Shown here: positions 1 through 39,279 of the stretch, piece by piece
Position numbering within the stretch: position 1 is the first letter of the stretch
How the letters are laid out: every line of letters starts with the position of its first letter
Assembly: GCA_009786315.1 (NCBI GenBank)
Contig: WQTM01000230.1
Coordinates: 1 to 39,279 of the forward strand
DNA: 39,279 bases
Direction: 5' to 3'
DNA from: Pseudomonadota bacterium
GTDB lineage: Bacteria; Myxococcota; Myxococcia; Myxococcales; Myxococcaceae
Program-made: the position numbers and the translations under genes
Notes under the pieces: model-generated
Database searches by the model: none
Told to the model about the DNA's origin: nothing
The model's input: only the letters and a program-made list of their open reading frames with translations

Positions 1-12
1 AGCCGTTTTTGA

Positions 13-262
13 GGAACTTTTTGGGCGAGCAAAAAGTTCCCCGCCGGAGGCAAAACGCCCGGAGGGGAAAAAAGCGTGGGCCGCAGGCCCAGGGAAAACA
101 ACGCCCGGAGGGCGAAAGAAGCCGGGCCGCATGGCCCACAAAGACATTTTTCAGTTAAGAGGCCCGGGCCGCAGGCCCAAAAAAAACATTGTCAGTTGGC
201 AACAGAACCCCGCCCGGAGGGCAAAGAGAAACATTTCAAAAAAAAGCCCGGGCCGCAGGCCC
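13..262. repeat. Multi-hairpin repeat element, left copy: large palindrome GGAACTTTTTG-GGCGAG-CAAAAAGTTCC (13-40), then alternating short palindromes GCCCGGAGGGC and GGGCCGCAGGCCC with A-rich linkers
   Basis: Palindromic modules read directly at about 43-51, 78-90, 103-113, 124-137, 166-178, 212-222 and 250-262. An inverted related copy lies at 39108-39279. Confidence 0.9.
238..262 (-). terminator. Candidate intrinsic terminator for the minus-strand gene block
   Basis: On the minus strand: GGGCCTGCGGCCCGGGC followed by TTTTTTTT, just downstream of the stop at 280. Confidence 0.55.
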
Positions 263-279
263 AAGAAACACCCCCACCC

Positions 280-480
280 TCAATGTGCCAGCCACCACAC
301 CACAAAGGCCACAACAATACTGAGCAGCACACCTACAAGCCAAGGCAGCCACAGGGGGGGGCCGGTGTTGCTTGGCCTGGTTTGTTGCTCTTGCGCATTC
401 GCTCGCGTCGGCACCGGTGTTTGTGCCGGTGTTTGTGCCGGTGTTTGTGCGGGTGTCTGCGCTTGTGGCTTATGCTTCAT
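280..480 (-). CDS. Small putative tail-anchored protein with AQTP repeats and a C-terminal TM helix
   Basis: MKHKPQAQTPAQTPAQTPAQTP...LWLPWLVGVLLSIVVAFVVWWLAH. The track ORF starts at a GTG at 501; the ATG at 480 overlaps the end of the preceding small ORF. Confidence 0.45.
   Translation of the reverse strand: MKHKPQAQTPAQTPAQTPAQTPVPTRANAQEQQTRPSNTGPPLWLPWLVGVLLSIVVAFVVWWLAH
415..462. repeat. 12-bp tandem repeat (CGGTGTTTGTGC x3 plus one degenerate copy)
   Basis: Direct reading. On the minus strand it encodes an AQTP repeat. Confidence 0.85.
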
Positions 481-652
481 GGACAGCCTTTGTACCCTCA
501 CCTATTTTAGGTGCCTTGGGTGGGGGATGGGAGAAATATACAATGAGCGGAGGCTTTGTCTCAGGTTTCTTCGCTTTGTCGTCTACCGCCGCAAACTCTG
601 GTGTTGGTTTGTTGTCCACATTGTCCGCTGTGTGTGGCTGCATACGCCTCAT
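470..652 (-). CDS. Small hypothetical protein (60 aa), possibly translationally coupled
   Basis: The ATG at 652 overlaps the TGA of the upstream 48-aa ORF (ATGA). Proline- and lysine-rich, no recognised family. Confidence 0.3.
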   Translation of the reverse strand: MRRMQPHTADNVDNKPTPEFAAVDDKAKKPETKPPLIVYFSHPPPKAPKIGEGTKAVHEA

Positions 653-795
653 TCGACGCCGGTTGCAATACCTTCCAATGTTTGCAGAAGGTGCATGGAG
701 TTGAAGGAAAGGGTGTTGGGAAGGGTATTCTCCTCGTCCACATTGACTTTGTAAGCTGTTTTTGTGTTGTCCAGAAGCTGCTTTACTTTAGGCAT
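649..795 (-). CDS. Small hypothetical protein (48 aa)
   Basis: Hand-translated: MPKVKQLLDNTKTAYKVNVDEENTLPNTLSFNSMHLLQTLEGIATGVE*. Too short for the ORF track. Confidence 0.3.
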   Translation of the reverse strand: MPKVKQLLDNTKTAYKVNVDEENTLPNTLSFNSMHLLQTLEGIATGVE

Positions 796-830
796 GGTGA
801 GGGTTTCTCTACATTGGGTTGGCTAGGGTG

Positions 831-1499
831 TTATGGGGCAGGAGAGGGGGGGCAGAGGAGTTGGGCCACAGGGGCGAAGGACTTACGGTGGAAGGGGCAG
901 GGGCCATATTTTTTGAGGAGGGCGAGGTGTTGGGCCGTAGGGTAGCCCTTATGCTTTTCAAACCCATATTGGGAATATGTTTGAGCGAGCGTACGCATAA
1001 AGCTGTCGCGGGAGGTTTTGGCGAGAATGGAAGCGGCGGCAATAGAGAGGGAGCGGTTGTCACCGTGGACAAGGGCGGTTTGAGGGCAAGGAAGCCCCTC
1101 CAGGTGCCTGGCGTCCACCAGGCAGTGGTGGGGGGGTGAGGGGAGGGCGTCCACGGCGCGCCGCATGGCCAGGAGGCCCGCCCGGTATATATTGAGCGAG
1201 TCAATTTCCTCCACACTGGCCTGCGCGACGGCATGGACTGGGCACAACTCTCTTATTTGCGAGGCCAGTTGCTCCCTTTTGGCCTCTGAGGAAATTTTTT
1301 TAGAGTCCTTCACGCCACGCAGGCGGAAGTGGTGGGGCAAGACGACGGCGGCGGCGACGACGGGGCCGGCCAGCGGCGCCACACCGGCCTCGTCCACGCC
1401 GGCCACACATGAGGAGGCGTGGGCCCACAAGGCCTTCTCAAAAACCAGCATGGACTCCAGGCGCTCTTCTTCTGTTTGCATGGGGGTATTCACTTTCAA
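831..1499 (-). CDS. rnhB: Ribonuclease HII
   Basis: VAGVDEAGVAPLAGPVVAAAV, VKDSKKIS, LVDARHLEG and HGDNRSLSIAAASILAKTSRD motifs. Confidence 0.92.
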   Translation of the reverse strand: MKVNTPMQTEEERLESMLVFEKALWAHASSCVAGVDEAGVAPLAGPVVAAAVVLPHHFRLRGVKDSKKISSEAKREQLASQIRELCPVHAVAQASVEEIDSLNIYRAGLLAMRRAVDALPSPPHHCLVDARHLEGLPCPQTALVHGDNRSLSIAAASILAKTSRDSFMRTLAQTYSQYGFEKHKGYPTAQHLALLKKYGPCPFHRKSFAPVAQLLCPPSPAP

Positions 1500-1505
1500 G
1501 CACCC

Positions 1506-3314
1506 CTAGGAGGAGAAAGGCAACGGCAAACTCAGGTATTTTGTTGCAGGGCTACCGGTTAACCACTCTTGGAAGGCGTGTTGTTGGGAGGGGCTTGGGT
1601 TTTGCACACGGCGCAGGAGGCAAACCTCCACAGGGGCGGGGCGTGGAATAATTTGGGTTTGGCACAACCGCCCCTGGCGGAAGAAGTGGAGGGGGAGGTT
1701 GGGCGGGGGGTGTGCCAGCAACTCGGAGAGGGTGAGGGGGTTAAGCCTTTGTCCGTCCAGGGCGACAAACTCATCCCCCGGTTGAATACCGGCCTCATAA
1801 GCGGGCCCCAGCGCCTCCACATAAGCGACATGGCTCCCCTGCAACCCCACCCCCAAATAGAGGTGGCATGGTGGTGCCATTGGAGAGGAGGGTGAAGGGG
1901 GGGGGGTGCTCCTTTGGGCTTTCCTAAAAACCTCGAGGCCCACATATTGGAGGGGGGAGAAGTCCAACTCCTCGGTGCTGCGCAGGGCCTGGTTGAAGAA
2001 GGCCTCCATGGGTGCGCAGGCCACCTGCACAGCGGCCATTTCAAAGGCGTGCTCCGCGAGGGTTTCGCCCTGTTGCACGCGTTGCCAGAGGAGGAGAAAC
2101 ACGTCGTCCAAGCCGCGTTGGTTGTTGGTGAGTTGGCGTATATACAAGTCCAAAAGGAGGCACACCACCTCACCTTTGACATAATAGGAGACGCCCGTAT
2201 TACGGCTATGGGCATTGGGGCGATAATGGTGAGTCCAAGCGAGGAGGGAGGCTTCCTCCAGGGGCATTTTGAGGCGTCCGGGGGTGGTGGCCAACTCAGC
2301 GAGGGTTTCCGTCCACAGTTGGAGCAGCCGTGCCTCTGAGAGGAGGCCTGTGCGAAAATTCAGCAGCTTCTCATAATAACACGTACCGCCCTCCAATGCC
2401 CAAAGCATGCGCGTATAGCACTCATTCTCATAGTCTGGCTTTTGGAGGACTTGGGCGGTTATTTGCTTCACATTCCACGCGTGGAAATATTCGTGTGAGG
2501 CCAGGCACAAGAAGGTTTCCATGCCGTTTTCGCGGGAGAAATTCTCCTGGCCGAACAGCAGTGCACACGAGGCGCGGTGCTCCAAGCCGCCGTGTCCTTT
2601 TTCAGGCATATGGACAATGAAGAGGTAGCGCTCAAAAGGCAGTTTGCCAAAAAACTGTGCTTGGGTTGTGCAGAGGGCCTCCATGTCGCGCAGGAGCATG
2701 TGCATGTTGGCAGGTTGTTTGCCCCACCAGACGACTTCATGTGGAACGCCCAGCACGGAGAAGTGGAAGGGTTGGGCGTGGGGGCCCATTTCCACGGGGG
2801 CATCCACCAACTCGTCAAAGTTTTGTGCGACATAATGTCCACCTGACAGGGGGAGGGCGCAGGCGCCAAGCCACCCCGTTGGGTATTGCAAATAGAGGTG
2901 GTGGGGGAGGTGGCGGGTTTCCTCGGAGAAGAAGAACATGGCGGCGCCGTTGAAGAAGCCGTGGCTGTCGTCCAGGTGGTTGGTGCGCACACTCAACTCT
3001 GCGGCCCAAACCGAATAGCAAATGCGAAAGGGCTGGTATTGGTTATGGACGCACAAGTGGTTTTTATGGAGGCGCTCAAAGGGGAGGGGTTGTTGGGCTG
3101 GGGTTTCAACGTGAATGTCCTGGAGGTGCCTGGCATGCTCCCTCACCAAATAGCTGCCGGGCGTCCACACGGGAAAGCGCAGGAGGCATGAGGGGGTTGA
3201 GGTGGCCGGAAAGGAGATGCAGACTTCAAACAGTTGAATTTTGGGCCTGGGGGAGACACGAATTTCAACCAAGGGGGGCGCCAGAGGAGAAGGGGGCAGC
3301 AGAGGAGAAGGCAT
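1506..3314 (-). CDS. M61 (glycyl aminopeptidase) family metallopeptidase with C-terminal PDZ domain
   Basis: HEYFHAWNVK zinc motif, downstream WALEGGTCYYE, PDZ-like GVGLQGSHVAYVEALGPAYEAGIQPGDEFVALDG. The track ORF starts at 3377; the ATG at 3314 avoids overlap with the upstream gene. Confidence 0.85.
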   Translation of the reverse strand: MPSPLLPPSPLAPPLVEIRVSPRPKIQLFEVCISFPATSTPSCLLRFPVWTPGSYLVREHARHLQDIHVETPAQQPLPFERLHKNHLCVHNQYQPFRICYSVWAAELSVRTNHLDDSHGFFNGAAMFFFSEETRHLPHHLYLQYPTGWLGACALPLSGGHYVAQNFDELVDAPVEMGPHAQPFHFSVLGVPHEVVWWGKQPANMHMLLRDMEALCTTQAQFFGKLPFERYLFIVHMPEKGHGGLEHRASCALLFGQENFSRENGMETFLCLASHEYFHAWNVKQITAQVLQKPDYENECYTRMLWALEGGTCYYEKLLNFRTGLLSEARLLQLWTETLAELATTPGRLKMPLEEASLLAWTHHYRPNAHSRNTGVSYYVKGEVVCLLLDLYIRQLTNNQRGLDDVFLLLWQRVQQGETLAEHAFEMAAVQVACAPMEAFFNQALRSTEELDFSPLQYVGLEVFRKAQRSTPPPSPSSPMAPPCHLYLGVGLQGSHVAYVEALGPAYEAGIQPGDEFVALDGQRLNPLTLSELLAHPPPNLPLHFFRQGRLCQTQIIPRPAPVEVCLLRRVQNPSPSQQHAFQEWLTGSPATKYLSLPLPFSS

Positions 3315-3336
3315 AAGAGAGGAAGAGGGGGGCCCC

Positions 3337-5019
3337 TTAAGTTTTGGGAGCAACAACAGGGGCCGTCGCAACGGCATAAGTGGTATAACCGCCCGAGAGG
3401 TTTTTCACCTGAGAATAGCCGTTGGCCATGAGGATGCGGACAGCCAAATAGCCCCGTTTGCCGACGCCGCAATAGATATAAATGGGTTTGTCTTTTGGGA
3501 GCTCCGCGAGGCGGTTTCGCAAGGTGTCCACAGGGATATTAACAGCGCCCTGAATGGCGCCGCGCTCGAATTCAGCGGGGGTGCGCACGTCCACGAGGAT
3601 GTCCTTTTCGAGGTTGAGGTTGGCGACTTCCTCCCAAGTGAAGACGGGCATGGTTTTGTGAAGGACATTGCTTGCGACATAACCGGCGATGGTGGTGACG
3701 TCTCTGGCCGAAGAGAAGGGCGGTGAATAAGCGTGCTCCAGGTGGATGAGTGTTTCCACGCTTTCTTTTTTTTGGACAACCCAGGCCAGTTTGTCAATGC
3801 ACTTGTCGACGCCAGAAAAGCCCACGCATTGAGCGCCATAGAGGGTGCCGTTTTGGGGGTGAAAAGTCATCTTAACGCAGATGGGGGGCGCTTTTGGATA
3901 ATAGCTTGCGTGGGCGGTGACATGAATGGTGGCGCTCTCATAGGGGATGCCCAGCTGTTGCAGGTGTTTGGCAGCAAGCCCTGTGGTGGCCACCGTCATG
4001 TCAAACACTTTGGCGATGGAGGTGCCGATGGAGCCGGGATAGGTGCACATATTTCCCCGCACCATATTGTCAGCGGCGATATGTGCCTGTCGACTGGCGG
4101 GGCCTGCGAGATAATTGAGCCAAGGTTTCCCAGTGAGGGGGTGGGGGAACTCGATGGCGTCCCCTGCGGCATAAATATTTTCGTCAGAGGTTTGCAGGAA
4201 TTTGTTGACCCAAATACCGCCCGCCTCCCCTATTTTGAGTCCTGCTTTTTGGGCGAGGGAAATTTCAGGGCGCACACCCACAGAGAGGATGACCATGTCG
4301 GCTTTGAGGGTTTGTCCGTTTTTGAGGTGGACTTCGAGTTGGTTTTGGGAGCGGGAGAAGTGCGTGATGGTTTGATTGAGATGGAGGTGAACGCCTTTTT
4401 GGAGCAGGTGTTGGGCGACATGGGCGGCGATGGAGAAGTCAACGGGGGCGAGGATTTGGTCTTCAATTTCCACAATGGAGACTTCGGCCCCTGCGAGGTG
4501 CAGGTTTTCTGTTGTTTCCAAGCCGACGAAGCCTGCGCCCACGACGACCACTTTTTTGACGTTGTTTGCTTTGAAATAGGTTTTTATTTTGTCCGAGTCC
4601 TCCACATCCCTGAGCATAAAAATGCCTTCCAACCCAACGCCCTCGAGGGGGGGTTTGAAGGGATAGGCGCCGGGGGACAGCAGCAGCTTGTCATAGTTTT
4701 CCTGATATTCTTTCCCCTGGGCAGTACGGAGGACAAGGGTTTTGTCGGTGGGGTGGATGTTGACGACTTCGGTTTCAACGCGCGCATCCACATTGAAGCG
4801 GGTGCTGAACAACTCCGGGGTTTGCAAAAGCAGCTGCTCTCTTTCGGCGATGACGCCGCCGACATAATAGGGAAGTCCGCAGTTGGCATAGGAGATGTAT
4901 TTGCCTCTTTCCAGGAGGAGGATTTGGGCAAACTCATCCACCCTGCGAATTCTCGCAGCGGCAGTGGCCCCACTGGCGACGCCTCCGACAATGACGTATT
5001 TTGTGGTTTTCTTTGACAT
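3337..5019 (-). CDS. CoA-disulfide reductase-like FAD/NAD(P)-dependent oxidoreductase fused to a rhodanese domain
   Basis: VIVGGVASGATAAARIRR, YISYANCGLPYYVGG (active-site Cys), VVVVGAGFVGLETTE, YAAGDAIE; C-terminal rhodanese DILVDVRTPAEFERG...YIYCGVGKRGY. Confidence 0.9.
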   Translation of the reverse strand: MSKKTTKYVIVGGVASGATAAARIRRVDEFAQILLLERGKYISYANCGLPYYVGGVIAEREQLLLQTPELFSTRFNVDARVETEVVNIHPTDKTLVLRTAQGKEYQENYDKLLLSPGAYPFKPPLEGVGLEGIFMLRDVEDSDKIKTYFKANNVKKVVVVGAGFVGLETTENLHLAGAEVSIVEIEDQILAPVDFSIAAHVAQHLLQKGVHLHLNQTITHFSRSQNQLEVHLKNGQTLKADMVILSVGVRPEISLAQKAGLKIGEAGGIWVNKFLQTSDENIYAAGDAIEFPHPLTGKPWLNYLAGPASRQAHIAADNMVRGNMCTYPGSIGTSIAKVFDMTVATTGLAAKHLQQLGIPYESATIHVTAHASYYPKAPPICVKMTFHPQNGTLYGAQCVGFSGVDKCIDKLAWVVQKKESVETLIHLEHAYSPPFSSARDVTTIAGYVASNVLHKTMPVFTWEEVANLNLEKDILVDVRTPAEFERGAIQGAVNIPVDTLRNRLAELPKDKPIYIYCGVGKRGYLAVRILMANGYSQVKNLSGGYTTYAVATAPVVAPKT

Positions 5020-5293
5020 GTTGTTAGGTAGCTAGGTGGGTGAGAGGGCACATGTAGAAAAAAGACTTCAGCGATGCGGTGGGCGGCGAATGCTTTGTGT
5101 CTCATAACTCTTCCAACGGACATTTTCTGTGCTTTGTTGCACCAGCAGCACGCATGTGGTGTGGCCGTGTATGCCCAAGATTCACATGAGGCCACAAGTG
5201 TTTTGTATGGCCCAAATATTTGGGCGAACATTCCCCATGTTTGGCCATATAGGCGGGGCACACAAAGAGGGAGAGGAAGGACTGCATAACCCC

Positions 5294-6790
5294 TCAGTGG
5301 GACACATGAATTTCTTGGCCATTGGCGGCGTTTTGGGCGCTCAACTTCAATATGCCGTTGAAGTCCAACTCAAACCGAATTTTAATTTTGACGGTACCGG
5401 CTTTTCCAGGAGGCATTCCGGTGAAGGAATATTCTCCTATTTTTTCGCTTTCATTGGCCAGGCTGTCCCCTTGGAAGAGTCGCAAAGTCAATTCGGTTTG
5501 GTTGTCGAAGCTGGTGGTTGCGACGACTTCTTTTGTTTTGGGCAGGGGAGCAGAGCGAGGAATGACGACATGGAGTGAGCCGTCGGCTTTTTCAAAGCTG
5601 ATGTCCTGCGAGGTTGAATGGCCGAGTTGAAAGCGGACTTCAGAGTTTTCCAGGAGCGTATAGCCCAAAATAGCGGCTCCCATGGCGGGGCAATTGGTTG
5701 CGGTTTTGGCGAACTGGGGGGATTGTTGGAGGTGTTTGCTCAAAAGTGCTTGGAAAGCGGGCATGCGGGCCTGAGCTCCAACGAGGACAACGCGGCTGAT
5801 TTTTTGTTTGTCGGTATGCGTCTCTTTGAGCAGGCGTTCAACCAGTTGAATGGCGCGTTCGACCAGAGGAGTCCCAAGCTCTTCCAGCATTTCTTGGCTG
5901 AGGCGGAAGTTGAGGTCCACGGGGAGGGCGTTGTTGTCAATGGCGATGAAGGGGATGTTGAAGTTGATTTCTTGTTGGGAGTCTAGGTTTTTTTTGGAGA
6001 TTTCAGAGAGATTATAAATCCGTTGCATGGCCAACGGTTGTTGCGAGAGGTTGATGCCTGTCTGGGAATAGAAGAGATTCATGGCATAATTCGCAATGGC
6101 TTTGTTAAAGTCATCCCCTCCCAAATAGGGGTCCACCTTGCTTGCGACAATTTCCATTTTGTCCCCGTGGATTTCGACGAGAGCCGTCTCAAACGTAGTA
6201 CCGCCAAAGTCACAAGTCAGCAAAAGCTCCTGGTGTACCCCGGATGCCTTTGAAGCCAAGGCGATGGCGAGGGGGGTGTTGAGCAGTTGTTTGCAGTGAA
6301 TTCCGGAGAGCTCCATGGCTTCCATGAGTGCTTGGCGTTGGAGGTGAGAGAAGTTGGATGGGACGACGGCAACAGCGGGCAGGGGTTGGGACGAAGAGAG
6401 GCCATTGGAGAAGCCCTGCTTAAAATGCAGCAGGACTTTGGAGAGGATTTGGGTGGGGGTGAGCTCCTGGTTTCCCAGGCGTAACAAAAGCCCGTTTGGG
6501 GTTTGGTGGATTCCAAAACGGATGGGGCTATAATTTCGCAAGAACTCAACAGGGAGCAACTTACGGCCAAGCAAGTGGTGGTAGTGGGACACCGTAAGGG
6601 CGGGCCGCAAGAAGAGTCTCTGCTCCGCCGCATCCCCCAGCAACGCCTCTCCCCTGTCGTCCAACCCATAAGCATTGGCGCAGACTTCCCCTTGTTTTCG
6701 AAAGTTCCACCGCTTCTCAAGAAGTTGCGCAGAAAATGCCACAATCTTCGTTGAACCTATGTCAATGCCAATGACGGGAGTTGAGTCCAC
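5294..6790 (-). CDS. Hsp70/DnaK-family protein lacking the C-terminal helical lid
   Basis: VIGIDIGSTKIVAF, CDFGGTTFETALVEI, YLGGDDFNKAI, VGAQARMPAFQ; ends at NGILKLSAQNAANGQEIHVSH (end of the beta substrate-binding domain). GTG start. Confidence 0.85.
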   Translation of the reverse strand: MDSTPVIGIDIGSTKIVAFSAQLLEKRWNFRKQGEVCANAYGLDDRGEALLGDAAEQRLFLRPALTVSHYHHLLGRKLLPVEFLRNYSPIRFGIHQTPNGLLLRLGNQELTPTQILSKVLLHFKQGFSNGLSSSQPLPAVAVVPSNFSHLQRQALMEAMELSGIHCKQLLNTPLAIALASKASGVHQELLLTCDFGGTTFETALVEIHGDKMEIVASKVDPYLGGDDFNKAIANYAMNLFYSQTGINLSQQPLAMQRIYNLSEISKKNLDSQQEINFNIPFIAIDNNALPVDLNFRLSQEMLEELGTPLVERAIQLVERLLKETHTDKQKISRVVLVGAQARMPAFQALLSKHLQQSPQFAKTATNCPAMGAAILGYTLLENSEVRFQLGHSTSQDISFEKADGSLHVVIPRSAPLPKTKEVVATTSFDNQTELTLRLFQGDSLANESEKIGEYSFTGMPPGKAGTVKIKIRFELDFNGILKLSAQNAANGQEIHVSH

Positions 6791-7058
6791 GCGTTAAATC
6801 CAAGTGTCCTGTCTTAAAGCACTTATTCCCATAAAAAGAACAGAAGTTTCCCACAAACGAAGCAGAAGTCCATGCTTTTTAACAAACATAAGGAAATGTG
6901 TGCGCTTAGAGCACTCAAGGTTGTTTCAGCTTGTTTTTTTCTTTAAACTAAGCATAATCAACAGTTTAGTTTTTCGCTTACGTGTCTTTAAGGGGTTATT
7001 TCTCACTATATTTGCCCGAAGACTTAAGCCTAGGTTGTTTTGAGAAGGCGATGCAAAC
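6791..7058. promoter_or_regulatory. AT-rich divergent intergenic region between the minus- and plus-strand gene blocks
   Basis: Gene starts diverge on either side and AT content is visibly higher than in flanking sequence. No specific -35/-10 assigned. Confidence 0.5.
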
Positions 7059-8984
7059 ATGAAAGATGGACAACTTCTACATTTCTTTTGTGGCAAGGGG
7101 GGCTCAAGCAAGACGCTGTTGTCTTCGGCTTTTGCCTTGCGTGCTGCAACGAAGCAAAAATGGCTCCTTGTTTCCTGGGAGAGCAGGGGAAGTTTGTCGG
7201 AGCTTCTTCAGGTGAAGCTTTCGCAGCAGCCGAAGAAACTAGAGGGAAGAGGGGAGGGGGGCATTCTCTATGCGGCGGAGTGCGATCGCCTAAAGCTTGC
7301 AGAAAAATGGGGTGGCGTATGGAGGGCTTCCTTGGAGAAATATGCGCAGAAGGCGGGGATGTTGAGCAAGGAGGAGGTTTTGAAGTTGATTGCCCCGGCG
7401 ACAGAGTCCCTCAAGGATGTTGCGGGGTTATTCTGGTTATGGGAGCTTTCAAACAGCCAACGGTTTGATGGGATTGTGGTGGATGGCCCTTCTGTGGGCG
7501 CAAGCTTGCGTTTGTTGGGAGCGCTTCCGCGTTTACGTACCTATTTGGCGTTGTTGAGAAACGAGAAGGCTTCCAAGACGGCCAAGACGGTGGCGAAGCA
7601 GCCTTTGCCTTTGGGGGAGTGGACGGAGCTTTGCGAGAAGCTTTCTGCATGGATGAAGGACCCGGAGCGTTTTGCCTGGCATATTGCGGCATTGGCGGAG
7701 CCTTTGGCGGAGGCGCAAACCAAGGTTTTGCTGACGGAGATGAAGGCACAAGGCATTGTGCCGACGGAGCTTTTGGTTGCGCAGGTGGAGGCCAAGGATG
7801 AGGGCCCCGTCATATTTGCTCGCCGTGGTTTGCAGGCGCCTTCCATTCGAAAATATGGAAGTTGGTGTCCGCAAGTTTCTCTGGTGAAGCGTCGCATACA
7901 AGCGCCCGTTGGGCTGGAGGGGTTGGGGGAGTTTATAAAGGGTTGGGAGCCGGAGGAGGAGACGAGGGTTTTGGCATTTGCCGCGCATGAAGGCCCCCCC
8001 CCTCTCGTAAAAACCCCCTCCATGCCGGACATTGCCGCTCCCCCGTTGCCCCCGACGCGGTTTTTATTTTTTGGGGGGCCGGGAGGGGGTGGGAAGAGCA
8101 CCTGTGCGGTGGCGGCGGCGGTGGCGTTGACGGAGAAGGAGGGTCCCGTGTTGCTTTTGTCGACGGACGCAGCACATTCGCTTTCCGACGTTTTGCAAAA
8201 CCGTCTCATGGACGCAGAGTCTCAAGTACGAGGCACCAAGGGCCTATACGCCAGGGAGTTGGACGCGCAAGTATGGTTGAATGGCCTAAGGAAGCGCCTG
8301 AGGGAGAAGCTGAGTTGGGCATGGGGTACAGACGTTGCAGGGGGGGTGGACGTAGGGTGGGCGAAGGAACTCATAAAGAACCTGATAGAATTGGGCCCGG
8401 CGGAGTTGGAGGATTTTGCCCTCATTCAAGTATTGACGGATGCGTTGGTGCAGGAGCGTTTCAAACGTATTGTTGTGGATTTGCCGGACGACCTAACGGC
8501 GTTTCGGTTTTTGGATGCGATAGGCCCCATTCGCGCGTGGCTGCAAGGTTTGCGAGGGGCTTTTTCGAGGCACAAGGCCAAGGGTTTTGCGGCGTTTTTG
8601 GAAGAAGTGGCTTTTTGGGAGCAGCGGTTGGAGCGTTTTGAGGCTGCGTTGCAAAACCCTATGGAGTCGCGTTTCATTCTTGTTGGGCGGGCAGAAGCCT
8701 CTGTGGTGTCGGCGATGCAGCGTTCCATTCTATTCCTCAAGGCGAACAAGCTGCCATTGGAGCGCGTCATATTAAACCGTGTATTGCCCAAGTCCACCTG
8801 TGCGTTGACAGAGGAGAGGAGGGGGCAGGAGTTGGAGGTAGCCAAGCAGATGGAGAAGAAGCTGGGCATACCGTTGACGGTGGCGCCTGCTTTGGGGCGT
8901 TTTCCGGCGGGGCTTAGGGAACTCAAGGCATTTCGCACAGCTTGGTATGCATTGTCTATAGCGTCGCGCAGCAAAGCGGCATAG
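7059..8984 (+). CDS. Tandem two-domain ArsA/Get3-type ATPase with degenerate nucleotide-binding motifs
   Basis: Domain 1: FFCGKGGSSKTLLSSAFAL and VVDGPSVGASLRLL. Domain 2: FFGGPGGGGKSTCAVAAAVAL and STDAAHSLSDVL. Proline-rich linker between them. Confidence 0.8.
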   Translation: MKDGQLLHFFCGKGGSSKTLLSSAFALRAATKQKWLLVSWESRGSLSELLQVKLSQQPKKLEGRGEGGILYAAECDRLKLAEKWGGVWRASLEKYAQKAGMLSKEEVLKLIAPATESLKDVAGLFWLWELSNSQRFDGIVVDGPSVGASLRLLGALPRLRTYLALLRNEKASKTAKTVAKQPLPLGEWTELCEKLSAWMKDPERFAWHIAALAEPLAEAQTKVLLTEMKAQGIVPTELLVAQVEAKDEGPVIFARRGLQAPSIRKYGSWCPQVSLVKRRIQAPVGLEGLGEFIKGWEPEEETRVLAFAAHEGPPPLVKTPSMPDIAAPPLPPTRFLFFGGPGGGGKSTCAVAAAVALTEKEGPVLLLSTDAAHSLSDVLQNRLMDAESQVRGTKGLYARELDAQVWLNGLRKRLREKLSWAWGTDVAGGVDVGWAKELIKNLIELGPAELEDFALIQVLTDALVQERFKRIVVDLPDDLTAFRFLDAIGPIRAWLQGLRGAFSRHKAKGFAAFLEEVAFWEQRLERFEAALQNPMESRFILVGRAEASVVSAMQRSILFLKANKLPLERVILNRVLPKSTCALTEERRGQELEVAKQMEKKLGIPLTVAPALGRFPAGLRELKAFRTAWYALSIASRSKAA

Positions 8985-8997
8985 GAGGTTTGAAACG

Positions 8998-9966
8998 ATG
9001 GCCCTGAAAATAGCCTATGCTTTGGATTTTGAGCGACCGCTGATTGAGCTTGAGAACAAGATAGAGGAGTTGAAAGTCCTCAGTGAGACGGGGGCGGTGA
9101 ATTTCGACTCTGAGATTCTCCGTTTGGAGAAGCAGGCGAAGAAGTTGCAGGAGAAGATTTTTAGTGGATTGACGCGCTGGCAGGTGGTGCAGCTTTCCAG
9201 GCACAGTGCGCGCCCCTATTTTTCGGACTACTTACACTATTTATTTACAGATTTTTGTGAGTTGTCCGGTGACCGTTGTTTTGCTGATGACATGGCGATA
9301 GTGGGAGGGCTTGCGAAGTTTGGTGGGCAGCCTGTGGTGGTGATGGGGCACCAGAAGGGGCGGAACACGAAGGAGAACATGGCCCGGAATTTTGGCATGC
9401 CGAGGCCGGAAGGCTACCGCAAGGCGCGGCGGTTGATGGAGCTTGCCGCCCGGTTTTCCCGTCCCATTTTTACCTTTATAGACACGCCTGGGGCCTACCC
9501 GGGGATGGATGCGGAGGAGCGTGGGCAGGCGGAGGCGATTGCGGTGAATTTGGAGAGGATGGCCTCATTGCCCATACCGGTGATTGCGACGGTGATAGGG
9601 GAGGGTGGCTCCGGGGGGGCTTTGGCCATAGGCCTAGCGAACCGCGTACTCATGTTGGAGCATAGCATTTATTCCGTTATTAGCCCGGAGGCATGCAGCT
9701 CCATTCTCTACAGGGACGCGACGAAGGCGTCCAAGGCGGCCGAGGCATTGAAGTTGACGGCGCAAGACATTATGCGGTTGAAGGTGATTGATGAGGTGAT
9801 AGCCGAGCCAGTGGGTGGGGCGCACCGGGACAAGGAGAAGGCGGCGGAGTTGCTTGGCAAGGCGCTGAAGAAGCACCACCAGCAGTTATTGAAGATGACG
9901 CCCAAGCAACTCATTGCGAACCGCTACGAGCGTTTTCGAGCGATGGGGGCTTTTTCTGAGTTATGA
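8998..9966 (+). CDS. accA: Acetyl-CoA carboxylase carboxyltransferase subunit alpha
   Basis: LDFERPLIELENKIEEL, GDRCFADDMAIVGGLAKFGGQPVVVMGHQKGR, FGMPRPEGYRKA, IDTPGAYPG, GEGGSGGALAIG; SD AGGAGGT upstream. Confidence 0.97.
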   Translation: MALKIAYALDFERPLIELENKIEELKVLSETGAVNFDSEILRLEKQAKKLQEKIFSGLTRWQVVQLSRHSARPYFSDYLHYLFTDFCELSGDRCFADDMAIVGGLAKFGGQPVVVMGHQKGRNTKENMARNFGMPRPEGYRKARRLMELAARFSRPIFTFIDTPGAYPGMDAEERGQAEAIAVNLERMASLPIPVIATVIGEGGSGGALAIGLANRVLMLEHSIYSVISPEACSSILYRDATKASKAAEALKLTAQDIMRLKVIDEVIAEPVGGAHRDKEKAAELLGKALKKHHQQLLKMTPKQLIANRYERFRAMGAFSEL

Positions 9967-10685
9967 AGAGGCGGCCTTTTATTGTTGCATTGGATGGGCC
10001 CTCTGGGGCAGGCAAGTCAACGTTAGCGAGGGAGCTTTCGAAGCGGTTGGGGTTTCTTTGGGTAGACACGGGGGCGATTTACCGTTGTTTTGGCCTAGCG
10101 GTGTGGCGGGCCTATGGAGGCGGGGTGGGGCTTTTGGCTCAGCGTGAAGGGATATTAAGCCTTTTGTCGGCACTCCATATGGGTTTTGGGGAGGGGGGCT
10201 GTCGTGTATTTTTGAATGGGGAGGATGTGAGCGAAGCGATTCGAAAGCCTGAGGTGTCCTTGTTGACGAGCGAATTGTCTGCCTGGCCGGAGGTACGTGC
10301 CGCGCTGTTGGGGTACCAGCGTACGCTTGCGTTGGCCGCCTCTCGAGGGGTTATTTTGGATGGCAGAGACATTGGGACGGTGGTTTTTCCGGATGCGGAC
10401 TTGAAGTTTTTCATTACTGCGGTGGCGGAAGAGCGGGCGCGGCGTCGTCAGAGGGAGTTGGCAGGGCAAGGGATAGAGAAGACGGTGGAAGAAGTTTTTT
10501 CAGAGCAAGGCAAGAGGGACAGGGCGGACAGCCAGCGGGTGTTTGCGCCGTTGAGGCAAGCGGAGGGTGCGCACATATTGGACACGAGTGAGCAAAGTTT
10601 AGAGCAAGTGATAGATGGGCTGGAGAGGGAGGTGAGGCGCCATTGGGAGAAGGCGCAGCGGGACATACGTCATTTTGTTGAGTGA
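9963..10685 (+). CDS. cmk: Cytidylate kinase
   Basis: IVALDGPSGAGKSTLARELSKRLGFLWVDTGAIYR and GRDIGTVVFPDADLKFFITA; ATGA overlap with accA. Confidence 0.96.
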   Translation: MKRRPFIVALDGPSGAGKSTLARELSKRLGFLWVDTGAIYRCFGLAVWRAYGGGVGLLAQREGILSLLSALHMGFGEGGCRVFLNGEDVSEAIRKPEVSLLTSELSAWPEVRAALLGYQRTLALAASRGVILDGRDIGTVVFPDADLKFFITAVAEERARRRQRELAGQGIEKTVEEVFSEQGKRDRADSQRVFAPLRQAEGAHILDTSEQSLEQVIDGLEREVRRHWEKAQRDIRHFVE

Positions 10686-10725
10686 GAATGGGTTTTGTTA
10701 GTTGTAGCGGCAAGAAGGAGAGAAG

Positions 10726-12273
10726 ATGTCGTTTCAACCTGACGAGCATACAGGACACCGCCTAGGGAGATATGAGTTGCTTTGCCGCATGGCGGTAGGG
10801 GGGATGGCTGAGATATTTTTAGGTTTTGCGAGGGAGGGGTTTTGGGCGGGGAGGGCGGTTGTCCTCAAGCGTATGTTGATAGAGCGTGAGGATGACAAGG
10901 AGATGTTGGAGCTTGTGTTGGAGGAGGCGAAGTTGATGGCGGGCCTCAACCATCCGAATGCGGTACGGGTGTTGGACTTAGAGGTGACGGACACGAGTGT
11001 ATGCTTGGTGATAGAGTTTATTCCGGGTTTGAATTTGGAGGAGTTGACGGAGTGTTTTCAAGGGCCGTTGCCTTTGGGGCTAACGCTTGCGGTGGTTCGC
11101 GGAGCCGCGTTGGGGCTAAACCATGCCCACAACTATTGTGGCAAGGGGGGGCAGGCTGCGCCGATTATTCACAGGGATGTGACGCCGAGGAACATTATTT
11201 TAAGTTTTGATGGGCGAAGTCGGGTTTTGGATTTTGGCATTGCGCGGATTGTTGGGGCGCAGCGCAGGACGACAGCGGGGATGGTGCGGGGCACTTCTGC
11301 CTATATGTCCCCGGAGCAAGCGACGGATCAACCTCTTGACATTCGGACAGATATTTTTTCATTGGGTGTTGTTTTTCATGAGCTTTTGAGTGGAGAGCGT
11401 TTGTTTTCCCGGGGCAAGCCCATGCAAGACATGATGGCTGTTTTCCAAGGGGCGATTTCTTTGCCTTCGCAAGCGAACCGAAAGCTTCCCCGCAGCATAG
11501 ACAACTTGGTGCTTCGGATGTTGGAGCGCTCTTTGGACAAGCGTTTTCAGACGATGGGGGGTTTTATAGAGGAGTTGGACAGGGATTTTGCGACGATTGT
11601 ATGGACAGAAGCGGAGTGTTTGCAGTTTACGCAGAAGCATTTTTCAAAGCGCAGGAACGACATTGAGTCCATGCTTTCGAGGATAGATGTTTTCCTCAAG
11701 CCTTCTCCTGCGGTGGGGCACCTTCCTTTTGAGGAAGCGCAGACAGTTATTGAGCGCAGGTCTGCCAAAAACCAAGCGCCACAACTTTTGTCTTTTCAAG
11801 TTGCAAAGGAAGCGCCTTTGTCGTTGAAAGCTCTGCCCCCAAGCAGTCCGCGTGCGGCTTTGTCGTCCCTGAAAGATGATGAGGATGTGACGGCCCTCAT
11901 AGACAGCCATGGGAAGCCATTGGTTTTTCTGTCCAAGGTGGGCGAGGTGGAGGGTGGTTTGTCCAAGGAGGAGGTATTTGCGGTGCAGACGGCGGATCTC
12001 CTGGTGCCGAAGGAAGCGAAGGGTATTGTGGCACAAAGGAGGGAGAAGGAGGCGGATACAGAGTTTCGAAGTGATGCGGTAGCGACAGACGAGTTGTTGG
12101 AGTTTCCCGAGAGCAGAAGTTCTTTTTCGATTCGTTGGTTTTTTTTGGGAATTGTTTTGATAGGTTTGGCCCTGGGGATGGGTTGGTGGCTTGGAAAAAG
12201 CTCCATAGAAGCACAACCGCCCCCCCATGAAACCCAAAGCGTTGACCCGCCTTCTTTGCCAACGCCCAACTAA
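10726..12273 (+). CDS. Serine/threonine protein kinase with C-terminal TM helix
   Basis: YELLCRMAVGGMAEIFLG, VVLKRM, IIHRDVTPRNIIL, VLDFGIAR, GTSAYMSPEQ, DIFSLGVVFHELL; TM near WFFLGIVLIGLALGMGWWLG; SD AAGGAGAG. Confidence 0.95.
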   Translation: MSFQPDEHTGHRLGRYELLCRMAVGGMAEIFLGFAREGFWAGRAVVLKRMLIEREDDKEMLELVLEEAKLMAGLNHPNAVRVLDLEVTDTSVCLVIEFIPGLNLEELTECFQGPLPLGLTLAVVRGAALGLNHAHNYCGKGGQAAPIIHRDVTPRNIILSFDGRSRVLDFGIARIVGAQRRTTAGMVRGTSAYMSPEQATDQPLDIRTDIFSLGVVFHELLSGERLFSRGKPMQDMMAVFQGAISLPSQANRKLPRSIDNLVLRMLERSLDKRFQTMGGFIEELDRDFATIVWTEAECLQFTQKHFSKRRNDIESMLSRIDVFLKPSPAVGHLPFEEAQTVIERRSAKNQAPQLLSFQVAKEAPLSLKALPPSSPRAALSSLKDDEDVTALIDSHGKPLVFLSKVGEVEGGLSKEEVFAVQTADLLVPKEAKGIVAQRREKEADTEFRSDAVATDELLEFPESRSSFSIRWFFLGIVLIGLALGMGWWLGKSSIEAQPPPHETQSVDPPSLPTPN

Positions 12274-12535
12274 CCCCCAACCCATTTTATTTTACAGACA
12301 TTTCCATACAAACAGGTGTTTGGTATATGTCTGTTTTTCATAGAGAAGCAGGAGAAGGGGGGGGGAGAGGTTTCACTATTTTTATACACACAGGGGTATT
12401 GAAGCAGGGAGGGGTGTGTGTGCGCACAGTGTTCCGTACTAATAAGTATAGACAAAGCCACGCCAGTCATATAAATCCTCTGTTGCCTCAAGAACGGGGC
12501 GTATTAACCAAAAAGTAAAAGGATGTTAAGCAGAC

Positions 12536-12742
12536 ATGGCAACTGGTACCGTAAAATGGTTTAATGATGCGAAGGGCTTTGGTTTTTTGACACAAGATGG
12601 TGGTGGAGAAGATGTGTTTTGTCACCATACAGCCATTGAGATGGGGGGGTTTCGCACCCTGTCGGAAGGCCAAAGGGTTGAATTTGAAGTGACACGTGGT
12701 GCGAAAGGGCTACAAGCAGTAAACGTACGTGCAGTAGGTTAA
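12536..12742 (+). CDS. CspA-family cold-shock protein
   Basis: [68 protein letters not shown]. Confidence 0.96.
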
Positions 12743-13181
12743 CCGAAAGGGGAGCCGCTTTTTGGCGTGGTGTGTTGTTTTTGTCGACGGCAGCTGCTTG
12801 GACGCGGGTTATTTCTGTTGTTGAAATGACTTTGGTTGAGGCAGTTTTTCTTGTCGGCAGGGGGAATCTCGACGCCGAAGTTTTCGCGAGAGTTTCTAGT
12901 CGCTGTCACTTTGGAAACGAAGTGGCGGCGATTTTTTTGTGCAGTTGAGGTGTTTGTTTTGGAGCTTTGCCCCTTCTATTTTTTTAAGGCTCCACGTTGT
13001 TTTGTTGTGGTGGGGTGGTGGGGGAGGGCAGTCCATTTTTCTTTTTTTGGTTTTTGGTTTTGTCAAATTTTTATTCAGCAGGAGACTTCTTTGGCCGTTT
13101 TCTTGACCTGGTTCAGCTTGGGTTTAGGCTGCGTTGCAACGTGCATGTAGCGAATGCAGCATGCTTTGCGCTGGAGATTTT

Positions 13182-13517
13182 ATGAGTGACAATAGAGACG
13201 GCAAGAGAGCCCCCATTGATATTTTCATGAACAAGTATGTGAAGGGCGTCCCCTACATGGCGCATGTTTCCGATATTTCCCGAAACGGTGTTTCGCTTTC
13301 CACCCTCATAGAGCCGCAGTTGGGAGGGAAACGTGTGGGCTTACAATTTCAGCTTCCGGGGAGTGAGGAGGTTATTTATGCGGAAGGGGAGGTTGTCCGG
13401 GAGTGGTTGGAGTTAGGGGAGCGCGAGGGCTCGGGCATACGCTTTACTTTGTTGGCCGAACGTCATCGAAAGATGATTGATGATTATGTGGAAAAGAACC
13501 ACGCAGATTCGCCATGA
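13182..13517 (+). CDS. PilZ domain protein
   Basis: R-D-G-K-R (RxxxR) followed by DISRNG (D/NxSxxG), plus short beta-rich body; SD GGAG before the ATG at 13182 (track ORF starts at 13134). Confidence 0.8.
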   Translation: MSDNRDGKRAPIDIFMNKYVKGVPYMAHVSDISRNGVSLSTLIEPQLGGKRVGLQFQLPGSEEVIYAEGEVVREWLELGEREGSGIRFTLLAERHRKMIDDYVEKNHADSP

Positions 13518-13622
13518 GGTGGGTTGGTTTTCCTGTGGTTATTTTTTAGGGTAGGGGGGGCACTCTACGGAGTGGTGGCATATGGGCGAAGTGGCTGGTA
13601 GCGCCTTCTTTGGAGGAGGGCG

Positions 13623-13665
13623 ATGAGGGGGCTGGAGCATTGGAGTGAGGGCCCCTCCTCATTTT
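13623..13665 (+). terminator. Candidate intrinsic terminator downstream of the PilZ gene
   Basis: ATGAGGGGGC ... GCCCCTCCTCAT stem with a small bulge, followed by TTTT. Confidence 0.35.
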
Positions 13666-13887
13666 GGGGCGCCCAGTGTTTCCCAGCCCCCCAAGCTCCG
13701 CTGCGGAGCGTTGAGCTCAGCGGCGAAGTGCTTGTTGAATTTAAAAATTCATACAAAGCAAATTGAGAAGAAGATTGCCGTCAAAATATAGGAGAGGGCG
13801 GAGCGAATTGGGTTTGCACGAGCCAAGGAAACCCATATAAATATAAGCAAAAGTTGTTGTCCTCTAAAGCATTTGGCGGAAAGAAAC

Positions 13888-15060
13888 ATGTCTTCTTCGA
13901 CACCAGAAAAAGCGGAAGAAAAGCAAGCAGCTCCTTTCTCAATGCCTTCATTTGGGACTTCGGCTCCGGAGGGTTTTTCGGAGCAGGAAGAAGGGATTGC
14001 CAGGCGTGCGGATTGGATTTGGATTTTTGGAGTATTGGGCATTTTGGCAATGATTTTCGGTGCAATCACCTACATTAAAGTGGTTGCGATTCCGGCGCTT
14101 TTGGCTTTTGCTTTGGCGTATGCGCTCAACCCTCTCATCCGTTTCATGTGCCAAAAGGGTTTTTCGCGGCTGGTTGCAGTCATTGTTATTTTTGCAGGAT
14201 TTTTAGGATTGTTGTTGGGTTTCATTTTCTATCTCATTCCTGTTCTCAAGGCGCAGTTTTTGAAGATTCCTGAGTCTTTTTCGCGTGCGGGAGCTGTGGT
14301 TGTCCCGTGGTTGGAGAAGCTTGAAACCTCCATTCCTGAGGGTTTGCATGGGGTGGTTGTCAGCCTCAGGGAGGGGGTGGTTTCCCTCGTCAACGAGTTA
14401 GGGCCGGCGCTTGCTCAGCTGGTAGGTTCCATTGCGAGCAGCACGCCAGGCATTATGAACGTGTTGATAGGGATAGGGTTGCTGCCCATTTTAATCATTG
14501 TTTTTTTACTGAAATGGAATGCGCTGGTACAGAGGTTGATGTTATGGATTCCGGAGTGGGCGAGGGCGCAGGTGACGCATCGTTTTCGTGAATTAAATGA
14601 AGTATTGTCAGGATTTGTCCGAGGGCAGCTGTTGGTAGGGTGTATTTTAACTGTTTGTTATGCCATCGGTTTTAGTTTGGCACGTATTGACATGGCCATA
14701 CTGATTGCTTTGGTTGCTGGGTTTGGGAACATACTGCCCTATGTGGGCACGGCCTCAGGGATTACGTTGGCGAGCATTGCGCTTTTGTTGTCTTCGAGCA
14801 CGGGGTGGTGGCAAGTTTTCGGGGTTGTCATTACATTCGTTGTTGCGCAAATACTGGAGGGGTTTTTCATTACTCCGAGGATTGTTGGGAACCGTGTTGG
14901 TTTACCGGCCACGGTGGTGATTGTTTCGGTTTTTACATTTGGGGAGCTTTTTGGGTTTATGGGGATTTTGTTATCCGTACCAGTGACTGCAGTGCTCAGG
15001 GTTGTTTTAAAGCTAATGTTGCTTCGTTATCGTGAAGTCTCTTGGTATGCAAAGGGATAA
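13888..15060 (+). CDS. AI-2E family transporter (PF01594-type multi-pass membrane protein)
   Basis: Multiple TM segments, ...GLLPILIIVFLLKWN, FVRGQLLVGCILTVCYAIGFSL, GFGNILPYVGTASGI, ILEGFFITPRIVGNRVGL. The ATG at 13888 is preferred over the track start at 13873. Confidence 0.9.
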   Translation: MSSSTPEKAEEKQAAPFSMPSFGTSAPEGFSEQEEGIARRADWIWIFGVLGILAMIFGAITYIKVVAIPALLAFALAYALNPLIRFMCQKGFSRLVAVIVIFAGFLGLLLGFIFYLIPVLKAQFLKIPESFSRAGAVVVPWLEKLETSIPEGLHGVVVSLREGVVSLVNELGPALAQLVGSIASSTPGIMNVLIGIGLLPILIIVFLLKWNALVQRLMLWIPEWARAQVTHRFRELNEVLSGFVRGQLLVGCILTVCYAIGFSLARIDMAILIALVAGFGNILPYVGTASGITLASIALLLSSSTGWWQVFGVVITFVVAQILEGFFITPRIVGNRVGLPATVVIVSVFTFGELFGFMGILLSVPVTAVLRVVLKLMLLRYREVSWYAKG

Positions 15061-15204
15061 AAGTTAGGGCTTGTGTGTTTCGGTGTTGCGTATTTTGGCG
15101 GTGTGGGGCTTTTAATAGGCCCGACTTTTACTGATGAACTCTGGTATGCAGACACTTTGTCTTTGGTGGAGTGGTGTTGTTTTGGGAATGGGCAAGGAGC
15201 AGAG

Positions 15205-18200
15205 GTGAATAAAATTTTCAGAAAGATGGCTATGCGGAAATTTTTATTTTTGTGGAACATGACGCTGGTGAGTTTGGCGTTTTCGCAAACGCCCGATACG
15301 CAGAACGTAGGGCTAAAGAAGTCAACTTCTGCTGCTCCTGACATTGCTTTAGCGGGGGATGTGACACGCAAGCAAGCGGAGCAAGCGCCGACGGCTCCGA
15401 TATTTCAATATGATCAGTTTCGTTTGGACGTAGAGCTACAGGTGGCGAGCAAGCGGCGCGAGCAGATTGCCGACCTGAACCAAATTATTCAGTTAGGAGT
15501 TGACGAGAAGGAGATGCCCAATCTGCTTTTTCGGTTAGGTGGGTTATATTGGGAGGAGGCGCGCTATCATTTCATTGAAGCCAGCCGCAAGGATGACGAG
15601 ATGGTGGCGGCCATAGACAGGCAGGACAAGGGTGCGCAGGCGCGCATTGCAGCAGAGAAGAAAGTGTTATTGGGCAAGCAGGTTGAATATGGTCAGCTTG
15701 CGAACCGGCAATATGCTGATGTGGTTCAGCGCTACAAGAACTACGCGCGCAACGACGAGGTGTTGTTTTTTCTAGGCCACAACTCCTTCAATTTGGGAGA
15801 GACCAGCAAGGGGCTGGTTGCTTTTGAGAAGCTCATAAAGGACTACCCGAAGTCTCGTTTTGTTCCTGACACCTACATTGTTTTTGGCCAATACTATTTC
15901 AACAATTCCCAGGGAAAAACGGAGCAACTCAAGAAGGCATTGGATGCTTTTCAGAAAGCGGCGGCATACCCTGACAACCAGGCCTTTGCCTACGCGCTTT
16001 ATATGCAAGGTTGGTGTCACTACAATTTAGGGGAGTTTGCCCAGGCCAAGGAGCAATTCAAATCCGTCATTCTCTATGGGGAGCTTGCAGGGAGGAAGGC
16101 GGTGGAGGGGGAGAAAGGCAGGCCGGACGCGCGTATAGGCCTCATTCGTGAAGCCATGAACGACTTTGTGCGTGCTTATGCGCGGGGAGGGGGGACGCCT
16201 GGGGATGCGAAGATGGAGTTTGCCCGTGTAAGCAAGAAAGAAGAAGAGCGTTTCAACATGCTCAAGCAGTTGGCGAACTTTTATTACCAAGAAGGCAGCG
16301 ATCGCGAAGCGGCGGTGGCGTTTGATCTATTGATTCAAGAGCGCCCGCTTTCTCCGGAGGCGCCTGGTTTTCAAGGGAAGATAGTGGACTGTGTCATGCG
16401 GGCGGGGAACAAGCCGATGACGGTGGCACAGGTACGCAAGCTTGTTAAAATTCTGACTCAAGTTGAGGCCAGTGGAACCATAACAGAGGCGAAGGACAAA
16501 ATTGCTTTGAGTGAAGCCAGGGATTTGGCGGAGCGAACCATCTCCAATCTTGCAGTGAACTGGCACAAAGAGGGTTCCAAGACGAGGAATGAGGAGACAT
16601 TTCAGTTTGCGAACGATGTTTACGCTGATTACATGACGCTTTTTCCGGACAGCAAGAAAGCTTATGAGCTCAGGTTTTTCTGGGCAGAGTTGTTGTTTGA
16701 CTTGTTGCACAACCATGCCAAGGCGGCAGAGCAATACGGGATGGTTGCAGACGAAGATGTACGTCGTATAGAGAGCAAACAAGCTCCGGGCAAGTGGCTA
16801 AAGGACGCCGCCTACAATGCCATTCTCGCCTACAATGAAGTGGTTGTTCAAGCCAAGGTGAAGGGGAGTTTGAAAGCTGGGGCAGAGAGGGCTTCGCGTT
16901 CATCACCTCCCAAGCCTCGGCAGATACCAGAGGAATACAAGCGGTTGTTGGCTGCTTGCGATCGTTATTTGAAATATGTTCCTGGAGAGAAGAGCCAAGT
17001 TGAAATCGCTTATATTGCGGCGAAAGTTTACTACGATCACAACCACCTAGAAGAAGCGAGTGAGCGTTTTATTGAGATTGCAGAAAAATATCCCAACGCC
17101 AAATTTGGGACAGGCAAGACGGCCGGAGAGTTGTCTGCGCACTTAGCCCTAAACTGTTATGAGCAGTTGCAGCAATGGGAGAAGCTGCATCAAACGGCTG
17201 TTCGTTTTTATCGCAACAATCAGCTTGCCAAAGGAGAGCTAAAGCGGGAGTTGGGGGAGATTGTTGAGAGTTCGGCATTCAAGTTGGTTGAGTTATTTGA
17301 GCAGAAGGGGGAGCACAACAATGCGGCGGAAGCCTACATGTCGTTTGCGAGAAATTTTCCAACTTCAAAACTGGCAGCTCAAGCTCTTTTTAATGCTGCG
17401 TTGGGTTATGCGAAAGCCAAGCGATTCAACAAGGCCATAGAGACGCGGCAGCTTCTCATTAAGCAACATTCAAGCTCGCAATATTACCCAGAGACGCTCT
17501 ATCTCCTTGCGCAGGACTTTGTGATGGCTGCGGACTTTGAGTTAGCGGCTGGCTATTTCGAGCAGTATTTTTTGCAATACAGCCGCACATTGCCACCAGG
17601 TGCGACGGGGGCAAAACGTTCGACCTCGCGTGCTGCTGGGAAGCATTCCGACAAAACGGTGGTGAAGCCAAAAGAGTCTGAATTTGGTTTCAAAGAGGAC
17701 AAGGCGCAGACGGCGCTTTTCAATGCGCTTTCCTTTCGAACAGGGCTTGGGCAACCTGAGAGAGCTGTTAAGAATGGGGACGTCTATTTGGGCATATGGC
17801 CCAATTCCAAGGAAGCGGACGAAGTGTTTTGGGCTGTTGTCCGGAACATGGAGAAGCTTGGGAGGGGTCGTCAAGCCATACGCATGTTGGAGGAGTATGC
17901 TGAGCAGAAGCGTCGTTCGCCGAATGCCTATGTGACAGCTCAGGCCAAATTGTTTGCGCTTGCACGTGGAGCCAATATGCGAACTTTAGCGGCGCGTGCG
18001 AGCGAGGAGCTGCGGACATATTTCAAACGTTTGCCCAAGAAGAATGTTGAAGAGCTTGGGATAGAGACAAAAGAGAGCGTGGCACTTGCTTTTTATGATG
18101 AAGCAGAAAGTGGCTACCAGCACTACCTACGGCTTCGCGTTCGCTTGAATGATTTGAACAATGCAGCTCAGTTTCAGGAGACAGTGAAAGCGAAGGAGCT

Positions 18201-18744
18201 TTCGCTTGCCGAGTTATTGCGGGTATACACGGGGATTGTTGGAGTGGGTTCTCCGGGGTATGCCATTTGTGCTTCTGGCAGGTTAGGGGATGCCTATGCG
18301 GATATGGCACAAAACTTTCTTGAGATGCCGAATCCTCGGGGGATGCCGGCGGAGTTGGAGGCGGAGTTTAGGGGTATGCTCCAAGAAAGGGCGTTGCCTT
18401 TCTCAAAGGAAGCGGTGGTATATTATCAAGCCAGTGTGCATGCTGCTCGCAAGAACAATCTTTCAAACAGGTGTTCGCAGAATGCGCTTGAGCAGCTGCG
18501 CAACAAATATCGAATTCCAGGTTTTGAGCAGAGGAGAGAGCTTCTCATGAATCTTGATACAAAGCAGCAAGTTCAACCGACCATGTTGACCACTCAGGCT
18601 GCTGCACCTGAGGCGCCGTTAACCCAGGAGCAAGTCCGGCGGTTAACAAATGCAATCCATGCATCTCATCAGATACCCATACCTGCCAAAGATGTTTCAC
18701 CTGCTTCTGAGAGCTTGAAGGAGTCCAATGATGAACCGCTCTAA
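15205..18744 (+). CDS. gltD: Large exported TPR protein, AgmU/GltD-like adventurous gliding motility protein
   Basis: Signal peptide MAMRKFLFLWNMTLVSLAFSQ, many TPR-like repeats, position at the head of a motility-like cluster. GTG at 15205 has SD AAGGAG; track start is 15073. Confidence 0.75.
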   Translation: MNKIFRKMAMRKFLFLWNMTLVSLAFSQTPDTQNVGLKKSTSAAPDIALAGDVTRKQAEQAPTAPIFQYDQFRLDVELQVASKRREQIADLNQIIQLGVDEKEMPNLLFRLGGLYWEEARYHFIEASRKDDEMVAAIDRQDKGAQARIAAEKKVLLGKQVEYGQLANRQYADVVQRYKNYARNDEVLFFLGHNSFNLGETSKGLVAFEKLIKDYPKSRFVPDTYIVFGQYYFNNSQGKTEQLKKALDAFQKAAAYPDNQAFAYALYMQGWCHYNLGEFAQAKEQFKSVILYGELAGRKAVEGEKGRPDARIGLIREAMNDFVRAYARGGGTPGDAKMEFARVSKKEEERFNMLKQLANFYYQEGSDREAAVAFDLLIQERPLSPEAPGFQGKIVDCVMRAGNKPMTVAQVRKLVKILTQVEASGTITEAKDKIALSEARDLAERTISNLAVNWHKEGSKTRNEETFQFANDVYADYMTLFPDSKKAYELRFFWAELLFDLLHNHAKAAEQYGMVADEDVRRIESKQAPGKWLKDAAYNAILAYNEVVVQAKVKGSLKAGAERASRSSPPKPRQIPEEYKRLLAACDRYLKYVPGEKSQVEIAYIAAKVYYDHNHLEEASERFIEIAEKYPNAKFGTGKTAGELSAHLALNCYEQLQQWEKLHQTAVRFYRNNQLAKGELKRELGEIVESSAFKLVELFEQKGEHNNAAEAYMSFARNFPTSKLAAQALFNAALGYAKAKRFNKAIETRQLLIKQHSSSQYYPETLYLLAQDFVMAADFELAAGYFEQYFLQYSRTLPPGATGAKRSTSRAAGKHSDKTVVKPKESEFGFKEDKAQTALFNALSFRTGLGQPERAVKNGDVYLGIWPNSKEADEVFWAVVRNMEKLGRGRQAIRMLEEYAEQKRRSPNAYVTAQAKLFALARGANMRTLAARASEELRTYFKRLPKKNVEELGIETKESVALAFYDEAESGYQHYLRLRVRLNDLNNAAQFQETVKAKELSLAELLRVYTGIVGVGSPGYAICASGRLGDAYADMAQNFLEMPNPRGMPAELEAEFRGMLQERALPFSKEAVVYYQASVHAARKNNLSNRCSQNALEQLRNKYRIPGFEQRRELLMNLDTKQQVQPTMLTTQAAAPEAPLTQEQVRRLTNAIHASHQIPIPAKDVSPASESLKESNDEPL

Positions 18745-20056
18745 GTTTTTCACAGGACGACAATTTTGCAGTTTGCGTTGCGAGCTGGTGGTTGTTGGTT
18801 GCATGGTTGTCTGGATGTTTGCTTGCCCAAGGACGGAGTCTGCGGTTCAGGTTTCGTTGCCCGAAGATGAAAAGCCGGTGCCAGCAGATTCGGAGATATC
18901 TACCAAGGCTCGGTTGTTGTTTGAGGATGCCAACAAAACTTTGGAGGCTGCGCGCAAAGCGAATGCATATGACTTTCCGGCCCTGGAGAGGAAATACAAA
19001 GCGGTTCTTCAGGCAGACCGTCGTTTGGTAGAAGCCGCCTACAACTTGGGTGTGTTGGCGCAAATGCAAAACCGTGTGGAGGAGGCTGAGGGCTATTACA
19101 AAGAGGTTTTGAAGCAGCGGCCTGAGGTTTCGGCAGCGGCGGTGAATTTAGGGGTATTGGCGATGAATGCAGGGGACTTGGGGAGGGCGCAGTCCATATT
19201 ACAGGCGGCGGCGGATATTTACCCTAAGGATGCAGAGAGCAGGGCACAATTGGCCAACGTATATGTGCGGTTGGGGGATACAAGGAGGGCGGTGCAGTCG
19301 GCGAGGGAGGGTCTCTACAGGGATTCTCAAAACCTTTCGGCCTACAAGGCGATGATGGCGGCCTATTTGTCGGCCAGGCAATATGACTTATTACGGCTTG
19401 TTGCTGCGCGGGTCAAAGATGTGCGCAAGGATGAGCCGGACACACCCTACTATTTAGGGTTGGCAGCTTTGGGTGAGGGCAAGGATGCTGACGCCAAGGC
19501 TTTGTTTCAGAGGGCGTTGGAGCTTCACCCTGGGCATTTTGATGCAGCGGTGGAGTTGGCGAAAATTGAGCTTCGTTATGAGAGTGCCGAGAATGCTGAA
19601 GTAGCTGTGCGTCGTGTATTGCAGATGGATGGGAGGAATGTTCCGGCATTATTGGGTTTGGCGGTGAGTTATAGTGAGCTTGGGCAGCAGGACAAGGCGA
19701 TGCAGGTATACGACGAAGTTGACAAACTCAACGCGAAGCAGCCGGAGGTAGCTTTCAACCGTGGTGTTATTATGTCCAAGAAGGGGGAGCCGGAGAAGGC
19801 GATTGAATATTTCAAGAAATACATACAACTGGTGGGAGGGCGGACGGTGGTAGACCATCCTGTTTATGCGAATATTCGTCAGGAGGAGGCGGTGATATTG
19901 AAGAGGGAGGAGGACAGTCGGGTAGCGGAGGAGGAGAAGAGGCAGCAGGAGAAGAGGCAGCAGGAGGAGAAGAAGCAGAAGGAAGCGGAGTTAAGGAAGG
20001 CGCAATCGGATGCGAAAGGTGGGGCTTCGAGTGCGGGGCCGGGCACGCCCAAATAA
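18728..20056 (+). CDS. gltE: TPR lipoprotein, AglT/GltE-like
   Basis: Putative lipobox VWMFAC, TPR repeats, charged Glu/Lys/Gln C-terminal tail; start overlaps the end of the preceding gene; SD AAGGAG. Confidence 0.75.
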   Translation: MMNRSKFFTGRQFCSLRCELVVVGCMVVWMFACPRTESAVQVSLPEDEKPVPADSEISTKARLLFEDANKTLEAARKANAYDFPALERKYKAVLQADRRLVEAAYNLGVLAQMQNRVEEAEGYYKEVLKQRPEVSAAAVNLGVLAMNAGDLGRAQSILQAAADIYPKDAESRAQLANVYVRLGDTRRAVQSAREGLYRDSQNLSAYKAMMAAYLSARQYDLLRLVAARVKDVRKDEPDTPYYLGLAALGEGKDADAKALFQRALELHPGHFDAAVELAKIELRYESAENAEVAVRRVLQMDGRNVPALLGLAVSYSELGQQDKAMQVYDEVDKLNAKQPEVAFNRGVIMSKKGEPEKAIEYFKKYIQLVGGRTVVDHPVYANIRQEEAVILKREEDSRVAEEEKRQQEKRQQEEKKQKEAELRKAQSDAKGGASSAGPGTPK

Positions 20057-20181
20057 CGACATCTAACCACACGCAGAAGTATCATTACTTTCGGTTGATA
20101 GGTGAAAACTGAAGATCACAAAGGCAGTGATGCCTATAGGAATGGCAGAAGTTTTGCGCTAGAACAGTGAGCAGGTGCGAT

Positions 20182-20436
20182 ATGAGGAATTGGTTTTTTT
20201 GTATGCTGGTTATTTCCGGTTTTGCGGTTGCGGAGGATGTTCCCAAGGCGACATATGAGGGCAAGGCTGGAGGGAAGCTCAAGGTATTTGATTTTGATGC
20301 AGACATTATTGAGGGGGACCTCAATCGTCCTGACAGCGAGTATGTGGATGCGATGACGCGGGCTGTGCACTCGAATCTCATTCGAGTTCGAGAGGACTAT
20401 AGAGAGAAGATCATGCAATCTGCAGGAGAGCTTTAA
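20182..20436 (+). CDS. Small exported protein, candidate GltF/CglF-like
   Basis: Signal peptide MRNWFFCMLVISGFAVA followed by ...LKVFDFDADIIEGDLNRPDSEYVDAMTRAVHSNLIRVREDYREKI. Assignment rests mostly on position. Confidence 0.55.
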   Translation: MRNWFFCMLVISGFAVAEDVPKATYEGKAGGKLKVFDFDADIIEGDLNRPDSEYVDAMTRAVHSNLIRVREDYREKIMQSAGEL

Positions 20437-20490
20437 TGTGCACCTTGTTTTATGAAAGTTACACCATTGCGGTGTTTAAAGGAGGTACCT

Positions 20491-22410
20491 TTGGCTACAC
20501 CATTAAGGCTTAGAGTATTTAAGGCGGGGGCACAAGTTGAGTGTAAGGATTTTGATTGTAGCATTATCAAAATAGGGCGGCTGTCAGCTGCCCAGCTTTG
20601 CCTGGATGACGAAAAGGTTTCTCGTATTCACGCGGTGATTGATGTGGCGGTTGATGGGACTTTTTCCATCATTGACATGGGGAGTGTAGAGGGGACTTTT
20701 GTTAACGGCAGGCGTATCAACCGTGGTGATTTGCGGTTTGGGGATGAAATTCGGGTGGGGAACACCATCATCCATGTAGAGGATGCTTCTGTTGCGGAGG
20801 AAGTTGTTGCAGTGCCAAGCTTGCCGTTGCCTGTGGCTGTTTTGGAAGCTGCGCCGGAGGCGGCGGTGGCTGCAGCTGCTGTGGTTGTTTCTGTTTCTCC
20901 CCACCAGACACCATCTGCTGAAGTTTTGCGTACCCCTGTGGTGACTGTTTCTCCCGCAGTGGTTTCTATTTCTCAGGAGGCTATTGGGGCGAGGGGGGCT
21001 TTGGGGTCGGCGAAGCCTGTTGTGCGTTCTCCGAGGAGGGGCGTATCCAATGGTGGGAAGCCCTTGGGTCTTGAGATTAGGCTCATGTGGGGAGACCAGG
21101 CATTAGAGTCGCACTATTTTTCTCCGAGTCAGAAAGCTCAGTTTGTGGTGGGGACGGCATCGGGTGTTGATTTTCCGATGAGGGATTTGTTGTTCCCCGG
21201 GACTTCGCTGGAGGTGGTTTCTTTTGACAAGGGGCAAGCCTCTTTGCAGTTTACGGAGAGGATGGAGGGGGAGTTTCATGCGGATGGCAAGTCTCCGATG
21301 AAGCTTTCGACGGCCATACAGGCGAAGGTTGCGGCGGCTGGGAATGGTGCCTACAGCATTGACTTACGTGACTCTGACTTCATGTGGATAAATTTAGGAG
21401 ACAATGTTGTACTTGAAGCCCACATGGACACGGAGCCGAAGCCGGCCTGGGTTCCATTTCTGAACCGTATTGACTTTTCGGCCCTCAATATTTTTCTTGT
21501 GATTGCATTGCTTGGCTCATTGTTTGTTATTTCGGCCCTCAATATGGAGAGGGAGGGCGGCCTAACAGACGAGTTGTCGGCGGACAATGCGCGGTTGGTC
21601 AAGCTTATTGAGCAATCTCCGGATATTCAGAAAAACATTCAGCGGAAGATAGAGAACATCAAAAAGTCCAATGCAGGCGAAGCTGCGGCGAAGGCGAAGG
21701 GCAATGATGGGGAGATGGGGAGGAAGAATGCTGTTCAGAGGGAGGGTAGAGCGACACCGAAGGGTGACCCCAACGACAACACTTTGCAGCGTCAAGTTTT
21801 GACCAATCTTCTTGGAGCGGGTTCAGGGAGTGGAGGTCCTGGAGGGAGTGTTTTGAGCAATGGGAGTGGGGGTGCGGCCATTGCGGCCTTAGGGAACCTA
21901 AGGGGTGCCAGGGTAGGAGATGCTGGGGGTTTAGGAGGGCTTGGTGTGAGAGGTGTAGGCTCTGGAGGAGGAGGCCACTCATTAAATTCCATTGGTATAG
22001 GGGGGACGGGGACGAAGACGGGCTCCTCGTTTGGTACTTCGGGAACTCCGGGGCTTGCAGGTCGCGCCAACAACGTTGTACCAGAGCTGAGCACGTCGGA
22101 TCTCAACATTGATGGCAACGTTGACGGTGAGCTTATTCGTCAAGTGATTCGCCGCAACAGCTCGCAAATTCGAGCTTGTTATGAGGCGCAGCTCATTCGT
22201 TATCCGAAATTAGCCGGTAGGATTGCCATTCGTTTTGTTATCAACAGTACGGGGACGGTTGATTCCTCCAATGTTTATGCTTCGACGATGAACAACAAGG
22301 AGATGGGGAGTTGTGTTGCGAATAAAATTCGGTTGTTGGAATTTCCCAGACCGAAAGGAGGCGGGACAGCGCAAGTAACATATCCTTTCATCTTTAAGCC
22401 TACAGGTTAA
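20491..22410 (+). CDS. gltG: FHA domain - TM - Gly-rich linker - TonB-like C-terminal domain protein, PglI/GltG-like
   Basis: FHA: IKIGRLSAAQLCLDDEKVSRIHAVIDV...SVEGTFVNGRRI. TM: LNIFLVIALLGSLFVISAL. C-term: VIRRNSSQIRACYEAQLIRYPKLAGRIAIRFVINSTG. TTG start at 20491 has SD AAAGGAGGT; track start is the ATG at 20452. Confidence 0.85.
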   Translation: MATPLRLRVFKAGAQVECKDFDCSIIKIGRLSAAQLCLDDEKVSRIHAVIDVAVDGTFSIIDMGSVEGTFVNGRRINRGDLRFGDEIRVGNTIIHVEDASVAEEVVAVPSLPLPVAVLEAAPEAAVAAAAVVVSVSPHQTPSAEVLRTPVVTVSPAVVSISQEAIGARGALGSAKPVVRSPRRGVSNGGKPLGLEIRLMWGDQALESHYFSPSQKAQFVVGTASGVDFPMRDLLFPGTSLEVVSFDKGQASLQFTERMEGEFHADGKSPMKLSTAIQAKVAAAGNGAYSIDLRDSDFMWINLGDNVVLEAHMDTEPKPAWVPFLNRIDFSALNIFLVIALLGSLFVISALNMEREGGLTDELSADNARLVKLIEQSPDIQKNIQRKIENIKKSNAGEAAAKAKGNDGEMGRKNAVQREGRATPKGDPNDNTLQRQVLTNLLGAGSGSGGPGGSVLSNGSGGAAIAALGNLRGARVGDAGGLGGLGVRGVGSGGGGHSLNSIGIGGTGTKTGSSFGTSGTPGLAGRANNVVPELSTSDLNIDGNVDGELIRQVIRRNSSQIRACYEAQLIRYPKLAGRIAIRFVINSTGTVDSSNVYASTMNNKEMGSCVANKIRLLEFPRPKGGGTAQVTYPFIFKPTG

Positions 22411-22496
22411 TGAGCTAGGATAGGATATGTGGAGGGAAGAAGGGCAGGGGAGATTTGAGTTATATATGCCTTCGTGGCGGTGAGGTGTTGAATAGC

Positions 22497-23120
22497 ATGC
22501 GTTTTCGATTGGCTTTTCTGGTATTTTTAATTCCTTGGTCATTGGTTTTAGCTCAAGAAACGGCTTCTGTTCGTGAGGGTGAGAGGGCGCCTTTGAGGGA
22601 GGTGGAGCAGGGAGCGTATTTGCGGTTACAAGGTGGCGTTTGGTATCTCTTAGAGGCACCGGCGCATGAAGGGGTGAAGGGGCCAAAGTCATTTGGGCAT
22701 TCTTTGCAGCTAGAGGTTGGCTATGAGTTTGCGGAGAGGTTTTCTTTGGGTGTCATGTTGCTTGGCACCTTCAACCCTGCGAATTCTTCATACCATGGCC
22801 AATCAAAGAACAATGAGGCTGCTGGAGGTTTTTCGTCTTTGACACCTGGTTTATCTGCCAAGGTAGGGTTATTTGGTTTCAATGATGCTCACTCGGTACG
22901 AAGGACTTGGATTTATGTACGTGCAGCTGTTGGAGCCAGTTTCTTTTTTCCCAAGGTTTTGCTTCCTGAGATGGACTTTTTGCTCAATGGAGGGATAGGT
23001 GTCGAATACCATACGCGCTTACGGCACTTTTCTATTGGCCTGGAAGCTTCTGGGATAGGTTTGCTGCGAGCAGGTGCTTTCGGCTTTGCAATTACACCGA
23101 GCCTAAGGTACGCGTTCTAG
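22497..23120 (+). CDS. Small outer-membrane beta-barrel protein, candidate GltH/CglE-like
   Basis: Signal peptide MRFRLAFLVFLIPWSLVLAQ, alternating amphipathic strands, C-terminal ...ITPSLRYAF ending in Phe. Confidence 0.65.
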   Translation: MRFRLAFLVFLIPWSLVLAQETASVREGERAPLREVEQGAYLRLQGGVWYLLEAPAHEGVKGPKSFGHSLQLEVGYEFAERFSLGVMLLGTFNPANSSYHGQSKNNEAAGGFSSLTPGLSAKVGLFGFNDAHSVRRTWIYVRAAVGASFFFPKVLLPEMDFLLNGGIGVEYHTRLRHFSIGLEASGIGLLRAGAFGFAITPSLRYAF

Positions 23121-23152
23121 CCAGTTGATATTATTTAACGAGGTTTTTGATT

Positions 23153-24883
23153 ATGTATGAGCAGCAACAGCGCGCGAAGTCCTCGAGGGACGAGCGTGGT
23201 GGAGGGCGTGGTAATTCTCGTGGAGGCAAACGTTTTGGAGAGGGCAAAACCGATACTGGGGCCCGGAAGGTTATTGTTGAGCTTGGGAATTTAGAGCGCG
23301 CACTTACCAAGGGAGATTTTTCATTAGAGCAGTCTCCGCTCCAAGAAATATTGAGGACACTGCGTTCAATGCGTTTGAGCTCCTTAGAGCAGCTTGAGCC
23401 CAATGCTCGAGGTCGGTTGATTACGTCCTTGTTTAGAGTGATGCGGCAAAAGAAGCCTGTTGTTTGGGACGAGTTTCTAAGGCAAGCGACGGCTGCAGTT
23501 AGCGCCTCGGCAGAGCAGGCACCCGCAAGAGACAAGCCTTCAGAAGAGGCAGCGGCGGTTGGTTCGGAGTTGTCTCAGGAAGTGTTGGCAGCTCCCAAGG
23601 AGGTGGCGGATGAGCCAGAGTTGCCGCGGGAGTCAGCAGTTGTTGTCGAAGCATCTTCTTCTGTTGAGGTGGCTGTTTTCGCCGCAGAAGAAAAGCAGGC
23701 GGGAGCCTTGGTGTCTCCGGAGCAATTACAGGCGCAGGCTTATCGTTCTGTTTTGGATTTGGTGGGGCGCATATGGCGTGCTTTGGGTGAGCAAGCTCGC
23801 TCGCAAGCAGTACTGGAAGCGAGTGGGTTACGAGCACTTTCAGAAGAACCCCAGCTTCTGCCGGAACCTGCCAAGAGGGCACCTGACTCCTCGCACAAGG
23901 AGAAGTTTCAAAAGGACAAGAAACGCGAAAAGTCTTCTCGGATAGATTCCCGCGTGACATTTAAGGATTGGAGAGAGCAGGCTGCTCATTTGGAGCAAGC
24001 GCGCAGGACACGGGATGCAGGGCGGCTACATGAAAAAAATGCTTCTTTCGTAGAGGCTGTTCGCCTGTTTGAGTTGGGAGGGGACTTAAAGTCCGCGCTA
24101 CGTTGTGCTGTGTTGGGTGAAATTGAAGAAGCAAGCACAAGGCTCATGAGTCGTTTGTCTTCCTCGGAAGTCAAGTCTATTTTGGAACGATTGGCTGCAT
24201 GGGGGTTGTTGATGGCCTATTGTGCAAAGACGAAGGACTATGAAGCGGTTGCTCGTCTCTATGAGCGGGCGAGGCAGATGGATCAGGCTGCATTGGCCTG
24301 GGAGAAGGTGGGGCGGCTTTCCTTGGCACGTAAAGCTTATGAGCAGGCAGGAGATTTAGAATCGGCAAGTCGCATGCGAGCCATTGAAGTCCAGCAGTTG
24401 ATGGATAGGGGAGATCGCTTGGGTGCAGCAACTTTGTTGGTGGCGACTGGGAATACTCAGGCTGCTATTGATGCACTAAAGGAGCTGCCGGGCCCCAAGG
24501 CCTACCGCTTCCTCTTGAAGCTAAAGCTTGAGGAAGAAGCCCAGAAGCTTGCCACAACTCAAATTGACCAAGCCATTGCAACAGGAGACCATCCCGCCCA
24601 TGCGCGTTGGTTGGAAGCTTTGGATAAGCTACCAGAGGCCATTGAAGCATGGCTGAAAGCCGATCGTCGCGACAAGGCGATGTATTTGTTTGAAAAAACT
24701 GATAAGCATGAACAGGCAGCAGAGTTGGCAGAGGCTTTAGGGCGTTTAGATAAAGCGGAAGCGTTGTTTCGTCGAGCTGGAAATGAGGAACAAGCAGCTC
24801 GAATCGCCGCTTTGCCGCGCCCCGTAGTGGCCGAAGCCCGACAGGATTCTTCATTGGAGCCCCAAGCAAGTGACGTTATGTAA
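23153..24883 (+). CDS. Helical-repeat (TPR-like) protein with RG-rich N-terminus, motility cluster member of unclear assignment
   Basis: N-term SSRDERGGGRGNSRGGKRFGEGK; C-term TPR-like repeats (AARLYERARQMDQAALAWEKVGRLSLARKAYEQAGDLESAS). No signal peptide seen. Confidence 0.7.
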   Translation: MYEQQQRAKSSRDERGGGRGNSRGGKRFGEGKTDTGARKVIVELGNLERALTKGDFSLEQSPLQEILRTLRSMRLSSLEQLEPNARGRLITSLFRVMRQKKPVVWDEFLRQATAAVSASAEQAPARDKPSEEAAAVGSELSQEVLAAPKEVADEPELPRESAVVVEASSSVEVAVFAAEEKQAGALVSPEQLQAQAYRSVLDLVGRIWRALGEQARSQAVLEASGLRALSEEPQLLPEPAKRAPDSSHKEKFQKDKKREKSSRIDSRVTFKDWREQAAHLEQARRTRDAGRLHEKNASFVEAVRLFELGGDLKSALRCAVLGEIEEASTRLMSRLSSSEVKSILERLAAWGLLMAYCAKTKDYEAVARLYERARQMDQAALAWEKVGRLSLARKAYEQAGDLESASRMRAIEVQQLMDRGDRLGAATLLVATGNTQAAIDALKELPGPKAYRFLLKLKLEEEAQKLATTQIDQAIATGDHPAHARWLEALDKLPEAIEAWLKADRRDKAMYLFEKTDKHEQAAELAEALGRLDKAEALFRRAGNEEQAARIAALPRPVVAEARQDSSLEPQASDVM

Positions 24884-24930
24884 CCCTCCAACACTTACGC
24901 TCGTAATTGTCAGGTGTTGTGGGGTTGGAT

Positions 24931-27900
24931 ATGGATGAGCTTTTCCCCATGGATAACACAAGGCTGACAGCAGAGATTGAAATAAAAGCGAATCAAGCTC
25001 AACGTATTGAGGAGCTCATTTTTCTTTATGAGTCGCGTGCGAGTGAAGTTGAGAACTTGAAAGAAGCTGCAACTCTGCTCGCGCGAGCTGCCGGCTTGGC
25101 CAACACGCGTCTCAACAAGCCGTTTTTAGCAGAAGAATTGCTGCAACGTGCGTTGGCTTATGATCCATGGTCGCAGGACGCATTGCGAGAGTTTCAGCTT
25201 CTTTGCGAGCAGAGGAAAGACTTACTGAGTTTAGCAGAGACATTGGAACGTTTAGCTGAACTTTGTGCGCCTGAAGAATCTGCAGATTGCATATTGAGAG
25301 CAGCACGTCTCTTTGAGCAATTACAGCTTTTTGATAGAGCAGAACGTTGTTGCAGGCTTGCTGCGAAAACTTTGCCTTCCCATAGAGAAACGTTTCGGCA
25401 AGCACGTCAAATATTGATAGCACTGGAGAATTTTTCTGCTGCTTATGAGCTGTTGCAGCAGGAAGCAACGCAGGTGCCTGCAAGTGCTTTGCTGGACGAC
25501 TATTTGCTTCTTGCAGAAGCAGTGATTGAAGATCCTCAATACTTAGAGCTTAGCAAGCAGGTATTCATCTTTCTTGCTGAGATGGACCCATCAAATGAGC
25601 GTTTGTCTGAGCTTCAGCAAAGGGTTGCCGAATTTTCGGCGAATTGGAAGACCCATATACAAATGCTTCGTGATGTTGTGCAGAAGGAGACAAACCGACA
25701 GCAAGCAGCGAAATGTTTCCTCAAAATAGCGAAAATATATGCCTTTTTTGAATCAGACATTGCTGAGCGAAAAAAAGGCATGAAGGAAGCTTTGGATCAG
25801 TGTTTTTTGTTATGGCCATCCATGCCTGGTGCTCTAAGCTTATTAGAGCATGGTGCCAAATCCTCTGGGCGTTATGACATTATTGTTTCTGCATTTGAAA
25901 AGCTTGCACATGAAACAAAGGACCGAAATGCCAAGACAGCGCTCTATTTGCGCTTGGGGCAACTTGCCTTAGAAAAGTTGGGCAACCAAGTGGTGGCTGC
26001 TGCAGCGTTTGAAAATGCTGCGTTTCATGATCCTGTGCGTGGCGACGTTGTTGGAATAGCTGTCGAGTTGGCTTTGGCTCGAGGTGACGTTTCAAAGGCT
26101 TTGCAGTTGCTTGAAAAGAGTTTTGAAGTCCAAACAGCAAATGTGGACAAGGCGAAAATATTGGTGAAAGTCGCCGATATTTCTCTGACTTATTCGAAAG
26201 ATGACGCTAAGGCTCGGTTGGCATTTGAGAAAGCCCTCAGTTTGACGCCCAAAGATGGGATGCTTGTATTTCGGCTTGCCCAGTTGCTTTTGAAAGCGGG
26301 AGACGTTTCTGAATTAGCTGCTTTGTTGCCAAGAACCATCAAAGCGCCCAAGTTATTGCAAGAAAGGATAGCATTTTGCGAAGCCGCAGCTTCGCTGTTT
26401 GCCCAGCAGTCAGCTCCAGAAAAGGCATTTTTGGCTTGGACCTTAGTTGTTCAGCTTCTTCCTTCAAAGACAGAGAATTTGCAGAAATTTTGGCAAGCTG
26501 CTGTTGAAGCAAATGCGCAGGAGGAATACCTTCAAGTGTTGCGCAAAGTAGCACAGAAGACGGACAAGAAAACAGCCGTTGTTTTTTGGAAGACTCTGGC
26601 CCAACAACTATCTGCTCTGGACAAAGCGAATGAGTCCAAAGAAGCTTGGATTGAAGTCCAGAAAATAGCTTCCGATGACATAGAGCTTCTGGCTGCTTTG
26701 AAGTCCTTTGAATCTCTGCCCAGCAATGAATCTGAAGACGCTCGATGGATGTTAGTTCAGCAAGCCAAAGACTTAGAAACGGCCACGGCGTCGCCTCAAG
26801 CGCTGCTCGAAATTTACCGAAAAATTTTGAAGTTGGAGCCAGGAAATACAGAAGTGCTCCGCAAAGCGGTTGAGGTGAATGGGCAGCTAGAACGTTGGGA
26901 AGATGCTGCTTTATATTTGGAGCAGTTGATTGCTTTGCTCCCAGAGTCGAAAGAGAGGGATGTTTGGCGTATCTTTTTTGCGCAAATGCAGAGTGAAAAA
27001 CTTGGGAGAAAAGATGCGGCTGTGCAACTCTACCTTTCTCTTTTGACGGAGGGGGATGCGAACGCGGATGTGGTTTCGAGCCTTGAACAGTTGGCCAGTG
27101 AGGGCATTCAACAGGTTAAAATTTCTCAGGCTCTGGCTCCTCACTACGCACGGGTTGGCGATCATCAAAGGCAAGTTGCTTCATTGCTCATTCAAGTTTC
27201 TTCAAGCGAAGACAAAGTGGAGCGGATGCAGTTGCTTGCGTTGCTTGCTGAAACAGCTGAAAAACATTTGTTAGATATCCGAGCAGCTTTTAAGTTTCGT
27301 TTGCAAGGTGTTGCATTGGATTTAGACGACCTTGCGTTTCGCAACGAAGCAAGACGTTTAGCGGTAACGTTGAATGCTCATGCGGAGTATGCGCGCTTTT
27401 TGACGAAACAGGCACAGAAAAACGCCAAAAATCCAACGATACTATGGTTGGATGCAGCAGACGTTGCCCAACAGGGAGATGCAAGGGCTGAAGCCATAGA
27501 AGCGCTGCAATTGGCATTTCAGCAGGACTCTTCGGACTCAAAGCTTTTTGAAAGTCTCACAGGGCTCTTGCGTCAGTCTGAGCGATGGACAGAGCTGGAG
27601 GCGCTCCTAAAGCATCAAATTGTTGCTACAGACGAACAGGCGAAGGCTTCGTTGTGGTTACAAGTTGTGGAAGTGAATGAGAGTTTATCTCGTCCCAAAG
27701 AGGCAGTCGTTGCCTTAAAGGCAGCTGTTGCTGCTGGAGCCGATGAGAGAAAGCACATTGCAAAACTTGCTGACTTGCAGGAGCAGGCGGGGTTGTTGGA
27801 TGCGCTTTTTGAGACTTTAGATCGCCAGCTTGTTTTGGCGAAAAAAGAGGGTGATTCTGCTGCTGTCGAAGCTGTTTTGCGAAAAAAGAATGAAGTTGCT

Positions 27901-30900
27901 GAGCGCAACTTAAACATGCAGCGTGAGACTGTTTTAAAGTGCCAAGAAGTTTTAGCGCGAAAACCCAATGATGAAGGGGCCATTGAAACGCTCAGCAATC
28001 TGCTGTCCAATCCAGAAGCTCGCTCAGAGGCAGCACGCGCATTGTTGCCGGTTTATGAAAGAACTCGTGATTATCGCAAATGGGTTTTTGTTTTAGATAT
28101 TGTTGCGCAAACAACGGTAGATTCGCTTGAGAAGATAAATGCTTTTCGGCAAATAGCTGCGATTCAAGCGCAGTTTCTCAAACAGCCAGAACAATCCTTT
28201 GTTGCACTGACGCATGCAATGCGTTTGGCGCCAGATGATAAACAGTTGAGATTGGCAGCCAGGCTTTCGGCAGAACAGGCAGATGTTTTGGACATGTATG
28301 CGGAAATTCTCGGAGAAATGCTGGAGATACCGCAATGTCCAGGACAGCTTGGATTAAGGCGAGAGCTTGCGGATGCTTTTGAAAAACTTGGAAAGCCGCA
28401 AGAAGCGACCAGGCAATTGGAAGCAGTGCTTAGTCTTGAACCAAGCAACATAGAAATTCTTGAGAGTTTGTTGAAGTTTTATCGCGTTCAGCAGAACTGG
28501 AATGGGCTTGTTCAAATTCTAGAGCGGTTGGTGGATATATCGGATGAGCCGCCAAACAAACTCAAATTTGGTCGAGAAGCTGCGCTGGTTTCTGAAGAGA
28601 ACCTGCAAGACAAAGCTCGTGCTGCGCAAAACTGGAGATTAATTGCGGAGCGGGATGCGTCGACCAAAGATGCAGCCATTGCGTTGGAGAGGCTCTATTC
28701 TGCTTTGGACTGGCCTCAAGAGCTTGTCTTTGCTTTGGAGTTGAGGCGAGCACAGGAAGGCGAGACGCCTCTTGGGCACGAATTAACGTTCCGTCTCGCA
28801 GAGCTTAGGAGGGAGCGTCTTCAGGACAATTTTGGTGCGTTGCAACTTTATCGCCAAATTCTGCTTCAAGACTCTTCCAATTTGCCGGCGCAGACTGTGC
28901 TGGAACAATGGGCACAAAAGAGCGATGAGCTTGGCAAACAGGCATTGGACGTATTGGAACCCATTTGGGTGAAGCAGAATGAACATAGCAAGCGTATTCT
29001 TGTTAGAAAAGCATTGCTCGAGCAAGCTTCGCCTTTGTTGGGTGCGCAATTGGTTGGCCAAATTTGCGCGATTCAGGAACGGGATTTAGGGCAGCCGTTG
29101 TCTGCATTTATGACAGCGCTTGAAGCTTTTTCTGGAGGTTTGGAGAGAGAAACAATTCAGCCAGAGTTGGAGCGTTTGGCGGAAGTGACATCTTCTGAAC
29201 TTGGGCTTGCAGAAGTCTATGAAAATGTTGCTGGGCAGCTTTCGGATTCAGATGAATATAGACAGAAATTGACACGTCGCTCTGCTCAATTATGGGAACA
29301 ACAAGGCCAAATTGAAGATGCCTTACGCCTGTGGCAGCATTTATTGAAGATTGTTCCCGAAGACAATCAGGCTTTGGATCAGCTTGAAAAACTCTATTCT
29401 CAAAACAAGGATGCGACGGAGCTGGCGCCAATCTATTTGCGTAAAGCCGAATTGAGCACAGAGGTTGGCGAGAAGATTTCATTGCTCAATCAAGCAGGCT
29501 TGGCCTATGAGGCTGCAGGCAAGGAACAGGCAGCGCATGATGTATTTAAGCTTTCCCTTTCGTTGCAGCCCACAAGAGAGGCTTTGGAAGCGCTTGAGCG
29601 GTTTTATGCTCGTAACAAACAGTTTGGAGCTCAAGCAGATGTTTTGAATAAGTTGGTTGAATTCAGTTCGCTTGAGTCAGAAAAGCTGCGTTTGTTGACA
29701 AAGCGAGCACAGCTCTTGGAGCGAGAGTCTCGCCTAGAGGATGTGATTCAAACTTGGAATTTAGCTCTCGAGATACAGCCTTCCTATCCGGAAGCCATTG
29801 CTGGGATGGAGGGGTTGTTGGCGAGTTCTTCCGTACGAAATGAGGCGATGCAAAGTTTAGAGCCTTATTATCGCCAGACTCAGAATTATAAAAAGCTTGC
29901 CGATTTGCTTGATCAGAAGTTGGAATTTGTCGAAAAGCAATTCCGTGTCGAGTTGCTTTGTGAAATTGCCCGGCTGCGTGAGTTGCTTGGCGAAAAAATG
30001 CACGCGTTAAATGCGTGGGTGCGCGCTTATCAGGAAGGCGTAGACAACAAAGTTGTTCAGGGAGAGCTTGAACGTTTATCCACAGAGTTGGGTGCTTTTG
30101 AAGTGCTGGTGGGTTGTTATGAAGATTTGCGCGAGAGGGAGTTGCCTGCTGCGGTGGTTTTGGAGTTGGCAAGAAAAATTGCCATTTTATACCAAGAGAA
30201 ACTGAATCGCCCTGAAGCAGCCATTCGCGTATGGATGCAGATTCTTGAGCAGCAGCCGCAAGACAAAGGAGTGTTGGAGGCTTTGTCGAAAGTCTACCGG
30301 GAATTGCAAAGGCCCAAGGAGCTTGCTTGGGTTATGCAACAGCAAGTCGCGATGGAAGAAGGGCCTCAGCGCAAAGTGAAGTTGCTTGAAGATTTGGCTG
30401 AGATTGCGCAGATAGCGTTGCTTGACAACTCGATGGCTATTTCATGCTTTCAGAGCATACTTCAATACGAGCCTCGACACGCTCAAGCGGCATTGAATCT
30501 TTTAAAGCTTCTTCCTGAAGCAGAACGTTATCTTGAATTTGCAGAGTTTCTTGCACAACAAATTCAACAAGCGAAGGCAAGCAGGGAAGAGGATAGGGAG
30601 CTGGAGTTAAAAATACGTTTGGGGAGGTTGATGGTTTTCCGTCTTGAAAATCCGAGGGCTGCCTTAAATTTATTTGCCGAAGCGCTCGAACAGAGGATGA
30701 ACTACCCACAGGCAGTTGGCGCCTTGGAGGAGATGGTGAAATCAAACAGCTCTTTGAAGGGGGAGGCAGCGAAGCTATTGGATCCTATTTTTTCTGGTGG
30801 GGGAGATTATCTCAAATTGGTGCAAACTCTAGAATCGCGTCTTGAGTCCGAGACAGAGGAGCAGGAGCGTCTGAGGTTGTTTTTGCGGGTGGCCCATATT

Positions 30901-33900
30901 CACAAAAAAGAATTAGCCAATCCTGAAATGGCCTTTTGGACAATCAATCGAGCTTTGCAGGAATTCCCGGGAAGCTCTGAGTTGCTCAAAGAGTGTTCAG
31001 AGTTGGCTGAGGTGACGGAAAACGGGGATGCATTTGTCGGTTTGCTTGAAGAGATAGTGGAGAAAACGACCAATGGAGTTGTTTTGGCCAACATATATCG
31101 AACGCGTGCTTTGTGGCAGATGAAGCTCAAAGACAGCAAAGGCAGCGTTCAAAGTTGGCTTCAGGTGTTGGAGCATGCGCCTGCGGATTTTCAAGCGCTT
31201 CAAGAAATTACGAATTATTGGGAAGCCAACAATGAGCTTGAGAACCTGTTGGGGCTCATTAAGCGTCAACTGTTTTTAGAAGAAGACGTTGAAAAGCGTT
31301 GCGAGCTTATGTTGCGTTTGGGGAGCATACAGGAGCGTCTGAGAGATCTTTCCAGTGCAATGGCGACGTTCCGTCGGCTTTTAGAAATTTCTCCTGAGCA
31401 TCCGCAAGCGCTCGAGTTTTTAGAGCGTATTTATGAACAGCAGCAGCATTGGCCTGAGTTGGCAGAAATTTTAGAGCGGCGTTTGGAAGTTGTTATAGGC
31501 GAAGAGTGTTATCCACTCATGTTGAGGTTGGCGACGGTGAAGGAGGGGAGGCTGGCGGATTTGCGAGGGGCTCTTGAGTTATATGCTCAGCTTTTGAAGT
31601 ATGATCCAAGATTTCCTGGTGCGCTTGAGCGTGTAAATGCCATTGTTAGGAGATCTCCTCAAGAGGTGGAGGCCGTTCATCTGTTGCTTGAGTCACACAG
31701 AGCGACTCAGAACAGAGATGAGCTCATTCAAGTCATCAAAAATCGTGTGTCGGTGAGCATGGACTCTTCGGAGCGCCATGCTTTGTTGTCTGAATTGGCT
31801 CAAGTGCAAGAGGCACAAGGCGAGCCGGAATTGGCATTTTTAGCAGCGCTGCAAGCCTTTAATGAGATACCGCAGGACGAGCATGGTCGCCATGAGTTGG
31901 TGCGTTTGGCGGGAGTTTTAGATTCTTTTGAGGAGTTGGTTGGTGCACTGGAAGGAGCATTGCCTCGACTTTCTGAGCCGACGGCGGAGGCGGGTGTTTG
32001 CCTTGACTTGGCATCTGTTTATGAAAAACGTTTAAATCATTTGCAGTCTGCAGCTGATTATTATGAACAGGCTTTGCATGCAGGAGTGGCTTCGCCCATT
32101 GAAGTGTGGCGTTCTTTAGAGCGCATTTATGGCAAGTTGGAGCAATATCAGCGCCAAGCGGATATTTTGGAGCAATTGCTCATCTGGACGGAAGACAGTG
32201 CAGAGAAAATCTCTCTGCTTTATCGTGTTGGCGAGTTGCATGAGCATAAACTCAAAGACATTATTGCTGCTGCTTCGGCCTATGAGCGGATTTTAGAGAT
32301 AGACTCAAACAATTTGCCGTCTGCCAGAGCTCTTGAGTTTCTCTATGAAAACCTAAACGAACACGAAAAACTGAAGACCATTTTACAAACACAACGGGAG
32401 TTGGTTTCGGGTGCAGAGAAAGATCGCATTACAGCAAAGCTTGCCTCGCTTTCTGCCGATGCGCCGGAGAATTTTGCTGAAGCCATTGCACTCTATGAAG
32501 AGTTGGTTGCGAAAAACCCACGGAACGATCAAGTGGCTTTGGCACTGGAAAGTTTGCTTGGGAAAGCGGGCCAATATCAGCAACTGCTTCACCTAATAAA
32601 GCGCCGTTTGACGGTGGTGTTGGAACCCAGGGAGCTGGTTCGACTCAATCAAGCCGCGGGCAAAGTTCTTTGGAAGCAACTTGAAAAACCAGAAGAAGCC
32701 ATTGCCTATTTTAAAGCAGCTTTGGAAAGAGACGTTCGAGCCAAAGAAGCGCTTGAAGCTTTGCGTGAAATTTTTGACGCACAGGAGCGAAAAGAGGATG
32801 TCATTGTTGTTTTGCGACGATTGATTCCATTGCAGACGGAGCCTGTGGCCATCAAAGAAATCCGTCTCAAACTTGCAGAGGTGCTGGCTTCTCTTGGTCG
32901 ACGTGAAGAAGCTTTGGAATCCGCAAAACGAGGTTTGGAGATTGAGCCTCATCACATTCCGATGCTTGAGCAGGCATTGGGTGTATTTTATAAATTGCAA
33001 GCCTGGCATGAGGCCATTCGTACGTTGGAGTTGGAGACGCAGCTTTTCTTGGAAGAGCGGCAAGAAGAGGAGGCGGTCCAGGCGTTGTTTCAGGTTGCTG
33101 ATATTTGGAGGACGAAGATTGGAAAGCCTGAAAATGGAGGCGCTGCTCTAGAAAAAATATTCCACATCGACATAACCAATCGCTCTGCCTATGAGCGAGC
33201 GCTTGAGCTTTATGCGTCCGTAAACGATTGGCGTTCCTACACTCAAACCATTGAGCGGTTTTTGCCAAACTTTGTGACGGATGACGAGAGGGTGACGGCG
33301 TTGCATAACCTTGCTCGCGTACTGGAGCAAAAACTGGGGCAAAAAGATGTTGCCTTCTTGAGGTTGTGCCGTGCGCTACAAATTCAGCCAGAAAACGAAT
33401 CTCTAAGAGACGCTGTGGTTCGTTTGGCGAACGAGACACAAAACTATGAAGGACTGGCTGACGCGTTTGAAACGATTGCTGAAGCGCTGCCGAGTGGTCC
33501 TCTGGCCTCGCGGATGTATTGTTTGTTGGCAGTCATTCAAGACAGGCATCTGGGGGATGTGGATGCTGCAGAAGCCTCGTTCCAAAAAATTCTGGAGTTT
33601 GATCCAACAAGCCAGGATGCTTTGCTAGGGCTTGAAAATTTGCTGGGGCGCCATAAGCGTTATCAAAGTCTGGCTGCCATTTTAGACCGCAGAATTGAGC
33701 TCAGTGAATCGGTTGAAGACAAAAAAAGCGCGCTTTTGAAACTGGCAGCCCTGCAAGAAAAGCACCTGAACAATTCTGCGGCTGCCGTTCAGGCTCTTGA
33801 GCGTGCGTTTGAGTTGATTCCAGATGAAGCTTCCCTCAATGCGCTTTGTCAGTTGCGACGTGAGCGGGGTGAATTTGAGCTCATGGTGGACGACATATTG

Positions 33901-36900
33901 CTCTTGAGGGGGTTGGTCTCAGAGCAGGAGGCTGCTAAGCTCCAACTGCAAATTGCTCAAATTTATGAAGACAATCTTCATGACAAAGAGGCAGCCCTGG
34001 AAGCTTATCGAGGGGTATTGGCTTTTGAGAAGCATCATTCTCTGGCCTTAAAGTCCATTGAGCGTTTGCTGACGGAGTCGGACAGGCCCAGAGAGCTGCT
34101 TGAGCTTCTAACCCAACGCATTGCAGCGTCCAAAGATGTTTCAGAGCGTATTGCGCTTTATTTTCAACAGGCGAACATTTGGGAAGACAGGCTTCATAAC
34201 CTTGAGCAAGCAGATGATTGCATACAAGCCGTTCTGGAGGTTGATGCAAACAACGCAGAGGCTTTGCGTATTTTGGAGCGTTTGCGTTATTCTAGGGGGG
34301 ACTGGCATGGTTTGGTGGATGTTCTTGAAAAGCAGTTGGTTTTGCAACCGAAGCCCGTCGACAAAGCGAAGCTATTGGTTGTTATAGGGCAGGTTTTGCA
34401 GCAGAGGCTTGCCGATGTGGAGAGAGCAACGCTTGCTTATCAACAAGCGTTTCATTTCGACTCGAAAAACCGTGAAGCTGTGCATGCGCTTGCCAGTGTT
34501 TTTGAAGCAGAGCAGAACTGGTCTTCCGCTTTGGACATGCTTCGAAAAGAAGCGAGGCTTGTTGGTGAAGACAAGTTGGCCGCGCCCCTATACCATCGCA
34601 TTGGTTGTATTCAAGAAGAAGAGATGGAGGACATGGGTTCGGCGAAGAAGGCCTATTTAGAGGCTTTGAAATTTGACGAATCACATTTGCCTTCATTGGT
34701 TGCGTTGAAGTCGATTCATCACCAAGAAGAAGCGTGGTTGGCATATGAATCCGTCTTAAACAAAATCATCCAGTTGCTTTCCGACTCAGGCAGCAAGAGT
34801 CAATATTTGGTCGAGCTTGGCAATTATTTAAGAGAAATCAAAAAAGACGCCGAGCTTGCTGAAAACGTCTATGTGAAGGCGTTGAAGGAGCAGCCCAACT
34901 TGTTGGCGGCGGCGCGTCCACTGGTAGATTTGTGTATGGAGTCGGAGCGTTGGCCGGAAGCTGGGCGTGCTTTGGAAGTCGTGGTTCAGCACTTGGAATC
35001 GGAGCTTCCTCAAGCCAGTGATGGCACAAAAGCCGAAGAGCTTTGTCGTTTCGTTTATCGGTTGGCTTGTGTCTGTGAAAAGTTGGGGAATGAGACCCGA
35101 GCACTCGAATGTTTCCAAAGGGCTCATGAGTTAGACCCGAGTTGGTTGTCTGCGCTGGAGGGTTTGGGAAATCGCCTGATGAAGTCTGGGCGCAACGAGG
35201 AGGCGCTGCATGTCTATCAAAACATTCTCATCTATCATCGCGATGCTCTGGCTGATTTAGAAGTCGTTGAAATTTATTGGATGTTGGGCGACCTTTACAT
35301 TACTTTGGGTCAGCGGGAGAAGGCGGCCAGTCAATTTGAGCGCGCCCTGGCTTTGGATGCTCAACATGAGCCTTCGTTGATGTCTTTGAGCAAACTGGCT
35401 GAGGCGTCAAAGAGTTGGGAGCAAGTCGCCGATTGCTATCGCCGCCTGCTCCCGCTTGTAGAGGAAGACAAGCAATACCAGTTGGCCATGTCGCTTGGAG
35501 ATGTTTCCAAAGACCATTTGCATGATGTTTGGCAGGCCATTGATGCATATTCCATGGCTTTGCGCTGTCAGCCGCAATCTCTGCAAGCGATGGAAAACCT
35601 TTGTGAGCTTTCAGAACAGACGGGGCAGTTTGCGAAGGCGAGGGATTTATTGGAGAGGATACTGAAGGTGGAGGAGGTGAAGCAAGACACGGAGAAGTTG
35701 AAACGTACCTATCAGCGTTTGGGCATTCTTTTGCGGGACAAGTTGAGTGATGTGGAAGGAGCGTCCAAGGCATTGAATGCTGCATTGGACTTGGATTTTC
35801 GCTTTATTGAGGCGTTTCAGGCCTTGGAGTCTATGCTTGGGAAGCAGCGGCGGTGGGGGGAGCTTGAGAGCAACTACCACCGGATGATTCAAAGGTTACC
35901 CAAGATAGACGAGATGTTTTCTGCGCGCATGGCGCTGTTCAAGACATTGGGTGATTTGTACCTCAATGTTCTCAAGCGTGCGCCTGAGGCCATGCAGGTA
36001 TATGCCGTATTGGCCAAAGGTCTTCCCAAGGATGCGCACATACAAGAAACCTATGCAGCGCTTGCGAAGCAGACGGGGCAGGTGGATGAGGCTTTGGCGG
36101 CCTATAGGCGTGCTGCTTTGGCGACGCAAAATTTGACAAAAGTTGCCGTTGAGTTGGCCACACTTTCCGTACAGAAGAAGCAGTGGGATGCGGCGTGGAT
36201 GGCAGCGCAGGCAGCGACGGTTTTTCTAGGTTCCAAGGGGGAGGACGAGAGGGCCATGGTGCAGAAGTTGACACCGTGGGCGCGCAAGAAGAGTCTTTCT
36301 CACAGGCCTCTGTCGCCGCAGCATTGGAATGTGCTCTACCACCCCAATGCACGCGGTCCGTTGCGCGAGTTTTTGGGGCTTCTCTATTTGCATGCAGGCT
36401 CGCTGTTTAAGGAAGAACATGCGAAGTATCAAATTAACCCGCGCAAGCATCAGCTCGATCTTTCCAAGTCTCTGGAATACCCATTGGGGCATTTGAAAGA
36501 AGTTTCCCGTTTGTTGGGTCTGGAGCAACTTTCTGTGTTTTCTCCCTTTTTGGTTTCTTCGCGCACAAGGGCCTCGGGGCGAGGTACAGAAGCGCTTCCT
36601 GAGGCAGCTGGAGGCATTGTTATTTGTAATACCTCACCTGTTTCGATTAGACTGGACAGGCAGTTTTTTGCAGAAACGGGTCCGGATGAAGTGTATTTTT
36701 GGCTGGCACAAATATTAACGTTGGTGCGTCCTGAGTTTGTATGGACACATATTATGCCTTTGGAGCGCTTAGAAATTCTCTTTCAGGCTGCGGTTGCTCT
36801 GACACAGGAGCCATACCCCTATACGGTAAATGTGCAGCAGATGGAGCCGGACAGGCAAGCTTTGGAGAGGGTTTTGCCCATTGGGGTACGAAACCGGTTG

Positions 36901-37164
36901 AAGCAGTTGGTGAAGGAGATGCTTGTTTCAAACGCGAATAGAAGTTTAGCGGGATATTTTGAAGGGGCCGAACTAACGTCGTTGCGGGTAGGCGCTTTGT
37001 TGACAACAGAAGCGACTTCTATGAAGAAAGTGTTGGATGCTGAGCAGGGTGTTGTTGCTCCTGCCTTGTTGCAGCGGAAGATTCGGGAGTTGGCAGAGTT
37101 TATGTTGAGTGAGGAATTTATTTTCTTGCGTAGAGATCTCGGAGTACAGGTGGAGGTTGGTTAA
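24931..37164 (+). CDS. gltI: Giant TPR protein (~4,080 aa), AgmK/GltI-like
   Basis: Single uninterrupted ORF of 4,085 codons from the TTG at 24907 (ATG at 24931 also possible). Dozens of degenerate 34-aa-type helical repeats, non-TPR C-terminal region, followed directly by AgmX-like gene. Confidence 0.8.
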   Translation: MDELFPMDNTRLTAEIEIKANQAQRIEELIFLYESRASEVENLKEAATLLARAAGLANTRLNKPFLAEELLQRALAYDPWSQDALREFQLLCEQRKDLLSLAETLERLAELCAPEESADCILRAARLFEQLQLFDRAERCCRLAAKTLPSHRETFRQARQILIALENFSAAYELLQQEATQVPASALLDDYLLLAEAVIEDPQYLELSKQVFIFLAEMDPSNERLSELQQRVAEFSANWKTHIQMLRDVVQKETNRQQAAKCFLKIAKIYAFFESDIAERKKGMKEALDQCFLLWPSMPGALSLLEHGAKSSGRYDIIVSAFEKLAHETKDRNAKTALYLRLGQLALEKLGNQVVAAAAFENAAFHDPVRGDVVGIAVELALARGDVSKALQLLEKSFEVQTANVDKAKILVKVADISLTYSKDDAKARLAFEKALSLTPKDGMLVFRLAQLLLKAGDVSELAALLPRTIKAPKLLQERIAFCEAAASLFAQQSAPEKAFLAWTLVVQLLPSKTENLQKFWQAAVEANAQEEYLQVLRKVAQKTDKKTAVVFWKTLAQQLSALDKANESKEAWIEVQKIASDDIELLAALKSFESLPSNESEDARWMLVQQAKDLETATASPQALLEIYRKILKLEPGNTEVLRKAVEVNGQLERWEDAALYLEQLIALLPESKERDVWRIFFAQMQSEKLGRKDAAVQLYLSLLTEGDANADVVSSLEQLASEGIQQVKISQALAPHYARVGDHQRQVASLLIQVSSSEDKVERMQLLALLAETAEKHLLDIRAAFKFRLQGVALDLDDLAFRNEARRLAVTLNAHAEYARFLTKQAQKNAKNPTILWLDAADVAQQGDARAEAIEALQLAFQQDSSDSKLFESLTGLLRQSERWTELEALLKHQIVATDEQAKASLWLQVVEVNESLSRPKEAVVALKAAVAAGADERKHIAKLADLQEQAGLLDALFETLDRQLVLAKKEGDSAAVEAVLRKKNEVAERNLNMQRETVLKCQEVLARKPNDEGAIETLSNLLSNPEARSEAARALLPVYERTRDYRKWVFVLDIVAQTTVDSLEKINAFRQIAAIQAQFLKQPEQSFVALTHAMRLAPDDKQLRLAARLSAEQADVLDMYAEILGEMLEIPQCPGQLGLRRELADAFEKLGKPQEATRQLEAVLSLEPSNIEILESLLKFYRVQQNWNGLVQILERLVDISDEPPNKLKFGREAALVSEENLQDKARAAQNWRLIAERDASTKDAAIALERLYSALDWPQELVFALELRRAQEGETPLGHELTFRLAELRRERLQDNFGALQLYRQILLQDSSNLPAQTVLEQWAQKSDELGKQALDVLEPIWVKQNEHSKRILVRKALLEQASPLLGAQLVGQICAIQERDLGQPLSAFMTALEAFSGGLERETIQPELERLAEVTSSELGLAEVYENVAGQLSDSDEYRQKLTRRSAQLWEQQGQIEDALRLWQHLLKIVPEDNQALDQLEKLYSQNKDATELAPIYLRKAELSTEVGEKISLLNQAGLAYEAAGKEQAAHDVFKLSLSLQPTREALEALERFYARNKQFGAQADVLNKLVEFSSLESEKLRLLTKRAQLLERESRLEDVIQTWNLALEIQPSYPEAIAGMEGLLASSSVRNEAMQSLEPYYRQTQNYKKLADLLDQKLEFVEKQFRVELLCEIARLRELLGEKMHALNAWVRAYQEGVDNKVVQGELERLSTELGAFEVLVGCYEDLRERELPAAVVLELARKIAILYQEKLNRPEAAIRVWMQILEQQPQDKGVLEALSKVYRELQRPKELAWVMQQQVAMEEGPQRKVKLLEDLAEIAQIALLDNSMAISCFQSILQYEPRHAQAALNLLKLLPEAERYLEFAEFLAQQIQQAKASREEDRELELKIRLGRLMVFRLENPRAALNLFAEALEQRMNYPQAVGALEEMVKSNSSLKGEAAKLLDPIFSGGGDYLKLVQTLESRLESETEEQERLRLFLRVAHIHKKELANPEMAFWTINRALQEFPGSSELLKECSELAEVTENGDAFVGLLEEIVEKTTNGVVLANIYRTRALWQMKLKDSKGSVQSWLQVLEHAPADFQALQEITNYWEANNELENLLGLIKRQLFLEEDVEKRCELMLRLGSIQERLRDLSSAMATFRRLLEISPEHPQALEFLERIYEQQQHWPELAEILERRLEVVIGEECYPLMLRLATVKEGRLADLRGALELYAQLLKYDPRFPGALERVNAIVRRSPQEVEAVHLLLESHRATQNRDELIQVIKNRVSVSMDSSERHALLSELAQVQEAQGEPELAFLAALQAFNEIPQDEHGRHELVRLAGVLDSFEELVGALEGALPRLSEPTAEAGVCLDLASVYEKRLNHLQSAADYYEQALHAGVASPIEVWRSLERIYGKLEQYQRQADILEQLLIWTEDSAEKISLLYRVGELHEHKLKDIIAAASAYERILEIDSNNLPSARALEFLYENLNEHEKLKTILQTQRELVSGAEKDRITAKLASLSADAPENFAEAIALYEELVAKNPRNDQVALALESLLGKAGQYQQLLHLIKRRLTVVLEPRELVRLNQAAGKVLWKQLEKPEEAIAYFKAALERDVRAKEALEALREIFDAQERKEDVIVVLRRLIPLQTEPVAIKEIRLKLAEVLASLGRREEALESAKRGLEIEPHHIPMLEQALGVFYKLQAWHEAIRTLELETQLFLEERQEEEAVQALFQVADIWRTKIGKPENGGAALEKIFHIDITNRSAYERALELYASVNDWRSYTQTIERFLPNFVTDDERVTALHNLARVLEQKLGQKDVAFLRLCRALQIQPENESLRDAVVRLANETQNYEGLADAFETIAEALPSGPLASRMYCLLAVIQDRHLGDVDAAEASFQKILEFDPTSQDALLGLENLLGRHKRYQSLAAILDRRIELSESVEDKKSALLKLAALQEKHLNNSAAAVQALERAFELIPDEASLNALCQLRRERGEFELMVDDILLLRGLVSEQEAAKLQLQIAQIYEDNLHDKEAALEAYRGVLAFEKHHSLALKSIERLLTESDRPRELLELLTQRIAASKDVSERIALYFQQANIWEDRLHNLEQADDCIQAVLEVDANNAEALRILERLRYSRGDWHGLVDVLEKQLVLQPKPVDKAKLLVVIGQVLQQRLADVERATLAYQQAFHFDSKNREAVHALASVFEAEQNWSSALDMLRKEARLVGEDKLAAPLYHRIGCIQEEEMEDMGSAKKAYLEALKFDESHLPSLVALKSIHHQEEAWLAYESVLNKIIQLLSDSGSKSQYLVELGNYLREIKKDAELAENVYVKALKEQPNLLAAARPLVDLCMESERWPEAGRALEVVVQHLESELPQASDGTKAEELCRFVYRLACVCEKLGNETRALECFQRAHELDPSWLSALEGLGNRLMKSGRNEEALHVYQNILIYHRDALADLEVVEIYWMLGDLYITLGQREKAASQFERALALDAQHEPSLMSLSKLAEASKSWEQVADCYRRLLPLVEEDKQYQLAMSLGDVSKDHLHDVWQAIDAYSMALRCQPQSLQAMENLCELSEQTGQFAKARDLLERILKVEEVKQDTEKLKRTYQRLGILLRDKLSDVEGASKALNAALDLDFRFIEAFQALESMLGKQRRWGELESNYHRMIQRLPKIDEMFSARMALFKTLGDLYLNVLKRAPEAMQVYAVLAKGLPKDAHIQETYAALAKQTGQVDEALAAYRRAALATQNLTKVAVELATLSVQKKQWDAAWMAAQAATVFLGSKGEDERAMVQKLTPWARKKSLSHRPLSPQHWNVLYHPNARGPLREFLGLLYLHAGSLFKEEHAKYQINPRKHQLDLSKSLEYPLGHLKEVSRLLGLEQLSVFSPFLVSSRTRASGRGTEALPEAAGGIVICNTSPVSIRLDRQFFAETGPDEVYFWLAQILTLVRPEFVWTHIMPLERLEILFQAAVALTQEPYPYTVNVQQMEPDRQALERVLPIGVRNRLKQLVKEMLVSNANRSLAGYFEGAELTSLRVGALLTTEATSMKKVLDAEQGVVAPALLQRKIRELAEFMLSEEFIFLRRDLGVQVEVG

Positions 37165-37215
37165 ATTTTGTTTGCTCAAAGGCGTTGTCTTGCACGCCAC
37201 CTTAAGTAGGATGAT

Positions 37216-39042
37216 ATGCGCTTTGTCTGTGAAAGCTGCCTCGCGCAGTACATGATTAAAGATGAAAAAGTAGGGCCAAAGGGCGCGAAGGTTCGCTGCA
37301 AGAAATGCAGCCACATTATGACCATTCGGCTTCCTGATTTGGATTCGGACTTAGCCGATGAAGCAACCATTCGGATGCCCTTTCCAGAGGAAGAGGAGGA
37401 TGCTGAAGCTTTCTTCGCAGAGATTTTGGGGATACCTTCGGACTCCTCTGAGGAAATGCCCTCCTCCTCCTCGAATGAGTCTGCTTCCTCCTATTCAGCA
37501 GATGATTCTGTCTTGCAAGGCTTTGAAAGGGAGGCGGCCTCGTCGTTTGCACCGGCTGCCTCTGCTGACTTGGGCAGCTTGTTTGACGATGCCGAGCCTA
37601 AGGCACCTGTGCCTGTGAGTGTTGCAAGTGGTGCCAGTGGTTTGTTTGGTGCATTGGATGATGAAGAGCTTGGAGATGCTTTTGAGCGTGCCATTAGCCA
37701 ACGCCCAAAGACAGGGTTGCACCCTGCACCGGCGGCTGCCCTCCTCCCTTCCGAGCCCAGTATTGTCGTTTCCCAAGGGCTTTCTGCGGGAGTTGAGTGG
37801 TTTGTTGCGGTGGGTGACAGCCAAATAGGGCCCTTGGATATAAGCGAGGTGAAAGCCTATTGGCAGCAGGGAAAAATTAGCAGAGATTCTCTTTGTTGGA
37901 AAAGCGGCATGAAGGATTGGGAGCCCATTGGCGCTCTCGGAGGATTGGTTGAGCAACTGAATGCGCCCGTAGGCGGCTCACCCACGGGGTTTTCGCCACC
38001 TCCAGAGAGCGAGGCCGCTTCGGTGGATTGGCAGCCTTCCGCCGCGTCCGCCTTGGCTTCCTTGGTGAAAGACGAGCTTCAAGGACTGGCTGTTTCTCCT
38101 CTCTCGGAGGCCAGTTTGGCTTCCATGGCAGAAGCCGTCCCGCCACCGCCCTATGGCGCGGCCTCTGTTGCCTCCGAAATTCCTTTCGCTCCTCCTCCCT
38201 CCGGTTTTTCGCCTGCGCCTTCCTATGGCCCTGTGCCTTCCTCTCCTGCTATTTATATCCCGCCGACACCACCCCCTGCGCGTACCAATAAAATTATAGG
38301 CTTGTCAGTGGCGGCAGGGGGGTTGCTTTTGGTGGGGCTTTTGGTCGCCATTTTGGTTGCTGTCATGCGCAAAGAGACGCCGCTGCCGCCTGCTCCTGTG
38401 GTTGTGCAAGCCCCCACGCCGCCACAACCACCACCAGAGCCCCTGCGCCCTGCTGTTGAGCCCCCGCCGCAGCTCGTTGCCCAGGAGCCTCAAACGGATT
38501 CTTCGCAGGCTTTGGCTCAACAGCTTTTGCCGCCCAAGCAACCGCCTGCCAAGACGTCGGAGCGTAAATCAGCCAAAAACGATACGGTTGCGGCGCCTTC
38601 AGCCCCCGCCCCTACCCCGCCACGTGCGCCTTCCACAACAAGTCGTACCCAGGATGATTTTGACAAGGCCTTCGGTACTTCCCAGCCTACAGCCCCCAAA
38701 CGCCAGGAGCGCCCAACCTCGGTTTATGTTCCCCCTCCGCCGGGCGGTGGTGGCCTCAAGCAGTCCCTCTCGGATGCTGACATTCTGGAATATATTCTCA
38801 GCAAAAGGGGCGAGCTGAAGCTTTGCGTAGAGGAGCAAAAGACCAAGGATTCAAGTGTTAAAGGCAACATGGTTGTAGAGTGGAATGTGGCAACCTCCGG
38901 GAAAACCTCCCAAGTGAAAGTGGTTTCGCCCAACTTCCAAGGTACGCATTTTGCCAACTGTGTCACCAAACGCATTCTCGGCTGGCAGTTTCCTTCGCAT
39001 AGGACGGCAGGCGGAACCCGTAAGTTTAATTTCAAAATTTAG
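37216..39042 (+). CDS. gltJ: Zinc ribbon (MJ0042-type) - GYF_2 - TM - Pro-rich - TonB-like protein, AgmX/GltJ-like
   Basis: CESCLAQYMIKDEKVGPKGAKVRCKKC; EWFVAVGDSQIGPLDISEVKAYWQQGKISRDSLCWKSGMKDWEPIGAL; TM GLSVAAGGLLLVGLLVAILVAVM; C-term KLCVEEQ...NCVTKRILGWQFP. Confidence 0.88.
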   Translation: MRFVCESCLAQYMIKDEKVGPKGAKVRCKKCSHIMTIRLPDLDSDLADEATIRMPFPEEEEDAEAFFAEILGIPSDSSEEMPSSSSNESASSYSADDSVLQGFEREAASSFAPAASADLGSLFDDAEPKAPVPVSVASGASGLFGALDDEELGDAFERAISQRPKTGLHPAPAAALLPSEPSIVVSQGLSAGVEWFVAVGDSQIGPLDISEVKAYWQQGKISRDSLCWKSGMKDWEPIGALGGLVEQLNAPVGGSPTGFSPPPESEAASVDWQPSAASALASLVKDELQGLAVSPLSEASLASMAEAVPPPPYGAASVASEIPFAPPPSGFSPAPSYGPVPSSPAIYIPPTPPPARTNKIIGLSVAAGGLLLVGLLVAILVAVMRKETPLPPAPVVVQAPTPPQPPPEPLRPAVEPPPQLVAQEPQTDSSQALAQQLLPPKQPPAKTSERKSAKNDTVAAPSAPAPTPPRAPSTTSRTQDDFDKAFGTSQPTAPKRQERPTSVYVPPPPGGGGLKQSLSDADILEYILSKRGELKLCVEEQKTKDSSVKGNMVVEWNVATSGKTSQVKVVSPNFQGTHFANCVTKRILGWQFPSHRTAGGTRKFNFKI

Positions 39043-39107
39043 GGCACGGTTTGTGAGTTGCTAGGCCGGTTTCAAGGTGACATGAGTTTTTGGGGGCTTG
39101 CTTTTTT

Positions 39108-39279
39108 GCCCTCCGGGCGGGGTTTTATTTAACTGAGAATGTCTTTATGGGCCATGCGGCCCGGGCCATTTTTGAAAACATTTCTTTTCGCCCTCCGGGC
39201 GTTGTTCTCTTTGGGCCTGCGGCCCGCGCTTTCTCGCCCTCCGGGCATTCTGCCTCCGGCGGGGAACTTTTTGCTCGCC
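39108..39279. repeat. Multi-hairpin repeat element, right copy (inverted relative to the left copy)
   Basis: The reverse complement of the window end (ggcgagcaaaaagttccccgccggaggca...) matches window positions 24 onward. Hairpins GCCCTCCGGGC, GGGCCATGCGGCCC, CGCCCTCCGGGCG, GGGCCTGCGGCCC, GCCCTCCGGGC and GCCTCCGGC follow one another. Confidence 0.9.
39149..39173 (+). terminator. Candidate terminator hairpin within the right repeat, downstream of the AgmX-like gene
   Basis: GGGCCATGCGGCCC hairpin followed by GGGCCATTTTTG. Confidence 0.4.

Follow-up and report, generated by a model that had tools for sequence, protein, structure and literature searches.

Current descriptions give Get3 and ArsA as dimers with two sites, and homodimers make it hard to test the need for both. 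The gene at positions 7059-8984 of the window, by which we mean the whole stretch of 39,279 nucleotides analysed here, encodes two domains of this kind within a single chain, and the motifs of the two domains are not alike. This raises the question whether such a protein works with two ATP sites or with only one. The original prediction, made from the window alone, was an ArsA/Get3-type double ATPase with complementary losses in its two sites, in which a lysine of domain 1 could complete a single composite site in domain 2. The assignment to the superfamily is supported by the present analysis, in which the region is a single real open reading frame with two ArsA_ATPase stretches. The protein matches PF02374 (Pfam) with 162.3 bits against a cut-off of 24.3, and TIGR00345 with 160.4 bits against a cut-off of 135, at which the profile level of the TRC40/GET3/ArsA superfamily is reached. 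The features of the gene are as follows, with residues numbered as in the window protein.

7059-8984, forward strand: open reading frame of the double-domain ArsA/Get3-type ATPase, stop included, 641 aa
7059-7958, forward strand: domain 1, residues 1-300, candidate source of the trans signature lysine
7092-7118, forward strand: deviant Walker A of domain 1, GKGGSSKTL, residues 12-20; signature K13 and P-loop K18 kept, G17S and T20L
7173-7202, forward strand: switch I region of domain 1, SWESRGSLSE, residues 39-48; position of the catalytic Asp is Glu41
7482-7511, forward strand: switch II of domain 1, DGPSVGASLR, residues 142-151; D142 and R151 invariant
7803-7814, forward strand: place of the domain 1 CxxC, residues 249-252, GPVI; cysteine pair absent in the window
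7959-8054, forward strand: proline-rich inter-domain linker, residues 301-332; 87% mean identity, 13 of 32 residues invariant, middle predicted disordered
8055-8981, forward strand: domain 2, residues 333-641, with the P-loop and switch I of the predicted sole complete composite site
8076-8102, forward strand: P-loop of domain 2, GPGGGGKST, residues 340-348; signature lysine position is P341, K346 and S347 invariant
8160-8189, forward strand: switch I of domain 2, STDAAHSLSD, residues 368-377; D370, H373 and D377 invariant
8478-8507, forward strand: switch II of domain 2, DLPDDLTAFR, residues 474-483; D474 invariant, remainder degenerate
8799-8810, forward strand: place of the domain 2 CxxC, residues 581-584, CALT; one cysteine remaining

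Motif counts were made on an alignment of 49 orthologues. The orthologues are full-length and spread over Myxococcaceae/Archangiaceae including Myxococcus xanthus (L063, 655 aa), and a genome survey found one in nearly all genomes of the window's family. Identity to the window protein is 84% in L041/G002, the only further genome of the same genus that gave a match, and 46-51% in most of the others. This nearest record is the metagenome-assembled genome Cystobacterineae bacterium Th196P3bin117, whose name is compatible with a termite-gut collection and which is apparently of termite-gut origin. Genomes of the window's genus (G000, G002) measure 2.1-2.7 Mb, the one holding the window contig 2.1 Mb, and those in the rest of the family mostly 4-13 Mb. 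A record titled Comamonas sp. KCTC 72670 (L085) carries a Myxococcus-like copy that is nested within Myxococcus in the tree and shows accA synteny; this record is mislabelled or contaminated.

A deviant Walker A motif with a signature lysine in each ATPase domain is a trait of the superfamily; it is present in domain 1 and absent from domain 2. None of the 49 orthologues has a lysine at the signature position of domain 2, which is occupied by Gln (29), Ser (7), Gly (6), Ala (3), Pro (2), Thr (1) or His (1). On the other hand, K13 and K18 of domain 1 and K346, S347, D370, H373, D377 and D474 of domain 2 are found in all 49. The loss is not a matter of chance, because it is family-wide while K13, K18 and K346 are invariant. 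Thus domain 2 does combine an intact P-loop and switch I (DAAHSLSDV) with a lost signature lysine, and domain 1 retains that of its GKGG motif, as had been read from the single sequence.

The second half of the supposed complementarity did not hold. SSKT in place of GKT had been taken as the site loss of domain 1, but the P-loop lysine K18 and Thr19 are both present and only Gly17 is changed to Ser. Aligned to the family, the window motif reads K13-G-G-S-S17-K18-T19 with Leu replacing T20. Residue 19 is Thr or Ser in every orthologue (the Mg-binding Thr in the window), and Gly17 occurs in 47 of the 49, Ser17 being confined to the window and L041, both reduced genomes. The exchanges G17S, T20L, D48E and H148A of domain 1 are restricted to the window's genus and are not sequencing errors, since the independent genome L041/G002 has the same letters. 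Across the family, the sole loss is that of the signature lysine in domain 2. Orthologues with two canonical P-loops, which would speak against a single composite site, were found in part only: both P-loop lysines are present, but the domain 2 signature lysine is lacking throughout. Three features had been overlooked, namely Glu41 at the switch I Asp position of domain 1, the degenerate switch II of domain 2 and the unusually conserved linker. The switch I catalytic position of domain 1 is Asp in 27 orthologues, Glu in 21 and Ser in one. In domain 2, the switch II motif DTAPTGH has shrunk to D-x-x-[PA] across the family; the window has its most degenerate form, DLPDDL.

For Get3 it is established that the lysine acting in trans takes part in catalysis and that the water is primed by the Asp of switch I (PMC10248533). 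Because the domain 2 P-loop and switch I residues and K13 are invariant and the domain 2 signature lysine is missing, one composite site appears complete, in which K13 joins the P-loop and switch I of domain 2, and the other appears to be left without a trans lysine. Completion of a single site in domain 2 by the domain 1 lysine, as first proposed, is predicted by this residue pattern; the model resembles closed ArsA. AlphaFold (AF2) models have a pLDDT of 80 and a pTM of 0.82 for the window protein, and a pLDDT of 85 and a pTM of 0.85 for that of M. xanthus. Both halves together align with ArsA, and the best targets are the MgATP-bound, closed Leptospirillum ferriphilum structures 9nbw/9nbo, with an rmsd of 6-8 angstrom for these ligand-free models. 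TM scores by target length against closed ArsA are 0.75-0.77 for the window and 0.73-0.74 for M. xanthus, compared with 0.66 and 0.68-0.69 against open L. ferriphilum ArsA. The predicted arrangement of the halves is roughly that of closed, ATP-bound ArsA, which fits a pseudo-dimer closing around nucleotide.

We therefore propose the following mechanism. ATP would bind to the domain 2 P-loop via K346 and S347, with D370 of the domain 2 switch I as the catalytic element, and upon closure K13 of domain 1 would cross the interface and complete the domain 2 site. The mirror site on the domain 1 P-loop, without a trans lysine from domain 2, would at most hold nucleotide and not hydrolyse it efficiently, and would be further eroded in the window's genus. 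One active and one non-catalytic site are likely. We consider an ATP-driven chaperone or targeting cycle its likeliest role, acting on a hydrophobic or self-assembling protein client and not in arsenite efflux. The best overall explanation, which we hold with moderate confidence, is a one-site fused pseudo-dimer derived from two-site doubles of the gas-vesicle type and serving in a chaperone or targeting role.

Because K18 is invariant, site 1 may still be able to bind ATP and perhaps to hydrolyse it slowly. This leads to the question whether both sites bind and turn over ATP unequally, site 1 being slow or regulatory and another residue, Gln341 in most members, partly taking over the trans role. 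The conservation of K18, Thr/Ser19 and D142 in all 49 orthologues and of G17 in 47 would agree with such a role, as would Gln being the commonest replacement. However, the seven different replacements (Q, S, G, A, P, T, H) are as expected for a lost function, and in 22 of the 49 domain 1 has Glu or Ser where switch I would have its Asp, so that we regard unequal turnover at two sites as unlikely.

Conservation in the family is lopsided. Mean identity is 56% in domain 1 and 74% in domain 2, with 26 of 300 and 78 of 309 residues invariant, respectively. The linker is the best conserved part, with the consensus E-G-P-P-x-L-V-x-x-P-S-x-P-x-I-x-A-P-P-L-P-P-T-R in most members. Its conservation lies at the protein level, because its dS between the window and L041 is not lowered, and it may act as a built-in gate or as a partner-docking segment. 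Site 2 could be weak in the window protein because its switch II is degenerate, more so than in any other member. That degeneration is also the sign to be expected of an ATP-binding scaffold without turnover, a conformational switch driven by ATP binding or exchange for which hydrolysis is unneeded. Yet K13 is among the few invariant residues of the fast-evolving domain 1, the trans lysine of Get3 has its role in hydrolysis (PMC10248533), and D370 and H373 are invariant as well, all of which makes a mere scaffold distinctly improbable.

A further possibility is gene decay in a reduced genome, in which case the odd motifs of the window copy would be mechanistically uninformative drift. The genome is indeed small for the family, 58 of 241 family-conserved positions (about a quarter) are changed in the window and L041 across both domains, and G17S and T20L fall within the domain 1 P-loop. 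On the other hand, two genomes whose proteins diverge by 16% both have an intact reading frame, and dN/dS between them is about 0.12 overall (dN 0.103, dS 0.872), with values of about 0.24 for domain 1 and 0.06 for domain 2. The gene is under purifying selection in the reduced genomes. Moreover, K13, K18, K346, D370 and H373 are all retained and the main asymmetry is not peculiar to reduced genomes, so that decay is a very unlikely explanation. Within the window's genus, no clear excess of decay is seen at the domain 1 site, as conserved positions are changed at similar rates in domain 1 (21/72) and domain 2 (37/169). Dispensability of the gene was also rejected as a reading of its absence from G001, a genome of the same genus, where accA is missing too and the contig is probably missing.

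The proposed one-site pseudo-dimer was compared with known members of the fold. Get3/TRC40 (Methanocaldococcus jannaschii 3ug6, Methanothermobacter thermautotrophicus 3zq6) has the fold and the deviant Walker A in common with the family, but is a homodimer with two sites. Its CxxC motif is shared in both domains by 28 of the 49 orthologues; the other 21, including the window protein, have it in neither, and none has it in one domain only. This co-occurrence was rejected as strong evidence of a shared zinc site, as it rests on only three changes along the tree, a number that does not allow a sign test. A hydrophobic Get3-like client-binding insert was not seen in a crude test, in which the mean hydropathy of the insert regions is close to zero or negative. 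ArsA (E. coli 1f48/1ihu, L. ferriphilum 9nbw, Chlamydomonas reinhardtii ArsA1 5zme) is likewise a fused pseudo-dimer and in its closed form the best match to the models, but it has two canonical sites, and the bacterial pumps have arsenite cysteines and an ars context, neither of which was found for the window protein. The metal cysteines C113, C172 and C422 of E. coli ArsA have no conserved counterpart in the family. Despite the same fold and fusion and best structural matches to ArsA, a true arsenite pump ATPase is hardly credible given a TIGR04291 equivalog score of 90.1 against a cut-off of 650 bits, conserved family cysteines limited to C349, C581 and the CxxC pairs, a M. xanthus member without the three ArsA metal cysteines (PMC2963123), and no adjacent ars genes.

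The origin of the one-sided protein can be traced through symmetric relatives. Distant doubles in families f4/f7, which belong to the same taxonomic order as the window's family, are colinear with it and have canonical GKGG[VA]GKT, DPAHS and CxxC motifs in both domains; L101-L103 of the outgroup are among those with CxxC in both. In the domain tree, starred branches make domain 1 of the family sister to domain 1 of these relatives and domain 2 to domain 2, with BagA, BagB and the ArsA halves placed elsewhere. Therefore the fusion is ancestral and the loss of the lysine derived. The double ArsA proteins of gas-vesicle loci (L099-L103; Clusters 4 and 6 in PMC2963123) are colinear, full-length matches up to 38% identical to the family, but differ in having two canonical sites, an unconserved linker and a position among gvp genes. 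Mean identity in five symmetric relatives is 61% in domain 1, 64% in domain 2 and 20% in the linker; by this comparison the lopsided domain conservation would have come after the lysine loss. Descent from symmetric two-site ATPases of the gas-vesicle type would then have involved, in the Myxococcaceae, loss of the domain 2 signature lysine, strong conservation of the proline-rich linker and a new place beside accA-cmk. The loci of the symmetric relatives contain gvpA-type, gvpF/L and gvpG genes. For the ancestors of the family, it is reasonable to suppose a chaperone-like role towards a client that is hydrophobic or assembling. Three of the f4/f7 doubles (L139, L140, L141) lie in gas-vesicle clusters that also encode a PAS histidine kinase and a receiver-only protein. 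GvpL/F had no match in the window's genome, but many larger genomes of the family carry GvpL/F genes elsewhere, so that a loss of gas-vesicle genes from the family as a whole did not take place.

The 2010 study "Functional Promiscuity of Homologues of the Bacterial ArsA ATPases" (PMC2963123) described homologues of ArsA that lie within gas-vesicle clusters. There, the Cluster 6 doubles include Mxa1 (M. xanthus, 655 aa) and Aba1, and Mxa1 is described as not linked to gas vesicles and without the arsenite cysteines (PMC2963123). Judging from organism and length, Mxa1 is almost certainly the orthologue L063, and like the window family it lies away from gas-vesicle genes. The two Walker-type motifs of the double proteins were said not to differ significantly (PMC2963123), whereas none of the 49 orthologues carries the signature lysine in domain 2, and the published equivalence is corrected by this family-wide loss. 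The one-sidedness was apparently overlooked although a relative had been listed in 2010, and a literature search for one-site or degenerate ArsA/Get3 proteins found none.

The fused family is not the first one-sided case. Mycobacterial BagA/BagB (Rv3679/Rv3680, PDB 6bs3-6bs5) shows the same split between the subunits of a heterodimer (6bs3): BagA has GKGG and a degenerate switch I, and BagB parallels domain 2 with GAGGVGKTT, no signature lysine and a DPA switch I. The structures are reportedly those of Hu and colleagues, published in the Journal of Bacteriology in 2019. BagA and BagB are two separate proteins on another branch of the tree, whereas the window family is fused. Membership in BagA/BagB was ruled out, despite the same motif layout, by the tree and by the equivalog scores, as the window ATPase reaches 43.4 and 44.5 bits against NF053622 and NF053621 with cut-offs of 400 and 521. 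The window's genome also holds a BagA/BagB-like pair (L098, G000:C95), whose BagB-like protein has GPGGVGKTT and thus no signature lysine. The losses in the fused family and in BagB are likely, not certainly, independent, as the domain tree carries long-branch warnings.

The same split in the mycobacterial pair suggests a general route of specialisation of the fold. That at least two one-site conversions of the same polarity arose independently, in BagA/BagB and in the fused family, here with loss of the gas-vesicle context and a near-invariant linker, is a possibility we put forward tentatively. If true, the fused protein would offer a natural experiment that bears on the reason for two sites in dimers of the Get3 type. 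Each site can be mutated separately in one protein of the genetically tractable M. xanthus, with the symmetric sister group as a control. In the gene neighbourhood, two conserved genes follow the ATPase on the same strand.

8998-9966, forward strand: accA, starting 13 bp past the ATPase stop; conserved downstream neighbour
9963-10685, forward strand: cmk (cytidylate kinase), conserved, further downstream

Profile matches to accA, cmk and a Ser/Thr kinase agree with the downstream order originally read from the window. No arsenic genes had been seen next to the ATPase, and indeed no arsB, acr3 or arsR is among the profile-annotated neighbours, which are an Hsp70-like gene, accA, cmk and the kinase. 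Because the gap between the ATPase and accA is only 13 bp, the two are likely co-transcribed in the window. Among the 37 loci with room for it, accA lies downstream on the same strand in 30, usually followed by cmk. Seven members (L043, L045, L047, L077, L083, L084, L093) are without the accA neighbourhood, and every one of them falls in that part of the tree which has no CxxC. Immediately upstream in M. xanthus are genes for a histidine kinase and for a sigma-54 response regulator, with TPR and accA genes also near. The divergent gene upstream in the window (5294-6790) is of Hsp70 type but has only 498 aa, and many relatives have a distant Hsp70 gene about 5-9 kb away from that of the ATPase. 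Further downstream, positions 13873-39042 hold a run of TPR genes, one encoding 4085 aa, together with an FHA protein. This run has been kept in the reduced genome, and it may resemble the M. xanthus clusters for gliding motility or sporulation (Glt/Nfs).
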